Origin: Cytophagales bacterium
Lineage (GTDB): Bacteria; Bacteroidota; Bacteroidia; Cytophagales; Cyclobacteriaceae
Direction: 5' to 3'
DNA: 53,481 bases
Assembly (NCBI GenBank): GCA_022360055.1
Contig: JAKSDO010000051.1
Span: forward strand, 1 to 53,481
Below, piece after piece: positions 1 through 53,481 of this stretch; the stretch's first letter is position 1, and each line of letters opens with the position of its first letter. The notes under the pieces were generated by a model. It did not search any database. It was not told where the DNA came from and saw nothing but the letters and a program-made list of their open reading frames with translations. Position numbers and translations under genes: made by a program.

Positions 1-277
1 GCACAAACTCATAAAAAAGATAAAATCCCACAAAAAACAACAGCACATAACTCGCGTATTTCCAATACCTCTTTCGAATAAAATATCTCGGTATGAGCAC
101 TTCCATGTTTATGTAGGCAATGATCACCTGCGGCACCATCAGAATGGAGCTGATTAACAAGGCCCTTTCCATCAACTCCCTTCCGCTAAAAACAAATACC
201 GATAATGCCAGATAGCCTCCCCAAAAGACGAGGTGTATGAGTTTGTTATACCTGTTTCTCAGATAATTGAAATTCAT
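1..277 (-). CDS. LytS/YehU-type sensor histidine kinase, N-terminal fragment (runs off left edge)
   Basis: The reverse strand reads an open frame from ATG at 277 to the window edge, 92 residues with no stop. It starts MNFNYLRNRYNKLIHLVFWG and has three hydrophobic stretches (about residues 17-32, 38-56 and 74-92). The segment VLIPRYFIRKRYWKYASY is typical of the membrane part of Bacteroidota LytS/YehU-family sensor kinases, where an (L/I)PR(Y/F)(L/F/I) loop with basic residues separates two helices. The kinase part (NPHFLFN box) lies outside the window, so the assignment is by resemblance only. A LytTR response regulator would be expected further left. The start is divergent from the plus-strand genes that follow, with about 215 nt between it and the first repeat copy. 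Confidence 0.6.
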   Translation of the reverse strand, partial: MNFNYLRNRYNKLIHLVFWGGYLALSVFVFSGRELMERALLISSILMVPQVIIAYINMEVLIPRYFIRKRYWKYASYVLLFFVGFYLFYEFV

Positions 278-493
278 AGGCCTTAAAATAGATCAATTAA
301 TTCTGACCGCCAACAATTTTCAATTAATGGTCGATCTTTATAAATGTACGCTATGCAAACGTCAACCTTTGGCCATGAGACGAATTTAAACCATTCCGCT
401 CGTTGAAAAAAAAGTGCGATTCGTTGATTATTTTTTGTCGGGCGGTTCCTTCTTCCCAACTTTGAATTGAGTTGATCAGTAAAACAAAAATGG

Positions 494-584
494 AACCGGT
501 AGGACCGGAGCAAATTCAGGACACACACGAGCATGATTGTATTGCTCTGTGTGTCTGCAATCTAGGAAAATATAAACGGATGAA
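494..584 (+). repeat. Dispersed 91-nt element, copy A
   Basis: This is one of four near-identical intergenic copies in the window (others at 17745-17835, 30858-30946 and 50190-50280). It opens with CCGGTAGGACCGG, a 5-bp palindrome around AGG. A longer hairpin follows, in which GACACACA and GAGCA pair with TGCTC and TGTGTGTC around a 9-nt loop. It ends in an A-rich tract and AAACGGATGAA. The ATG inside that terminal motif (580-582) is the likely start codon of the next gene. Copy A differs from copy D at 8 of 91 positions and from copy C at 11. It is either a mobile palindromic element or a conserved RNA leader. Confidence 0.9.
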
Positions 585-777
585 AAAGGGGGCAATCATA
601 GTATTCGGGATCATTGTCGCATTGATTATTTACAACGGACAATTCTTTTCAGCTTTCACAAATGTCCAGCCCGGCGAGCACATAGAAAACGGACAACACG
701 ATACGCTGAATAAATTACCCATACACAGAATTGACCCTCCCTCAAGATCGAATAAAAGAATTGTCATAATCGTATAA
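580..777 (+). CDS. Small single-pass membrane protein, unknown function
   Basis: This is a 65-residue open frame beginning MKKGAIIVFGIIVALIIYNG, giving one predicted membrane helix at about residues 4-19 after two lysines. A polar tail of about 45 residues follows, rich in Asn, His, Pro and Arg, and ends KRIVIIV. I chose the ATG at 580 because it is the conserved ATG at the end of repeat copy A. An upstream in-frame ATG at 472 would translate the repeat itself. The next gene starts 25 nt downstream on the same strand, so the two may be co-transcribed. I do not recognise the family. The helix could be an uncleaved signal anchor. It may be a real small protein or only a leader frame created by the repeat. 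Confidence 0.4.
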   Translation: MKKGAIIVFGIIVALIIYNGQFFSAFTNVQPGEHIENGQHDTLNKLPIHRIDPPSRSNKRIVIIV

Positions 778-801
778 GTAAAAGCAACAAAAATGTTTAT
801 C

Positions 802-1200
802 ATGAAAAACCTATTGAAATTCGCTGCCTCCGCAGTCCTTATTTTTTCAATATCCGCCATCACCTACGCACAGCAGGGACCGGGAAGAGGAAGAAATAGT
901 ATGGATCCCAAGGAATTTGCAGAAAGGCAAACAAATCATATGAAGGAATCGCTCGAACTTACCGATGATCAATTGCCAAAAGTCGAAGCCCTGAACCTTA
1001 AATACGCAGAAAAGATGAACGAGGCGCGAGTCGAGGCCGACGGCGATCGCAAGGCCATGAGAGATTCCATGAGGGCAATGATAAGCGAAAAAGATGAAGA
1101 ATTGAAAAAAATACTGACCGCCGACCAATGGATAAAATTTGAGGAGATCCGGAAAGAGCGGATGCAAAACCGTGGCAGCGGAAGGCGTCGAGGAATTTAG
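802..1200 (+). CDS. Spy/CpxP-like periplasmic protein (LTxxQ motif)
   Basis: 132 residues from ATG 802 (an in-frame ATG at 793 adds only MFI). A signal peptide MKNLLKFAASAVLIFSISAI ends at TYAQQ. The mature part is charged and helical, with a first motif LTDDQLPKVEALN at about residues 52-64 and a second, ILTADQWIKFEEIRKER, near the C-terminus. Paired LTxxQ-type motifs are the signature of the Spy/CpxP family of small helical periplasmic chaperones or stress sensors. A Gly/Arg-rich segment (GPGRGR) follows the cleavage site and another (RGSGRRRGI) closes the protein. It is followed by a terminator, so it probably ends a short unit with the small membrane protein upstream. The family is clear from the motifs; a role in envelope stress is inferred. 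Confidence 0.75.
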   Translation: MKNLLKFAASAVLIFSISAITYAQQGPGRGRNSMDPKEFAERQTNHMKESLELTDDQLPKVEALNLKYAEKMNEARVEADGDRKAMRDSMRAMISEKDEELKKILTADQWIKFEEIRKERMQNRGSGRRRGI

Positions 1201-1218
1201 TTTTTAATGTGTTTCGTG

Positions 1219-1251
1219 AAAAACCTGGACCCCGTTGTTCAGGTTTTTTTT
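1219..1251. terminator. Bidirectional rho-independent terminator
   Basis: AAAAACCTG at 1219-1227 pairs with CAGGTTTTT at 1240-1248 around a 12-nt loop, with a run of T on the plus side and of A on the left side (T on the minus strand). It lies between the convergent Spy-like gene and the SLC12-like transporter, overlaps the last codon of the latter, and can serve both. Confidence 0.75.
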
Positions 1252-3475
1252 ATACAATCAGTTTGCTTTTTGAAGCGTTTAGAAACAGTGTATTGCCGAT
1301 TTCCTCATATCCCGCAAAGATCTCACCTTCGAGCTGCTTAATAGCTTCCGAACGAAAACCTACAATGGTAAGGTCCGCATACCTCGATTTTGAGTTGATG
1401 ATATCGCGATTGCTAAACTCCTCTTTTTTCTCAATAACCTCGATGTTTTTTGCTGAAATAGGCAATCTCCCCTGCTGAGCCAGCTCGGTGAGGTTTTTAC
1501 GCTCACGCTCAATATCATCTTCAGGAAAGATCGCAAATATGTTTATCCGCGCCGATTTCCATTCCGGATGCCCCATGATGATGTAGGCCATGAGGATCAT
1601 GAGATTGCTATTTTCATAGTCGCTTTTTGTGATCCAGATATCGATTCGTTTCCTAAAACCAAAATCTCTTTCGGAAGTGAGCAAAACACCGACGTCAAAA
1701 TTTGCGGCTTTTACCAACGAGAAATTCTCCGTAATCCTGGTCGGCACCTTTTCTTCTCCCTTTGGATACTCAAACAGGATCATGTTAAATTCCTTCCCGG
1801 AAATGCTGGGCATCTGCATCGCCTGGGCAATAGCACTGGTATAGGAAGGCGAAATCATGGTATCGATAAACACGTTGCTCCTGGTAGAACTGCTCAATGC
1901 CAGTATTTCTTCATACTCTTTTTTGGACGATTCGATCGATTCTTTTGACAAGTAACCATTTACATAGTGCAGGTAAGTCCCAAAGCCATATTTATGACTT
2001 ATCCAGCGCAGCATGTTAAAGGCGGAAGGCCGTTGGAAAAACGTCTCCGAAATGCAAATCACAGACGGCCTCCAACCTTCGACCTCTTCCTTTTCGGTAT
2101 TTTGAAGGAAAATCTGAAGCTTTCGACTCACCTGAAATATTACCCCCTGAAAAATTTTTGCCAGTCCTTTCCTGTTTCCGTTTGTTGCAGAAATTATGAG
2201 ATAGAAAAGCGTCATTGTGGCCAGGGCGAGGACAGCATAAGTAAAGTTCATTTTGAGCATGAGATACAGACAAGCCACGGCCCCGACCATGGATATAACT
2301 CCCTTGGATCTAAATGAAGGCCGGTAGCTTGGATCTCCGGCAAAATGGTGAAGAAAAGAGATCATGCAAATGGATCCGTAGGAAACCATAAAAAACATGG
2401 ATATGATCTCTGCCACAAAATTCACATCCCCTATAAGAACGAAGAACAAGGCAATGATGCTTGTGATGATAAGAGCATTTATGGGTTCCTTGTCTCTGGC
2501 CCGCTCTGCTCCCAAAAAGTCATTGGCCTGCTTTACCTGAAAGACCTTATCCTGACCCAATGCCTGTAAAATCCTCGGTGCGACGATGATCGATCCCAGC
2601 GCCGAAGAAATGGTTGCGGCGGCAAGGCCAATCGGAATGATCGGCCCCCACAACGCAATATCGCTCATGATCAGCTGATCGTTGACCAGGTCCGCGGATG
2701 ACGCTGACCTGGACAGCTTGAACGCAATGAATATGTAGATCACCATGCCTGTAATTGTAGCGGCAACGGTGCCAATCGGGATCGACTTTTTCGGGTCTTT
2801 TAAATCGCCGGAAAGTCCGACTCCGGCCGCCATTCCCGTAAATGCAGGAAAAATGATGGCAAATACGTAAAAGAAATCATCGGGATTTTCAACGGTCTGG
2901 CTCAGATAGACGAATGAGCTGTCGGCCGAATAATCCGTCTGCCCCATGAAAAACAAAACCAGCGAAACAAACAGGATGATGACGACAATATACAGTGCCT
3001 TCATGCCCAGATTGGCTCCTTTCCTGAGCATGATCAGGATCAGGATCAACATGGCGGGCAGGCTAATAATGCGCTTATCGGAAAGCGAAAACCCAAATTC
3101 GCTGTTTATCCATTCAAAAACCGGTTCGAATGCCTCGGCAAAAGCAATTACATAAAAAGCGATACTTATTGCCCTTGAAAAATATAAGGCGATGCCGATG
3201 GCGGCGCCGATGTTAATTCCAAACGACCTGGAAATAATGTAGTACTCCCCTCCTCCCTCCACTTTCTGATTGGTTGCTATTTCCGCGATTGCCAGGGCCG
3301 TAGGTATGGTTACAAGATGTCCGATGATAACTATGAACACAGTACCGTAAAAGCTGATACTGCCGACAGCATAGCCGAACCTCAAAAACATAACAGCTCC
3401 CAGGATGGTCGATATGGCCGTTAAAAAAACCGGCACGGTGCCAAAGCCCTTTTTTTGTTCAATTAATTTTGACAA
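1250..3475 (-). CDS. SLC12-type (cation-chloride cotransporter-like) APC permease
   Basis: 741 residues. The N-terminal two thirds holds about 12 membrane segments. It starts GTVPVFLTAISTILGAVMFL, which matches the unwound TM1 region of the APC superfamily, and residues 72-86 (KVEGGGEYYIISRSFG) are the hallmark TM3 region of cation-chloride cotransporters, where GGGAYYxISRSLG is usual. The last ~280 residues are a soluble domain, as in SLC12 proteins, and end in a basic tail (NASKSKLIV). Eukaryotic relatives move Na/K with chloride; bacterial members are little studied and some may carry amino acids. It is divergent from hutH across a 207-bp shared promoter region, so an import role linked to histidine use is possible but is only inference from position. 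Confidence 0.75.
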   Translation of the reverse strand: MSKLIEQKKGFGTVPVFLTAISTILGAVMFLRFGYAVGSISFYGTVFIVIIGHLVTIPTALAIAEIATNQKVEGGGEYYIISRSFGINIGAAIGIALYFSRAISIAFYVIAFAEAFEPVFEWINSEFGFSLSDKRIISLPAMLILILIMLRKGANLGMKALYIVVIILFVSLVLFFMGQTDYSADSSFVYLSQTVENPDDFFYVFAIIFPAFTGMAAGVGLSGDLKDPKKSIPIGTVAATITGMVIYIFIAFKLSRSASSADLVNDQLIMSDIALWGPIIPIGLAAATISSALGSIIVAPRILQALGQDKVFQVKQANDFLGAERARDKEPINALIITSIIALFFVLIGDVNFVAEIISMFFMVSYGSICMISFLHHFAGDPSYRPSFRSKGVISMVGAVACLYLMLKMNFTYAVLALATMTLFYLIISATNGNRKGLAKIFQGVIFQVSRKLQIFLQNTEKEEVEGWRPSVICISETFFQRPSAFNMLRWISHKYGFGTYLHYVNGYLSKESIESSKKEYEEILALSSSTRSNVFIDTMISPSYTSAIAQAMQMPSISGKEFNMILFEYPKGEEKVPTRITENFSLVKAANFDVGVLLTSERDFGFRKRIDIWITKSDYENSNLMILMAYIIMGHPEWKSARINIFAIFPEDDIERERKNLTELAQQGRLPISAKNIEVIEKKEEFSNRDIINSKSRYADLTIVGFRSEAIKQLEGEIFAGYEEIGNTLFLNASKSKLIV

Positions 3476-3658
3476 ATTCCGAGATTTTATATTTGCTTTA
3501 AAATTAAAATAATCTAGCGATCTATTAACATTAACAAAATAAAATCCTACTTAAATCCCATACCTCGGAATTTTGTAGGCACATCAGATCCTTTGGTTCG
3601 ATCTGGCGACAAAAAGTTATTTTAATTTGTGAAATAATTATCTGTAATTCGTGTATGT

Positions 3659-3679
3659 AATAATCGATTTCGGATTATT
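3659..3679. promoter_or_regulatory. Inverted repeat abutting the hutH start, within the divergent promoter region
   Basis: AATAATC at 3659-3665 and GATTATT at 3673-3679 form a perfect 7-bp inverted repeat with a 7-nt centre, ending three bases before the hutH ATG. A second short one, CAGATC...GATCTG, lies near 3585-3606. The 207-bp gap 3476-3682 must hold promoters for both the transporter and the hut operon. The repeat beside the start codon could be an operator or a hairpin that limits ribosome access. No regulator of the HutC type is encoded in the window. Confidence 0.35.
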
Positions 3680-3682
3680 TCG

Positions 3683-5275
3683 ATGAACCTCAAACATCCA
3701 CCGGAGATGGCTCAGTTTCTATTTGGCGAAGATCGGTTGACTGTCGGCAAAGCCCTGTTGCTTTGTAAGCATCATAGTAAAGGGCTCATTGGAAAGCGCG
3801 CACGAAAAAAAATACTTGATTGTGAACAGGCGGTCCAAAAGATTGTTGAAAGTAAAAAGACAGTCTACGGAATAAATACGGGATTCGGACCGCTGTGTAC
3901 GACCGTCATTTCAAAGGAAGAAACTCAACGGCTTCAGAACAATATTCTCCAAAGCCACAGCGTGGGCCTGGGCGATCCTGTGCCCGTTGAAGTTGCCAGG
4001 CTGATGCTGATCCTCAAAGTGCACTCCCTGAGCTTTGGATATTCGGGGATTCGGCTAAAAACCCTGGAACGGATTTTATGGCACCTCGACAACGACCTTA
4101 TGCCCGTCGTCCCTTCTCAGGGTTCGGTTGGCGCCAGCGGTGACCTGGCTCCCCTGGCCCACCTGTTTTTACCGCTCATTGGCATGGGAATGATTTGGGA
4201 GCACGGCAAACAGGTCCCCGCAGATATCGTATTGGACAAATACGGTCTGAAGTCCCTGGAGCTCGCCCCGAAAGAAGGGCTGGCTCTGATCAACGGGACT
4301 CAATTCATCTCCGCCTACGCTGTTAAAGTGATTGAAAAAATGCAGAATTGCCTGGATCACGCCGATATCATTGCTGCTATGAATCTGGAAGCTATGCTGG
4401 GGTCCGCGCGTCCTTTTTTGCCGGAACTGCACGAATTAAGACCCTACGAAGGCTGCGTCTATGTGGCCGGCCGCATGCATAAAATGCTGGATGGATCGGA
4501 AATACTAAAATCTCACGAACATTGCGAGCGCGTACAGGATCAATATTCCATCCGTTGTATTCCGCAGGTACACGGAGCTTCCAGGAATTCGTGGTTGCAC
4601 CTCAAGGAGTTGCTGGAAATTGAATTGAATTCGGTGACCGATAACCCGGTGATCTTTAATGAGCATCATACAATTAGCGGTGGAAATTTTCACGGGCAAC
4701 CACTGGCACTGCCCCTGGATTACGCCGGTTTGGCCGCAGCCGAAATCGGAAATATCTCCGACAGAAGGATCTATTTTTCCCTGGAAGGAAAAATTGAGGG
4801 ACTCCCTAAATTGCTCATGGCGGATACAGGATTAAATTCCGGCTTTATGATTCCGCAGTATACTTCTGCGGCGCTTGTCAGCGAAAACAAGACCTTGTGT
4901 TATCCGGCGAGCGCAGACAGTATCCCGACCTCCCTCGGCCAGGAAGATCATGTGAGTATGGGATCGATTAGCGCCAGAAAAAGCCTGAAAATAATCGAAA
5001 ACCTCGAAAAGATACTGGCAATCGAATTGATCTGCGCCGCTCAGGGTTTTGATTTCAGGCGCCCCCTCAAATCGACTAAAATACTCAATGCATGCCATGA
5101 ACACGTGCGCAAAAAAATACCGACCGTAGACCATGACCGCGTGTTTGCGAACGACATTAATATTGCACTCGGGATCATTGAAAATCAGGAATTGGTACAG
5201 GTTATGAACGATGTTGCAAAAAATGAGCATATAGAAATTACAAGCGAAACGCATGAATTATTTGGAATTTATTAA
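3683..5275 (+). CDS. hutH: Histidine ammonia-lyase
   Basis: 530 residues, the usual family length is a little over 500. It eliminates ammonia from L-histidine to give urocanate, the first step of histidine degradation, in the cytoplasm. The Ala-Ser-Gly triad that cyclises to the MIO electrophile is at residues 151-153 within [12 protein letters not shown]. The N-terminal VYGINTGFG (61-69) carries the catalytic Tyr62, and QDQYSIRC and the later SAALVSENK region match the family. It begins the operon hutH-hutU-hutI-hutG; its last 23 bases overlap hutU in another frame, which implies translational coupling. Transcription probably starts in the divergent region shared with the SLC12-like transporter. 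Nothing in the active site is missing. Confidence 0.97.
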
Positions 5276-6923
5276 CAGATATGCCAAACATCCTGTATAT
5301 TTTTCCCCTACAGGTACAAGTCTGAATGCCAAAAGCTGGCAAACAGAGGCCCCGCTTCGAATGCTACTCAACAATCTGAACGCCGAAGTTGCCGAAAATC
5401 CTGACAGACTGGTCGTATACGGCGGCACAGGTCAGGCCGCCAGAAACCGGGAAGCGCTCCGACAAATCATAAAAAATCTTCTGGAATTGGAAGAAGACGA
5501 AAGTTTGCTTGTGCAATCAGGTAAAGCGGTTGGAAAAGTAAGAACCCACCCGGAAGCACCAAGGGTTTTGATTGCCAACAGCAACCTGGTGCCTGCATGG
5601 GCCGACTGGGATCACTTTAATGCGCTTAAAGATCGCGGGCTTACGATGTACGGGCAGATGACGGCCGGCAGTTGGATTTATATCGGCTCGCAAGGCATAC
5701 TTCAAGGCACTTATGAAACTTTCGCTGCATGCGGCAATCGACATTTCGGAGGAGATCTTAGTGGCAAATTGCTCGTAAGCGGGGGGCTCGGTGGAATGGG
5801 AGGCGCACAGCCTTTGGCAGCAACAATGGGGGGAGCTACTTTTTTGGGTGCGGATATAGATCCTGAAAGGATCAAAAAAAGACTTCGGACGGGATATTTG
5901 GACCGGATGAGCTACAGCTACGAAGAGGCCCGGGACTGGGCGCTGGAGGCAAAAAAAGCCCGACATCCAATATCCGTTGGGTTGGTAAGCGATATTGGAG
6001 ATTTACTGGAACAGTTATTAAAGGATAATATCATCCCGGAAATACTAACCGATCAAACATCGGCGCACGACCCCTTGTTTGGCTATATACCGAATACCCT
6101 TTCATTGAAAGAAGCAGAAGAGCTTAGAACTTCTGATCCTGAAAAATATAAGTCCATGTCGCTAAAGAGCATGGCAAGGCATGTCGGATTTATGCTCGAA
6201 ATGCAGAGGAGAGGAAGCAAAACATTTGATTACGGGAATAACCTGAGAGCATTTGCTTTGCAGGGCGGAGAAAAAAATGCCTTCGATTTCAACGGCTTTG
6301 TACCGGAATACATTCGGCCGCTTTTCTGCGAAGGCAAGGGTCCGTTCAGATGGGCGGCCCTGTCCGGAGATCCGGAAGACATTTACACGACCGATCGCGC
6401 ATTAATTGAAGCTTTCCCTGAGAACGGGCATTTAATCCGATGGCTGGAGGGCGCCAGGGAAAAAATTGCCTTCCAGGGATTGCCCTGCCGGATCTGCTGG
6501 CTGGGTATGGGAGAACGCGAAAAAGCGGGATTGATATTTAATGATCTGGTCAGAACCGGCAAGCTAAAAGCTCCGATAGTCATCGGCCGGGACCACCTGG
6601 ATTGCGGCTCTGTGGCCTCCCCGAACCGGGAAACGGAGGGCATGCGCGATGGCAGCGATGCAATATCGGATTGGCCTCTGCTCAATTTGATGTCAAATAC
6701 GGCTGGAGGTGCTACGTGGGTTTCGTTTCATCACGGAGGAGGCGTCGGAATCGGGTTCTCGCAGCATGCGGGGATGGTTGTACTTGCGGACGGGTCCGGG
6801 CGGGCAGGACGTTGTATAAAGCGAGTTTTGCACAACGATCCCGCCATGGGTGTGTTCAGGCATGCCGATGCGGGGTATGATGAGGCCGAGGAAATCAGAG
6901 ATATCTTCAATTTGAAATTATAA
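5253..6923 (+). CDS. hutU: Urocanate hydratase
   Basis: 556 residues, the standard length. It converts urocanate to 4-imidazolone-5-propionate using tightly bound NAD+ as electrophile. NAD-binding signatures are present: [12 protein letters not shown] (54-65) and [15 protein letters not shown] (175-189). The conserved block [10 protein letters not shown] (411-420) carries Cys415, which appears to match the reactive cysteine of the Pseudomonas enzyme, and it is followed by [17 protein letters not shown] (444-460). The start ATG lies inside hutH with a 23-bp overlap and three bases separate its stop from hutI, so all four hut genes are likely one transcript. No anomalies seen. Confidence 0.97.
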
Positions 6924-6926
6924 TCT

Positions 6927-8162
6927 ATGAACGACATCCGGATTATCGGCCCGTTTGCCCAGATGATCACAATGAACGGGCTGCCTTCAAAAGGGCCGGT
7001 CTCAGACGATGAGCTGGAAATTATCCATCGGGGAGGCTTGGCGATAAAGCATGACAGGGTATTTAAAGTCGGGAAATTCCGGGATTTAAGAAAGGAACAT
7101 GCGTCCGCTCCTTGTATTGAAACAGAACAGGATACGGTTGCACTCCCGGGATTTATTGATCCGCATACACACATCTGTTACGCAGGTTCCAGGGCAAACG
7201 ATTACGCCATGAGAATTGCGGGCAAATCGTATCTTGAGATTGCCCAAGACGGCGGAGGCATCTGGCAGACCGTACGGCAGGTCCGGGCAGCACGTCCGAA
7301 AAACCTGCTCGAAGGGATATTGACCAGGGCCGAAAGCATGTTGCGAAACGGCGTAACTACTTCCGAAGTGAAAAGCGGTTACGGACTTACCCCGGAAAGT
7401 GAACTGAAAATGCTGGAAACCGTAAAGCTGGCCAATAAATGTTCGGCAGTAGATCTGGTACCGACATGTCTCGCCGCGCACATTACTCCAAAAGACTTTG
7501 ACGGAGATTCCGGAGCGTATCTTGAATTTATGGCTCAAACACTTTTCACACGTTTGAAAGCGGAAAAATTGAGCAACCGGGTCGACATATTCATCGAAGA
7601 GGGCGCTTTCAAAGCTGCCGAAGCCATTTCGTATTTGCAAAGGGCAAAAGAAAATGGATTTGAGCTTACTGTGCACGGCGATCAGTTTACAACTTCGGGC
7701 AGCCGGGTAGCGATTGAGGTCGGCGCCGTTTCTGTCGACCATCTGGAAGCATCAAAACCCCAGGAAATAGAAGCGTTGGCAAGGAGTCGGGTGACGGCAA
7801 CGGTATTGCCCGGCGCCTCGTTGGGCCTGGGAATGCAATTTGCCCCTGCAAGAAAACTATTGGATGCCGGTTGTGCGCTCGCCATCGGATCCGATTGGAA
7901 TCCGGGTTCGGCTCCGATGGGCGACTTATTGGTCCAGGCTTCAATTTTGGGAGCTTCGGAAAAGCTGAGCAATGCCGAAACTTTTGCCGGAATCACATGC
8001 AGGTCGGCAAAGGCCTTAAATCTTGTTGATCGGGGAACATTAGCCGAAAATTATCTGGCCGACCTGGTTGGTTTCCCAACGAATGATTACCGCGAGATCC
8101 TCTATCATCAGGGGATGCTCAAACCCAACTTAGTTCTTAAAAAAGGCAATAAAGTTTACTAA
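6927..8162 (+). CDS. hutI: Imidazolonepropionase
   Basis: 411 residues, normal for the family. It is a metal-dependent amidohydrolase that opens 4-imidazolone-5-propionate to N-formimidoyl-L-glutamate. The metal ligands are visible: His80 and His82 in DPHTHICYAGSR, His250 in TVHGDQF, His272 in VDHLE, and Asp323 in GSDWNPGSAP. The substrate-loop motif EVKSGYG is at 147-153. The ATG follows the hutU stop by three bases and its TAA touches the hutG ATG directly, which suggests coupled translation. Confidence 0.97.
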   Translation: MNDIRIIGPFAQMITMNGLPSKGPVSDDELEIIHRGGLAIKHDRVFKVGKFRDLRKEHASAPCIETEQDTVALPGFIDPHTHICYAGSRANDYAMRIAGKSYLEIAQDGGGIWQTVRQVRAARPKNLLEGILTRAESMLRNGVTTSEVKSGYGLTPESELKMLETVKLANKCSAVDLVPTCLAAHITPKDFDGDSGAYLEFMAQTLFTRLKAEKLSNRVDIFIEEGAFKAAEAISYLQRAKENGFELTVHGDQFTTSGSRVAIEVGAVSVDHLEASKPQEIEALARSRVTATVLPGASLGLGMQFAPARKLLDAGCALAIGSDWNPGSAPMGDLLVQASILGASEKLSNAETFAGITCRSAKALNLVDRGTLAENYLADLVGFPTNDYREILYHQGMLKPNLVLKKGNKVY

Positions 8163-9134
8163 ATGTACCAGCCGCCGGACAAAAAAATATGGACAGGGAG
8201 AACGGACCCGAATGAAGGTGGGGCAGGTCTGCGTTGGCATCAATGCATCGAACTGATCGATTTATCCGACAATCAGCTCCCATCCCTTAAAACAGGAGCG
8301 CCTGGCGTCGTTATTCTTGGCTTTAAGAGTGATGAAGGGGTAAGAAGAAATCAGGGACGAACCGGGGCCAAAGACGGGCCCGAAGCACTTCGAAAAGCAT
8401 GTTGTAATCATGCCAGTCATTTTAAGGAAAATACCCTTGTTCTGGACGGGGGAAACATCATTTGCGACGGTCAGGACCTGGAAACGGCACAGGCGGAACT
8501 GAGCGGTTGTATCTCAAAAATTGCAGCGGCACATTATTTTCCTTTGGTGTTTGGCGGAGGACATGAAGTCGCCTACCCGCATTATTCGGGGTTATCCCGG
8601 GCTTTATCAAATGAAAAAACCATCGGCATCATCAACATCGACGCCCACTTCGATCTGAGAATTCCCGACGACCAATCATCTTCCGGCACTCCGTTCTATG
8701 AGATTTCCGTCGATTGCGGTCAAAGATCCGCGCCTTTTAACTATTTGTGTATTGGAGTTCAGCAGTCGTCAAATACACGGGCATTATTTAAGCGGGCGGA
8801 TAAGCTCGGTGTGACGTATATATCGGCAGATGAAATAATGCTCGGGGATGCCGAAAAGCATTTGGAAAAACTGACCGGTTTTATAAATGCGGTGGACTGC
8901 ATCTATCTTACGGTTTGTCTGGATGTTTTTGATATTTCTTTTGCCCCAGGAGTCAGCGCGCCTACCTCAACCGGATTAACTCCGGCCGTAGTTTTAGGAA
9001 TCCTGAAAAAAATCGTCGGTTCCGGAAAGCTTGTAGCGGCAGATGTAGCCGAATTGAACCCTTCTTTGGACCTGCATGGAACGACGGCAAAGCTGGCGGC
9101 CAAGATTGTTTATTTCATGATCACTCCACCCTAA
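8163..9134 (+). CDS. hutG: Formimidoylglutamase (arginase/ureohydrolase family)
   Basis: 323 residues. It hydrolyses N-formimidoyl-L-glutamate to glutamate and formamide, completing the one-step branch of the pathway. Arginase-family Mn ligands can be placed: His134 in FGGGHEV, and Asp160, His162 and Asp164 in NIDAHFD. The third metal motif reads TVCLDVFDISFAPGVSAP (250-267): Asp254 is present, but the first Asp of the usual D-x-D pair is Cys252. I believe related Bacteroidota HutG proteins also have this, but cannot confirm. The protein is the last of the hut operon, starting at the base after the hutI stop. Glutamate formiminotransferase/HutF alternatives are absent. Confidence 0.92.
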   Translation: MYQPPDKKIWTGRTDPNEGGAGLRWHQCIELIDLSDNQLPSLKTGAPGVVILGFKSDEGVRRNQGRTGAKDGPEALRKACCNHASHFKENTLVLDGGNIICDGQDLETAQAELSGCISKIAAAHYFPLVFGGGHEVAYPHYSGLSRALSNEKTIGIINIDAHFDLRIPDDQSSSGTPFYEISVDCGQRSAPFNYLCIGVQQSSNTRALFKRADKLGVTYISADEIMLGDAEKHLEKLTGFINAVDCIYLTVCLDVFDISFAPGVSAPTSTGLTPAVVLGILKKIVGSGKLVAADVAELNPSLDLHGTTAKLAAKIVYFMITPP

Positions 9135-9276
9135 TAAATGCTGCCGTTTTGCGGACGCGGACGGTTCGGCACTGTGTGAGATAAACCTAGGGGCCATACA
9201 ATTGTCGACTTCTACGGAACAAATCGAGAAGTACGGAACGAAGTTTTTGAAACTTAACTTTAAACAAAAAGTTTTG

Positions 9277-9307
9277 AGCCGGTTCGATGTCGATTATTGA
9301 ACCGGCT
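9277..9307 (-). terminator. Terminator between hutG and the fused NagB gene
   Basis: AGCCGGTTC at 9277-9285 pairs with GAACCGGCT at 9299-9307 (9 bp, 13-nt loop). Read on the minus strand the hairpin is followed by CAAAACTTTTTG, so it mainly serves the minus-strand gene ending at 9336, and could also stop hut transcription. The remainder of 9135-9335 shows nothing else. Confidence 0.6.
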
Positions 9308-9335
9308 TCCGATGAATTAAGAACTTTGGCACGAT

Positions 9336-11312
9336 CTAGAGAAAGAAGTATCTTTTAAATCCTTCCATGGCCTCGTACTCCGCCAGACCGAGCTGATCAT
9401 ATTGTTTGGCAAGCCCCATATTCCTGTCTTCGGCCCGCTGCCAAAATTCGCGTGAATCGGAACCGGGAAATAAGGCGGAATCTTTTTGAGACTGATGCTT
9501 AAAAATCGCTTTTCTCTTTCGCATTAATTCATCCGGGCTCATTGGCACGGCCATTTCGATTTCATCGATCGGCCACTCATGCCATGCTCCGCGATACAAC
9601 CAAACCCAGCAATCCTTTATCCAGGGCTCCTTTTTCAATTCGTCAAGCGCCATAAAAATTGCATGCAAACATACCCTGTGTGTGCCGTGAGGATCCGAAA
9701 GATCACCGGCGGCATAGATCTGATGCGGTTTTATCTTTAAAAGCAGGTCCTTGATAATCTTTACATCTTTTGGTCCGACAGGATTTTTCTTCACGGTGCC
9801 TGTTTCATAAAACGGTAAATCAAGGAAATGCGCTTTATCATCTGTGAGACCGGCATAACGGCACCCGGCGCGCGCTTCGGACCTGCGGATAAGGCCTTTG
9901 ATTCTTTTTACCTCGGGTTTATCAACCTCCCCGGGTCTCTTCTGTTTGATATATTTGTTTACCTTTTGGTACAGGGCCGTAGATTCCGGATTTTGAATGC
10001 CCAGGGCATTATCAACCTCCTGGAAAAAATCCGTATATTGAATCACATCTTCATCAAACACGGCGATATTCCCCGATGTTTGATATGCCACATGAACGTC
10101 ATGCCCCTGATCCACCAGCCGTATAAAAGTACCTCCCATGGAAATTACATCGTCGTCGGGGTGAGGACTGAAAATAATCACCCGTTTTTTGGACGGGTCC
10201 GCCCGCTCAGGCCGGCGGGAATCATCCGCATTCGGTTTGCCTCCCGGCCATCCGGTGATCGTATTTTGCAATTCGTTAAACACCTTGATGTTGATATCAT
10301 AGGCCGTTCCGACTTCCGTGACAAGATCATTCATATGGTGATCGTTGTAATCCTTGTTGGTCAACTTTAACAGCGGCTTATCTACCTTCTGGCAAAGCCA
10401 CACGACGCCCTTCTTGATCATCGAATCGTTCCAGACCGGGATATCGACAATCCATGGTGTTTTCACCCTGGTCAGGTCATCTGCGGAAGCTTCATCCAGG
10501 ATAATAGTTACATCCGGATGATCCTGAAGTATGCTTGCGGGCACCTGATCGGTTTTTGTACCTTCGATAATTTTCTGGATTATTGGCGATTTACCTTCAC
10601 CCCAGGCCAGTAAAAACACCTTTTTAGCCTTGAACATGGTTTCGACACCCATGGTTATTGCTTTGCTGGGAACATTTTTCTCCCCGTAAAAATCGCTGGC
10701 AGCAGCGGTGACCGTAGCCCGGTCCAGCGTTACCAGTCTGGTCTTGGAATCCGAAGGCGATCCCGGCTCGTTAAACCCGGTATGTCCCCGGCTGCTCACC
10801 CCTTGTATAATGACATCAAGTCCGCCATTTTCTTCAATCAATCGCTCATACTCGTTACAAAAATCCTGCACCTTATCGACAGGGAGGGAACCGTCGGGTA
10901 TATGGATATTCGATTTTTCCATGTCGATATGATCGAACAAATGCTCCTGCATAAATTTGAAATAGCTCTGAATGGAATTCGGATCCATGGGATAAAACTC
11001 ATCGATATTGAATGATACAACATTCTGGAAGCTCAGGTTTTCCTCTTTGTGGAGGCGGATCAATTCTTCATAAAAGGCGACCATGGTCGATCCCGTTGCA
11101 TAACCGATCACGCACTTTTCGTTTCGCAATTGCTTGATCTTAATCAGGGAGGCAACTTCATTAGCCACAGCGATCGACGCAGAATTCGAGTCCGAATATA
11201 TACTGGTCGGTATTTTTTCAAATCTCAAATAGGTTTTCAGGTCGGAAACATTTGGATAGTTAAGGTTCGACAATTTTGAATCTAACGCAGGTTTCTTTGT
11301 CTTTTTACTCAT
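9336..11312 (-). CDS. NagB-like deaminase domain fused to a PIG-L/LmbE deacetylase domain
   Basis: 658 residues in two domains. Residues ~35-320 are a glucosamine-6-phosphate deaminase (NagB) fold: VIGYATGSTM (phosphate loop), SFNIDEF with Asp104, and GVSSRGHTGFNEPGS with His177 and Glu182. The catalytic Asp that precedes Gly-His in NagB (Asp141 of E. coli) is Arg175 here. Residues ~376-640 are a PIG-L/LmbE zinc-dependent N-deacetylase: FSPHPDDDVISMGG (382-395) and a later DPHGTHR. Fusions of this type are common in Bacteroidota and are usually labelled NagB. The substitution suggests that the first domain has changed chemistry or only binds sugar phosphate, while the second may de-acetylate an amino sugar. 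It is divergent from a canonical nagB 265 bp away. Confidence 0.85.
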   Translation of the reverse strand: MSKKTKKPALDSKLSNLNYPNVSDLKTYLRFEKIPTSIYSDSNSASIAVANEVASLIKIKQLRNEKCVIGYATGSTMVAFYEELIRLHKEENLSFQNVVSFNIDEFYPMDPNSIQSYFKFMQEHLFDHIDMEKSNIHIPDGSLPVDKVQDFCNEYERLIEENGGLDVIIQGVSSRGHTGFNEPGSPSDSKTRLVTLDRATVTAAASDFYGEKNVPSKAITMGVETMFKAKKVFLLAWGEGKSPIIQKIIEGTKTDQVPASILQDHPDVTIILDEASADDLTRVKTPWIVDIPVWNDSMIKKGVVWLCQKVDKPLLKLTNKDYNDHHMNDLVTEVGTAYDINIKVFNELQNTITGWPGGKPNADDSRRPERADPSKKRVIIFSPHPDDDVISMGGTFIRLVDQGHDVHVAYQTSGNIAVFDEDVIQYTDFFQEVDNALGIQNPESTALYQKVNKYIKQKRPGEVDKPEVKRIKGLIRRSEARAGCRYAGLTDDKAHFLDLPFYETGTVKKNPVGPKDVKIIKDLLLKIKPHQIYAAGDLSDPHGTHRVCLHAIFMALDELKKEPWIKDCWVWLYRGAWHEWPIDEIEMAVPMSPDELMRKRKAIFKHQSQKDSALFPGSDSREFWQRAEDRNMGLAKQYDQLGLAEYEAMEGFKRYFFL

Positions 11313-11577
11313 ATTCAGTCTAAGGTTTTAATCTCCGCAAAATTAAATATTTATCCATATGAAGCACATTTTTAAATCAAAATAAACAGTAAAAACCCGC
11401 ATTTTTTTTATATTTATACGCATATTTATGCAGATGATGCACAGATAATGATGATTTAACAATTTGTTATTTTTTAATAGTGAATCGTTCAATGATTCTT
11501 CAATTTTTTTTGCGGATTAAACGGATAGACTGACAAGAAATCAAAATTCAATTTTTCATAACCAAAATAATTAAGAC

Positions 11578-12393
11578 ATGAGGATAGTAATAAAAAACAA
11601 AGAAAAGGAAGTAGGGCTTTGGACTGCAAACTATATCATAGACAAGATAAATGCAGCAAATCCAACTGCTGAAAAGCCGTTCGTTCTGGGCCTGCCGACG
11701 GGCTCATCTCCGATTCCGACCTATGAGGAGTTCGTAAGACGCCATAAAAACGGAGACATCTCCTTTAAAAATGTGGTTACATTCAATATGGATGAATACG
11801 TAGGGATCGATGAAGATCACCCGGAAAGCTATCACGCATTTATGCACAAACACCTGTTTGATCACATCGACATCCCCAAAGCGAATATTAATATTCTGAA
11901 CGGAAATGCTCCTGATCTGGATAAAGAGTGCCAACAGTACGAAGAGAAGATTAAAAGCTACGGGGGCATCAAATTGTTTCTGGGAGGGATCGGGCCCGAC
12001 GGCCACATCGCATTCAATGAACCCGGATCGTCGCTTGCCTCGCGTACCAGAATAAAAACGCTGAGCTACGATACCATTTTAGCCAATGCCCGGTTCTTTG
12101 GCAATGACGTAACCCAGGTTCCGACCACCGCCTTAACCGTCGGGGTAGGTACGGTAATGGATGCCGATGAAGTCGTACTTGTCATTACGGGATTTAATAA
12201 GGCCAGGGCGTTGCGCGAGGTTGTCGAAGGAGGCGTCAACCATATGTGGACGGTCTCCATGCTTCAGTTGCACCGTCATGCCGTGATCGTATGCGATGAT
12301 CATGCCACGATGGAACTTCAGGTGGAAACCGTGAAATATTTTAAAGAAATCGAAGAAGTGATTCAGGGGCACGTACCAACCGATAAAAAGTAA
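11578..12393 (+). CDS. nagB: Glucosamine-6-phosphate deaminase
   Basis: 271 residues, close to the 266 of E. coli NagB and alignable by eye without gaps through the core. It isomerises and deaminates glucosamine 6-phosphate to fructose 6-phosphate and ammonia. All catalytic residues are present at the E. coli numbers: Asp72 and Glu73 in FNMDEYVG, and Asp141, His143 and Glu148 in [16 protein letters not shown]. The phosphate loop [14 protein letters not shown] is at 38-51. It is followed directly by a strong terminator, so it is probably monocistronic. The 265-bp divergent gap contains short inverted repeats (GAATC...GATTC near 11484 and GCATATTTATGC near 11419) that could be operators for both NagB homologues. 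Confidence 0.97.
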
Positions 12394-12416
12394 ACCTCCC
12401 GTGCCGGACAAAACAA

Positions 12417-12441
12417 AAGCCCCTGACAGGGGCTTGTTTTT
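12417..12441 (+). terminator. Rho-independent terminator of nagB
   Basis: AAGCCCCTG (12417-12425) and CAGGGGCTT (12427-12435) form a strong GC stem followed by GTTTTT. It starts 24 bases after the nagB stop. Confidence 0.88.
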
Positions 12442-12631
12442 CCCGACAATATTCCGTCCCGTGCCGCCAAACTTCCGGATTCAACATCAAAATATTCGAG
12501 CGCTGCCCGGCCGTGTAGTCCGGGAGCCGAGGCGGAAGACGCGAAAGACAAATTGTGCTGTGCAAAGAAACCGGCATATCAATTTCGTCATTATTGATAC
12601 GGGAACATTTCTTTATGAACCCGAGTCAAAA

Positions 12632-12639
12632 TAATTTTG
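12632..12639 (+). promoter_or_regulatory. Candidate -7 box for the GHL10-like gene
   Basis: TAATTTTG matches the Bacteroidota -7 consensus TAnnTTTG exactly and lies 79 bases before the ATG at 12718. A -33 TTTG-like box is not convincing. Apart from the nagB terminator and this box, the 324-bp gap 12394-12717 shows nothing. Confidence 0.35.
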
Positions 12640-12717
12640 TATGTTTAACAATTGCCGACAATTCCAAAAGCTTTGTTGGCGAATAACAAGATTTTTTACC
12701 CTTTGGATTTTGGAACT

Positions 12718-13854
12718 ATGAAAAAGCTGCTGACTCTTTTATCCCTTGTATTTCTAATCTCATGCTCCGTTGAACAAAAAAAATTACGCAATTATAAAGT
12801 GCCCGTTTACGGCTGGTTGGGTGGCCCCGGACAAAAAACCGATCAGGAGTTAGAGGAACAATTCTCCGACCTGAAAAACAGGGGGATCGACGGATTAATG
12901 TACAACGGCGGCCAAAACCCGGAAACGTACAAACGGGTCGGCAGAATCGCCAAGAAAGCAGGGCTTGAATTTCACGCCTGGATTCCGACCATGAATCAAA
13001 GTCCCAGACCGGAGCTCAAACCCGAATGGTATGCGGTCAACGGAAAAGGCGAATCGGCATTTGACAAACCGGCGTATGTATCTTACTATAAATTTCTCTG
13101 CCCCAATAGACCGGGGACATTCGAATTCCTTGCAAAAATGTATGGCGGCATTGCGGATGTAAAAGAAGTGGACGGCATTCACCTGGATTACATACGATTT
13201 CCGGATGTGATTCTGGCCCGAGGCTTGTGGGATAAGTACGGTCTTGTCATGGACAGGGAATATCCGGATTACGACTATTGCTATTGCGATAAATGTGTAC
13301 ATGACTTCAAAGAAAAGACGGGCGTCGACATAAAAACGGTCGAAGACCCTTCGCAGGTGCAGGAGTGGAAACAGTTCCGGTACGATCTGATTACCGGCAT
13401 TGTAAACCGGCTTTCCGAAAAAATCCGTTCTAAAGGCAAAAAATTAAATGCGGCCGTATTTCCCGGACCAAACTCCGTGGCAAAAAAGATTGTACGTCAG
13501 GAGTGGGACAAATGGGATCTGGATGCTGTGTATCCGATGAATTACAATGATTTTTACCTGGAAGGCCCTGAATGGGTCGGGGAAGTGACCAGAGAGGGTG
13601 TTCAAGCCCTGAATAATAGAATTCCGCTGTATAGTGGATTATTTATTTGTCCTAATCCGGAGAATAAAACGGAAGAAAACGACCCGGAGAATCATGGACT
13701 GATCCCGAGCGAACTTGGCACGGCAATACAGGTCTCTATGGAGCATGGAGCGGCTGGCATTTGCCTGTTTACTCCCAACAGGATGACTGAAGCGCATTGG
13801 GTGGAATTTGAAAAAGCCATTCGCAAAAAGTATAAAGTCACCGCCTCAAAATGA
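12718..13854 (+). CDS. GHL10-like putative glycosyl hydrolase lipoprotein
   Basis: 378 residues. The chosen ATG gives a type II signal: MKKLLTLLSLVFLISCS with the lipid-modified Cys at 17; the upstream in-frame ATG at 12652 would place 22 non-signal residues in front. The mature part has TIM-barrel features of the GHL10 / family-10-like hydrolase group: YGWLGGPGQ near the start, GLEFHAWIPTMN, then VDGIHLDYIRFPDV, where the Asp-Tyr-Ile-Arg motif is characteristic, and AVYPMNYNDFY further on. Related proteins act on peptidoglycan-type or exported polysaccharides, but the substrate is unknown. It stands alone in its orientation, after nagB, so a role in amino-sugar recovery from the surface is possible but inferred. 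Confidence 0.75.
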   Translation: MKKLLTLLSLVFLISCSVEQKKLRNYKVPVYGWLGGPGQKTDQELEEQFSDLKNRGIDGLMYNGGQNPETYKRVGRIAKKAGLEFHAWIPTMNQSPRPELKPEWYAVNGKGESAFDKPAYVSYYKFLCPNRPGTFEFLAKMYGGIADVKEVDGIHLDYIRFPDVILARGLWDKYGLVMDREYPDYDYCYCDKCVHDFKEKTGVDIKTVEDPSQVQEWKQFRYDLITGIVNRLSEKIRSKGKKLNAAVFPGPNSVAKKIVRQEWDKWDLDAVYPMNYNDFYLEGPEWVGEVTREGVQALNNRIPLYSGLFICPNPENKTEENDPENHGLIPSELGTAIQVSMEHGAAGICLFTPNRMTEAHWVEFEKAIRKKYKVTASK

Positions 13855-14115
13855 ATCGAATATAATGCTTTTTGCATGTACTCGTTTTTCGGGGCATACG
13901 GATTCCTTTAATGGCACAATTTCACCATTTCATGCATAAATTATATCACTTCACTCCATTTTGGAAGTCCAATAGTTATTTAAATGGTACTTTGGCTGGC
14001 ACAAATGAATTTCCTTTTAAGGATTCAGGTAAAGTGAAATTCGTTTTCTCCGGTATTTCCGTGGTTTCACCGGGTTTGCCTTTTGAAATCCGGCACCAAA
14101 TTGATGGTTGTTCTT

Positions 14116-14361
14116 ATGGAATCTACGATTGCGAACGTATTAAAAAAAGCTTCAAAAATTGATCTGGCCCATTTTTTACACCGAACGGCCGTAAACGATA
14201 TTTCGATCGATATTTTTAAAGAAAGCATGCATGAATATGCCGGTAAATTAAATAAAGCTTCAAAAGGGAATTACGACCTGGACGATTATGACGCTCATGT
14301 CATCTCAGTAGCATTGGGACAATTTTCGGATTTTCAAAAGAATCCCGAAAAGGCAGGCTAA
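14116..14361 (+). CDS. Small protein of unknown function
   Basis: 81 residues from ATG 14116 (MESTIANVLKKASKIDLAHF); an in-frame ATG at 14104 would add MVVL. It is soluble and mostly helical, with a charged middle (HEYAGKLNKASKGNYDLDDY) and no signal or membrane segment. I do not recognise the family. Codon pattern and composition look like a real gene, and the stop lies 109 bases before the convergent response-regulator gene. The 260-bp stretch upstream (13855-14115) holds an out-of-frame ORF from 13872 that I consider spurious. Confidence 0.4.
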   Translation: MESTIANVLKKASKIDLAHFLHRTAVNDISIDIFKESMHEYAGKLNKASKGNYDLDDYDAHVISVALGQFSDFQKNPEKAG

Positions 14362-14470
14362 GCGCATATTTACAACGAACCCTCCAATTAAAAATCGCTT
14401 GTAATAAATACGCAAATGTCAATTTCGAGGCCCTACCCTACACCGATTTTTAGAACTTACCAGTCAGGTG

Positions 14471-15229
14471 CTATCCATCCAGCCAGTTCTTAAATAGCGT
14501 CGCCTTCAACCGGCTAATCGTTATGGTTTCTTTGAATGGCGGCACCAGCTTTACCAGGAGCTTGCTTCCAAAATAGTTTTCGATTTTATGAATTGCCTCA
14601 TTATTGATGATGTGGCTCCTGTTCGCTCTGAAAAACTGGTCGGGGTCCAACTGCTCTTCCAAATTTTCCAGGGTCAAATCCAGAATATGCCTTTTATTCT
14701 TAAAGGTTACGGCAAACGTGACCCGGTTTTCGGTATGGAAAAATGCGATATCCGCGACATTGACTTTGTGATAGGATGTCGGGCCGGATATCAAAAACCT
14801 TTTCCTGAATTTTTTTTTGTTTGTTGCAATTTCATCCAAAAGTTTTTTATAATCGGGATGCGTGGCGGCCTGCCGAAAAACACGCTCGAATTTTAAGATG
14901 GCCTGCTCCAATTCTCCCGATTTTATCGGCTTTAGAAGATAGTCTATGCTGTTCACTTTGAATGCCTGCATGGCGTATTCATCATAAGCCGTGGTGAAAA
15001 TTACCATACTCTTCACTTCCACCTGACTAAAAATGGAAAAACAATTATCATCTGAAAGCTGAATGTCCAGAAAGATCAGGTCCGGAGCAGGGTTTGCTTT
15101 CAGCCAATCTACCGTTCCTCTCACATCTTCGAAAGATTGCAGAATCTGCCATGCAGGCCGGAGCCTTTCGATCATACCTTTCAACAATTTAAAATTGTGA
15201 TACTCGTCTTCAACAATAATTACTTTCAT
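14471..15229 (-). CDS. LytTR-family response regulator
   Basis: 252 residues. An N-terminal receiver domain (1-~120) has the acidic pair in IVEDEY, the phospho-acceptor Asp55 in LIFLDIQLSD and Lys100 in DYLLKPI. A C-terminal LytTR DNA-binding domain (~150-250) shows the usual YHKVNVADIAFFHTENRVTF and FRANRSHIINNEAI patterns. It lies 15 bp after the partner kinase gene in the same direction, so the two form a two-component system. Target unknown; the location immediately downstream of an RND efflux set suggests it might respond to envelope conditions, but a hairpin separates the two groups. Confidence 0.93.
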   Translation of the reverse strand: MKVIIVEDEYHNFKLLKGMIERLRPAWQILQSFEDVRGTVDWLKANPAPDLIFLDIQLSDDNCFSIFSQVEVKSMVIFTTAYDEYAMQAFKVNSIDYLLKPIKSGELEQAILKFERVFRQAATHPDYKKLLDEIATNKKKFRKRFLISGPTSYHKVNVADIAFFHTENRVTFAVTFKNKRHILDLTLENLEEQLDPDQFFRANRSHIINNEAIHKIENYFGSKLLVKLVPPFKETITISRLKATLFKNWLDG

Positions 15230-15244
15230 GGGATTCCAATTAAA

Positions 15245-16297
15245 TTATAACAGGGGCACTTTTACTTCAAATCTGCCTGCATTCTTTGAAATCTCTATCT
15301 CACGGCTACTTAGCATTTCGTATCTCTTAACCAGGTTTTTCAATCCGGTTTTGGTGGAAAAAGAGGAGTTCTTAAGCTGCAGGCTGTTTGAAATCCGCAG
15401 CAATCCATATTGTGTACGGATATCGATTTGCAGCGGACTTTCCCGCTTGGCTACGTTGTGTTTAATTGCATTTTCCACCAGAAGTTGTAATGTCAACGGA
15501 GCGATCTCTTTGGCGAGGTCTTCCTTAACTATTGAAAATGTAACATCCAGGCCGGTACCCAGGCGCTCCTTGTGGAGCCCGATGTAGGAGTGAATGAATT
15601 CCAGCTCCTCTTTCAACTTCACCAATTGTTTTTCCCTGCATTGCAATACATACCGATAAACATCCGTAAAATTCTCTGTAAATTCCAGCGCCGAATCCTG
15701 ATCGTAAGTGATCAATGATTTCAGGACACTCAGGTTGTTAAACAGGAAATGCGGATTTAATTGATCCTGCAATGAATTGTAATCTATGCGAAGCTTTTCT
15801 CTTTTCATTTCCTCGATTTTGTTTTGCGACTCCATCCATTTTTCAAGGAAACGTGTGTAGGTCAATGAGTTGGCCAGCATATAAACAAACAATAGTCCGG
15901 AAATCAGCCCCATATAGGTGCCCGGTCTGGTGGTCTCGTTCAGCATTTCCGGCGAAAGGATCGACATTATGATTTTATGCGAGATGACCAATACCACGAT
16001 CCCAACACATAAATGCAACACGACACGCAGTCTTATCTTCGTCGGAATTGGCAAGAACCGCTCTAAAATATGATCCAGTATTATCTGAATTTCACTCGCT
16101 ACGTTAAATGCAATTATTATGATCACGTAGAGCAAAATTGAAATCCGTTCCATATCATCGGGTTTTTCGACTATCGTGCGGATCAAATGCAAAACCCCGA
16201 TGGCGATCAAACTTATTATCAGAAACCTGAGCAATACAAATCCAGGCTTATAGCTAAGCATGCTCCTTATAAATCCAGGATTGTCTCTGTAATACAT
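15245..16297 (-). CDS. LytS/YehU-family sensor histidine kinase
   Basis: 350 residues. Four hydrophobic segments (about 20-40, 52-72, 92-112 and 128-146) form the membrane sensor, followed by a short coiled linker. The His_kinase box QDQLNPHFLFNNLSVLKSLI has the phospho-accepting His at 183. A C-terminal ATPase region contains LLVENAIKHNVA (N box) and a degenerate G box ending TKTGLKNLVKRYEML. There is no recognisable periplasmic ligand domain. It is co-directional with the LytTR regulator 15 bp downstream. The same kinase type is truncated at the left end of the window. Confidence 0.93.
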   Translation of the reverse strand: MYYRDNPGFIRSMLSYKPGFVLLRFLIISLIAIGVLHLIRTIVEKPDDMERISILLYVIIIIAFNVASEIQIILDHILERFLPIPTKIRLRVVLHLCVGIVVLVISHKIIMSILSPEMLNETTRPGTYMGLISGLLFVYMLANSLTYTRFLEKWMESQNKIEEMKREKLRIDYNSLQDQLNPHFLFNNLSVLKSLITYDQDSALEFTENFTDVYRYVLQCREKQLVKLKEELEFIHSYIGLHKERLGTGLDVTFSIVKEDLAKEIAPLTLQLLVENAIKHNVAKRESPLQIDIRTQYGLLRISNSLQLKNSSFSTKTGLKNLVKRYEMLSSREIEISKNAGRFEVKVPLL

Positions 16298-16340
16298 TGC
16301 TTATCCCAAGATATAACCGTGCACAAAATTATAACTAAAT

Positions 16341-16370
16341 CCGGCAAATGGTCTATAAGTTATTTGCCGG
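16341..16370 (-). terminator. Terminator-like hairpin at the end of the efflux tolC
   Basis: CCGGCAAAT (16341-16349) and ATTTGCCGG (16362-16370) form a perfect 9-bp stem with a 12-nt loop. It overlaps the last codons of the TolC-like gene and is followed on the minus strand by ATTTAGTTAT, a weak T tract. It likely separates the efflux operon from the kinase gene that starts at 16297. Confidence 0.55.
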
Positions 16371-17741
16371 ATATAAATTTCCCGTAACTTTCTTCCAGGT
16401 AGTTACGAGTACTTTATACCGGGCGATGGCCCTGATCTGCTGCACTTTTGCATTCAGCCAGTCCGCCTGAGCGTTTAACAATTCCGTCGTCGTGTTGAGC
16501 CCGACATCGAAACTTGACCGCGTCTCCCCAAGGCTTTCTTCCGCTTCCGCCACATTTTTTTCAGCGATTAGAATCGCTTCGTAGGCCTCTTCAACTTTAA
16601 CTTTTGCACTCAACACTTCCAGGTTGATCAGGTCTGCCGTATTGCTCAATTCCGTTTCTTGCTGCTCGACCTTGAACTGCGCCGCTTTTTGTTTATACTT
16701 TCCCTGTCCCCATTGATAAATCGGTATATTTACCTGTGCCGCTACAGTAGGCCTGAAGGTGACGTTTTCATTTAAATCATCCACATAGGTCCCCATGTAT
16801 TGGAATCCGACGCCTACCTGAGGCAAATAATCCGCTTTCACCATTTTTCTGTCATACTCGGAAAGATCAACTTGTCGTTCCAGAATTTTCAACTCAAAGC
16901 GTTGGACTAAGGCCATCTCCGAACCGTTCGATAAGTCAATCAACCGGATTTTGTCGAGCGAATCATAACGAATACTAAAATCCGTAGTAAGGGTTTTTCC
17001 CAACACCTGGTTTAGATTCATTTTTGCCAGCTTCAATCCATTTCGAGCCATCATTAACTGCAATTCCGCTTCATTTTTCTGAACGCTTACCCGCAGCTTT
17101 TCGCTGGCCGGTTGCAAACCCACCTCAAACATGGACGTCATCTGTCCTTCCAATTCCACCAGCATTTCGATGTACTTCTCGGCCAGATCAATGTTTGCTT
17201 CCACCATGGCCACATTCCAGAAAGCCTGATCGGTCAGCTCAATTACCTCGGCATATTTTAGATCGTACGCCATATGGGCTATTTCCAGCCCGGCCTGTGC
17301 CATTTGGTTTCCCAATTGGATTTTACCTCCGGCATAGATGGGTTGACTGATGTTCAGACCTCCGTACATCAGGGAAAAATGGTCCATTTCCATCGAAGTC
17401 CCGGGCATCCAAACATCACTTTGACCTGTAAAGTCTCCATTCTCGGCAGCTTCCGCACTTTCGGCGGTAGGTAGAAAGCCTCCGGGCATATTAATGCCGT
17501 CCACACCTCGCACATGCATGAGGTTGGCATTGGCATCCATTACCGGCAGGTAACCGGTCCTGGCAGCTTTTCGCTGTTCAAGAACCTCTTGTTTTCTATA
17601 GCCGGCCTTTTTCAACTGCTTATTGTGCTCGACGGCTTGCTTCCTGCATTCGTCCAGCGTTAATGTCTGTTGTGCATGGACACCTTGCGTGGCTATACTC
17701 AAAGCGATAAGAGCGATCAATTTACTTGTGTGAAATTTCAT
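16353..17741 (-). CDS. TolC-family outer-membrane efflux protein
   Basis: 462 residues with a clean signal peptide (MKFHTSKLIALIALSIATQG, cleavage after VHAQ) and the TolC/OEP pattern LTLDECRKQAVEHNKQLKKA at the mature N-terminus. Two long helical repeats follow, and the conserved C-terminal pattern DVGLNTTTELLNAQADWLNA is present. It is the outer-membrane channel for the RND pump encoded just upstream (gap 117 bp, nearly all occupied by repeat copy C). The start codon lies 4 bases beyond the repeat's terminal motif. A second, divergent TolC homologue lies at 23361-24686. Confidence 0.93.
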   Translation of the reverse strand: MKFHTSKLIALIALSIATQGVHAQQTLTLDECRKQAVEHNKQLKKAGYRKQEVLEQRKAARTGYLPVMDANANLMHVRGVDGINMPGGFLPTAESAEAAENGDFTGQSDVWMPGTSMEMDHFSLMYGGLNISQPIYAGGKIQLGNQMAQAGLEIAHMAYDLKYAEVIELTDQAFWNVAMVEANIDLAEKYIEMLVELEGQMTSMFEVGLQPASEKLRVSVQKNEAELQLMMARNGLKLAKMNLNQVLGKTLTTDFSIRYDSLDKIRLIDLSNGSEMALVQRFELKILERQVDLSEYDRKMVKADYLPQVGVGFQYMGTYVDDLNENVTFRPTVAAQVNIPIYQWGQGKYKQKAAQFKVEQQETELSNTADLINLEVLSAKVKVEEAYEAILIAEKNVAEAEESLGETRSSFDVGLNTTTELLNAQADWLNAKVQQIRAIARYKVLVTTWKKVTGNLYPANNL

Positions 17742-17744
17742 TTC

Positions 17745-17835
17745 TTCATCCGTTTATATTTTTTTAGGTTACTGACACACCGAGCGATATAATCATGCTC
17801 GTGTATGTCCGGAATTTGCGCCGGTCCTACCGGTT
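17745..17835 (-). repeat. Dispersed 91-nt element, copy C
   Basis: Read on the minus strand it begins AACCGGTAGGACCGG and ends AAACGGATGAA, ahead of the TolC start at 17741. The second hairpin is kept with compensating differences: the 5' arm carries GACATACACGAGC and the 3' arm GCTCGGTGTGTC, where T pairs with G as a wobble. The element occupies most of the gap between the RND gene and tolC. The terminal ATG of the element here opens only a four-codon frame overlapping the real start. Confidence 0.9.
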
Positions 17836-17858
17836 TCAATTTTATAATATCCCGACTT

Positions 17859-20800
17859 CTACTTCTGCCATGCCCTGGCCTTTTTAAGAGGCGTCATATC
17901 CACCTTAAAGAAAACCGCATACATAACCGGTACGATTACGAGCGTGACAATCGTACCTACCAGCAAACCAAATATGATTGTGATCGCCAGCGATTGAAAC
18001 ATAACATCAAAAACCAGCGGGAGCATACCTAGTATCGTCGTGGCCGATGCAAGGACAACGGGCCTCAATCTGGATTGTGTTGCAAGAATGATCGATCTTA
18101 ATCGCGTCTTACCGACACGCAAATTATGATTTATCTCATCCAGCAAAACGATTACATTCTTGATCATCATTCCAATCAGCCCCAGAGCGCCGATTGTTCC
18201 GACAAAGGTAAACGCTGCCCCGGTCAGGTTAAAACCTAGTGAAATTCCCATAAAAGCGAATGGGAAAATGGTGAAAACGATCATAGACTGTTTGATGTTG
18301 TTGAAAAGGGCGATGACGATGATCAGCATCAGACCCAGGGCCAGGGGCAGATTGGCAAACAGGTACCCCTGAGACTCCCTGCTTCTTCTACTTGTGCCAA
18401 ACCATTCAAGTGTATAGCCATCCGGTAACGGGATCTCGCTTATCTGTGGTATTAATATTTTCTCCAGTTCACCGGCTAAAACACCTTCGACCGGATCACA
18501 ACCGATGCGGATCGCTCGTTGACCATTGTACCGGTGCACGATGCTTTGCTCCCATTTTACCTGAATGGAATCGGTTACCTGACTCAATGGGACACTGGCT
18601 TGATGTTGCAATCCCCAGACCGGAATACTGGTGAGTTTATCCACATCGTTCCCGATGTTTTCTTTCAATTTCAAAACGATCGGCTTGGTAGTTATCCCTT
18701 CATTCATTACGCCTACGGTCAGTCCGCTTGTCGACACCAACAGTGCATTTGCGACATCACTTCTCGCGATTCCCAGCTTGCTCGCTTTGTCAATAGCGTA
18801 TTCCGGGAAAAGATATTTTACCGGATTTTTCCAATCGTCCGTTACGTGAACGGCAAACGGCTCCTTTCCCATAATAACTTTGGCCTGTTCCGCCAGTTCT
18901 TTCAATACGACCGGATCCGGTCCGGCAAATTGTGCTTCTACACCATATTCACTGGATATTGGCCCATACACTCTTTTGCGCACTTCGGCGTCCGGATAGT
19001 TCTTGCTTATATAATTAAGTATTTTTTTACCGGCAGTTATCGTTGCGTCATAATCGGCGACATCGATGATGAATTCCCCGAAATACGGACCGCCGGTAGA
19101 CATTGGCCTGAGCAAGGTATACCTGGCGGGAGAACTGCCCGAGGATGCCGTAACATTTATAATTTCATCCCAAGTCAACAATTCATCACTGATTTCCTTT
19201 AGATCGCTCTCGACAATACTGATATCCGTACCTCTCGGCAATTTATATTCAACTACAAACTGGTTATAGTCGAGTGTACTCATAAAATCTACCCGGACAA
19301 AACGGAACGAATAGAGCGAAAATACCAACAGGAGAATACTCAGCCCCAGAAAAATGGTCTTATGAGCGAGCGAATATTTAATAAGATCTCTGAAGGATTT
19401 ATAAAAACGGCTATCGTAAGGATTACCGGTCTGCTTTTTCTTCGATCCGGGCAAACTTTTCTTGTAAAACAGCGAAGCCATATAGGGTGTCTGTATCGTC
19501 GCAAACACCCAGCTCATAAACAGAGAAATCGCCAATACACTAAAAAGCGTTCCCAAATATTCCCCCATTACTCCCGGCGATAAACCCAGCGGCATAAAAG
19601 CCAATATTGCAATTAGCGTGGCGCCCAGCAAAGGCAGGGCGGTTTGTTTAACAATAGAGGTGAATGCAAGCTTTTTCGCTATTCCGTGCTTCAAATCAAT
19701 AAGAATTCCATCTGCTATCACAACCGAATTATCCACAAGCATTCCCATGGCCACAATGATTGCCGCGAGTGAAACGCGCTGTAGTTGAATATCGAAAAGT
19801 AGCATTCCTATGAACGTGGATAAAATTGTAAATAGCAATCCGCTGGAAATAAGTAAACCTGACCGGAACCCCATAGATATCAGCAGCACCATCATTACAA
19901 TCAGAACCGAAGCAATAAGGTTGACGACAAATCCGCTGATTGAATCCGAAACTCTATCGGGTTGCGAAAAAATGCTGTGCACCTCGATTCCGGCCGGAAG
20001 TCTATGCGCCAGCTCGGTCATCTTTGCGTCGTACCGCTCTCCGACCTCGATCACATTCTCCCCTTTTTCAATGGATACCGCCAAACTTATTGCCCGCTCG
20101 CCATTGAATAATAATGCATTTTGTTTTGGCGTATAGAAGGCGTCCTCCACTTCGCAGACATCTCCCAATCTAAAACTCCCTCCCTTCGGGACATTGACCA
20201 GAATGTCTTCGATTTCATCCAAAGAAGTGTACTTATTACCAACACTCAACCGAATTCTTTCGGAATTCGAAACAATGCTTCCGGGATTAACCACCTGACC
20301 CTGCTGATACATGGCCTGGATTATGGAGACCGGATTTATGTTTAAATTTGCCAGTTTTTGGGATGAGAATAGAATTTCGACCGTTTCAATCTGTGTGCCA
20401 AAGAGTTCTACCCTTTTGATGCCTTTAACGTCCAGCAATTCCCTTTTAATGAATTCCACATATTTGAAGAAGTCATCATATGCATAACCGTCGGCGGTTA
20501 CTGCCGCAAATATTCCGTAGACATCTCCGAAATCATCGACCACAATCGGTTCGTTCGCCCCCTGGGGCAATTGATTTTTCATATCACTTACTTTTCGGCG
20601 CAAATGGTCATACGCCTGTGGCATTTGTTTCGATGGAAAAGTGACTTCCAGGTTGACCGTAATTGTTGATAATCCCGGTGTCGACCTGGAGCTGATATCT
20701 TCAATATTTTCAAGCTTCTGCAGGGCTTTCTCGATCGGATCCGTAACTTCGAGTTCCACTTCATGCGCCGAGGCCCCGGGATACGACGTAACGACTAACG

Positions 20801-20927
20801 CGGTTCTAATCGAGATTTCGGCATCTTCCAACTTACCTAATCTCGAATAGGATAAGATGCCGCCCAACACAATGGCTATTAAAATGGTATTTAACAGCGC
20901 CTTCTTTGACAATATTCTGTTCAACAT
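17859..20927 (-). CDS. RND-family efflux transporter (AcrB-type inner-membrane pump)
   Basis: 1022 residues, the usual RND length, with a first membrane helix at residues 10-28, two periplasmic loops of ~300 residues and two blocks of membrane helices (~335-475 and ~865-1000). The proton-relay region of TM4 reads AMGMLVDNSVVIADG: Asp399 is kept, but the second Asp of AcrB's Asp-Asp pair is Asn400, a variant seen in several RND subgroups. It exports unknown small molecules with the adaptor and TolC partners on either side. Its ATG overlaps the adaptor stop by one base (TAATG type), giving a tight operon. Subfamily assignment (drug rather than metal) rests on overall similarity; no methionine-rich or metal motifs seen. 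Confidence 0.94.
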   Translation of the reverse strand: MLNRILSKKALLNTILIAIVLGGILSYSRLGKLEDAEISIRTALVVTSYPGASAHEVELEVTDPIEKALQKLENIEDISSRSTPGLSTITVNLEVTFPSKQMPQAYDHLRRKVSDMKNQLPQGANEPIVVDDFGDVYGIFAAVTADGYAYDDFFKYVEFIKRELLDVKGIKRVELFGTQIETVEILFSSQKLANLNINPVSIIQAMYQQGQVVNPGSIVSNSERIRLSVGNKYTSLDEIEDILVNVPKGGSFRLGDVCEVEDAFYTPKQNALLFNGERAISLAVSIEKGENVIEVGERYDAKMTELAHRLPAGIEVHSIFSQPDRVSDSISGFVVNLIASVLIVMMVLLISMGFRSGLLISSGLLFTILSTFIGMLLFDIQLQRVSLAAIIVAMGMLVDNSVVIADGILIDLKHGIAKKLAFTSIVKQTALPLLGATLIAILAFMPLGLSPGVMGEYLGTLFSVLAISLFMSWVFATIQTPYMASLFYKKSLPGSKKKQTGNPYDSRFYKSFRDLIKYSLAHKTIFLGLSILLLVFSLYSFRFVRVDFMSTLDYNQFVVEYKLPRGTDISIVESDLKEISDELLTWDEIINVTASSGSSPARYTLLRPMSTGGPYFGEFIIDVADYDATITAGKKILNYISKNYPDAEVRKRVYGPISSEYGVEAQFAGPDPVVLKELAEQAKVIMGKEPFAVHVTDDWKNPVKYLFPEYAIDKASKLGIARSDVANALLVSTSGLTVGVMNEGITTKPIVLKLKENIGNDVDKLTSIPVWGLQHQASVPLSQVTDSIQVKWEQSIVHRYNGQRAIRIGCDPVEGVLAGELEKILIPQISEIPLPDGYTLEWFGTSRRSRESQGYLFANLPLALGLMLIIVIALFNNIKQSMIVFTIFPFAFMGISLGFNLTGAAFTFVGTIGALGLIGMMIKNVIVLLDEINHNLRVGKTRLRSIILATQSRLRPVVLASATTILGMLPLVFDVMFQSLAITIIFGLLVGTIVTLVIVPVMYAVFFKVDMTPLKKARAWQK

Positions 20928-21994
20928 TACAGCAGCCCTCCTACATTTGTTTCCGATGGTTCGATGACCGGTTGCACTTTTTGGTTTTCCCGTAAATAGT
21001 GTACACCGGCAGCGACAATTGTTTCGCCGAATTTCAGCCCTTCCGTTATACGGATCTTACCACCGGTTTCAATGGAAGAAATCCTTACCTGTCTTTTATT
21101 GACCTTCTGCCCGGTTTGGCTGTAAATCCACACATAGGTTAAATTGTTGCGGTTGAAAACAGCATTTGCAGGTATCGTAATTCCATGACCCGTTTGGCGA
21201 TAATGCATGGAAATTTCTGCTGTCATGCCCGGATAGACTGCAATTTTCTGATCGTTTGGGAGTCTGAATTTCACTTCATAAAGCCCGTTATCTCCCGCCT
21301 TTTCGGCAATATTCATTACTGAAACCGGTACCCCTGCCAAATTCGCACTCGAAATGTTTAACAGGAATTCTTTGCCGGCATTAATTTCCGCCAATTGATT
21401 TTCGGCTGCATGGACTACTACTTCCAGAACTGAGTTGTCGATAATGGATACAATGGGCTGGCCGGGTCCGACAGTCTGGTAATTTTCAACATACTTTTTG
21501 AATATGTAACCGGACGTTGGTGAAGTAAGCTTCGTATCGTTGTATTGATGCTGTGCATTTTCAAATCCCGATTTTGCAAGCAGGTAACCCGCCTCGACTT
21601 TTTCATACGTGTTGGCAGGAATTTTTTTAGCTTCAAATAATTCCTTGTACCGCTCAAATTCACCCCTTAGCTGCTTGTATTGCGCCTCCGAAGATTCCAA
21701 CTGAACTTTGTAATCCCGCTTGTCGATCGCCGCAATTAAGCTTCCCGCCGCAACGTAATCACCTTGTTTCACCGGAAGTTTTACCAATGGTCCTCCGACC
21801 CTGAAAGAAAGATCGACATTGCTTTTTTCCATGATCCTCCCGTTGAAAACCATTTTTGATTTTTCATTGCCCTCAACAATACGGTGAACTTTAACATATT
21901 TTACAGGTCCGGGAGCCTTTTGCGCTTCTTTTTTGCAACCAAAGGCTAAAAAGATAATCAATGCCGGAACCCGTATCGATTTCATGAAATTCAT
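20927..21994 (-). CDS. RND efflux adaptor (membrane fusion protein), lipoprotein
   Basis: 355 residues. A lipoprotein signal MNFMKSIRVPALIIFLAFGC gives a lipid-modified Cys at 20; the second Met (21985) is an equally possible start. The HlyD/AcrA layout follows: a lipoyl/biotinyl half-motif (LPVKQGDYVAAGSLIAAID), an alpha-hairpin (~80-140), the second lipoyl half (LTSPTSGYIFKKYVENYQTV), a beta-barrel and a membrane-proximal domain ending GETIVAAGVHYLRENQKVQP. It links the RND pump to TolC. A TetR gene 108 bp upstream, same strand, is the obvious regulator. Confidence 0.93.
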   Translation of the reverse strand: MNFMKSIRVPALIIFLAFGCKKEAQKAPGPVKYVKVHRIVEGNEKSKMVFNGRIMEKSNVDLSFRVGGPLVKLPVKQGDYVAAGSLIAAIDKRDYKVQLESSEAQYKQLRGEFERYKELFEAKKIPANTYEKVEAGYLLAKSGFENAQHQYNDTKLTSPTSGYIFKKYVENYQTVGPGQPIVSIIDNSVLEVVVHAAENQLAEINAGKEFLLNISSANLAGVPVSVMNIAEKAGDNGLYEVKFRLPNDQKIAVYPGMTAEISMHYRQTGHGITIPANAVFNRNNLTYVWIYSQTGQKVNKRQVRISSIETGGKIRITEGLKFGETIVAAGVHYLRENQKVQPVIEPSETNVGGLL

Positions 21995-22102
21995 ATTTCT
22001 TTTATTTTAGAATTGATGGTTTTCCAAAAGTATTTACAAGCTGCCAAGGGGATCGGAAAATGATTGCGAAGTGATAAAATCACCGTCTGAAATGAATATT
22101 AC

Positions 22103-22750
22103 TCAGGCCTGTGTGCCCCTCTGGCGTTCAACGAATGAATAATCAAAATTCCCGAGGATGCTTTCCAACTGATCTTTTCCTTTTGGGGTCGCCATCCCTC
22201 CGAGGGTGCTCACCACAAAAAGAAAATAACTTTCCGAAGTCATCCCGGGTAAAAATTCATCCTTCTTTTTTCCTTCTGCAAAAGTGGATAGCAGATTGTT
22301 ATGCGCCGCGACAAAACTATGGATAGGCGCGCTTTCCGAAAGGAATCCATCGTCCCTGGCGTCAATTAGTAAATCGTAAAGGATCCCGGAAAAGTAATTG
22401 GTCCGGAAATCCAGCAGGGCAAGATATTGACGTCTGTGCCCCCGGCTTAATGAAATAAAGAAAATGGGTCGAATACCAAGGAGAGATCGGATCGTTACGC
22501 AAATAACATCCAGGAGCTGCTTCAACGGGCTTGAATCCTGTTGGCAATGCTTGTCTATCTCGGATTTTACGGAAACAAGAAAGTAATCCGCTACACAGTG
22601 GATCACATGTTCCCGGTTGCCAAAATACTTGTAAATGGTTTTCTTTGAAATACCAAACTTCAGAGCCAAATCGTCCAATGTAATGTCTTTAAAACCAAAG
22701 TTCCTGTAAACACTAAAAAATTTTTCGATCAATTCCTGCTTCCGGTCCAT
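22103..22750 (-). CDS. TetR-family regulator of the RND operon
   Basis: 215 residues. Helix-turn-helix at about 24-45: ITLDDLALKFGISKKTIYKY is a textbook TetR signature. The C-terminal ~150 residues are the ligand domain and show no recognised subfamily. It is immediately upstream of the adaptor gene in the same direction, so it probably represses this efflux operon and responds to a pump substrate. This role is inferred from context. A hairpin lies upstream of its start (22807-22833). Confidence 0.88.
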   Translation of the reverse strand: MDRKQELIEKFFSVYRNFGFKDITLDDLALKFGISKKTIYKYFGNREHVIHCVADYFLVSVKSEIDKHCQQDSSPLKQLLDVICVTIRSLLGIRPIFFISLSRGHRRQYLALLDFRTNYFSGILYDLLIDARDDGFLSESAPIHSFVAAHNNLLSTFAEGKKKDEFLPGMTSESYFLFVVSTLGGMATPKGKDQLESILGNFDYSFVERQRGTQA

Positions 22751-22806
22751 AATGCTCGGCAGAGCGATTTATCTAAAATGAATCCGCTTTGAAACGATCT
22801 TGTAAA

Positions 22807-22833
22807 CAGAGCCCCTTAAAATCGGGGGCTCTG
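22807..22833. terminator. Hairpin between the DUF190 gene and tetR
   Basis: CAGAGCCCC (22807-22815) and GGGGCTCTG (22825-22833) form a perfect 9-bp stem with a 9-nt loop. It follows the DUF190 gene by 80 bases and precedes the TetR start by 57. The minus-strand T tract is short (TTT), so a weak terminator or an operator for the adjacent TetR are both possible. Confidence 0.5.
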
Positions 22834-22913
22834 AATCACCCGAGAATGAATGCAACTGCAACACATCCACAGCTTCTTCAATTTTATTAATTTTCCTGTT
22901 CGGCAAGCAATCA

Positions 22914-23291
22914 TTATTCCCGCATTGCCAAAGAATTTTCAATTATATCCGGATTGCCGATGATTGCCTCAGCTTCGTGGGTAATATAAAAGGCATTACT
23001 CTTTCCGGCCATCACCAATTCCTTCAGTCTGGCAATAAAGGCATCGAGCTTGTTTCCGAGTACCGGAACTTCGACGATTACCGGATGACTCCCGCTATTC
23101 CCTCCCAACAGCCGTTCGACGGCCGGTTTCCCAAACATATCGTAGTTTCGCCTATCCTTCAGGACGGTTGCTCCGGCCAGTCGCATTCGTTTAACCAATG
23201 AAAAAATATGGTCTGTCAGGGGCCCCGACGGGCCGTGAGCATAATCTCCGTAAAAAATACGGACCAGATACAATTTTGCTTGTGTTGCCAT
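22914..23291 (-). CDS. DUF190 (PII-like) family protein
   Basis: 125 residues. The pattern LYLVRIFYGD, then RMRLAGATVLKDRRNYDMFG, then HPVIVEVPVLGNKLDAFIAR matches the DUF190 family (PF02641), small ferredoxin-like proteins structurally related to PII signal proteins and often encoded beside the fluoride exporter CrcB. There is no CrcB here: it sits between a TolC-like gene (69 bp upstream) and a TetR gene. The C-terminal extension KSNAFYITHEAEAIIGNPDI has an acidic end that may bind a metal or ligand. The family resemblance is by eye and fairly strong; the role in an efflux island is unknown. Confidence 0.7.
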   Translation of the reverse strand: MATQAKLYLVRIFYGDYAHGPSGPLTDHIFSLVKRMRLAGATVLKDRRNYDMFGKPAVERLLGGNSGSHPVIVEVPVLGNKLDAFIARLKELVMAGKSNAFYITHEAEAIIGNPDIIENSLAMRE

Positions 23292-23360
23292 TTTTTAAGT
23301 TTTTAGATCATTAAATATATTTTCATTGGGGGACTCCCATTTTCCCAAATCCTCCATCCC

Positions 23361-24686
23361 TTACCTCAGTTTGGCTATGGCCTGTAAATAATAGGCCTGT
23401 TTGATTCTGTAAATGGTCTTGACATCGACCAGAGCATCGGCAGATTGCCGGTGCCATGCCTGGGCTTCCAAAAGATCGGAGGTACCTACGACTCCCGCTT
23501 CAAAATTGTCACGAACCACTTTAAGGTGCGCTTCGGATTGTTTGAACGTATGCTCCGCCACGCAGATTTGATTATGACTTTCAAGCACGTCATTGTAGGG
23601 CCTATTTATCTGAAGGATCAGTAACTCCGATTTTTCATCAAGGTCGTTCCGGGCGGCCTCGATTTTGATCTTATGTTCCTTCATCCTGTGTGAGCCGCCC
23701 CACCAGCCCGATATTGGAATCGCGAGCGTTGCAAAAGCCAAACCATAGGTATTTTGTCGCTCCAAAAGATCCAGGTATAATCCCTGCACACCTATCGCTA
23801 CCTTTGGAAGGTGTTCCCCCCGCGCGAGATTCTTTTGCAAGATCTCGGCATCTACAGCCTTCAGGAGCATTTTATATTCATTCCGCTCAATAAGCGCTTC
23901 ATAGGGTTTTTGATATAGACTTTCGGGACCGTCAGCCTCAAGTACGGTTGGTTCGATATCAAAAGCATCGGAATACGCCACCCCGATATGCTGGGCCAGT
24001 ATCATCTTCAGGAGTTCCATCCCATGGTCCAACCTCAGCTTATTCGCCCGGACCTGGCTGAGCTCAATTTCCACTTTTAAAAGATCACTCCTGCTGACCA
24101 AACCGGCTTCATAAGATACTTGCACATCCTTCTTCAGGTTATGAAGTAACGCTTCGTAGCTCGACAAGGTTATTCGCTTTTCTTTCAGCGCTACGATTGT
24201 CCAATAATAATCCTCGGTTTTCACCAACACCTCGTCCGTACTCAGTTCAAGCTGATACGAGTTTATCTCCTCTCCCAATTCGGCAAGCCGGTTTCCATTC
24301 CTTATTCTTCCGCCCATGTACAGAGGTTGTATGGCTGAAATGAATCCCGCATTTGTATAGTCCAGCATGTTCACGTTCATACCGGGGAAGTAAGCAAATC
24401 GGGTAGCTTCCGGAAGATTGGCGGGATTCCCATCATATACGGGCAGGTTCATTTCCGGAATTTCCGCTTTCAGCATACCTTTGTTGGCCTTCATGGCTAC
24501 CCCTCCGGCTTCAACTTTGGGGAAATAATTCGTAAAAGCATTTTTCTTTACCTGTTCGGAAGCTTCGGGGTGCATCCTGGCCTCCTTTATTCTTTTGTTA
24601 TTTTCTGTCGCAAGAATCTTACAGGAATCCAGCGAAAGGATCTGTGCAACTGCAGACAGGTTCGGGAAGCCTGTTTGTTTTGGCAC
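23361..24686 (-). CDS. TolC-family outer-membrane protein with a displaced N-terminus (probable frameshift)
   Basis: 441 residues from a GTG at 24686. The body is a TolC/OEP protein: ILSLDSCKILATENNKRIKE near the start and DNFEAGVVGTSDLLEAQAWH near the C-terminus. The annotated N-terminus MPKQTGFPNLSAVAQ is not a signal peptide by itself. In a different frame, ATG 24739 encodes MKKTTTILVFAAAVIVIGC, a perfect signal sequence that then runs out of frame. Adding one base in the short G run or A run near 24680-24688 would join the two and place the cleavage site at AVAQ. So the gene either carries a one-base deletion or an assembly error. It has its own TetR gene upstream and no RND partner of its own. 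Confidence 0.82.
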   Translation of the reverse strand: MPKQTGFPNLSAVAQILSLDSCKILATENNKRIKEARMHPEASEQVKKNAFTNYFPKVEAGGVAMKANKGMLKAEIPEMNLPVYDGNPANLPEATRFAYFPGMNVNMLDYTNAGFISAIQPLYMGGRIRNGNRLAELGEEINSYQLELSTDEVLVKTEDYYWTIVALKEKRITLSSYEALLHNLKKDVQVSYEAGLVSRSDLLKVEIELSQVRANKLRLDHGMELLKMILAQHIGVAYSDAFDIEPTVLEADGPESLYQKPYEALIERNEYKMLLKAVDAEILQKNLARGEHLPKVAIGVQGLYLDLLERQNTYGLAFATLAIPISGWWGGSHRMKEHKIKIEAARNDLDEKSELLILQINRPYNDVLESHNQICVAEHTFKQSEAHLKVVRDNFEAGVVGTSDLLEAQAWHRQSADALVDVKTIYRIKQAYYLQAIAKLR

Positions 24687-24739
24687 CCAATTACGATCAC
24701 GGCTGCTGCAAATACTAAGATTGTTGTCGTTTTTTTCAT
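24687..24739 (-). other. Out-of-frame signal-peptide segment of the TolC-like gene
   Basis: Starting at ATG 24739 the minus strand encodes MKKTTTILVFAAAVIVIGC, with a basic start and a long hydrophobic core, typical of an exported protein. The frame then reads hydrophilic residues and ends after 49 codons. The TolC-like body continues in the frame one base earlier. I therefore treat this as the displaced 5' end of the gene at 23361-24686. Confidence 0.7.
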
Positions 24740-24799
24740 TTTACATCATTCATCTATACTACTATTTTAGTTTTTTAGTCGATCGAAATTCAAAAAAAA

Positions 24800-25387
24800 T
24801 CAGTTGAACAGTCTCGGCACCAAATTGCGCGCTATTTTGGTCAACTTATCCGGATCAAATTCCCTCTCCTTTTCGATGGCGTATCTCACAATGCCAAAGA
24901 AAGCGGCAACCATGGTTTCGGCAAACCATGGAATATCTTCTTTGTCGATTGACTTTATTTCACCGGCATCAAATCCGTCTTCAAGAATTCTGGACAAATA
25001 GGCCTGTTCAAACTCAATAAGTTTCAAAAAGTATGCTCTGGACTTCCGCTCATCTCTAATTTCATATTTAGCTATTCGATAGATATTCATCATGTTCAGG
25101 ATTTCCTCGTGAAACTTGATGAAATATACCGTCATCTTGTCCTCTACCGTTTTCTTTTCTTCGACGTGATTTTTCACCAAAGCGCGCAGGCTCGTCATTT
25201 CATTCTGGATGACAGCTTCAAACACCTCTTCTTTACTGGTAAAATAATGATACAATGTACTTTTAGCCTTACCACTTGCCTCGGCGATCTCATCCATAGT
25301 GGTTTTCTTCAAGCCAAATTGCTGAAACAGTTTTTGCGCGTGATTTATGATTTCCTCTCTTACGATCTCATCTTTTGAAACGCTCAT
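24800..25387 (-). CDS. TetR-family transcriptional regulator
   Basis: 195 residues from ATG 25387 (MSVSKDEIVREEIINHAQKL); a longer frame to 25471 is possible but adds a Cys/Leu-rich leader that does not look native. The HTH is TTMDEIAEASGKAKSTLYHY, followed by FTSKEEVFEAVIQ. The gene precedes the shifted TolC gene by 60 bp on the same strand and most likely controls it and the DUF190 gene. The ligand domain is not identifiable. Confidence 0.88.
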   Translation of the reverse strand: MSVSKDEIVREEIINHAQKLFQQFGLKKTTMDEIAEASGKAKSTLYHYFTSKEEVFEAVIQNEMTSLRALVKNHVEEKKTVEDKMTVYFIKFHEEILNMMNIYRIAKYEIRDERKSRAYFLKLIEFEQAYLSRILEDGFDAGEIKSIDKEDIPWFAETMVAAFFGIVRYAIEKEREFDPDKLTKIARNLVPRLFN

Positions 25388-25549
25388 ATATCGACCATTT
25401 TGGTTTTTCAGTAGCAAATTTACTGTCAGCATTGCACTTTTCCTAACGATCAAACAGCAAATAGGTTGCAAAATAAAACTATTTCGGTTTTCTAGTATTA
25501 TCCTTGTATAGTTATGATCGGCATTCGATTAAAATTTAACCATTAAAAA

Positions 25550-25648
25550 ATGGCAATTTTACGGGAGCATATCAAAATGGCGAAAAAGGGAATTAATTTG
25601 GAAAGTTTGGTGTTATCTTTTAATAATCATGTAGAAAAAGCACAATAG
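25550..25648 (+). CDS. Possible 32-residue small protein upstream of the Fpg-like gene
   Basis: A short frame MAILREHIKMAKKGINLESL and 12 more residues ends at TAG 25648, 25 bases before the Fpg-like ATG. It is charged and could form a helix. It has no recognised family and could be chance; an alternative ATG at 25577 gives 23 residues. The rest of the gap 25388-25673 is AT-rich promoter-like sequence. Confidence 0.2.
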   Translation: MAILREHIKMAKKGINLESLVLSFNNHVEKAQ

Positions 25649-25673
25649 TCATCTTCAATTTTCATAAATTACT

Positions 25674-26501
25674 ATGATCGAGTTACCGGAAGCGACCGTA
25701 ATATCAAGAGAAATCAACGATTCCCTGCAGGGTAAAACAATCAAAAAGGTTGTGACCGCCCACAGTCCGCACAAGTTTGCCTGGTATCATGAGGATCCCG
25801 GCGATTATGATCAATTACTCGCAAATTCAACCATTCAAAGGTCCTATAATCACGGGGGATTTGTTCGCATTGATCTTTCGAATAACAAGACCCTCCTCTT
25901 GAGCGAAGGGATCCGGATTCGGTATCTCAAGGAGGGTGAAAAGCTGCCGGAAAAACATCAATTGCTCATTGAATTCTCTGACCGCTCTTCCTTTGTCTGT
26001 TCGGTGCAGATGTACGGCGGTCTGTGCGCTTTTACCTACGGAGATTACGACAATGAATATTTTAGCGCAGCCAGGAAAAAACCGTCTCCTCTGTCCGAAG
26101 GATTTGATCGAGGGTATTTTGACAACCTGATCGACAACTGCTCGGATAAACTATCGTTAAAGGCCTTTCTCGCAACAGAGCAACGCATTCCCGGCCTGGG
26201 CAACGGTGTGCTTCACGATATTTTATTCAACGCCAAATTGCATCATAAAAAAAAGATAAATACACTGAACGACGGTCACAAAGCCGCGCTGTTCGGTTCT
26301 GTTAAAAACACCCTTGCAAAAATGACGGAAGCGGGTGGCCGGGACACTGAAACAGATATCTTTGGCTATCCCGGGGGATACAAAACCATCCTGAGCAAGA
26401 ATACGGTAAATAAGCCTTGCACCATCTGCGGATCGATCATTCAAAAGCAATCCTATATGGGGGGAAGCATCTATTTCTGCCCTTCCTGTCAGGAGATGTA
26501 A
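25674..26501 (+). CDS. Fpg/Nei-family DNA glycosylase homologue with altered active site
   Basis: 275 residues, the length of Fpg/Nei enzymes. The N-terminus is MIELPEATVISREINDSLQG: Glu3 is kept, but the catalytic N-terminal proline (MPELPE in Fpg) is isoleucine. The helix-two-turn-helix is well conserved (FLATEQRIPGLGNGVLHDIL, ~165-184), as is a C-terminal zinc finger with four cysteines (CTIC ... FCPSCQ, ~246-273). The finger hairpin reads GGSIYFC where Fpg/Nei have an Arg that contacts the flipped base. It should bind DNA, but beta-elimination through the N-terminal Pro is not possible; the free amine of another residue might substitute. Similar Ile-2 variants exist elsewhere in databases as far as I recall. 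Confidence 0.85.
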   Translation: MIELPEATVISREINDSLQGKTIKKVVTAHSPHKFAWYHEDPGDYDQLLANSTIQRSYNHGGFVRIDLSNNKTLLLSEGIRIRYLKEGEKLPEKHQLLIEFSDRSSFVCSVQMYGGLCAFTYGDYDNEYFSAARKKPSPLSEGFDRGYFDNLIDNCSDKLSLKAFLATEQRIPGLGNGVLHDILFNAKLHHKKKINTLNDGHKAALFGSVKNTLAKMTEAGGRDTETDIFGYPGGYKTILSKNTVNKPCTICGSIIQKQSYMGGSIYFCPSCQEM

Positions 26502-26635
26502 TTATTCAAAGCGTTTTTTTCTTTCAACATAATGGAGGTCCATCGGCCATTAATAAACCAAACTTCACCGGTCTATTCGCGCGTATTTAAGTCGATTGTT
26601 GCGTCCTTGTGCCGAGCCTGCCGATAAATACACAC

Positions 26636-29620
26636 TTATACCGCGCGGGGGTCTGTAATTCCTGCCCTGGAATGTTCTTCGGGAAATTTATGCACCATAG
26701 CTTCTTTCTTCATGGAGCTGATCTCGATCATCGGATAACCAAAATCCTCTACGACCTTACCTCTGAGGCGATAAAATCCTTTCCCCCGAAACGGGTACTT
26801 CTTTGACATGTCCGGAAAATGCGTGGTATCAAATACCATTCCCTCGCCATCGAGAAATGTTCCGAAGTGCATGAGTTTGTGATCCTTGGTACGCGTATTC
26901 TTGGTCGTGACCAGGTAGCCTACGATCTCGACTTGTTTGTTGAGCCTTTCTTTCAACTGCGCGGCTTTCACATTTCCAAAATTGCCGTTTTCTAATAAGG
27001 AAAAGGGATCGCACAATGGAAATCCAAGCAATTCCAGTTCGTCAAAAGCATCTTCATATTTTCGCTTTTCCAGATTAGGAACACGATAACCGGCGGGCGC
27101 TTCAAAAATGGTCATGGAGTGGCGGGTCTCCCTTTTTTCACCGAACAGCAACCTGGCTTCCCAAAGCAGCGTTCGCTTTGATTTTCCGGTAAAACGGAAT
27201 GCCCCGATGCGAATGAGAATATTGATTTGCTCCAATCCCAAAGGAATACGGTGGATGAAATTTTCCATGCTTTGAAAAGGCCCGTTGAGATCCCGTTCGA
27301 TCGGAATACCTTTCCCGATTTTCTGTTCGAGGCTCTTTAAGTGGATAAACCCCACGTATATATCCTTACCAATAATCCTGGTCAGGTAGTTGCTGGTATT
27401 TGCGCAGGGCGATTCAATATTGGCGCCGGACATTCGGGCTTCGTGGAAATAAAACTCGGTGTGGTAAAACCCTCCAAAATTGTTGATCACCCCCACCATA
27501 AACTCCAGGGGATGATAGGCTTTCAGATACAGGCTCTGGTAGCTCTCCACCGCGTAGCAGGCCGAATGTGCCTTTGAGAATGAATACCCTGAAAAGCTCT
27601 CGATCTGACGCCACACTTCGTTGTAGACGGATTCGGAATAGTTCTGGTGTTTACACTGATCGAAGAATTTTTGCTCCACGCGTTTAAATTCCTTTCGCGA
27701 CCTGAATTTCCCGGACATCCCGCGCCGCAAAATATCGGCCTCCGCCAGGGTGAGCCCGGCAAAATGGTGTGCGACCTTGATCACATCCTCCTGGTACACC
27801 ATCAGGCCGTAGGTTTCCTTCATGAGCTCACCCATCATCGAATGAAGATACTTAAAGCCATTTGGGTTGTGGTGCCGGTAGATGTACTCCCGCATCATGC
27901 CGGAGCGCGCCACACCGGGGCGGATGATCGAGCTTGCCGCCACCAGCGTGATATAATCGCGACATTCAAGCTTGCCCAACAGCATGCGCATGGCGGGTGA
28001 TTCTATGTAGAAACACCCCATGCACTTGCCTTGCATAAGCAGTTGATTAACAAACGGGTCCTGCTTGAACTTAGCTGTTTGAGTGATGTCAATTTTTATA
28101 CCTTTGGTTTGCTCAATTATTTCCACGGCATCTTTGATGTGCCCCAACCCCCGCTGGCTGAGGATATCGTATTTATGAAGACCGATATCTTCAGCGCCGT
28201 ACATATCGAAATGTGTGACCGGATACCCTTTCGGAGGAATGGTCGTGGCGGTATAGGCATATATCGGCTCCTCGGAAATTAAAATCCCTCCGGCATGGAT
28301 CGAAAGATTTCTGGGGATATCGCGCAGATGACCGGCATAGCGAAAGATCAATCTGGTGATCTCATCCTTGTTTCGCATCTCAGAGGGATGGTCGACGATT
28401 TTGTCGATCTCGTTCTTTGGAAGTCCGAATACCTTTCCCAGCTCCCGGATGATCGACTTGCCCTGAAAGGTCGTATGCGTAGCCAGCAACGCCGTGTGCT
28501 CGGTCGAATACTTTTCGATGATATGGTTTATGACGTCGTCCCGGTCCTTCCATGAAAAATCGATATCAAAATCAGGCGGCGAACTGCGGTGCGGATTCAA
28601 AAAACGCTCAAAATACAGATCAAGTTCTATGGGATCTACCTCCGTAATACCCAGGCAATATGCCACCATGCTGTTGGCCCCGCTGCCCCGGCCAACATGC
28701 GCAAAGTTTTTTCGCTTTGCATATTCAACAACATCGTGCGAGATCAAAAAATAAGCCTCAAATCGCTGGTTCGCAATCACTTCCAATTCCTTGAGCAAAC
28801 GTTGCATGACATGATTGCGGTCAGTTTTGTAGCGTTGGCGGAATCCTTCCAAAGCGAGCGAACGAAGTATGGCATGATCCTTTTCGTGGCTTTCCGTAAA
28901 GAGCTTCTTGTTTTTCGGAACACCGAACTCAAAGCTGATCTCACAGTTTTCCAGCAGATCCCTGGTGTTGGATATGATCTGCGGATATTGCCGGTAACGC
29001 GCAAACAATTCCGCCTCGGGCATCATGACCTCATCAGGGGCCGCTTCCAGCCTCTTATCCAGTTTGCTCAGGACAATGTTCTGATCAATGGCCCGCATAA
29101 GCCTGTGGATGTTGAAACCAATTTTATTCTTGAATGAGACCGGATGCAGCATGACCAGCTTGTGCTGATAGTTATGACAATTTGACCTGGAAACGCGGTT
29201 TATCTCATGGATTTTAATACCGATATACTCATTTTCCCGCAATTCGGCCGGATCAATTTTCCCAAAAGGGTAAACAATATAAACATGATCGAATTCCGGG
29301 GCCCTTGAAAGCAGCGGCAAATCCTCCGTATTATGCCGGGATAAATATCGATTGAGCGCTGCAAAACCCCGGTTATTTGCCGCAATTCCAATGTACAGCA
29401 ACTCAGCGCCCTCCCGGAATTCAATGCCCAAAGCAATTTGAAGATCGTAGTCTCCCCGATTCTCATTACAAATGCGAAGCAGCTCGATATAAGCCGAGGT
29501 ATTGTTGATATCCGTGAGCACCATCTTCTTTACACGGTGCCTTTGGGCTTCATCAAATAATTCCTGCGGACTCAATGTCCCGTAGAGAAAACTGAAGTAT
29601 GAGTGACAATTGATGTACAT
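26636..29620 (-). CDS. dnaE2: DnaE2/ImuC-type error-prone DNA polymerase III alpha subunit
   Basis: 994 residues from ATG 29620 (MYINCHSYFSFLYGTLSPQE); two codons just upstream (29626 and a TTG at 29629) are also possible starts, but family members begin MYxNCHSYxS. It has an N-terminal PHP domain, the polymerase III alpha core with PDFDIDF near residue 350 providing catalytic aspartates, a helix-hairpin region and a C-terminal OB fold (VEIVGYLVTTKNTRTKD). Replicative DnaE is ~1150 or longer, so this is the short, second-copy type that does translesion synthesis, normally with ImuA and ImuB. Neither partner is nearby here. A 38-nt palindrome lies 17 bases before the start and is a likely operator. 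Confidence 0.85.
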   Translation of the reverse strand: MYINCHSYFSFLYGTLSPQELFDEAQRHRVKKMVLTDINNTSAYIELLRICNENRGDYDLQIALGIEFREGAELLYIGIAANNRGFAALNRYLSRHNTEDLPLLSRAPEFDHVYIVYPFGKIDPAELRENEYIGIKIHEINRVSRSNCHNYQHKLVMLHPVSFKNKIGFNIHRLMRAIDQNIVLSKLDKRLEAAPDEVMMPEAELFARYRQYPQIISNTRDLLENCEISFEFGVPKNKKLFTESHEKDHAILRSLALEGFRQRYKTDRNHVMQRLLKELEVIANQRFEAYFLISHDVVEYAKRKNFAHVGRGSGANSMVAYCLGITEVDPIELDLYFERFLNPHRSSPPDFDIDFSWKDRDDVINHIIEKYSTEHTALLATHTTFQGKSIIRELGKVFGLPKNEIDKIVDHPSEMRNKDEITRLIFRYAGHLRDIPRNLSIHAGGILISEEPIYAYTATTIPPKGYPVTHFDMYGAEDIGLHKYDILSQRGLGHIKDAVEIIEQTKGIKIDITQTAKFKQDPFVNQLLMQGKCMGCFYIESPAMRMLLGKLECRDYITLVAASSIIRPGVARSGMMREYIYRHHNPNGFKYLHSMMGELMKETYGLMVYQEDVIKVAHHFAGLTLAEADILRRGMSGKFRSRKEFKRVEQKFFDQCKHQNYSESVYNEVWRQIESFSGYSFSKAHSACYAVESYQSLYLKAYHPLEFMVGVINNFGGFYHTEFYFHEARMSGANIESPCANTSNYLTRIIGKDIYVGFIHLKSLEQKIGKGIPIERDLNGPFQSMENFIHRIPLGLEQINILIRIGAFRFTGKSKRTLLWEARLLFGEKRETRHSMTIFEAPAGYRVPNLEKRKYEDAFDELELLGFPLCDPFSLLENGNFGNVKAAQLKERLNKQVEIVGYLVTTKNTRTKDHKLMHFGTFLDGEGMVFDTTHFPDMSKKYPFRGKGFYRLRGKVVEDFGYPMIEISSMKKEAMVHKFPEEHSRAGITDPRAV

Positions 29621-29636
29621 TGCCATCAAAATTAGT

Positions 29637-29674
29637 AAAAACTAAAATATTTAGCACTAAATATTTTAGTTTTT
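29637..29674. promoter_or_regulatory. 38-nt perfect palindrome in front of dnaE2 (candidate damage-response operator)
   Basis: AAAAACTAAAATATTTAG (29637-29654), then CA, then CTAAATATTTTAGTTTTT (29657-29674): arms of 18 bp with no mismatch. It starts 17 bases upstream of the dnaE2 ATG. No plus-strand gene ends before it, so it is not a terminator for one, and a minus-strand terminator would block dnaE2. An operator for a dimeric repressor is the most economical reading. It is also 108 bases upstream of the divergent sialidase-like gene. Confidence 0.6.
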
Positions 29675-29781
29675 TTTGTGCTGTATTCATCTGAAACGGC
29701 AATGGCAAAAATTCTTAGAACCCATATCATCAAATTCATATTTAATTATTAGTTTGCCTCAAAATCAATTAACACGGATTT

Positions 29782-30837
29782 ATGACGAATCAAGCGAGCA
29801 TATTATTGCGACTTTTTGCACTTGGATCATTCACAATTGCTTCCATCCTCACCCAGGCTCAGAAAAAGGAAGAAATAACCGAAATAAAAAGGATCTGGGA
29901 TCGGGGCAAACACAACGCCTTTACCGATATCATTTTTTTTAAGCAAAACCTCTATGTCGTGTTCCGCGAAGGCGATGGGCATATTCCGAATGAGGATAAC
30001 TCCGGAAACGGAAAAATAAGGGTCCTGCGGTCTGCGGATGGCGAATTTTGGGAATCGGCCGGGATCATCGAATTGAGGGGTATTGATCTTCGGGATCCGA
30101 AGATTTCGGTTACGCCAAAAAACAAAATGATGATCATTATGGGAGGATCGAAATATGATCGCGGCGAATTGCAAGACCTTTCCACGTATGTTTCCATGTC
30201 GGATCCCTCCGGCAAGAAATTTACAGAACCGGAACCAATTATCCTGGACGAAAAAATAAAACCGGGTCTAAACTGGTTGTGGCGGGTTACCTGGAAAGAC
30301 AAGACCGGTTATGGGGTGGTCTATCAATCGCGCGTGGATGGGATAAAAGGCAAAAGTAAGGCTTTCCTGGTTCGAACCGACAAAGGGTATGCGTATGAAT
30401 TGATCAGGGAGCTGGAAATTGACGGAGATCCCAACGAGGCCACCGTACGTTTCTTAAGCCGGGGCGAAATGATGATCCTGGCGCGCAGGGGCGGCGAAGA
30501 TAAAAAAGGCATGATCGGCACAAGCATGCCACCTTACACGGACTGGACGTGGGAAAAACTGAATTTTGAACTCGGCGGCCCAAATTTTGAGGTTATTCCG
30601 ATCAATAAAATATTGATCGCCACAAGGTTGCGGGATGATGAAGGACCTTATACCGGGTTGTTGCTTGGGAAAAAAGGAGAAACGTTTAAGGAAGTTTTGC
30701 GGCTGCCCAGCGGAGGAGATACGAGCTATGCCGGTATGTTTTCGATTGGCGGGTATGTATGGATGAGTTATTATTCCAGCCACGAAGGCAAGGCATCGAT
30801 CTATTACGCCCGCATTCCTTATAAAGACTTGAATTAG
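29782..30837 (+). CDS. Exported sialidase-fold (beta-propeller) protein
   Basis: 351 residues. A signal peptide runs to about residue 26 (FALGSFTIASILTQAQKK). The mature part has repeated short beta blades with aromatic patterns: IIFFKQNLYVVFREGDGHIP, IRVLRSADGEFWESAG, VSMSDPSGKKF and LARRGGEDKKG. This resembles the sialidase/BNR superfamily, and an Arg-containing FREGD plus RDPKIS are compatible with it. I cannot verify the arginine triad or the Tyr/Glu pair of true sialidases, so the substrate is open; glycoside or hydrolase accessory roles are possible. It ends 20 bp before repeat copy B. Confidence 0.6.
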   Translation: MTNQASILLRLFALGSFTIASILTQAQKKEEITEIKRIWDRGKHNAFTDIIFFKQNLYVVFREGDGHIPNEDNSGNGKIRVLRSADGEFWESAGIIELRGIDLRDPKISVTPKNKMMIIMGGSKYDRGELQDLSTYVSMSDPSGKKFTEPEPIILDEKIKPGLNWLWRVTWKDKTGYGVVYQSRVDGIKGKSKAFLVRTDKGYAYELIRELEIDGDPNEATVRFLSRGEMMILARRGGEDKKGMIGTSMPPYTDWTWEKLNFELGGPNFEVIPINKILIATRLRDDEGPYTGLLLGKKGETFKEVLRLPSGGDTSYAGMFSIGGYVWMSYYSSHEGKASIYYARIPYKDLN

Positions 30838-30857
30838 ATTTGACCGATTTTGACAAA

Positions 30858-30946
30858 AACCGGTAGGACCGGAGCAAATTTAAGACACGCACGAGCATAC
30901 TATATCTCTCTGTGCGACAGCAAACAAAAAAATATAAACGGATGAA
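30858..30946 (+). repeat. Dispersed 91-nt element, copy B
   Basis: An 89-nt copy that begins AACCGGTAGGACCGG and ends AAATATAAACGGATGAA. It is the most diverged of the four in its middle, with small indels in the 3' arm of the second hairpin. The ATG in its final motif (30942-30944) is the likely start of the oxidoreductase gene that follows. Confidence 0.88.
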
Positions 30947-31931
30947 AATATCTGGAAAGGTTCGGTGGGGAATTATCGGGTGCGGCGATGTGACCGAAGT
31001 AAAAAGTGGCCCGGCATTTCGGAACGTTGAAAATTCCGAATTGGTAGCGGTTATGCGAAGAAACGGCGAAAAGGCGGCCGACTATGCCCGTAGACACAAG
31101 GTCCCGAAATGGTACGATGATGCGGACAAGCTTATTCACGATCCTGACGTAAATGCAATATATGTTGCCACTCCTCCCAGTTCGCATGCAGCATATGCCA
31201 TAAAGTCCATGCGAGCCGGAAAACCTGTTTATGTGGAAAAGCCCATGGCGATGAATGCCGCCGAATGCCAGGCGATGGTAGACGTGAGCGAGCAAACAGG
31301 CGTGCCGCTGTTTGTGGCTTATTATCGCAGGGCACTGCCCATGTTTGTGAAACTTAAAGGTTTGATAGACATGAATGCCATCGGAGATGTAAAAATGATA
31401 AATTTAATTCTTCATTGGCCGGCTAAACCCGAGGAACTGGAGGGTTCGGTGGGATGGCGCGTTGACCCCCGTATTTCCGGTGGCGGTCATTTTCACGATC
31501 TGGCGGCGCATCAATTGGATTATCTGGAATACATTTTCGGACCGATCAAAGCAGCCAAAGGTTTGGCCGCAAATCAGGCCGGATTATACGAGGTCGAAGA
31601 TGCCGTAACTGCAACATTTCAATTTGAGGCCGGCATACTTGGAACCGGTTCCTGGTGTTTTACGGTTCCCGAACGACAAATCAGCGAGGTCACCGAAATC
31701 GTAGGATCAAAGGGCAGAATTTCGTTTTCCTTTTTCAGCAATACGGTGTTGCATATAGAAACCGAGACCATGGTCGAGAATTTTGATGTTCCGAATCCGG
31801 AACATGTACATCAGCCATTGGTAGATCTGGTTGTGAAAGATCTGCGAGGGGAAGGGAGCTGCCCCAGCACCGGGAAGACCGGCATGAGGGCAACAATGCT
31901 CATGGACAACATGGTGGGGAAGCTAAATTGA
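30942..31931 (+). CDS. Gfo/Idh/MocA-family oxidoreductase (cytoplasmic)
   Basis: 329 residues from ATG 30942, which is the conserved ATG of repeat copy B; a GTG start at 30912 would translate part of the repeat and is unlikely. The NAD(P)-binding Rossmann motif VRWGIIGCGDV is at the N-terminus and the conserved catalytic Lys lies in GKPVYVEKPMAMN. A C-terminal beta-sheet domain follows (GGHFHDLAAHQLDY). It has no export signal, unlike the two family members at 46123 and 48545. The substrate is probably a sugar or inositol-like compound, not determinable from sequence. Confidence 0.9.
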   Translation: MKISGKVRWGIIGCGDVTEVKSGPAFRNVENSELVAVMRRNGEKAADYARRHKVPKWYDDADKLIHDPDVNAIYVATPPSSHAAYAIKSMRAGKPVYVEKPMAMNAAECQAMVDVSEQTGVPLFVAYYRRALPMFVKLKGLIDMNAIGDVKMINLILHWPAKPEELEGSVGWRVDPRISGGGHFHDLAAHQLDYLEYIFGPIKAAKGLAANQAGLYEVEDAVTATFQFEAGILGTGSWCFTVPERQISEVTEIVGSKGRISFSFFSNTVLHIETETMVENFDVPNPEHVHQPLVDLVVKDLRGEGSCPSTGKTGMRATMLMDNMVGKLN

Positions 31932-32051
31932 GACCAATGTCGCAGAAAAGGGATCCGGGTTTATCGACCCGATTTATTCACAATAAATTATTTTCAAAAG
32001 AGTAATAGATCTTTAAAAGATTGAAACATAATCAAATAGGCATGGGTAACC

Positions 32052-32148
32052 CCGATCATTACTTTTATTCATTCCTCAAATTTGAGGAACAAAAAAATAC
32101 GTGCTCCCAGGAAAAGGGCCCTTTTTTGAGCGTAAAAGTAATGATCGG
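32052..32148. repeat. Nested inverted-repeat structure (97 nt) before the rhodanese gene
   Basis: CCGATCATTACTTTTA (32052-32067) is repeated exactly in inverse at 32133-32148. Between the arms lie two further perfect palindromes, TTCCTCAAATTTGAGGAA (32072-32089) and AAAAGGGCCCTTTT (32112-32125). A further 4-bp hairpin GCCCTTCGGGC follows at 32148-32158. The whole could fold as one long hairpin with two arms. I see no gene inside and no clear target-site duplication. A MITE-like element and a structured leader of the rhodanese gene (ATG 32206) are both possible. Confidence 0.75.
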
Positions 32149-32205
32149 CCCTTCGGGCGAGAAATTATGAATTTTTCGGGTTAATGTTGCATTAAATTTA
32201 ATTCT

Positions 32206-32517
32206 ATGGGTATTCTATCAATATTTGGAATAAAAAGCAGAGCTCAGCAAGTACAGGAAGCGATGGAAGAAGGGGCGGTGATCGTAGACGTAAGAACTCC
32301 CCAGGAATATAAAGAGGGGCATATTTCCAATTCGCTCAATATTCCGGTGCAGCAGATCGAAGCCCGGATTTCCACGTTAAAGAAAAAAAATAAAACGGTA
32401 ATTGTTTGCTGCAAATCAGGTGGCCGGGCTGCTCGGGCTAAAGCCATTCTTCAAAAAAACGGCGTTAAAGCCATAAACGGAGGCTCCTGGGGAGGGTTGA
32501 ATTATCTGATCCATTAA
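32206..32517 (+). CDS. Single-domain rhodanese-like protein
   Basis: 103 residues, one rhodanese domain: VIVDVRTPQEYKEGHISNSL, then the active-site loop VCCKSGGRAARA, with the catalytic Cys (second of the pair) in a CKSGGRA loop. It transfers sulfur from a donor such as thiosulfate or a persulfide to cyanide or a protein acceptor. The N-terminus MGILSIFG is slightly hydrophobic but not a clear signal. It stands alone, convergent with the methyltransferase-like gene 23 bp away. The preceding 274-bp gap contains a large nested inverted repeat. Confidence 0.9.
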   Translation: MGILSIFGIKSRAQQVQEAMEEGAVIVDVRTPQEYKEGHISNSLNIPVQQIEARISTLKKKNKTVIVCCKSGGRAARAKAILQKNGVKAINGGSWGGLNYLIH

Positions 32518-32540
32518 ATGATGCATAGGGGGCGAAGGAA

Positions 32541-33122
32541 TTATTTGAATTTGGGCACAACCCTCCCGGTCGTCTTCATATACGCTCTGTACTCCTCGCC
32601 AAACCGATCGATCATCATTTGCTCCTCCTTCCCTACCCGGATCAAATAATGGGGGATCATAACCGCGATAAATGAAAAGCCCGCAATCCAATTGTGGAGC
32701 ATAAGCATTTGAGCAATAGCCCACAATAGGTGCGCCGCATACATCGGATGACGAATATACGCATAAATACCACTGGTAACGAGCGTGTGATCCTTTTGAA
32801 TGCCCAATACGGGAGACCAGTTTTTCCCCAGGTGCGCATGCGACAGGTAGAGCAACAGTATGGCGTCCATAAATAACACGACTCCTGCCCAGCCCACCCA
32901 TTGCGGCATTGGATAATCGGCAAAATCAAGTCCGGAACCAAATACGTAAACCAAAGGTATGAGCATCCCAATCCCATCGAATGTCAAAAGAAGAACATCC
33001 CAGGGCGACTTCTTTTCAACTATAAATTCCCGCTTTCTATTCGAGGCCGTAAATACTTTGCGCACCACAAAGGCGAGCATAAAAAGAACGAAATAAACGA
33101 TCTTGAAAACATTGTTGAACAT
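32541..33122 (-). CDS. Isoprenylcysteine/phospholipid methyltransferase-like membrane protein
   Basis: 193 residues with about five membrane helices (about 5-20, 46-64, 76-93, 130-147 and 150-162). The conserved SAM-binding C-terminal pattern is present: LVTSGIYAYIRHPMYAAHLL, then RVGKEEQMMIDRFGEEYRAY, as in ICMT/PEMT-type enzymes (DUF1295/PEMT group). It probably methylates a lipid or small hydrophobic substrate using S-adenosylmethionine at the inner membrane. It begins 11 bp after the pentapeptide-repeat gene on the same strand, suggesting one transcript. Confidence 0.85.
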   Translation of the reverse strand: MFNNVFKIVYFVLFMLAFVVRKVFTASNRKREFIVEKKSPWDVLLLTFDGIGMLIPLVYVFGSGLDFADYPMPQWVGWAGVVLFMDAILLLYLSHAHLGKNWSPVLGIQKDHTLVTSGIYAYIRHPMYAAHLLWAIAQMLMLHNWIAGFSFIAVMIPHYLIRVGKEEQMMIDRFGEEYRAYMKTTGRVVPKFK

Positions 33123-33133
33123 GGAATGAAATC

Positions 33134-33715
33134 TTATTCAATTTCTATTTCAAAAGGTGTTAAAAATGACAGCGCTTCCGGCATGGAAAATTTGGCCTTT
33201 TTCAATTTGTTTTGATGAGGATCGATCGTGTAGCCCGTGGCTTTTCTAAAGTCCGCCTCCGATAGATCGCAGTTTTCAAACAGAGACCCTCTCAGATTGC
33301 AAAACGTAAAATCCGCTCCGGATAGATTGGCTTCATAAAAATCACAATCCTTAAATTCACTGCCGGAAAAACACAATTCATGCATCTTCAATCCGGAAAA
33401 ATTGCACATTTGTAAAACACACTTATCCAGCTTAATGGAAAACAGTAGCTTTTTGCACCTGGAGAAATTCAACCCGACAAGCTTGCATTCCTCAAACAGG
33501 ACTTCTCCCATCTTTGATTCTGTCAGAGAAGTATTGCTCAGATTACAGCGTTCAAAAACACATTCGTTGAAGGCTGCATTCTGAAAACTGCAGCCGATAA
33601 ACTCGCAATCGACAAATGTACATTCCTCAAATACGCTTCCGGACAAATTAACTTCCAAAAGCCGAACCGCTTTAAAAACTTTATCGCCCCATTCTTTTTT
33701 TGACGCAATCTCCAT
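33134..33715 (-). CDS. Pentapeptide-repeat protein (Qnr-like architecture)
   Basis: 193 residues. A run of A(D/N)LxX-type pentapeptides covers ~25-165, for example FEECTFVDCEFIGCSFQNAA and FYEANLSGADFTFCNLRGSL. The C-terminal tail YTIDPHQNKLKKAKFSMPEA resembles the end of Qnr-type proteins, which protect gyrase by imitating DNA with a right-handed beta helix. The length (Qnr is ~218) is somewhat short. Function here is unproven; many such proteins have unknown targets. It is followed by a methyltransferase-like membrane protein gene on the same strand. Confidence 0.8.
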   Translation of the reverse strand: MEIASKKEWGDKVFKAVRLLEVNLSGSVFEECTFVDCEFIGCSFQNAAFNECVFERCNLSNTSLTESKMGEVLFEECKLVGLNFSRCKKLLFSIKLDKCVLQMCNFSGLKMHELCFSGSEFKDCDFYEANLSGADFTFCNLRGSLFENCDLSEADFRKATGYTIDPHQNKLKKAKFSMPEALSFLTPFEIEIE

Positions 33716-33821
33716 ATTCCGGTGTACTCAGGTTACTTTAATGAGATTTTTCCCAATTTAAGATGTTCGATTTTAATATTGCTTATGTTACCATTAAATT
33801 AGCGTATTATTTTTTGCTTCA

Positions 33822-34409
33822 TTGAGTATTCCCCGGCTACATAGCATTCAAAATGGCGATGAGCAGGTCTTTGAGAAACTATTCAGAGATCAATATCCGG
33901 TATTATGTGGCTACGCCAGGAAGTACCTGGACGATATGGATCAGGCGGAGGAAATTGTCCAGGAAATGTTTTTTAATTTCTGGCAAAAAAGAAAAAAACT
34001 CGAGATTAACACGTCGATCGAAGCCTATCTGTTCCGCTCCGTACGGAATGCGTGTCTGAATTACCTGAAACACTTAAAAATCCGGGAGGAGCACAGATTG
34101 ACCGCCAGCCGGGAACCCGGGGAAAGAGCGCCTGAGGTGCACGACCGGATCGTAGCCCTGGAGCTTCAGGAACGCATAGAGCGTGTGATTGAGCAGCTTC
34201 CCACCGAACGGAAAAAGATCTTTAAAATGAGCAGGTACGAGGAATTGAAATATAAAGAAATTGCCGAAAGATTAAATCTTTCCGTAAAAACAGTTGAAGT
34301 ACAAATGAGCAAAGCTTTGAAATATCTGCGGATACATTTATCCGATTACTTGTCGCTCCTGATCATCTTGATTTTGGAGTTATTAATAAATATTCTTGGT
34401 GGGGAGTAA
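33822..34409 (+). CDS. ECF-type RNA polymerase sigma factor
   Basis: 195 residues from a TTG at 33822; no ATG or GTG lies between it and the upstream in-frame stop at 33795. Region 2 is FRDQYPVLCGYARKYLDDMD to EIVQEMFFNFWQKRK and region 4 is LPTERKKIFKMSRYEELKYK with the HTH EIAERLNLSVKTVEVQMSKA. It has an unusual C-terminal hydrophobic tail, YLSLLIILILELLINILGGE, as is common in Bacteroidota ECF sigmas coupled to FecR. The gene is followed by an anti-sigma FecR gene and an STN-domain gene, so it likely forms a surface-signalling cascade. Confidence 0.92.
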   Translation: MSIPRLHSIQNGDEQVFEKLFRDQYPVLCGYARKYLDDMDQAEEIVQEMFFNFWQKRKKLEINTSIEAYLFRSVRNACLNYLKHLKIREEHRLTASREPGERAPEVHDRIVALELQERIERVIEQLPTERKKIFKMSRYEELKYKEIAERLNLSVKTVEVQMSKALKYLRIHLSDYLSLLIILILELLINILGGE

Positions 34410-34451
34410 GGTTAAATGGCTGTTCGATTGTCGATATATAAGAAGTAATAG

Positions 34452-35471
34452 ATGAGTCGCGGAGCGCAACATATTGATGAGGAATTGTTGATTCGGTTTA
34501 TCGTCGGAGAAACCGACGGCCCGGAATCGGATTTGGTCCGGGAATGGATTGATCTTTCCAGGGAGCACAAGCTTCGGTTCGAACAACTGCAAAAAGTATG
34601 GCTAGCGACCAAAAATCCTACCGATGCAATTCCGGCGAATGTGCATGTCGATGCGGCCTGGCGGCATCTAAAGTCCAGGATGGATGCGGCTCCTGAACGT
34701 GAAAATAAACCCGGGAGCGGGGGTCGGTCGCTATCATTCTATATGGTGAGAGTTGCGGCTGCGCTGGTTATGGGCATTTTCATCTATGTTATTTACAAAT
34801 ATCAGGCGCGGCAACCCGATTTCGTTCAACTGGCATCCGGCGAATCGACCATATCCGATACCCCCCTCCCGGATGGGTCCGTAATCTCATTAAATCAAAA
34901 TACCGTCATCGAATATCCCGATCAATTTGCCGAAAGGGAGCGGAGAATCAAAATCACGGGAGAGGCCTTTTTCGATGTAAAACCGGATACTGCGCGCCCA
35001 TTTATCGTTGAAGCCCACAGGGCAACGATTACGGTACTCGGCACTTCATTTAACGTAAAAGCCCTGAAGGAAGATGAGGCCGTGGAAGTCCTGGTCGTAG
35101 AGGGCCTGGTAGAATTAGCAAATCCCGAACGTTCCCGGACGACAAAATTGCACGTAGGGGAAAAAGGCATTTTCATAAAAGAATCCGATGAAGTAAAAAA
35201 AGAGACGGAAATTGATGTCGAATCCTTGTATTGGCTGAACAAAACCCTGCTCTTTAGAGACACAAAGCTCTCCGTAGTATTTGAAACGCTCGAAAACCTC
35301 TATAAGGTACATATCGATGTGGAAAATGAGCAAATACTGAACTGCCGGTTGACGGCTAAATTCAGCAATGAAACAATTGATAATATTATTAATCATATTT
35401 CTACTATTTTCGAACTTGAGATTACAAAAGATGCGAATAACATATTGATGAAAGGAAATGGTTGTCAATAA
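34452..35471 (+). CDS. FecR-family anti-sigma / signal-transducing membrane protein
   Basis: 339 residues. The N-terminal cytoplasmic part (MSRGAQHIDEELLIRFIVGE to ~95) binds the sigma factor. A single membrane helix (about 97-115, VRVAAALVMGIFIYVIYKYQ) is followed by the FecR periplasmic domain (LPDGSVISLNQNTVIEYP, VEAHRATITVLGTSFNVKAL) and a C-terminal DUF4974-type domain (FETLENLYKVHIDVENEQIL). In this family an outer-membrane partner relays its state through FecR to the sigma. The gene overlaps the STN-protein gene by 14 bases. Confidence 0.94.
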   Translation: MSRGAQHIDEELLIRFIVGETDGPESDLVREWIDLSREHKLRFEQLQKVWLATKNPTDAIPANVHVDAAWRHLKSRMDAAPERENKPGSGGRSLSFYMVRVAAALVMGIFIYVIYKYQARQPDFVQLASGESTISDTPLPDGSVISLNQNTVIEYPDQFAERERRIKITGEAFFDVKPDTARPFIVEAHRATITVLGTSFNVKALKEDEAVEVLVVEGLVELANPERSRTTKLHVGEKGIFIKESDEVKKETEIDVESLYWLNKTLLFRDTKLSVVFETLENLYKVHIDVENEQILNCRLTAKFSNETIDNIINHISTIFELEITKDANNILMKGNGCQ

Positions 35472-37386
35472 ATGTTTGTTTATTAAACTTTTTATCCTTT
35501 TACCATATCTTGTCTTTTCACAGGACAACATCCTCAAAAGAAAGGTCAGCTATCAGGCCGAAAATTTGCATCTCGAAAGTGTATTGCTCGGCATCGCCAA
35601 TGTCGGAAATTTCAACTTTTCTTACAATCCTCAGATCATCCCCGGCGACAGCTCGGTCAGCATTAAAATTGAGGAAACCACGGTAAAGCGGGTTATGGAC
35701 ATCTTGTTCGGAGGAAAAATAGTATATAAGGTCAGCGGGAACCATCTCATTCTTCTCCGGGAAAAACCCGCCAGAAGCCATGAAAAATTCAACTACTCGG
35801 TCAGTGGATTTGTGTACAACGCAGCTACGGGAGATAAATTAACTTCGACAACCATATACGAAGTTTATACCCTGGCCTCTACGATAACAGACGACCGGGG
35901 ATATTATAATCTTAAACTAACCAAAAAATACGATGAGTTCGGGCTGGCGTTTAGTAAACGTGATTTCGTGGATACTTTGATACTGGTCCGGCCCGCAGAT
36001 TTAAATCTAGACATCAGGTTACGTCAAAAATGGACCCAGGAAGAGCTGGATGTAAAACAACCGGATTTACAGTCCTCGGTTAAGCCGCTCGAAAACATTT
36101 CCATAGTCCAACGGTTTGTCCCCAGGGATCAATATGTCCGATCCGATAATATCGAAGTGATCGAATACCGACCGGCTCAGATTTCACTCATTCCCAAAAT
36201 CGGGACCAATACCAAAATGAGCGGGTCTGTCGAAAACTCGATTTCGATAAACGTATTTGCCGGATATTCCGCCGGGGTCCGAATCGCGGAGATCGGAGGA
36301 TTATTGAACATCAACAAGAGGCACGTGTCGGGATTGCAGGCGGCGGGATTAAGCAACATTGTCGGCGGAAGAACGAGGGGGGTACAGCTTGCGGGATTGT
36401 CAAATAATAACCGGGGATCTGTCCATGGCTTACAGGCTGCCGGGATCAGCAATATGGTTGTAGACACCATCAAAGGGGTACAACTGACCGGGATCAGCAA
36501 CATTCTCCAGGGCGGCATGAAGGGGTGGCAAATTGCCGGGATCAGCAATGTGACTACCAAAAACGTCGACGGTGTTCAGCTTTCGGGGATATCCAACTTT
36601 GCGAGGGGCGATGTTCTGGTCATGCAGGCCGCCGGCATCACCAATATAGGAAGAAACGTAAGCGGTGTCCAGCTTGCCGGCATTGTAAATACCGCTACCG
36701 GTAAAGTAGGTGGAGCCCAGCTTGCCGGCATCGGAAACTTTGCGCAGGAAGTAAATGCAGGGCAGTTTTCCGGGATTATAAACATTGCCACAAAAAAAGT
36801 CCGGGGCGCACAGATATCGGCTATTGTCAACTACGGAAAAGAAATAAACGGGAGCCAGTTTGCCCTGCTCAACTTAAGTGATACGGTTACCGGCCTTCCG
36901 GTCGGATTTATCAGTTTTGTCCGGCGTGGATATCGAAGAGTTGAACTATCTGCGAACGAGGTTTTATACGCAAATCTCACATTAAAAACCGGTGTGCATA
37001 AGTTTTACAATATCTTTACCGGAGGCCTGGTCCCCAACGATACGATCGCTACCTGGGGACTTGGCTACGGTATAGGTTTTGAAAAATCAATCGGAAAGAG
37101 ATTTCTTCACAGCTATGATTTTACAGCCAACTGGATCAGCGAAAAAGACAAACCGTTCGGAGCCTTAAATCTGCTAAATAAACTGCGAATAAATTTTGCC
37201 TACCGCTTTGCCAAACGATCTTCTGTTTTCATAGGCCCGTCCATAAACGTCCACCTCTCCGAATGGATCGACAAGAACACCGGAGAATTTTTAACAAACA
37301 TTGCCCCCTATGTCATGAATTCTACGGTACTGGGAGATACTCAAATGCAACTATGGATCGCCGGCCAAATCGGGCTTCGTTTCTGA
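35458..37386 (+). CDS. STN-CarboxypepD_reg outer-membrane protein with surface repeats
   Basis: 642 residues with a signal peptide (1-21, LFILLPYLVFSQ). Residues ~24-105 form an STN domain (the domain that touches FecR in TonB receptors) and ~112-190 a carboxypeptidase-regulatory-like beta sandwich (YSVSGFVYNAATGDKLTSTT). Residues ~280-473 are about ten tandem ~18-20-residue units of the form GVQLAGISN, resembling the LA_2272-type surface repeat. The last 170 residues look like beta strands of an outer-membrane domain, ending LWIAGQIGLRF. No TonB-box or plug domain is seen, so it is not a SusC-type receptor. It starts inside fecR after an AAAGGAA site and forms a sigma/FecR/STN module with a non-TonB outer partner. 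Confidence 0.8.
   Translation: MVVNKCLFIKLFILLPYLVFSQDNILKRKVSYQAENLHLESVLLGIANVGNFNFSYNPQIIPGDSSVSIKIEETTVKRVMDILFGGKIVYKVSGNHLILLREKPARSHEKFNYSVSGFVYNAATGDKLTSTTIYEVYTLASTITDDRGYYNLKLTKKYDEFGLAFSKRDFVDTLILVRPADLNLDIRLRQKWTQEELDVKQPDLQSSVKPLENISIVQRFVPRDQYVRSDNIEVIEYRPAQISLIPKIGTNTKMSGSVENSISINVFAGYSAGVRIAEIGGLLNINKRHVSGLQAAGLSNIVGGRTRGVQLAGLSNNNRGSVHGLQAAGISNMVVDTIKGVQLTGISNILQGGMKGWQIAGISNVTTKNVDGVQLSGISNFARGDVLVMQAAGITNIGRNVSGVQLAGIVNTATGKVGGAQLAGIGNFAQEVNAGQFSGIINIATKKVRGAQISAIVNYGKEINGSQFALLNLSDTVTGLPVGFISFVRRGYRRVELSANEVLYANLTLKTGVHKFYNIFTGGLVPNDTIATWGLGYGIGFEKSIGKRFLHSYDFTANWISEKDKPFGALNLLNKLRINFAYRFAKRSSVFIGPSINVHLSEWIDKNTGEFLTNIAPYVMNSTVLGDTQMQLWIAGQIGLRF
36295..36877 (+). repeat. 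Tandem protein repeat region, about ten GxQLAGISN units
   Basis: The encoded repeats read GLQAAGLSN, GVQLAGLSN, GLQAAGISN, GVQLTGISN, GWQIAGISN, GVQLSGISN, VMQAAGITN, GVQLAGIVN, GAQLAGIGN and then degenerate units. DNA identity between units is low, so they are an old, functionally constrained array rather than a recent duplication. The number of units could vary between strains. Confidence 0.85.
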
Positions 37387-37541
37387 CGATCTTTGAGCAA
37401 TTCATGCGCGCAACAGTTGAAGAATGATCCCGGCATGAAAAATATAGCATTTTATCAATATTTTTTTGAACTAAAATATCAATTCTGATTTTACTTCCCC
37501 TGATTTCTTGCTATATTCAGGCGTTTATTCATTAATCATTC

Positions 37542-38405
37542 ATGCTAAAAAAATTATCAAAGAGCAGCAAATTCTGGATTATTGTATGTGTTATCCTAAT
37601 TATTGTTGCGGTACTTTTTTTGAGCAAAAAGGTGGATAAGACAATCCTTATAATCGACCATGTCACGGTAGAGAAGAAAGAGGACATTAAATCCATCAAA
37701 GACAGCCTGGTCATTCCGGTCTTGTACAAAGACGTTCATATCCTGAACAAATTAAACATTGCCGAGCGCAAAAAAAAGTTCATTGATGTAATCCTTCCGG
37801 CAATATTGATCCACCGGCATCAGCTCGCACAAAAAATCGAACACACAAAACTATTGCAGGAGAAGTCGAGGTATTCCCTAAAATGGACCCGCGAAGACAG
37901 TGTATTCATCAAATCGTCTTATGAAACCTATAAAACCAAGAATATGCATGAACTGATAAGAAGAATGCAACCTCCGCCGGTGAGCCTGGTCATTGCCCAG
38001 GCCGCTTTGGAGAGCGGTTGGGGAAGTTCCAGGTTTTTTAAAGAAGCCAACAATGTCTTTGGCATCTGGTCTTTCAGCGAAAACGATCAGCGAATTGTCG
38101 CCAACGAATCACGGGGAGGCAAACCGATATATCTTAAAAAGTACGATAATTTTCTTGGGTCGGTAGAAGACTATCATATTTTACTGGCCAAATCCAACGC
38201 ATACTCAGACTTCAGGGACTGCATTCATAGAAGCAATAATGTATTCGAATTGATCTGGTACCTGAGGCTGTATTCGGAGCGACGGGACCAATATGTCATC
38301 ATGCTGCGCAATGTAATCGTTGCAAACAATCTGATCGATTATGACAGTTACAAACTGGATCCGGAATTTTTTGACTATCCTGCGGATGAAAACTCGATAT
38401 TTTGA
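37542..38405 (+). CDS. Bax-like glucosaminidase (GH73-type), membrane-anchored
   Basis: 287 residues. One N-terminal membrane segment (FWIIVCVILIIVAVLFLSKK) is an uncleaved anchor, followed by a linker and the glucosaminidase domain. The motif IAQAALESGWGSSRFFKEAN contains the catalytic Glu, and NNVFGIWSFSEND follows; both are hallmarks of the Bax / GH73 group. It cleaves N-acetylglucosaminyl bonds in peptidoglycan. The stop codon overlaps the start of the next gene (TTTTGA), so it is co-translated with the polysaccharide deacetylase. Confidence 0.88.
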   Translation: MLKKLSKSSKFWIIVCVILIIVAVLFLSKKVDKTILIIDHVTVEKKEDIKSIKDSLVIPVLYKDVHILNKLNIAERKKKFIDVILPAILIHRHQLAQKIEHTKLLQEKSRYSLKWTREDSVFIKSSYETYKTKNMHELIRRMQPPPVSLVIAQAALESGWGSSRFFKEANNVFGIWSFSENDQRIVANESRGGKPIYLKKYDNFLGSVEDYHILLAKSNAYSDFRDCIHRSNNVFELIWYLRLYSERRDQYVIMLRNVIVANNLIDYDSYKLDPEFFDYPADENSIF

Positions 38406-39481
38406 AAGAAACAGTTTTCTCAAGCCTGGTTTTTCTCGTTTTGTTGGTTTCCTTTTACAGGTGTTCCGATAAAAAACAAAGGCATTCCTACAATGCTCAA
38501 TCCGTCGAGCACGTGGATCATCTGAAAAAAGAAGTGGTTGTATTTGTATACCACCGTTTTGGCGATGCCAGGTATCCTTCCACCAACATAAGCCTGAAAG
38601 ATTTTGAAAATCATCTGGATTACCTGAAATCAAACAATTATACGCTACTGACTTTTGGAGATGCCCTGGATTATATCAACAACCCTCACGTGCCGTATAT
38701 GGATAGAACGGCGTGCATCACCGTAGATGACGGGTATAAAACCTTTAAATCGAATGGTTTACCCTTACTGCGTAAATATGGTTACACGGCGACTTTATTC
38801 ATCAACTCCGAAAGCGTAGCCGGCGGGACGTACCTGGATTGGGACGAATTGAAAGAAGTATATGAGGAGGGCATTGAAATTGGGAATCACAGTCACAGCC
38901 ACGCGTACTTTCTCAATAAAAGCGCATCGGACCGAAAAGATGTTTTTAAGGAAGACGTATTAAAATGCCAGGCGGAAATTGAAAAATATCTGGGATTTCG
39001 TCCGACTGTTTTCGCTTATCCTTACGGTGAATTCGATCTCAAAATGAAAGAAACTTTAAGGGAATTGGGATTCAAGGGCGCCGCAGCTCAGAATTCTGGT
39101 GTCATGTACAAATACGATGATTATGCAATTCCCAGGTTCCCAATGGCCGGGCCCTATGTCAAGTTAAAGGGATTTGTCGAAAAAGCCAATATGAAAGCCT
39201 TGAGAGTGAAACAAAAAAGCGATGATTCTTATGTATTATATGGAGAAAATCCTCCTGAAATAACCATAGAATTCGATCCGGGAGATGCCGACCTGTCCAG
39301 GCACAATTGCTTTACCGGCAACACATGCGAATCTGTTTTACACGGGAATTCCATATCCGTGAAGGCAACTCAAAAAATTACGGGACGGCGTTCGCTTTAC
39401 ACCATTACCGCGCCCTCTAAAACAAGTCAGGAATGGCATTGGTTTAGCCATTTATGGATCAGGCCGGAAATTCAGGAATAA
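38402..39481 (+). CDS. Polysaccharide deacetylase (NodB domain)
   Basis: 359 residues from a TTG whose last two bases form the upstream stop (TTGA overlap). A hydrophobic N-terminus (VFSSLVFLVLLVSFYRC) serves as signal or anchor; Cys21 is not in a typical lipobox. NodB catalytic residues are seen: Asp109 and Asp110 in ITVDDGYKTF, and His163 and His167 in GNHSHSHAYF, with FAYPYGEFD later. It removes acetyl groups from N-acetylglucosamine-type sugars, plausibly in peptidoglycan or exopolysaccharide. The C-terminal ~100 residues lack the NodB fold and I do not recognise them. Confidence 0.88.
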   Translation: MKETVFSSLVFLVLLVSFYRCSDKKQRHSYNAQSVEHVDHLKKEVVVFVYHRFGDARYPSTNISLKDFENHLDYLKSNNYTLLTFGDALDYINNPHVPYMDRTACITVDDGYKTFKSNGLPLLRKYGYTATLFINSESVAGGTYLDWDELKEVYEEGIEIGNHSHSHAYFLNKSASDRKDVFKEDVLKCQAEIEKYLGFRPTVFAYPYGEFDLKMKETLRELGFKGAAAQNSGVMYKYDDYAIPRFPMAGPYVKLKGFVEKANMKALRVKQKSDDSYVLYGENPPEITIEFDPGDADLSRHNCFTGNTCESVLHGNSISVKATQKITGRRSLYTITAPSKTSQEWHWFSHLWIRPEIQE

Positions 39482-39709
39482 AGCTGCACCGCTGAGCGCT
39501 TTTTTTAAGTGCTTTCGGCGTTTCAAATACAGAAATTTGAAATGCCCTGTTTAATCGTTCACTTTTTATTACTACTTTCGGAATATATTTCTCTTGATGA
39601 TTTACGCCTTTATCCATACATTTATCGGGACGAATTCACTCGTATTAATTTGATGCAATCGATTTCTATATTTTTTAATTTTCTATATCTATTAAATATT
39701 TGCAACTCA

Positions 39710-40384
39710 ATGAACGATACAAAGGAGGCCCGGTCCGGCCAGGAATTAATCATCAGGGAATGTCACGATTTTGAACTTACCGGAAAAGGAGAAAGTGAGC
39801 AATGGGATCTCGCAGATTGGTCTGCCATGAATTTACTGGATGATACGGAAGACCGGTATGAAACGCGGTTCAAAATGTTGTATTCCAAAAAAGGAATTTA
39901 TGTGTTGGGATCTTGCGAAGACAAACTGATATCTACGGAATACGACAAAGACCAGGGCGATATCTGGAATGGTGATGTCTTTGAAGTTTTTCTGCAGACC
40001 GACCCTTCCAGTCCTTTATACTTTGAATATGAAATAAATCCGCTGAATGCCGAACTCGCCATCCTCGTTCCCAATAACGAAGGCGATTTTTTTGGTTGGT
40101 CTCCCTGGCATTATGAAGAGGAGCGCAAAATCAAAAGAGCTGTACACATTCGGGACGGAATTGCGAAATCCGGTTCAAAAATATCCGGCTGGACCGCTGA
40201 AATGTTTTTTCCGTTTGCGCTGTTCAAAGGATTAATAAATGTACCTCCAAAACCCGGAACCACCTGGCGCGGCAACTTCTACAGGATGGACTACGACTCC
40301 GGCAAACAAATTAAATGGAGTTGGGAACCGATCGAAACTACTTTTCATGAATATAAAAAATTCGGTACGATAATTTTTAAATAA
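39710..40384 (+). CDS. CBM9-like carbohydrate-binding protein
   Basis: 224 residues from ATG 39710. The frame is open up to 39509, and an in-frame ATG at 39653 (MQSISIFFNFLYLLNICN) might give a weak signal sequence; the sequence between is AT-rich and promoter-like. Residues ~50-224 fit the family 9 carbohydrate-binding-like fold: AMNLLDDTEDRYETRFKMLY, GDVFEVFLQTDPSSPLYFEY, EINPLNAEL, ISGWTAEMFFPFALF. Such proteins often occur in glycan-degradation clusters. It is 10 bp upstream of the sulfatase gene on the same strand. Catalytic function not apparent. Confidence 0.7.
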   Translation: MNDTKEARSGQELIIRECHDFELTGKGESEQWDLADWSAMNLLDDTEDRYETRFKMLYSKKGIYVLGSCEDKLISTEYDKDQGDIWNGDVFEVFLQTDPSSPLYFEYEINPLNAELAILVPNNEGDFFGWSPWHYEEERKIKRAVHIRDGIAKSGSKISGWTAEMFFPFALFKGLINVPPKPGTTWRGNFYRMDYDSGKQIKWSWEPIETTFHEYKKFGTIIFK

Positions 40385-40394
40385 TTACTTTCTT

Positions 40395-41834
40395 ATGCGT
40401 TATCTCTCAAAAAGAATTTCTTACGGTTTTTTTGTAATGCTTCTTCTGATTGCTTGCAAAAATGCCCCTCCAAAACCAAACATACTCTTTATTTTTGCCG
40501 ATGATCAGGCCTACAATACGATTCATGCGCTGGGCAATGAAGAGATAACCACACCTGCGCTCGATAAACTTGCCGAAGAAGGAATGACATTTACCAACGC
40601 CTACAATATGGGGGCATGGCACGGGGCGGTATGCGTCGCCTCAAGAACCATGCTGAATACGGGCCGGTTTGTCTGGAACGCATATAAAAATGAAAAGAAA
40701 CTAGATCAGTTGGCCGGGGAGCGAAAACTGTGGAGCCAGATGATGGAAGACGCGGGCTATGAAACATACTTCAGTGGGAAATGGCATGTGAAAATTTCAC
40801 CGGACAGCATTTTTAATCATACAAGACATATTCGACCCGGTATGCCAAAAGCCGCCCCGGAAGGCTACAACAGACCGATTGAAGGCCAGGAAGACGTATG
40901 GTCTCCCTACGATACGAAATTCGGCGGCTTTTGGGCCGGTGGCAAGCACTGGAGCGAGGTATTGGCCGATGATGCGGAAGAATACATCGCCATGGCCTCA
41001 AAAAGTGAGAAACCGTTTTTCATGTACCTGGCCTTTAATGCTCCGCACGATCCAAGGCAATCTCCCAGGGAATTTGTGGATATGTATCCCTACGAAAATA
41101 TAAAGGTCCCGGAAAATTTCCTGACCGAATACCCCTACAACGGTAAAATCGGGTACGGAAGGACACTGCGCGATGAGCGCCTGGCCCCCTTTCCCAGGAC
41201 GGAATACGCTGTGAAGGTAAACCGGCAGGAGTATTACGCCATAATCACGCATATGGACAGGCAGATACTTCGGATAATAAATGCCCTTGAAAAGTCAGGC
41301 AAAAAGGAGCACACATATATCTTCTTTTCCGCGGACCACGGACTGGCATGTGGGAATCACGGACTTTTAGGCAAACAGAATATGTACGATCACAGCATAC
41401 GGCCTCCAATGATTGTAGCAGGACCGGATATTCCTCAAAATAAAAGATCCGGTGCGGATGTTTATTTGCAGGACATTATGGCTTCGGTGCTGGAAATCGC
41501 CGGAATTGAAAAACCCCAGTATGTCGAGTTTAACAGTTTCATCGATTTGGCTACCGGCAAAGCCTCGGAATCACATTATGAAGCGATTTACGGATGCTAT
41601 ACCGATGCCCAGCGCATGATACGCAAAGACGGCTTCAAACTTATCGCATATCCCAAGGCAGAAGTGATCCGCCTTTTCGATCTGCAAAACGATCCCCTGG
41701 AAATGAATGATCTCATTGGAAACGAGGAGTTTGGTGAATTGAAACAAACTTTGTTTAATGATCTGCTAAACTTACAGGAGCGGATGAAGGACACTGTCGA
41801 TCTTAAAGAGGCCTTTCCAAACCTTGTGCTGTGA
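40395..41834 (+). CDS. Sulfatase (arylsulfatase family S1), lipoprotein
   Basis: 479 residues. The signal MRYLSKRISYGFFVMLLLIA ends at lipobox Cys21. The metal-binding start FIFADDQAYN has Asp36 and Asp37. The formylglycine site is AVCVASRTMLNTGR with Cys80: CxASR instead of the usual CxPSR. FSADHGLACGNHGLLGKQN and LIAYPKAEVIRLFDLQNDP match S1 sulfatases. It would remove sulfate esters from a polysaccharide or its fragments, needing an anSME or FGE maturase not found here. It directly follows the CBM9-like gene. Confidence 0.92.
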   Translation: MRYLSKRISYGFFVMLLLIACKNAPPKPNILFIFADDQAYNTIHALGNEEITTPALDKLAEEGMTFTNAYNMGAWHGAVCVASRTMLNTGRFVWNAYKNEKKLDQLAGERKLWSQMMEDAGYETYFSGKWHVKISPDSIFNHTRHIRPGMPKAAPEGYNRPIEGQEDVWSPYDTKFGGFWAGGKHWSEVLADDAEEYIAMASKSEKPFFMYLAFNAPHDPRQSPREFVDMYPYENIKVPENFLTEYPYNGKIGYGRTLRDERLAPFPRTEYAVKVNRQEYYAIITHMDRQILRIINALEKSGKKEHTYIFFSADHGLACGNHGLLGKQNMYDHSIRPPMIVAGPDIPQNKRSGADVYLQDIMASVLEIAGIEKPQYVEFNSFIDLATGKASESHYEAIYGCYTDAQRMIRKDGFKLIAYPKAEVIRLFDLQNDPLEMNDLIGNEEFGELKQTLFNDLLNLQERMKDTVDLKEAFPNLVL

Positions 41835-41924
41835 TCTGTGATTATCATAGTTCGCCCTTTGGCAATTTTAAAATTCTATTGCCGGCAATTCCATGCAACC
41901 GGTTCGGCCATATGTAGTACGTAA

Positions 41925-42146
41925 CTACACGCTCAATGCGTGTGTATTGCGCCTGTTTGTTCTCAATGACAAAGAAACGACAATCAATATACACCAGGCT
42001 ATCAGGGTCCACCCGAATATAAGGTTGAACCAGAATACGATCTGCTGACCATTGACCCTTCTGTATCGGGCAATATAAAATGGGACAAAATAAGCAATCG
42101 CTGCAAGCACATATATCAAAATCTCTTGAATCGCCATGCAACGCAC
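41925..42146 (-). CDS. Superinfection-immunity-type small membrane protein
   Basis: 73 residues from ATG 42146 (a second Met at 42137). It has two membrane helices, LIYVLAAIAYFVPFYIARYR and FWFNLIFGWTLIAWCILIVV, separated by a short basic/polar loop. The F(N)L(I)FGWT motif matches the Imm_superinfect family (PF14373), named from phage T4 Imm but widespread in chromosomes. Phage exclusion is only one possibility. It lies between the sulfatase (convergent, 90 bp) and the GH88 gene; the gap on the right is ~310 bp. Confidence 0.6.
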   Translation of the reverse strand: MRCMAIQEILIYVLAAIAYFVPFYIARYRRVNGQQIVFWFNLIFGWTLIAWCILIVVSLSLRTNRRNTHALSV

Positions 42147-42455
42147 ATTTAAATTGATGTATTATACCGGCAAGTCTGCCAGGGATGTGTTCCCTTTGCA
42201 AACCGATATCAGCACTAAAGCTGCCCTAAGTGCGCAAAATATCCGGAGCTTCATACAAACGCTCTATCTTAAGAACAATTAATAAACAAGGAGAGTTCGG
42301 ATAGCGCCCGGGACTTTGTCTCCGGACGAAGTGGCCCCGGACTGCGAAGCATTCCGGCCGGCCTTCTGCCCCACCCATTTCAGGCATGAAGCCAAACAAT
42401 GAAATCAATCGCCGCGCTTACGGAGCATGTGACCGATCACTTTCGGCCCCACAGA
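42147..42455. other. Intergenic stretch without recognisable gene
   Basis: About 309 bp between the small membrane protein and the GH88 gene. It has short GC-rich segments with repeated CCGGAC-like words around 42310-42362, but no convincing ORF, hairpin with T tract or promoter. Confidence 0.4.
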
Positions 42456-43661
42456 TCAGGATTTTTCCAACATAAATTTTTTATACCTCAACAGCGCCTC
42501 AATGAAATAATAATCCGCGTAAGTCAGGGGTACATCCATCTCGCTGTTATGGGGTTTGGAGCCCACCCCATGCATCAGAATGAAATTCCCGTTGGTCCCG
42601 TCCTTGGCAAAATAATCGTCCGATGCCAGGGATCTCAATTGCCTCTCGGCAACGTCCACGTATCTTTTGCTTTTTGCGTCGTCCACGAATTGACTCAACT
42701 CCAGTAAGGCGGAAGCCATGATTGCGCCTGCGGAAGCATCCCTTTCTTCATTTGGTGCATTAAAATCCCAGTACGGTATTTTATCCTCGGGGAGGTTCGG
42801 GTGGTCGATCAAAAATTCCGCTATTTTTACGGCCTGATCCAGATATCGTTCAAGTCCGGTCTCCCGAAACATCATAACATATCCGTAGAACCCCCAGGTC
42901 TGGCCCCTGGCCCAGGCCGATTCATCAGAAAGTCCCTGATGGGTGTTTCTCGCCTCGATCTCGGCGGTAACCGTATCGTACGAAATTACGTGGAAAGAGC
43001 TGTGATCATCTCGGAAATGATCTTTGATCGTGTTATCGGCATGCGTTATCGCAATATTGACAAAGGTCGAATCTCCGGACTTTTTAGATGCCCAACACAA
43101 TAACTCCAGGTTCATCATATTATCGATAATCACGGGATATTGCCATTTATCGTTAGATCCCCAGGACTGAATCAAGCCAATTTGCTCATTAAATCTGGTG
43201 CTTAAAGATTCGGCACCGGTCAATATCACATCATTATAGGAGTCTTCGCCGGTAAGTCTGAGTCCGTTTCCAAAGCTGCAATAGATCATAAATCCGACAT
43301 CATGGTTGTCGGTCGTATATTTTTGGTCTTCTACCCGGGCCGTCATTTCTTTGGCCAAGGTCAGAATCTCCTCGTCCTTGCCGTACTCGTATAAATACCA
43401 CAGCGTGCCCGGAAAAAATCCCGAAGTCCACCATGCGGAGGTCGCCGTAACGAGTTTTTCATGCTCGTCCAGGGTCCGGGGAAGCAAGCCGGGCATCCCC
43501 TGCATTTCTTTACCGAGTACTTTGTACTTGGCAACGGATTTCATTATTGCTTCGTCAATTATTTCCTCCATGTCTTTTTCAACCGGTGTCGACGGGCTAC
43601 ACGCTTCCACAGCAAATATGAAGGCAACTGCAATTAATACTCGTATAAAAGTAGATCTCAT
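42456..43661 (-). CDS. GH88 unsaturated glucuronyl hydrolase, lipoprotein
   Basis: 401 residues from ATG 43661 (the frame extends to 43712 but the lipoprotein signal starts here): MRSTFIRVLIAVAFIFAVEA then Cys21. An alpha/alpha barrel follows with SAWWTSGFFPGTLWYLYEYG, TTDNHDVGFMIY (Asp121) and QYPVIIDNMMNLELLCW (Asp180), matching the two essential Asp of UGL. WARGQTWGFYGYVMMF is also typical. It hydrolyses 4,5-unsaturated uronates released by polysaccharide lyases. That implies uronate in the target glycan. The gene is divergent from nothing close; 400 bp separate it from the beta-helix gene. Confidence 0.88.
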   Translation of the reverse strand: MRSTFIRVLIAVAFIFAVEACSPSTPVEKDMEEIIDEAIMKSVAKYKVLGKEMQGMPGLLPRTLDEHEKLVTATSAWWTSGFFPGTLWYLYEYGKDEEILTLAKEMTARVEDQKYTTDNHDVGFMIYCSFGNGLRLTGEDSYNDVILTGAESLSTRFNEQIGLIQSWGSNDKWQYPVIIDNMMNLELLCWASKKSGDSTFVNIAITHADNTIKDHFRDDHSSFHVISYDTVTAEIEARNTHQGLSDESAWARGQTWGFYGYVMMFRETGLERYLDQAVKIAEFLIDHPNLPEDKIPYWDFNAPNEERDASAGAIMASALLELSQFVDDAKSKRYVDVAERQLRSLASDDYFAKDGTNGNFILMHGVGSKPHNSEMDVPLTYADYYFIEALLRYKKFMLEKS

Positions 43662-44061
43662 GTTCTTAAAGTTTAATGATTCATAACCAATCCATTTGAA
43701 AAATGATCCCAAACTCCCGGCAGTATACTTCCCGGACGGTTTCCGCCGTCGTCTTATCGGGCCGGAGAATTTCGCAGGTAGAATGAAGATATGGCTTCAT
43801 TATGCCCGGGAAAGAAGATTCCAAACCCATTATCGGCATTCCGGACCTGGGAAAATCGAACTAATGTCCGAACCAAAACACATTCCGTCACTTACAGCCG
43901 GGATCTTTTTGAATGCAATTTATAAACTGTGCGAAATTTCCGCTGGTACAATTTGTAAATAGGCAGGTGTAATACCATTATTTCCCAAACCAGTTATGAA
44001 ATCTTGGACTACTGCCGGTATTGGCCAATGATCTTCCGAAAGTGCGGATAATCCCCTTCAT
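43662..44061. other. Intergenic stretch without recognisable gene
   Basis: About 400 bp between the GH88 start and the end of the beta-helix gene. It contains a plus-strand frame of 88 codons (43696-43962) that has no recognisable features and I regard as chance. No strong hairpin or repeat seen. Confidence 0.4.
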
Positions 44062-45960
44062 TCAATACTTCCGGACATTAATCGCATTCGGCCCGGCCTC
44101 AATTTCCTGAAAAGGTCCCGCTACAATCTTTCCCTGAGTCCTGGTATTGCCAAAATAATCATAATCAATCTTAACGTCGGATCCATCCGGGTTTTTAAAA
44201 GGAAGATCGGAAACTTGTGTCCTGCCCAATCTGCCCGAATCAATAAGTCCGCAATTCCACTCAAGCATGGAATTTTCCAATTTTATGGTCAGAATCATTC
44301 CATCATCGGTCTCTTCCAGGCTAATTCCGGGATCGAAATTACGAATTGTGAGGGCATTGGATTCGATCTCACCGGGAACAGCGCCATTGTAAAAGACATT
44401 GCTATCCCAATACATTTTCTGAGCGGCTTTATCGTAACCTGCCAGCCCGGCAAGCTCGCTTTCAACATTCTTCCCGGTTTTCACAAACAGGTTATTGTAA
44501 AACCGGTTATCTCCTCCGAATATATTCCTGATGCCTTTTACTCCGGTTGAATGGGGAAAATGATATGGTGTAGACCGGTTGAGTATCTGGCGCAAAGAAA
44601 ATCTGCCGGCAAACAGGTTGTGTGCAAAGGCCCCTCCCTCCGACCAATCTCTGAGTGCAACATCCGACAAAAAGATGTTGTTATCCACCAGATAAGGGCC
44701 GTGGTTGACTTCTGAGAAGAGGTCGTCGGTCGTATTGTCGTGAAGTAAATTCCTACTTATTCGCGTTCCCTGTGCCATCCAATCGATCCATATTCCACGA
44801 CCTGTATGGTGAATATGATTCCCTGTAATGCGTACATCGATCGAAGCATGGATCTTTATTCCGGCAATTTCGGCTCCCGAGAACATGCGGTACTTCCAAA
44901 TATCGTAAATGTGATTGTTATATATCCGGCTAAATACCGCTCCCAGGCTTCCGACAATACCCGCCTGCTCACAATTTGATATGATATTATTGCGAACAAT
45001 ATGTCCGCCTGTATTTTCTTTGGACCATCCTGCTTCCAATGCCCTGAAAATTACCTCGTTATAATGAGTGGCCCCATCTTTGCACCTGTTTGCCGACCAT
45101 ACGTTCTGGCCCGTAGCCCGGTCTTTTCCAAGAGATATTCCGGCACACTTCGAATGACTGATGATGTTGTTTTCGATGATCCATCCCTTGCTCCAGTGCG
45201 TCCCGATCAGGGCAATTTGCTCCGCAGTAGGCGGCGCCCACTGTGTGGCAGCATTTCTCATGCGAAAACCGCGCACCGTGATATAATCGACCCCTGGCTT
45301 CGAAGGATAAAAACAACTTGGGCGCACATTTATTTCCACCTCTTCCCGGTTGGGATTATAATCTCTAAAATTTGCATAGATATAGGTATGATCCGCGTCC
45401 GATTCACAATACCAGGTAGAAAAAAAGTCCGGATCGACTTGTTCGGCCATCTCCTCATCAGGCTGCAAAACGCCCTGCAGGTTCCCGCTTTCCAACAAAG
45501 CAGAGCCATTCAGATAGACCTGGCCCGTATGATGGACCCGGCCTTTACCGTCAAACCAATCGCCGGCAATTTCATCCCTGTACGGGTTGTAATCCCCAAA
45601 AAATGAATTTGGCAAAGCAATTTTCCAGACGTTCTGACTGAATTTCTTCCATCCTTTTACAGGCTCCGAACCCCTGATCTCAACGATCTCTCCTTCGGCC
45701 GCCATAAAAATGATGCGCTTCGAGTCGGATGCTCCACCCTTTGGTGGAGACACCATTTCCCGGTAGATCCCCGCATGTACAATTATGATATCTCCTGCCT
45801 CTGCCTGCCGGGCAGCAAATGATATGGTTTTAAACGGTTCGGTTTGGGAACCGTTGCTATCGTCGCTCCCATCTGCGGCAACGTGGTATTCCCTTCCGAA
45901 GGCCAGTGAAATGGGAACGATGAATAGAACCAGAACGATCCCCTTAATCTTAGTCGTCAT
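44062..45960 (-). CDS. Exported right-handed parallel beta-helix protein
   Basis: 632 residues from ATG 45960 (an upstream ATG at 45984 adds eight residues); a signal peptide runs over KIKGIVLVLFIVPISLAFG. The mature N-terminus REYHVAADGSDDSNGSQTEP, then EAGDIIIVHAGIYREMV, is the DUF1565 / beta-helix start seen in polysaccharide lyases, GH141-like and similar enzymes. Coils of Asn-rich turns occur at ~255-455 (for example HIVRNNIISNCEQAGIVGSL and RITGNHIHHTGRGIWIDWMA). It probably acts on a polysaccharide; whether hydrolase or lyase cannot be told. It fits beside GH88, which would process unsaturated lyase products. Confidence 0.72.
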   Translation of the reverse strand: MTTKIKGIVLVLFIVPISLAFGREYHVAADGSDDSNGSQTEPFKTISFAARQAEAGDIIIVHAGIYREMVSPPKGGASDSKRIIFMAAEGEIVEIRGSEPVKGWKKFSQNVWKIALPNSFFGDYNPYRDEIAGDWFDGKGRVHHTGQVYLNGSALLESGNLQGVLQPDEEMAEQVDPDFFSTWYCESDADHTYIYANFRDYNPNREEVEINVRPSCFYPSKPGVDYITVRGFRMRNAATQWAPPTAEQIALIGTHWSKGWIIENNIISHSKCAGISLGKDRATGQNVWSANRCKDGATHYNEVIFRALEAGWSKENTGGHIVRNNIISNCEQAGIVGSLGAVFSRIYNNHIYDIWKYRMFSGAEIAGIKIHASIDVRITGNHIHHTGRGIWIDWMAQGTRISRNLLHDNTTDDLFSEVNHGPYLVDNNIFLSDVALRDWSEGGAFAHNLFAGRFSLRQILNRSTPYHFPHSTGVKGIRNIFGGDNRFYNNLFVKTGKNVESELAGLAGYDKAAQKMYWDSNVFYNGAVPGEIESNALTIRNFDPGISLEETDDGMILTIKLENSMLEWNCGLIDSGRLGRTQVSDLPFKNPDGSDVKIDYDYFGNTRTQGKIVAGPFQEIEAGPNAINVRKY

Positions 45961-46075
45961 GTGTGTCGTTTTAAAAAATGTCACCGCATCCGAAATGGTG
46001 CAATTTCGGAAAAATAAGCAATAAACTAAACATACGAATTATTGATTTTATAATCCAGTCAAACCAGCGGTCAAA

Positions 46076-46106
46076 AAAAGGGGCCCGATACTTTCAAACC
46101 CCTTTT
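46076..46106 (-). terminator. Terminator of the Tat-exported oxidoreductase gene (46123)
   Basis: AAAAGGGG (46076-46083) and CCCCTTTT (46099-46106) pair. Read on the minus strand the stem is followed by a run of seven T. It starts 17 bases after the stop of the gene ending at 46123. Confidence 0.8.
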
Positions 46107-46122
46107 CGACAATGTCGACTGA

Positions 46123-47466
46123 TTATAATTTCGGTTCCCAGCCGGGTTCATATGTCCTTCGCCACAGCTTCATGGCCTCCCGGTCAAATATTCTGCCCGT
46201 AGTTTCATCGACATCAAAATTCTTTCCGATTCTTGATGAAATATTCGCATAATGGGTAAGCAACTGACTGACAACACCTTGCTCTATTGGAGAGTTTAGC
46301 TTCTCCTTACCGCGAATCGTTTCAAAGAAATTCATCGCATGCTTTGTCGTCATATCGCCGCCGCCGCCCAGAGCAGTTCCCGCCTCGTTACCTTTCGATT
46401 TACTGTCTCGAACGAGTTTCCCTTTGATATCATACAATCTATAACCGCTCCGGTTTACAAACACCGACCCCTCGCTTCCGTAGATGATGGTGCCCCTGCC
46501 TCCGCCAAAGGTGTCGTATTTGTTCCTGCTTTGTCCTTCCCATTTTATTATACGATTATCGGCAAACCGGAAGGTGGCTTCCATTGTATCGTACATGCTC
46601 CATCCGTCATTTACGTAATGGAATTTTCCCGAAAACACATCAACATGCAGCGGATAATCCACATCCAGAGCCCATCGAGCTATGTCCAACTCATGTGTTG
46701 CGTTGTTTCCCATTTCGGCGGTGCCAAAATCCCAGCCATACCAGTGCCAGTTATAATCCCAGGTATCATGCTCATAGTCTTTTCTCGGCGACGGCCCCTG
46801 GAACAGGTCCCAATCCAATCCCTCAGGCGGAGCTTGTTTTTCAGGCACCGGCACTTCCCCCCTGCCGTTGGTATAAAAGGCCACTGCTTTGTAAGCTTTT
46901 CCAATGACGCCGTTATGGATGTCCTTAATAATTTCGATGGACTCGGGGGCAGATCTTTGCTGGTTGCCCATCTGAACAACCTTATTGTACTTTTTCATAA
47001 AACCAATCACCAGATCTCCTTCATGAGGATTATGTGTACACGGCTTTTCCAGATAAACATGTTTTCCGGCTTCCATGGCCATGCATGCGCCGGGCGTATG
47101 CCAATGGTCCGGGGTGGCATTGAAGATTGCATCCACATTGTCATCTTCCAGCACCTTTCGGATATCATTCTCAAGCATGGGTTTGTTTTTGATAACTTTT
47201 GCAAAGCGGGCAGCAGCTTTTTCACGCTGGCTTTTCATTACATCACATAAATAAAGAAGCTCGACATTGCTTTCTTTTCTGGCTATCGGATCGATGTAAG
47301 CTCCAAGCCTTCGTCCCAGGCCCATAATGGCTACATTAATCTTGTCGTTTGCTCCGATGATCTTTGAATAGCTTTTTGCCGATGCCGACAATGCGGCGCC
47401 CCCCATGGTAACTCCAGTGGCTCCGGCGAGTGTCTTCTTTAAAAAATTTCTCCTGTTCGAACTCAT
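46123..47466 (-). CDS. Gfo/Idh/MocA oxidoreductase with Tat signal
   Basis: 447 residues from ATG 47466. The twin-arginine signal MSSNRRNFLKKTLAGATGVT is followed by ALSASAKS. The Rossmann fold INVAIMGLGRRL, the ATPDHWHTPGACMAMEAGKH segment and the catalytic Lys in VYLEKPCTHNP are present, as is the C-terminal domain with WGQSRNKYDTFGG-like loops. It is exported folded to the periplasm with its cofactor, a pattern common in Bacteroidota glycan clusters. A related paralogue is at 48545-50053. A LacI-type palindrome lies 145 bp upstream. Confidence 0.9.
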   Translation of the reverse strand: MSSNRRNFLKKTLAGATGVTMGGAALSASAKSYSKIIGANDKINVAIMGLGRRLGAYIDPIARKESNVELLYLCDVMKSQREKAAARFAKVIKNKPMLENDIRKVLEDDNVDAIFNATPDHWHTPGACMAMEAGKHVYLEKPCTHNPHEGDLVIGFMKKYNKVVQMGNQQRSAPESIEIIKDIHNGVIGKAYKAVAFYTNGRGEVPVPEKQAPPEGLDWDLFQGPSPRKDYEHDTWDYNWHWYGWDFGTAEMGNNATHELDIARWALDVDYPLHVDVFSGKFHYVNDGWSMYDTMEATFRFADNRIIKWEGQSRNKYDTFGGGRGTIIYGSEGSVFVNRSGYRLYDIKGKLVRDSKSKGNEAGTALGGGGDMTTKHAMNFFETIRGKEKLNSPIEQGVVSQLLTHYANISSRIGKNFDVDETTGRIFDREAMKLWRRTYEPGWEPKL

Positions 47467-47844
47467 ACTTATAGTTTTATAGTGGTTTCCATTTTTCCAA
47501 ATGATAAATAAAAATAGCAATCATCCGCCAAATGTTCATACCTTATGTATGGATTATATTTATTCTCGAGGTCAATATAGAACAAATCCGGGTATTAGAA
47601 AAAGAATTTCTGCAAACGTTTGCATATACAGTCGACCGCAAGCTCCTTGCACATGATCATACGTCGGCCTACTCCCCGTCAACCTTGACGAAAACCGGGT
47701 GTTCGTTCCGCCCTCCCGGGCCGGACAATTCATGCTTGACTTGACGCGCGTTCCCTTTAGCGGATTGCCCGGATTTTTGTTCGTAGTCGGCAGTTAGACT
47801 TCGGACCCGTGACAAATAGCCGGCAAAAAGCGGGTGCGCAATGA
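47467..47844. other. Intergenic region with an operator-like palindrome
   Basis: About 378 bp between the oxidoreductase start and the end of the GNAT gene. It holds the 14-bp palindrome at 47611-47624. A plus-strand frame (47532-47744) looks spurious. GC-rich segments near 47690-47740 have no clear structure. Confidence 0.4.
47611..47624. promoter_or_regulatory. LacI/CcpA-type operator palindrome
   Basis: TGCAAACGTTTGCA is a perfect 14-bp palindrome with a central CG and fits the cre/LacI-family pattern TGNAANCGNTNNCA. It lies 145 bp upstream of the Tat oxidoreductase start (47466). No LacI-family gene is in the window, so a distant regulator would be involved. Confidence 0.5.
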
Positions 47845-48387
47845 TCAGTAATCCCTCGGGTCATCCTCGACGATGGCGTAGTGGTAATTGTCTTTCCATT
47901 CTCCGCGAATCGGCAGGATCTTTCTCCGCAGGCCTTCCCGCAACATTCCGCTTTTTTCCAGCACGCGAATCGACGGCACATTATCAATCGCCACTCCAGC
48001 CTCCACCCTGTGCAGATTAAACTGTTCAAATCCTGCTTTTATCAATCCTTTTGAGACTTCAGTAGCATATCCTTTTCCCCAATATTTGGGAAGCAGTTTG
48101 TAATAGATTTCTCCCAGCCTGAATCTGTCAGCAGACAGGGTCATTCCGGCTACGCCAAGAAATAAGCCGGTCTCCTTGCCGATAATCTTCCACATATACA
48201 GTTTTTGCACTTCGGCCCTTTGGCTTTCGATGACCGGCCGAATAATTTCCCGGGTCTCTTCTTCATCTTTGGGCAATCCGAGGGTATTGTATTCATCCAC
48301 TTCAGCGATGGAGTGCAAATGATGAATATCCGGTAAGTCATCCCAACCGATCTCGATAAGATCCAGTCGTACGGTCGCAATTTTCAT
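47845..48387 (-). CDS. GNAT-family N-acetyltransferase (RimJ/RimL-like)
   Basis: 180 residues from ATG 48387 (MKIATVRLDLIEIGWDDLPD); the open frame reaches 48522 but the extension has no matching features. Acetyl-CoA binding motif: YYKLLPKYWGKGYATEVSKG (motif A, with Q/RxxGxG/A-like KYWGKGYA). The downstream LHRVEAGVAIDNVPSIRVLE and KSGMLREGLRRKIL are typical of RimJ/RimL acetyltransferases that act on N-termini or small amines. Substrate unknown. It is downstream of the second Tat oxidoreductase gene but a terminator separates them. Confidence 0.9.
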   Translation of the reverse strand: MKIATVRLDLIEIGWDDLPDIHHLHSIAEVDEYNTLGLPKDEEETREIIRPVIESQRAEVQKLYMWKIIGKETGLFLGVAGMTLSADRFRLGEIYYKLLPKYWGKGYATEVSKGLIKAGFEQFNLHRVEAGVAIDNVPSIRVLEKSGMLREGLRRKILPIRGEWKDNYHYAIVEDDPRDY

Positions 48388-48480
48388 AACTACATCAAAA
48401 CGGATTATTTGACAATTCTCGACTTCGTTTAAACAAGTTAATGAAAACAACTCGTATTTTACACGGATTGATGTTAATAA

Positions 48481-48509
48481 AAAAGCACAAGCGAGGCGCT
48501 TGTGCTTTT
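48481..48509 (-). terminator. Rho-independent terminator of the 48545 oxidoreductase
   Basis: AAAAGCACAAGCG (48481-48493) and CGCTTGTGCTTTT (48497-48509) form a perfect 13-bp stem with a 3-nt loop, followed by T on the minus strand. It is 36 bases after the stop at 48545 and isolates the GNAT gene. Confidence 0.85.
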
Positions 48510-48544
48510 CAACTCCGAACATCCATATATTCTAATAAATCGGG

Positions 48545-50053
48545 CTAAACCTCCAGCTCCCAGCCAGGCCGGGGTTTGCGCCTGATCAATCCCTTGGCAT
48601 ATTCGTAAGCATCGATTTCTTCATATTCTTTTTTGAACCTCGGGTTGCCATTCGCATCGTTGATCTTAATTGTCTTTGCCACGCGAATCTTATCTCCCGG
48701 ATGTACATTGGTAAATTTCATATTTTCGCCATCCCACTTCAGAACACGGTTCAGCCCTGCAAGCCGGGAGGCCACCGTACCCATTACAACAACCTCATTA
48801 AACGGACCGGCATACTCAAAATGCGATTTTGTCTTCACCCGTTTTTCAGGGCTTTCCTTGCAGGCTCTTAGCCAGTCTTTCTCATGCCCGTCAATCCCGC
48901 CTTCTACAAGCCGTTCTTTAACTTGAGGCTTGTAATTTTCGAATTTATCCCGCGGCAGGAAGACCGGATTGCGCGCATAGCACCCACAAACAATTTTTCC
49001 TTTTGTTCCGACGAACATCACACCTCCGTCGTTGTTGCCCATTTGTTCTCCGTCCTTCATTTCATCGGGTCGTTCGGGCATCATGCCCCCGTCGTACCAG
49101 GTCAACTTCACGGGCGGCATTTTTACATTTCTATGCGGATCCCGCTCTGGAAAATAAAATGAAATCTTTTCCGACATAGGCGGTGAGTCCATGGTCCACA
49201 TGGATGAGCTGGCTTCAATGGCCTCCGGATATTTCAATCGCAAAGATCTCATGGCAATGTCCAGAATGTGGCAGGCCATATCTCCCAATGCCCCTGTTCC
49301 GAAATCCCATCGACCTCTCCAGTTCCACGGGTGGTACGCAGGGTGGTACGGGCGCTCGGGCGCCGGGCCGAGCCACAGGTCCCACTTCATCCCTTTTGGC
49401 ATCGGGTAATCGTCGGAATCTTCGGGAAAGTTCAAACATTGCGGCCATACGGGCCGGTTGGTCCAGGCGTGCACTTCGCGAACCTCACCTATATCTCCAT
49501 TCCAAATACTTTCACAAACCCGCGCAGTATCTTCATTGGAAGCGCCCTGGTTGCCCATTTGAGTGGCGACATTATATTTCCCGGCGGCCTTGGTAAGCAT
49601 TCGCGATTCATATACGGAGTGAGTCAGCGGCTTTTGAGTATACACATGCTTGCCCAGCTTCATGGCGTCAAGAGTAATGTTTGCGTGGGTATGATCCGGA
49701 GTGGCGATGATCACGGCATCGATCTGATCACCAATTTCCCTGAACATCTCGCGGTAATCCTGGTAAACATAGGGCTCGATTTTGTCCGGAAATTCTTTCT
49801 TAAAATTTTTGAGCCGGTTTTCAATAACTATTTTATCTACATCGCACAAAGCTACCAGATTTTCATCCGCGCACTTACGAAGGTTATTAAATCCCATGTG
49901 CAAACCAATGAGCGCTATATTCAATTTCCCTTCGGGAAATACCTTTTTTTCTGCGCACCCGGCTGTCATGATCGAAGGGACGGCCGTCGCAGAAGCCAGA
50001 ATAGCTGCTGACTTTACAAAATCTCGACGAGGCATTTTATTTTCGGCATTCAT
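48545..50053 (-). CDS. Gfo/Idh/MocA oxidoreductase with Tat lipoprotein signal
   Basis: 502 residues. The Tat signal MNAENKMPRRDFVKSAAILA continues to a lipobox at MTAGC (Cys33). The Rossmann start LNIALIGLHMGF, then IATPDHTHANITLDAMKLGK and the Lys in HVYTQKPLTHSVYESR match the family; the WRGRWDFGTGALGDMACHIL block is strongly conserved in exported members. It is predicted on the periplasmic side, lipid-anchored. Repeat copy D lies 137 bp upstream. The start is at ATG 50053 (MNAENK); no other in-frame start fits better. Confidence 0.9.
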   Translation of the reverse strand: MNAENKMPRRDFVKSAAILASATAVPSIMTAGCAEKKVFPEGKLNIALIGLHMGFNNLRKCADENLVALCDVDKIVIENRLKNFKKEFPDKIEPYVYQDYREMFREIGDQIDAVIIATPDHTHANITLDAMKLGKHVYTQKPLTHSVYESRMLTKAAGKYNVATQMGNQGASNEDTARVCESIWNGDIGEVREVHAWTNRPVWPQCLNFPEDSDDYPMPKGMKWDLWLGPAPERPYHPAYHPWNWRGRWDFGTGALGDMACHILDIAMRSLRLKYPEAIEASSSMWTMDSPPMSEKISFYFPERDPHRNVKMPPVKLTWYDGGMMPERPDEMKDGEQMGNNDGGVMFVGTKGKIVCGCYARNPVFLPRDKFENYKPQVKERLVEGGIDGHEKDWLRACKESPEKRVKTKSHFEYAGPFNEVVVMGTVASRLAGLNRVLKWDGENMKFTNVHPGDKIRVAKTIKINDANGNPRFKKEYEEIDAYEYAKGLIRRKPRPGWELEV

Positions 50054-50476
50054 GTTGTTTAAATATTTACCTTTTAATAAAAACGAATTAAAAAATTGGC
50101 TCTAATATAGGTACTGATTTTTCATAAATTGTACTACAATGCAAACCTTTTTTCGTTACCTCAACGCGCATTATGTAATTGTCTGCCATTTCATCCGTGT
50201 ATATTTTTTTAGATTGCTGACGCACAGAGAAATATAATCAAGCTCGTGTGTGTCCTGAATTTGCTCCGGTCCTACCGGTTTCATCACACAAAAGCAAATG
50301 TCGATCGGAGGAGCGGCCTCCATGTATTCTCGTAAAAAATAAGGATCCAGGTCACGATAACTGCAAAGAAACCGGAACAGGAGTTTACACTTCGCTTATT
50401 GTTCCGCTGCAACTTGTCGCAGCAGCTTTTTTCTTAGAACTTAAATTCTTAGTCCCAACCGGGATTTTGGATTGAT
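50054..50476. other. Intergenic region between oxidoreductase and fucosidase genes
   Basis: About 423 bp. It holds repeat copy D (50190-50280), and a GCTGC...GCAGC hairpin near 50408-50425 followed by T on the plus strand that may end fucosidase-side transcription only weakly. No ORF is convincing. Confidence 0.4.
50190..50280 (-). repeat. Dispersed 91-nt element, copy D
   Basis: On the minus strand it runs from AACCGGTAGGACCGG to ACACGGATGAA. It is the closest to copy A (8 differences). Its ATG opens an eight-codon frame only; the next real gene (48545-50053) begins 137 bp further on. So this copy is present without directly providing the gene's start codon. Confidence 0.9.
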
Positions 50477-51856
50477 TTATCGTTTAACCGGTGACATTTC
50501 AACGACATGATCAAATCTTAATTCGATTACACGAACAGGACCTGTAGATCCTACCGTTGATAAATCAAAGACCAACGTACTATTTTCTTCTTTGAACAGC
50601 ACTTCTTCCTTTGTATCAAAAACTTTAGCTGATTTCAATGTCTGTGAGACTTTCGGTAAAATTAACTCAGTTGTCTTTGGATCGGTAATAAACAACCAGG
50701 CTTTTTTCCCTTTCCTGGTACTTACTCCCTGCTTAAAAGGGTAAAATGGTCCGCCGCGGGTACCGTAAATCGCTTCTTCGTGCTCCCTGAGCCATATTCC
50801 CAGTTCATCCATCAATGCAATTTGTTCCGGTTCAAAGCTTCCGTCAGGACGAGGTCCAAGGTTGATCATGTAGTTTCCATTATGACCGATAACGTTTACC
50901 AAATCCAAAATAAGCTCATCATCGGTTAATAAAACCGGATCGCGATTATACGACCATTGCGTCTTATCGATGGTCACCCAGGCCTGCCACGGATGATCAA
51001 GCCATGAGATTACATCATTGCCATGGTTAACAACGCGTTCACGCTCCTGATAATCGCCACAGTATTTGGCTCCGTCCATCTCTGATTGATTGCCTTGCCC
51101 GGCACTCCTACGGCCTATATCAATCCTGGAACTTAGCAAAATATTTGGCTTCACCTCATGAAATCGCCTGTACAATCTTGAGCCCACCTCATGGGTATAC
51201 GTGGAATCCCATTCGCCATCAAACTGTAAGAATTGTACATCATATTTCTCAATCAATTCTATGACCTGGTTTTCCATGAATTTAAAATATCGCTCTAAGT
51301 TTGGGCTATCGGCTTGCGCTTTGATTAGTGGCCCGGGGCCTCCGTACTGGTAGGGAGCCCAATCCGGGTGATACCAATCCAAATTGGAATAATAGCTGCC
51401 AAACATGATGTTATGCTTTTTACACGCTGTGGCAAGTTGATCCATAACATCTACCTTTAGTTTGGCATTTTCCATATCATATTCCGTATAATCTGAAAAC
51501 CAGAGGCAAAAACCGTCATGATGCTTTCCTGTGGGCGCCATATATTTCACGCCCCATCGCTTCATAAGCTTTGCCCATTCTTCCGCATCGAATTTAGTGG
51601 GATCGAATTCTTTGTAATAATTATCATAGGTCTCCTTCTTAATCTTTGCATGCCTGGACCAACTGATTTCTTCACCGCCCAGAGATGACGGTCCCCAGTG
51701 CACACTGAGCCCTACTCGAAGATCCATCCATTTTTCCTGAGTTTTTGCCGGCGCCTTCAGATCCGGGTTCAAATCCCCTCCCCCACTTAATTGAGCACGG
51801 GTAATGCCAATTCCCCCCGCAAGGAATGTAACAATCAAAAAGATACTTTTTTTCAT
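50477..51856 (-). CDS. Alpha-L-fucosidase (GH29)
   Basis: 459 residues from ATG 51856 with a signal peptide MKKSIFLIVTFLAGGIGITR. The GH29 TIM barrel shows RVGLSVHWGPSSLGGEE, WGVKYMAPTGKHHDGFCLWF (~101-120) and VQFLQFDGEWDSTY with the probable nucleophile Asp213. It removes alpha-linked L-fucose from glycans. The general acid is variable in this family and I cannot place it. The upstream in-frame ATG at 51946 would precede the signal and is unlikely. Divergent from the AraC gene across 464 bp. Confidence 0.93.
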   Translation of the reverse strand: MKKSIFLIVTFLAGGIGITRAQLSGGGDLNPDLKAPAKTQEKWMDLRVGLSVHWGPSSLGGEEISWSRHAKIKKETYDNYYKEFDPTKFDAEEWAKLMKRWGVKYMAPTGKHHDGFCLWFSDYTEYDMENAKLKVDVMDQLATACKKHNIMFGSYYSNLDWYHPDWAPYQYGGPGPLIKAQADSPNLERYFKFMENQVIELIEKYDVQFLQFDGEWDSTYTHEVGSRLYRRFHEVKPNILLSSRIDIGRRSAGQGNQSEMDGAKYCGDYQERERVVNHGNDVISWLDHPWQAWVTIDKTQWSYNRDPVLLTDDELILDLVNVIGHNGNYMINLGPRPDGSFEPEQIALMDELGIWLREHEEAIYGTRGGPFYPFKQGVSTRKGKKAWLFITDPKTTELILPKVSQTLKSAKVFDTKEEVLFKEENSTLVFDLSTVGSTGPVRVIELRFDHVVEMSPVKR

Positions 51857-52320
51857 TTGTATAATATTAGTAAAGAAACTGACCTGTTTTCTGGCTCGAT
51901 ACCGGGAAAGCATAAAAAAATCATCTAAAATGAGGTTCCCCTGCACGAAAAGTTACCAGGAAAGCTTGTACATGGAGTATTACAACTTAACCACAGGATA
52001 ATTTTATATATCACAAATATCTTTCTTCCGCAGATCACAGATTGAGTTGTTCCATGCGCCATCCTCGAAAGCAAAAATACGTCCCGGTCCCTCATTGAGA
52101 TTGACGTCCGAAATCACCGGCAGGAACAACAAAATACCGTTCCTTTCTTAAACCGGCTTTTGCCAAAATCCCGGTTGAATTCACCAATCAAAGTTAGAGA
52201 ACAACCATCATATAAATTTGAATAATCCGTGTGTATTTTTGCACTATTGCGACATTCATAGATTTGCATAAACATCGAAACATTAAAAGTTTAAAAAATA
52301 TTATATAGATTTAGCAAAGA
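51857..52320. promoter_or_regulatory. Divergent promoter region of GH29 and AraC genes
   Basis: About 464 bp with no ORF I can support. TATTTTTG at 52234-52241 matches the -7 consensus TAnnTTTG and is 80 bases before the AraC ATG. The region becomes AT-rich toward 52320. No clear palindrome larger than 12 bp was found. Confidence 0.4.
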
Positions 52321-53181
52321 ATGAATAAAAAAGGCACAGATCATCTTATTAAGTTTGACCTAAAAAATGTTGCACTTTCTCGCTTCGTGGCCGATAGTGC
52401 ATATCCTTATATTATCAGTCCGTTTTCCAGGATATACCTGATTACGGAAGGTAAGGGCTGGCTGCTGTTCAACAATGAAAAAATAATACTTGAATCGGGA
52501 TATCTTTACCTTACCCCTAGTTTCACTCCATGCTCGTATTTCTTTGAACAATATTTGGAACACTACTACATCCATTTTAGCGCAAGGCTTTTAAATGGGC
52601 TGAATATCTACAACCACTATCAAACTGAAAATAAGGTAAAATGCCTCGACCTGGACAAACCGCTGTTTGACCGTTTGTTGCACCTGAACCCGGGGCTAAA
52701 ACTTCCGCACCTGAACCCGGACATTTACCAAACAAAAAAATGGCTAAACAAACCCAGTACATACAAAAGCTTATCCCAATGCATCGAAACCCGGGCGATT
52801 ATTGAACAACTGCTTTCCAGGTTTATTTGCGAACGGCAAAGAGGAGCTATGAATGAGATGGTACGCTATAACCTGAATCCCATCTTAAACTTTATCCAAA
52901 ACAATATAAAAGAGCAAATTCATATCGCTGCACTGGCACAAATGGCATGCTTATCGGCCGATCATTTTACCCGCATCTTTAAAAAAGTGGTTGGTATTCC
53001 TCCCGGCGAGTTTATGCTCTCCAAACGCATCGAAAAAGCTAAATTATTACTGCTTACTACGGACCTGCCTCAGAAAAGAATTTTTGAAGAATCCGGGTTC
53101 AGGAGCCTGGCATATTTTTCCAGGGCATTTAAGAAGTATACCTCCCTGAGTCCATCGGCTTACCGCAAGATGAGAGGATAA
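52321..53181 (+). CDS. AraC-family transcriptional regulator
   Basis: 286 residues. The N-terminal ~150 residues form a cupin-like sensor (SPFSRIYLITEGKGWLLFNN, TPCSYFFEQYLEHYYIHFSA). The C-terminal ~100 contain two HTH motifs: IHIAALAQMACLSADHFTRI with FKKVVGIPPGEFMLSKRIEK, and ESGFRSLAYFSRAFKKYTSL followed by PSAYRKMRG. It probably activates the divergent GH29 gene or the partial gene on the right in response to a sugar; this is by position only. Confidence 0.93.
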   Translation: MNKKGTDHLIKFDLKNVALSRFVADSAYPYIISPFSRIYLITEGKGWLLFNNEKIILESGYLYLTPSFTPCSYFFEQYLEHYYIHFSARLLNGLNIYNHYQTENKVKCLDLDKPLFDRLLHLNPGLKLPHLNPDIYQTKKWLNKPSTYKSLSQCIETRAIIEQLLSRFICERQRGAMNEMVRYNLNPILNFIQNNIKEQIHIAALAQMACLSADHFTRIFKKVVGIPPGEFMLSKRIEKAKLLLLTTDLPQKRIFEESGFRSLAYFSRAFKKYTSLSPSAYRKMRG

Positions 53182-53209
53182 ATTAATCCGGTAGAAAAGA
53201 CATATATCC

Positions 53210-53279
53210 GGGAAGTACCGGGTACTTCCCATGGATAACACGGAAAGGTTGGAAATCATCCAGAAGATGGTTCCCAACC
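53210..53279. terminator. Tandem hairpins between convergent genes
   Basis: GGGAAGTACC (53210-53219) pairs with GGTACTTCCC (53221-53230). A second imperfect hairpin has GGTTGG at 53247-53252 and CCAACC at 53274-53279. They lie between the AraC stop and the end of the right-hand partial gene. No long T tract, so the terminator call is by position. Confidence 0.45.
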
Positions 53280-53287
53280 GCGCACAG

Positions 53288-53481
53288 CTACTTCAATTTG
53301 TCCCACACCTTTTCCTTCATATCTTTTAACCGGTCTTCGAGCGGCTGCAACCGGGGCAAATTATTTTCCGGACGATCCAAATAAAAGTAGCTCGTGGCCG
53401 ATACGTCATCGCTTCGATAATAGTTGACCCCCCAACCCGTTTCATAATGATAAATATTGGGAGGGTCTTCCATATCCAATA
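53288..53481 (-). CDS. C-terminal fragment, possibly DUF2961 family (runs off right edge)
   Basis: The last 64 codons of a minus-strand gene that continues past the window. They read MDMEDPPNIYHYETGWGVNY, then YRSDDVSATSYFYLDRPENN and a charged helix to the end. The aromatic YYRSDDVSATSYFYLD part resembles the jelly-roll end of DUF2961 (GH172-like) proteins, often found in glycan clusters. This is a weak assignment from a fragment. Confidence 0.45.
   Translation of the reverse strand, partial: LDMEDPPNIYHYETGWGVNYYRSDDVSATSYFYLDRPENNLPRLQPLEDRLKDMKEKVWDKLK

Follow-up and report, generated by a model that had tools for sequence, protein, structure and literature searches.

The contig JAKSDO010000051.1 of the assembly GCA_022360055.1, from a Cytophagales bacterium of the family Cyclobacteriaceae, was analysed over positions 1 to 53,481, and this whole stretch of 53,481 nucleotides is referred to here as the window. 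It contains four copies of a short element (A to D), which were found where the initial annotation had placed its four 91-nt elements, with 69 invariant columns in their alignment and a likeness that ends at the ends of the element. The near-identity of the copies held but the boundaries given to them did not, as the natural unit measures 86–91 nt and runs from AACCGG to a terminal ATGA. When the window was searched with the 15-mer AACCGGTAGGACCGG allowing up to 3 mismatches, 5 matches were obtained against 0.79 expected, a number reached in none of 100 shuffles; four of them are the copies and the fifth, with 3 mismatches, is a chance site. The copies, all of a family designated F1, and the reading frames next to them are the following.

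490–493, + strand: ATGG, the bases directly 5' of copy A
494–583, + strand: copy A (F1, 90 nt), with hairpin 1 at 496–508, hairpin 2 at about 520–555 and the terminal ATGA at 580–583
580–777, + strand: 65-codon frame (MKKGAIIVFGIIVALII...) that begins at the terminal ATG of copy A
16353–17741, − strand: outer membrane efflux (OEP) gene, its ATG 8 nt past the terminal ATG of copy C
17746–17835, − strand: copy C (F1, 90 nt), with the terminal ATGA at 17749–17746 and TTGA directly 5'
30858–30945, + strand: copy B (F1, 88 nt), with the terminal ATGA at 30942–30945 and CAAA directly 5', without an upstream ATGA
30942–31931, + strand: Gfo/Idh/MocA oxidoreductase gene that begins at the terminal ATG of copy B
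50191–50280, − strand: copy D (F1, 90 nt), with ATGA directly 5' and a terminal ATG that opens 7 codons only

The 65-codon frame behind copy A can also be read in phase from the ATG upstream at 490 and has no match in Pfam or NCBIfam; for this small membrane-like protein (472–777) an ORF caller would place the start inside or before copy A. Copy C sits between an AcrB-type transporter gene and the OEP gene, while copy D lies between genes, with the next gene start (50053) about 140 nt away. No Rfam family matched the window at its gathering threshold.

A search of the element against the host genome, as the initial annotation had proposed, revealed many copies, far beyond the four of the window. 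Family F1 comprises about 170–210 copies in the 7.5 Mb genome, since the 15-mer gave 203 matches with up to 2 mismatches (25 for the reversed-pattern control), the hairpin-2 core 212 (control 0) and the exact pattern of hairpin 1 with the ATGA before it 167 (control 0). A second family, F2, follows a like design, ATGA-AACAGGCCATGCCTGAGATAATT...TTTTAAACAG-ATGA, with 63 pattern matches at up to 3 mismatches and none for the control. Most F1 copies were retrieved by the hairpin-1 pattern, exact matches first, and copies without a recognisable right end were removed before ends and start-codon positions were counted. The alignments comprise 55 of 60 copies (mixed alignment A2), 98 of 104 F1 copies (A3, leaving out five of odd length or identical, and L039), 33 of 34 F2 copies (A4, without L098) and 107 of 111 downstream frames (A5, four left out). 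ATGA stands directly 5' of the unit in 137 of 160 copies of this genome, and the unit itself terminates in ATGA in 149 of the 160. The exact upstream ATGA is absent from the remaining 23, window copies A, B and C among them, which counts against reading the units as mobile elements. The ends, AACCGG... and ...TAAACRG, form no terminal inverted repeats, as judged by eye from A3. Units of F1 and F2 are chained head to tail with the ATGA common to adjoining units: of 218 unique copies, 103 of F1 and 4 of F2 have no recognised neighbour, and the arrays include 15 of the type F1-F2, 14 F1-F1 and 10 F2-F1 as well as longer chains up to F1-F2-F1-F2. One recombinant copy (L072) has a left half of F2 and a right half of F1. 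Individual F1 copies also vary in length, with part of hairpin 2 duplicated internally in one (L061, 1501–1613) and about 20 extra bases within the hairpin-2 loop in a 110-nt copy (L043). Among 157 distinct copies of 80–95 nt no two are identical, the identity to the nearest neighbour having a median of 92% and a maximum of 98.9%, so the main burst was not very recent, a point that counts against the mobile reading.

The terminal ATGA is in most cases the start of a gene. Of the 218 copies, 156 end an array, and 151 of these could be judged, 5 lying too near the end of the locus. In 109 of the 151, a frame of at least 80 codons begins at the terminal ATG, compared with 0 and 7 for the other frames; 22 more have the ATG of an ORF of at least 80 codons within 150 nt, some of them by chance, and the last 20 have no long ORF within 150 nt, which counts against start-codon placement. 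A strand bias toward gene starts, named at the outset as a test of a leader, is thus strong, the 109 copies all having the same orientation relative to their gene. For comparison, among the 48 ATGAA sites of the window that lie in non-coding sequence or at gene starts, 9 are at gene starts (10 of 49 with the gene of copy B), based on 39 genes and their starts chosen by hand from the ORF list, so random non-coding placement, with insertions at coding sites merely purged, would be expected to put about 20% on start codons. Lys occupies position 2 in 106 of 111 downstream frames (a few of which overlap in arrays), which fits ATGAAA as the target, and 15 of 20 copies from relatives likewise open at least 80 codons. 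The initial annotation, in defining the ends, had missed that the element terminates in a start codon, and with it the second family and the tandem arrays. The occupied genes, among them those for thymidylate synthase, isocitrate/isopropylmalate dehydrogenase and HisS, are diverse: their 107 proteins fall into 119 Pfam families, each found in 4 at most, a spread that speaks against a regulon.

Comparison with relatives reveals the corresponding sites without the element. The gene behind one copy (L013) matches hisS (TIGR00442, E 5.9e-62) over its first 238 residues and hence below the full-length cut-off; it was found in this genome and in 22 of 22 relatives, and F1 and F2 are absent from all 22 of the relatives' loci. 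Among congeners, G003 and G005 for example, a short leader leads directly into ATGAAAAT... (16 relatives viewed), and the present genome has a leader, similar by eye, that terminates in ATGA; the element comes next and then a second ATGA, which is the gene start. Four Rfam matches at the hisS copy all lie far below the gathering scores and were judged to be chance. The gene of copy B lacks the element at 8 of 8 other loci checked, including that of G002 (L243), which has the same ATGAAAAT start; the G002 leader, ...ttgacaaaagaaag-ATGAAAAT, resembles ...ttgacaaa-[element ending ATGA]AAAT of the present genome, where no ATGA lies upstream. For a third gene (behind L003), matched in 6 of 15 genomes, both this genome and G001 carry an element at the start codon and four of the five relatives (G002, G003, G004 and G006) do not. 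Since the two elements differ and their upstream flanks have no likeness by eye, they may represent independent insertions. The target signature, which the initial annotation had suggested looking for as target duplications, is a fixed ATGA at both ends and not a random duplication.

Within the genus, the exact pattern gave 12 matches in G001, 2 in G003, 3 in G004 and 5 in G005 and none in G002 and G006, and it was absent from the other 32 genomes searched. A looser DNA search was positive in 6 of 39 genomes, the sixth being represented by one array in G015, of another genus of the family, and a covariance model run on 148 genomes of the order under stricter filters, by which weak matches are lost, found the present genome only. 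The array in G015 (L031, contig C88, 1480–1700) consists of an F1-like unit followed by a different unit ending TATAAACGGATGA, and it adjoins the start of a lipoprotein gene that is SusD-like by eye. As a lone array in another genus it possibly reflects a transfer or a binning error; no further array was present in the 371 kb of G015 examined. A related pattern occurs in 13 named stretches, from one Bacteroidia, two Cyclobacteriaceae and one Labilibaculum metagenome assembly. The Labilibaculum stretch (L230, JADGFH010000047.1, Labilibaculum sp., 5905–5931) holds ATGAAACCGGCATGACCGGAGCAAATT without the remaining element and is probably a terminator-like chance match. In the relatives, a scan of the sequence before ATGA[AG] starts in parts of the genomes (371 kb each of G015 and G003, 245 kb of G006, 89 kb of G002) turned up no 12-mer at more than three sites, compared with up to 19 in the positive control of 126 kb from loci of the present genome. 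Viral contigs, plasmids and phages gave no match to the element.

Two conserved hairpins had been proposed for the window copies, and both are supported. Hairpin 1 reads CCGGT AGG ACCGG and hairpin 2 GACACACA-C-GAGCA / TGCTCTGTGTGTC, and folding compared with shuffles gave z-scores of −3.56 for copy A and −2.71 for copy C. As RNAalifold returned hairpin 1 only for A2, perhaps because hairpin 2 differs in the relatives, hairpin 2 was counted on copies of the present genome, with the structure taken from the fold of one of them. Over 98 copies 85.7% of its cells are paired and 8 of its 13 pairs show a double change; one inner pair (columns 39–51) is unpaired in 51 copies. For both hairpins together, 89.0% of cells pair compared with at most 46.0% when the structure is slid, and the covariation score is 0.084 against 0.072 for shuffled alignments, none of 500 reaching it, and at most 0.060 for slid structures. 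The double changes give weaker support, since the 8 pairs compare with 4.8 in shuffles and are reached by 23 of 500, and since slides of −3, +1 and +2 give 14 to 17 double-change cells against the 14 observed, so that this part of the support from covariation is modest. The conservation of hairpin 1 in A3 is inflated, the copies having been retrieved by the hairpin-1 pattern itself. A set free of this bias came from the exact matches to the hairpin-2 core (52 of 53 places). Of 51 copies that hairpin 2 alone had identified, one CCGG arm is retained in 48 and the other in 50. The closing pair of hairpin 1 is T-A in 97 copies, C-G in 39, C-A in 19, T-G in 7 and C-C in 1. The conservation of the F1 hairpins fits a folded single strand of DNA or RNA. 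RNAalifold also supports hairpin 1 in F2, where compensatory changes were not seen and the consensus is no more stably folded than shuffled sequences (z −0.51, with DNA parameters).

From the flanking upstream ATG a short uORF enters the element. Among the 187 copies with such an ATG, 113 uORFs stop upstream of the gene, 20 stop at the TGA of the terminal ATGA, 52 fuse in frame and 2 run past out of frame. The shared right end, TATAAACRGATGA, suffices for such an outcome in every frame: one frame is in phase with the ATG, another meets a TAA 4 nt before it and the third meets the overlapping TGA. In many copies a stop comes earlier; among the near ones the commonest positions are 12 or 18 nt (F1) and 22 nt (F2) ahead of the ATG, and a considerable share of the F1 copies have a uORF ending 39 to 86 nt before the ATG of the gene. 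This layout suggests an element built, or selected, to hand ribosomes to the gene in whatever frame they would arrive. Substitutions at codon positions 1, 2 and 3 number 244, 143 and 217 in F1 (93 copies) and 52, 45 and 58 in F2 (30 copies), and coding selection on the uORF was rejected, there being no third-position excess in either family. The original statement that the element has no coding potential is therefore right as regards a coding signature in the substitutions but overlooks the short uORF that runs in from the flanking ATG. A −7 promoter motif of Bacteroidota is TAnnTTTG; it is not enriched upstream of the copies (6 of 137, compared with 5, 6 and 3 in control intervals), which leaves general transcription through the element without support and was counted against the mobile reading.

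No autonomous copy and no transposase with F1 or F2 ends was found in the loci examined in this genome and its congeners. The present genome (G000) has four Y1 matches, two partial frames (109 and 91 aa) and two RAYT-like genes named by eye from sequence.

G000:C116:2678–2944: partial IS200-type TnpA frame (L068)
G000:C49:44684–44815: partial IS200-type TnpA frame (L071)
G000:C265:21651–21872: RAYT-like Y1 gene (L069)
G000:C59:7437–7739: RAYT-like Y1 gene (L070)

The L068 fragment carries DHVR at a motif position where a DHVH-type motif is usual. Each of the two RAYT-like genes is flanked by its own palindrome family, distinct from F1 and F2, and they were rejected as partners of F1; their loci contain no hairpin-1 sequence and only right-end-like 11-mers with one mismatch. 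Congeners carry long Y1 frames whose flanks show other repeats, and the 7 loci of five congeners inspected, among 29 matches listed, contain no F1 ends. Nor were longer autonomous copies bounded by F1 ends present in the loci examined, and the 5 hairpins without a nearby right end have no later right end either.

Among known mobile DNA, PATEs are non-autonomous derivatives of IS200/IS605-type single-strand transposons. With elements of the IS200/IS605 type, F1 and F2 share subterminal hairpins without terminal inverted repeats, a single orientation and insertion 3' of a fixed tetranucleotide that stays at the left flank (ATGA 5' of the 137 copies, and the hisS empty site); however, a Y1 (HUH) TnpA gene with the same ends was found at none of the 4 loci of this genome and 7 congener loci. 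They differ in that their left and right tetranucleotides are identical, which permits tandem arrays, and in having the start codon as target. IS608 inserts 3' of the tetranucleotide TTAC, kept at the left flank, and the guide/cleavage pairs given for the IS608 type are AAAG/TTAC and GAAT/TCAA (PMC5934647). A guide rule drawn from those two pairs predicts ATNT for ATGA, and the consensus reads, by eye, ATTC in F1 and ATTA or ATTG in F2. Single-strand transposition 3' of a tetranucleotide, as described for IS608 (PMC5934647), would be the closest known mechanism. The two families also recall systems in which an insert is tolerated within genes. A resemblance at the level of translation exists to byps, mobile bypassing elements of yeast mitochondria, which are short inserts inside genes that the ribosome skips; like them, F1 and F2 would be short mobile inserts rendered harmless at the translation step, but byps are bypassed within genes whereas F1 and F2 supply a new start codon. 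Rickettsia palindromic elements are likewise short palindromic mobile elements tolerated in unrelated genes (PMC10969869), but they lie in frame inside ORFs, whereas F1 and F2 lie at the start codon, mostly unfused, and not in frame inside ORFs.

Several other explanations deserve consideration. That the element is a coding module, an in-frame N-terminal extension comparable to those Rickettsia elements, is hardly credible: an open frame of 30 codons runs through the consensus from the upstream ATG, which like the 52 in-frame fusions would agree with it, but lengths of 87, 88, 89 and 91 nt break the frame, 133 of the 187 uORFs terminate before or at the gene ATG, and the third-position excess expected of a coding sequence is missing. 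Very unlikely, too, is a REP-like palindrome spread by a RAYT (TnpA-REP). The layout of hairpin 1, ATGA + 2 nt + a 5-bp palindrome, does resemble that of REP-Mb, described as GTAG + 2 nt + a 5-bp palindrome (PMC8266576), and a short palindrome after a conserved tetranucleotide, high copy number and arrays are features common to both (PMC8266576, PMC2817692). The presence of two RAYT-like genes in the genome is also in keeping with this explanation. However, the tetranucleotide is ATGA and not GTAG, the unit is about 90 nt long with two hairpins and sits on start codons, for which REPs are not known to have a preference, and neither RAYT-like gene (L069, L070) is flanked by the palindrome of F1, each having different palindromes of its own.

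A cis-regulatory RNA leader, that is a riboswitch or protein-binding leader spread and kept for regulating the downstream genes, is an unlikely explanation that nevertheless accounts for several observations, namely the fixed orientation in front of genes, the pairing of hairpin 2 kept through changes, and the CCGG arms kept despite a divergence of about 8% between nearest neighbours, which could be purifying selection in place, although hairpin 1 including its loop is no better conserved than the rest of the element (12.6% non-consensus). Against it, the downstream genes are unrelated, hisS does without the element in all the relatives, and the tandem mixing of F1 and F2 through ATGA, together with the ATGA at both ends, are insertion signatures; the absence of an Rfam match at the gathering threshold in the window points the same way. 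As far as tested, the ordinary readings (an Rfam family, a coding signature, a known REP) fail. The choice originally offered, between a mobile palindromic element and an RNA or regulatory leader, named the right two options, and of these the evidence is more in favour of a mobile element, which after insertion becomes the leader of the gene.

The reading preferred here, to which we assign a probability of roughly three in four, is that F1 and F2 are non-autonomous mobile elements of about 90 nt that insert directly 3' of ATGA start codons, preferably ATGAAA, and regenerate the start codon. It is based on the copy number, the ATGA at both ends, the placement on start codons, the chaining through ATGA, the empty sites, the covarying hairpins and the lack of bias in gene function. 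An element would enter directly 3' of the ATGA at a gene start codon, in one orientation, and with the ATGA at its own right end every insertion would regenerate the start codon of the gene entered. Mobilisation would be brought about by a trans-acting enzyme cutting at ATGA, and the process would most resemble the single-strand (HUH/Y1) transposition that takes place 3' of a fixed tetranucleotide. Within the element, the displaced native ATG would then open a translated uORF of no more than about 30 codons; ribosomes could reach the gene by in-frame fusion, after an upstream stop or through the overlapping TGA of the ATGA, a hand-over that would make the insertion nearly neutral for expression. 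The enzyme, the mobility and the restart of translation are what we infer from the arrangement of the sequences. We are evenly divided on whether F1 and F2 constitute an undescribed class of selfish DNA specialised for start codons, which would target ATGA, rebuild the start codon on the far side and, with a right end that stops or rejoins ribosomes in any frame, have around 200 insertions tolerated in one genome, also at housekeeping genes, and give that genome as many new uORF leaders. No description of a small element that targets start codons was found in the openly licensed literature.

Mobile elements usually survive by inserting between genes. If the preferred reading is true, landing on a start codon and repairing it would be a new way of being harmless, and the elements would represent a natural tool to place leaders on many genes at once. 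The system would make testable how bacteria with little dependence on Shine-Dalgarno sequences restart translation and raises the question of which enzyme reads ATGA. For annotation, the start codons behind F1 and F2 copies are likely misassigned, and in such genomes many genes may carry a start codon and N-terminus annotated up to about 30 codons away from the true one.
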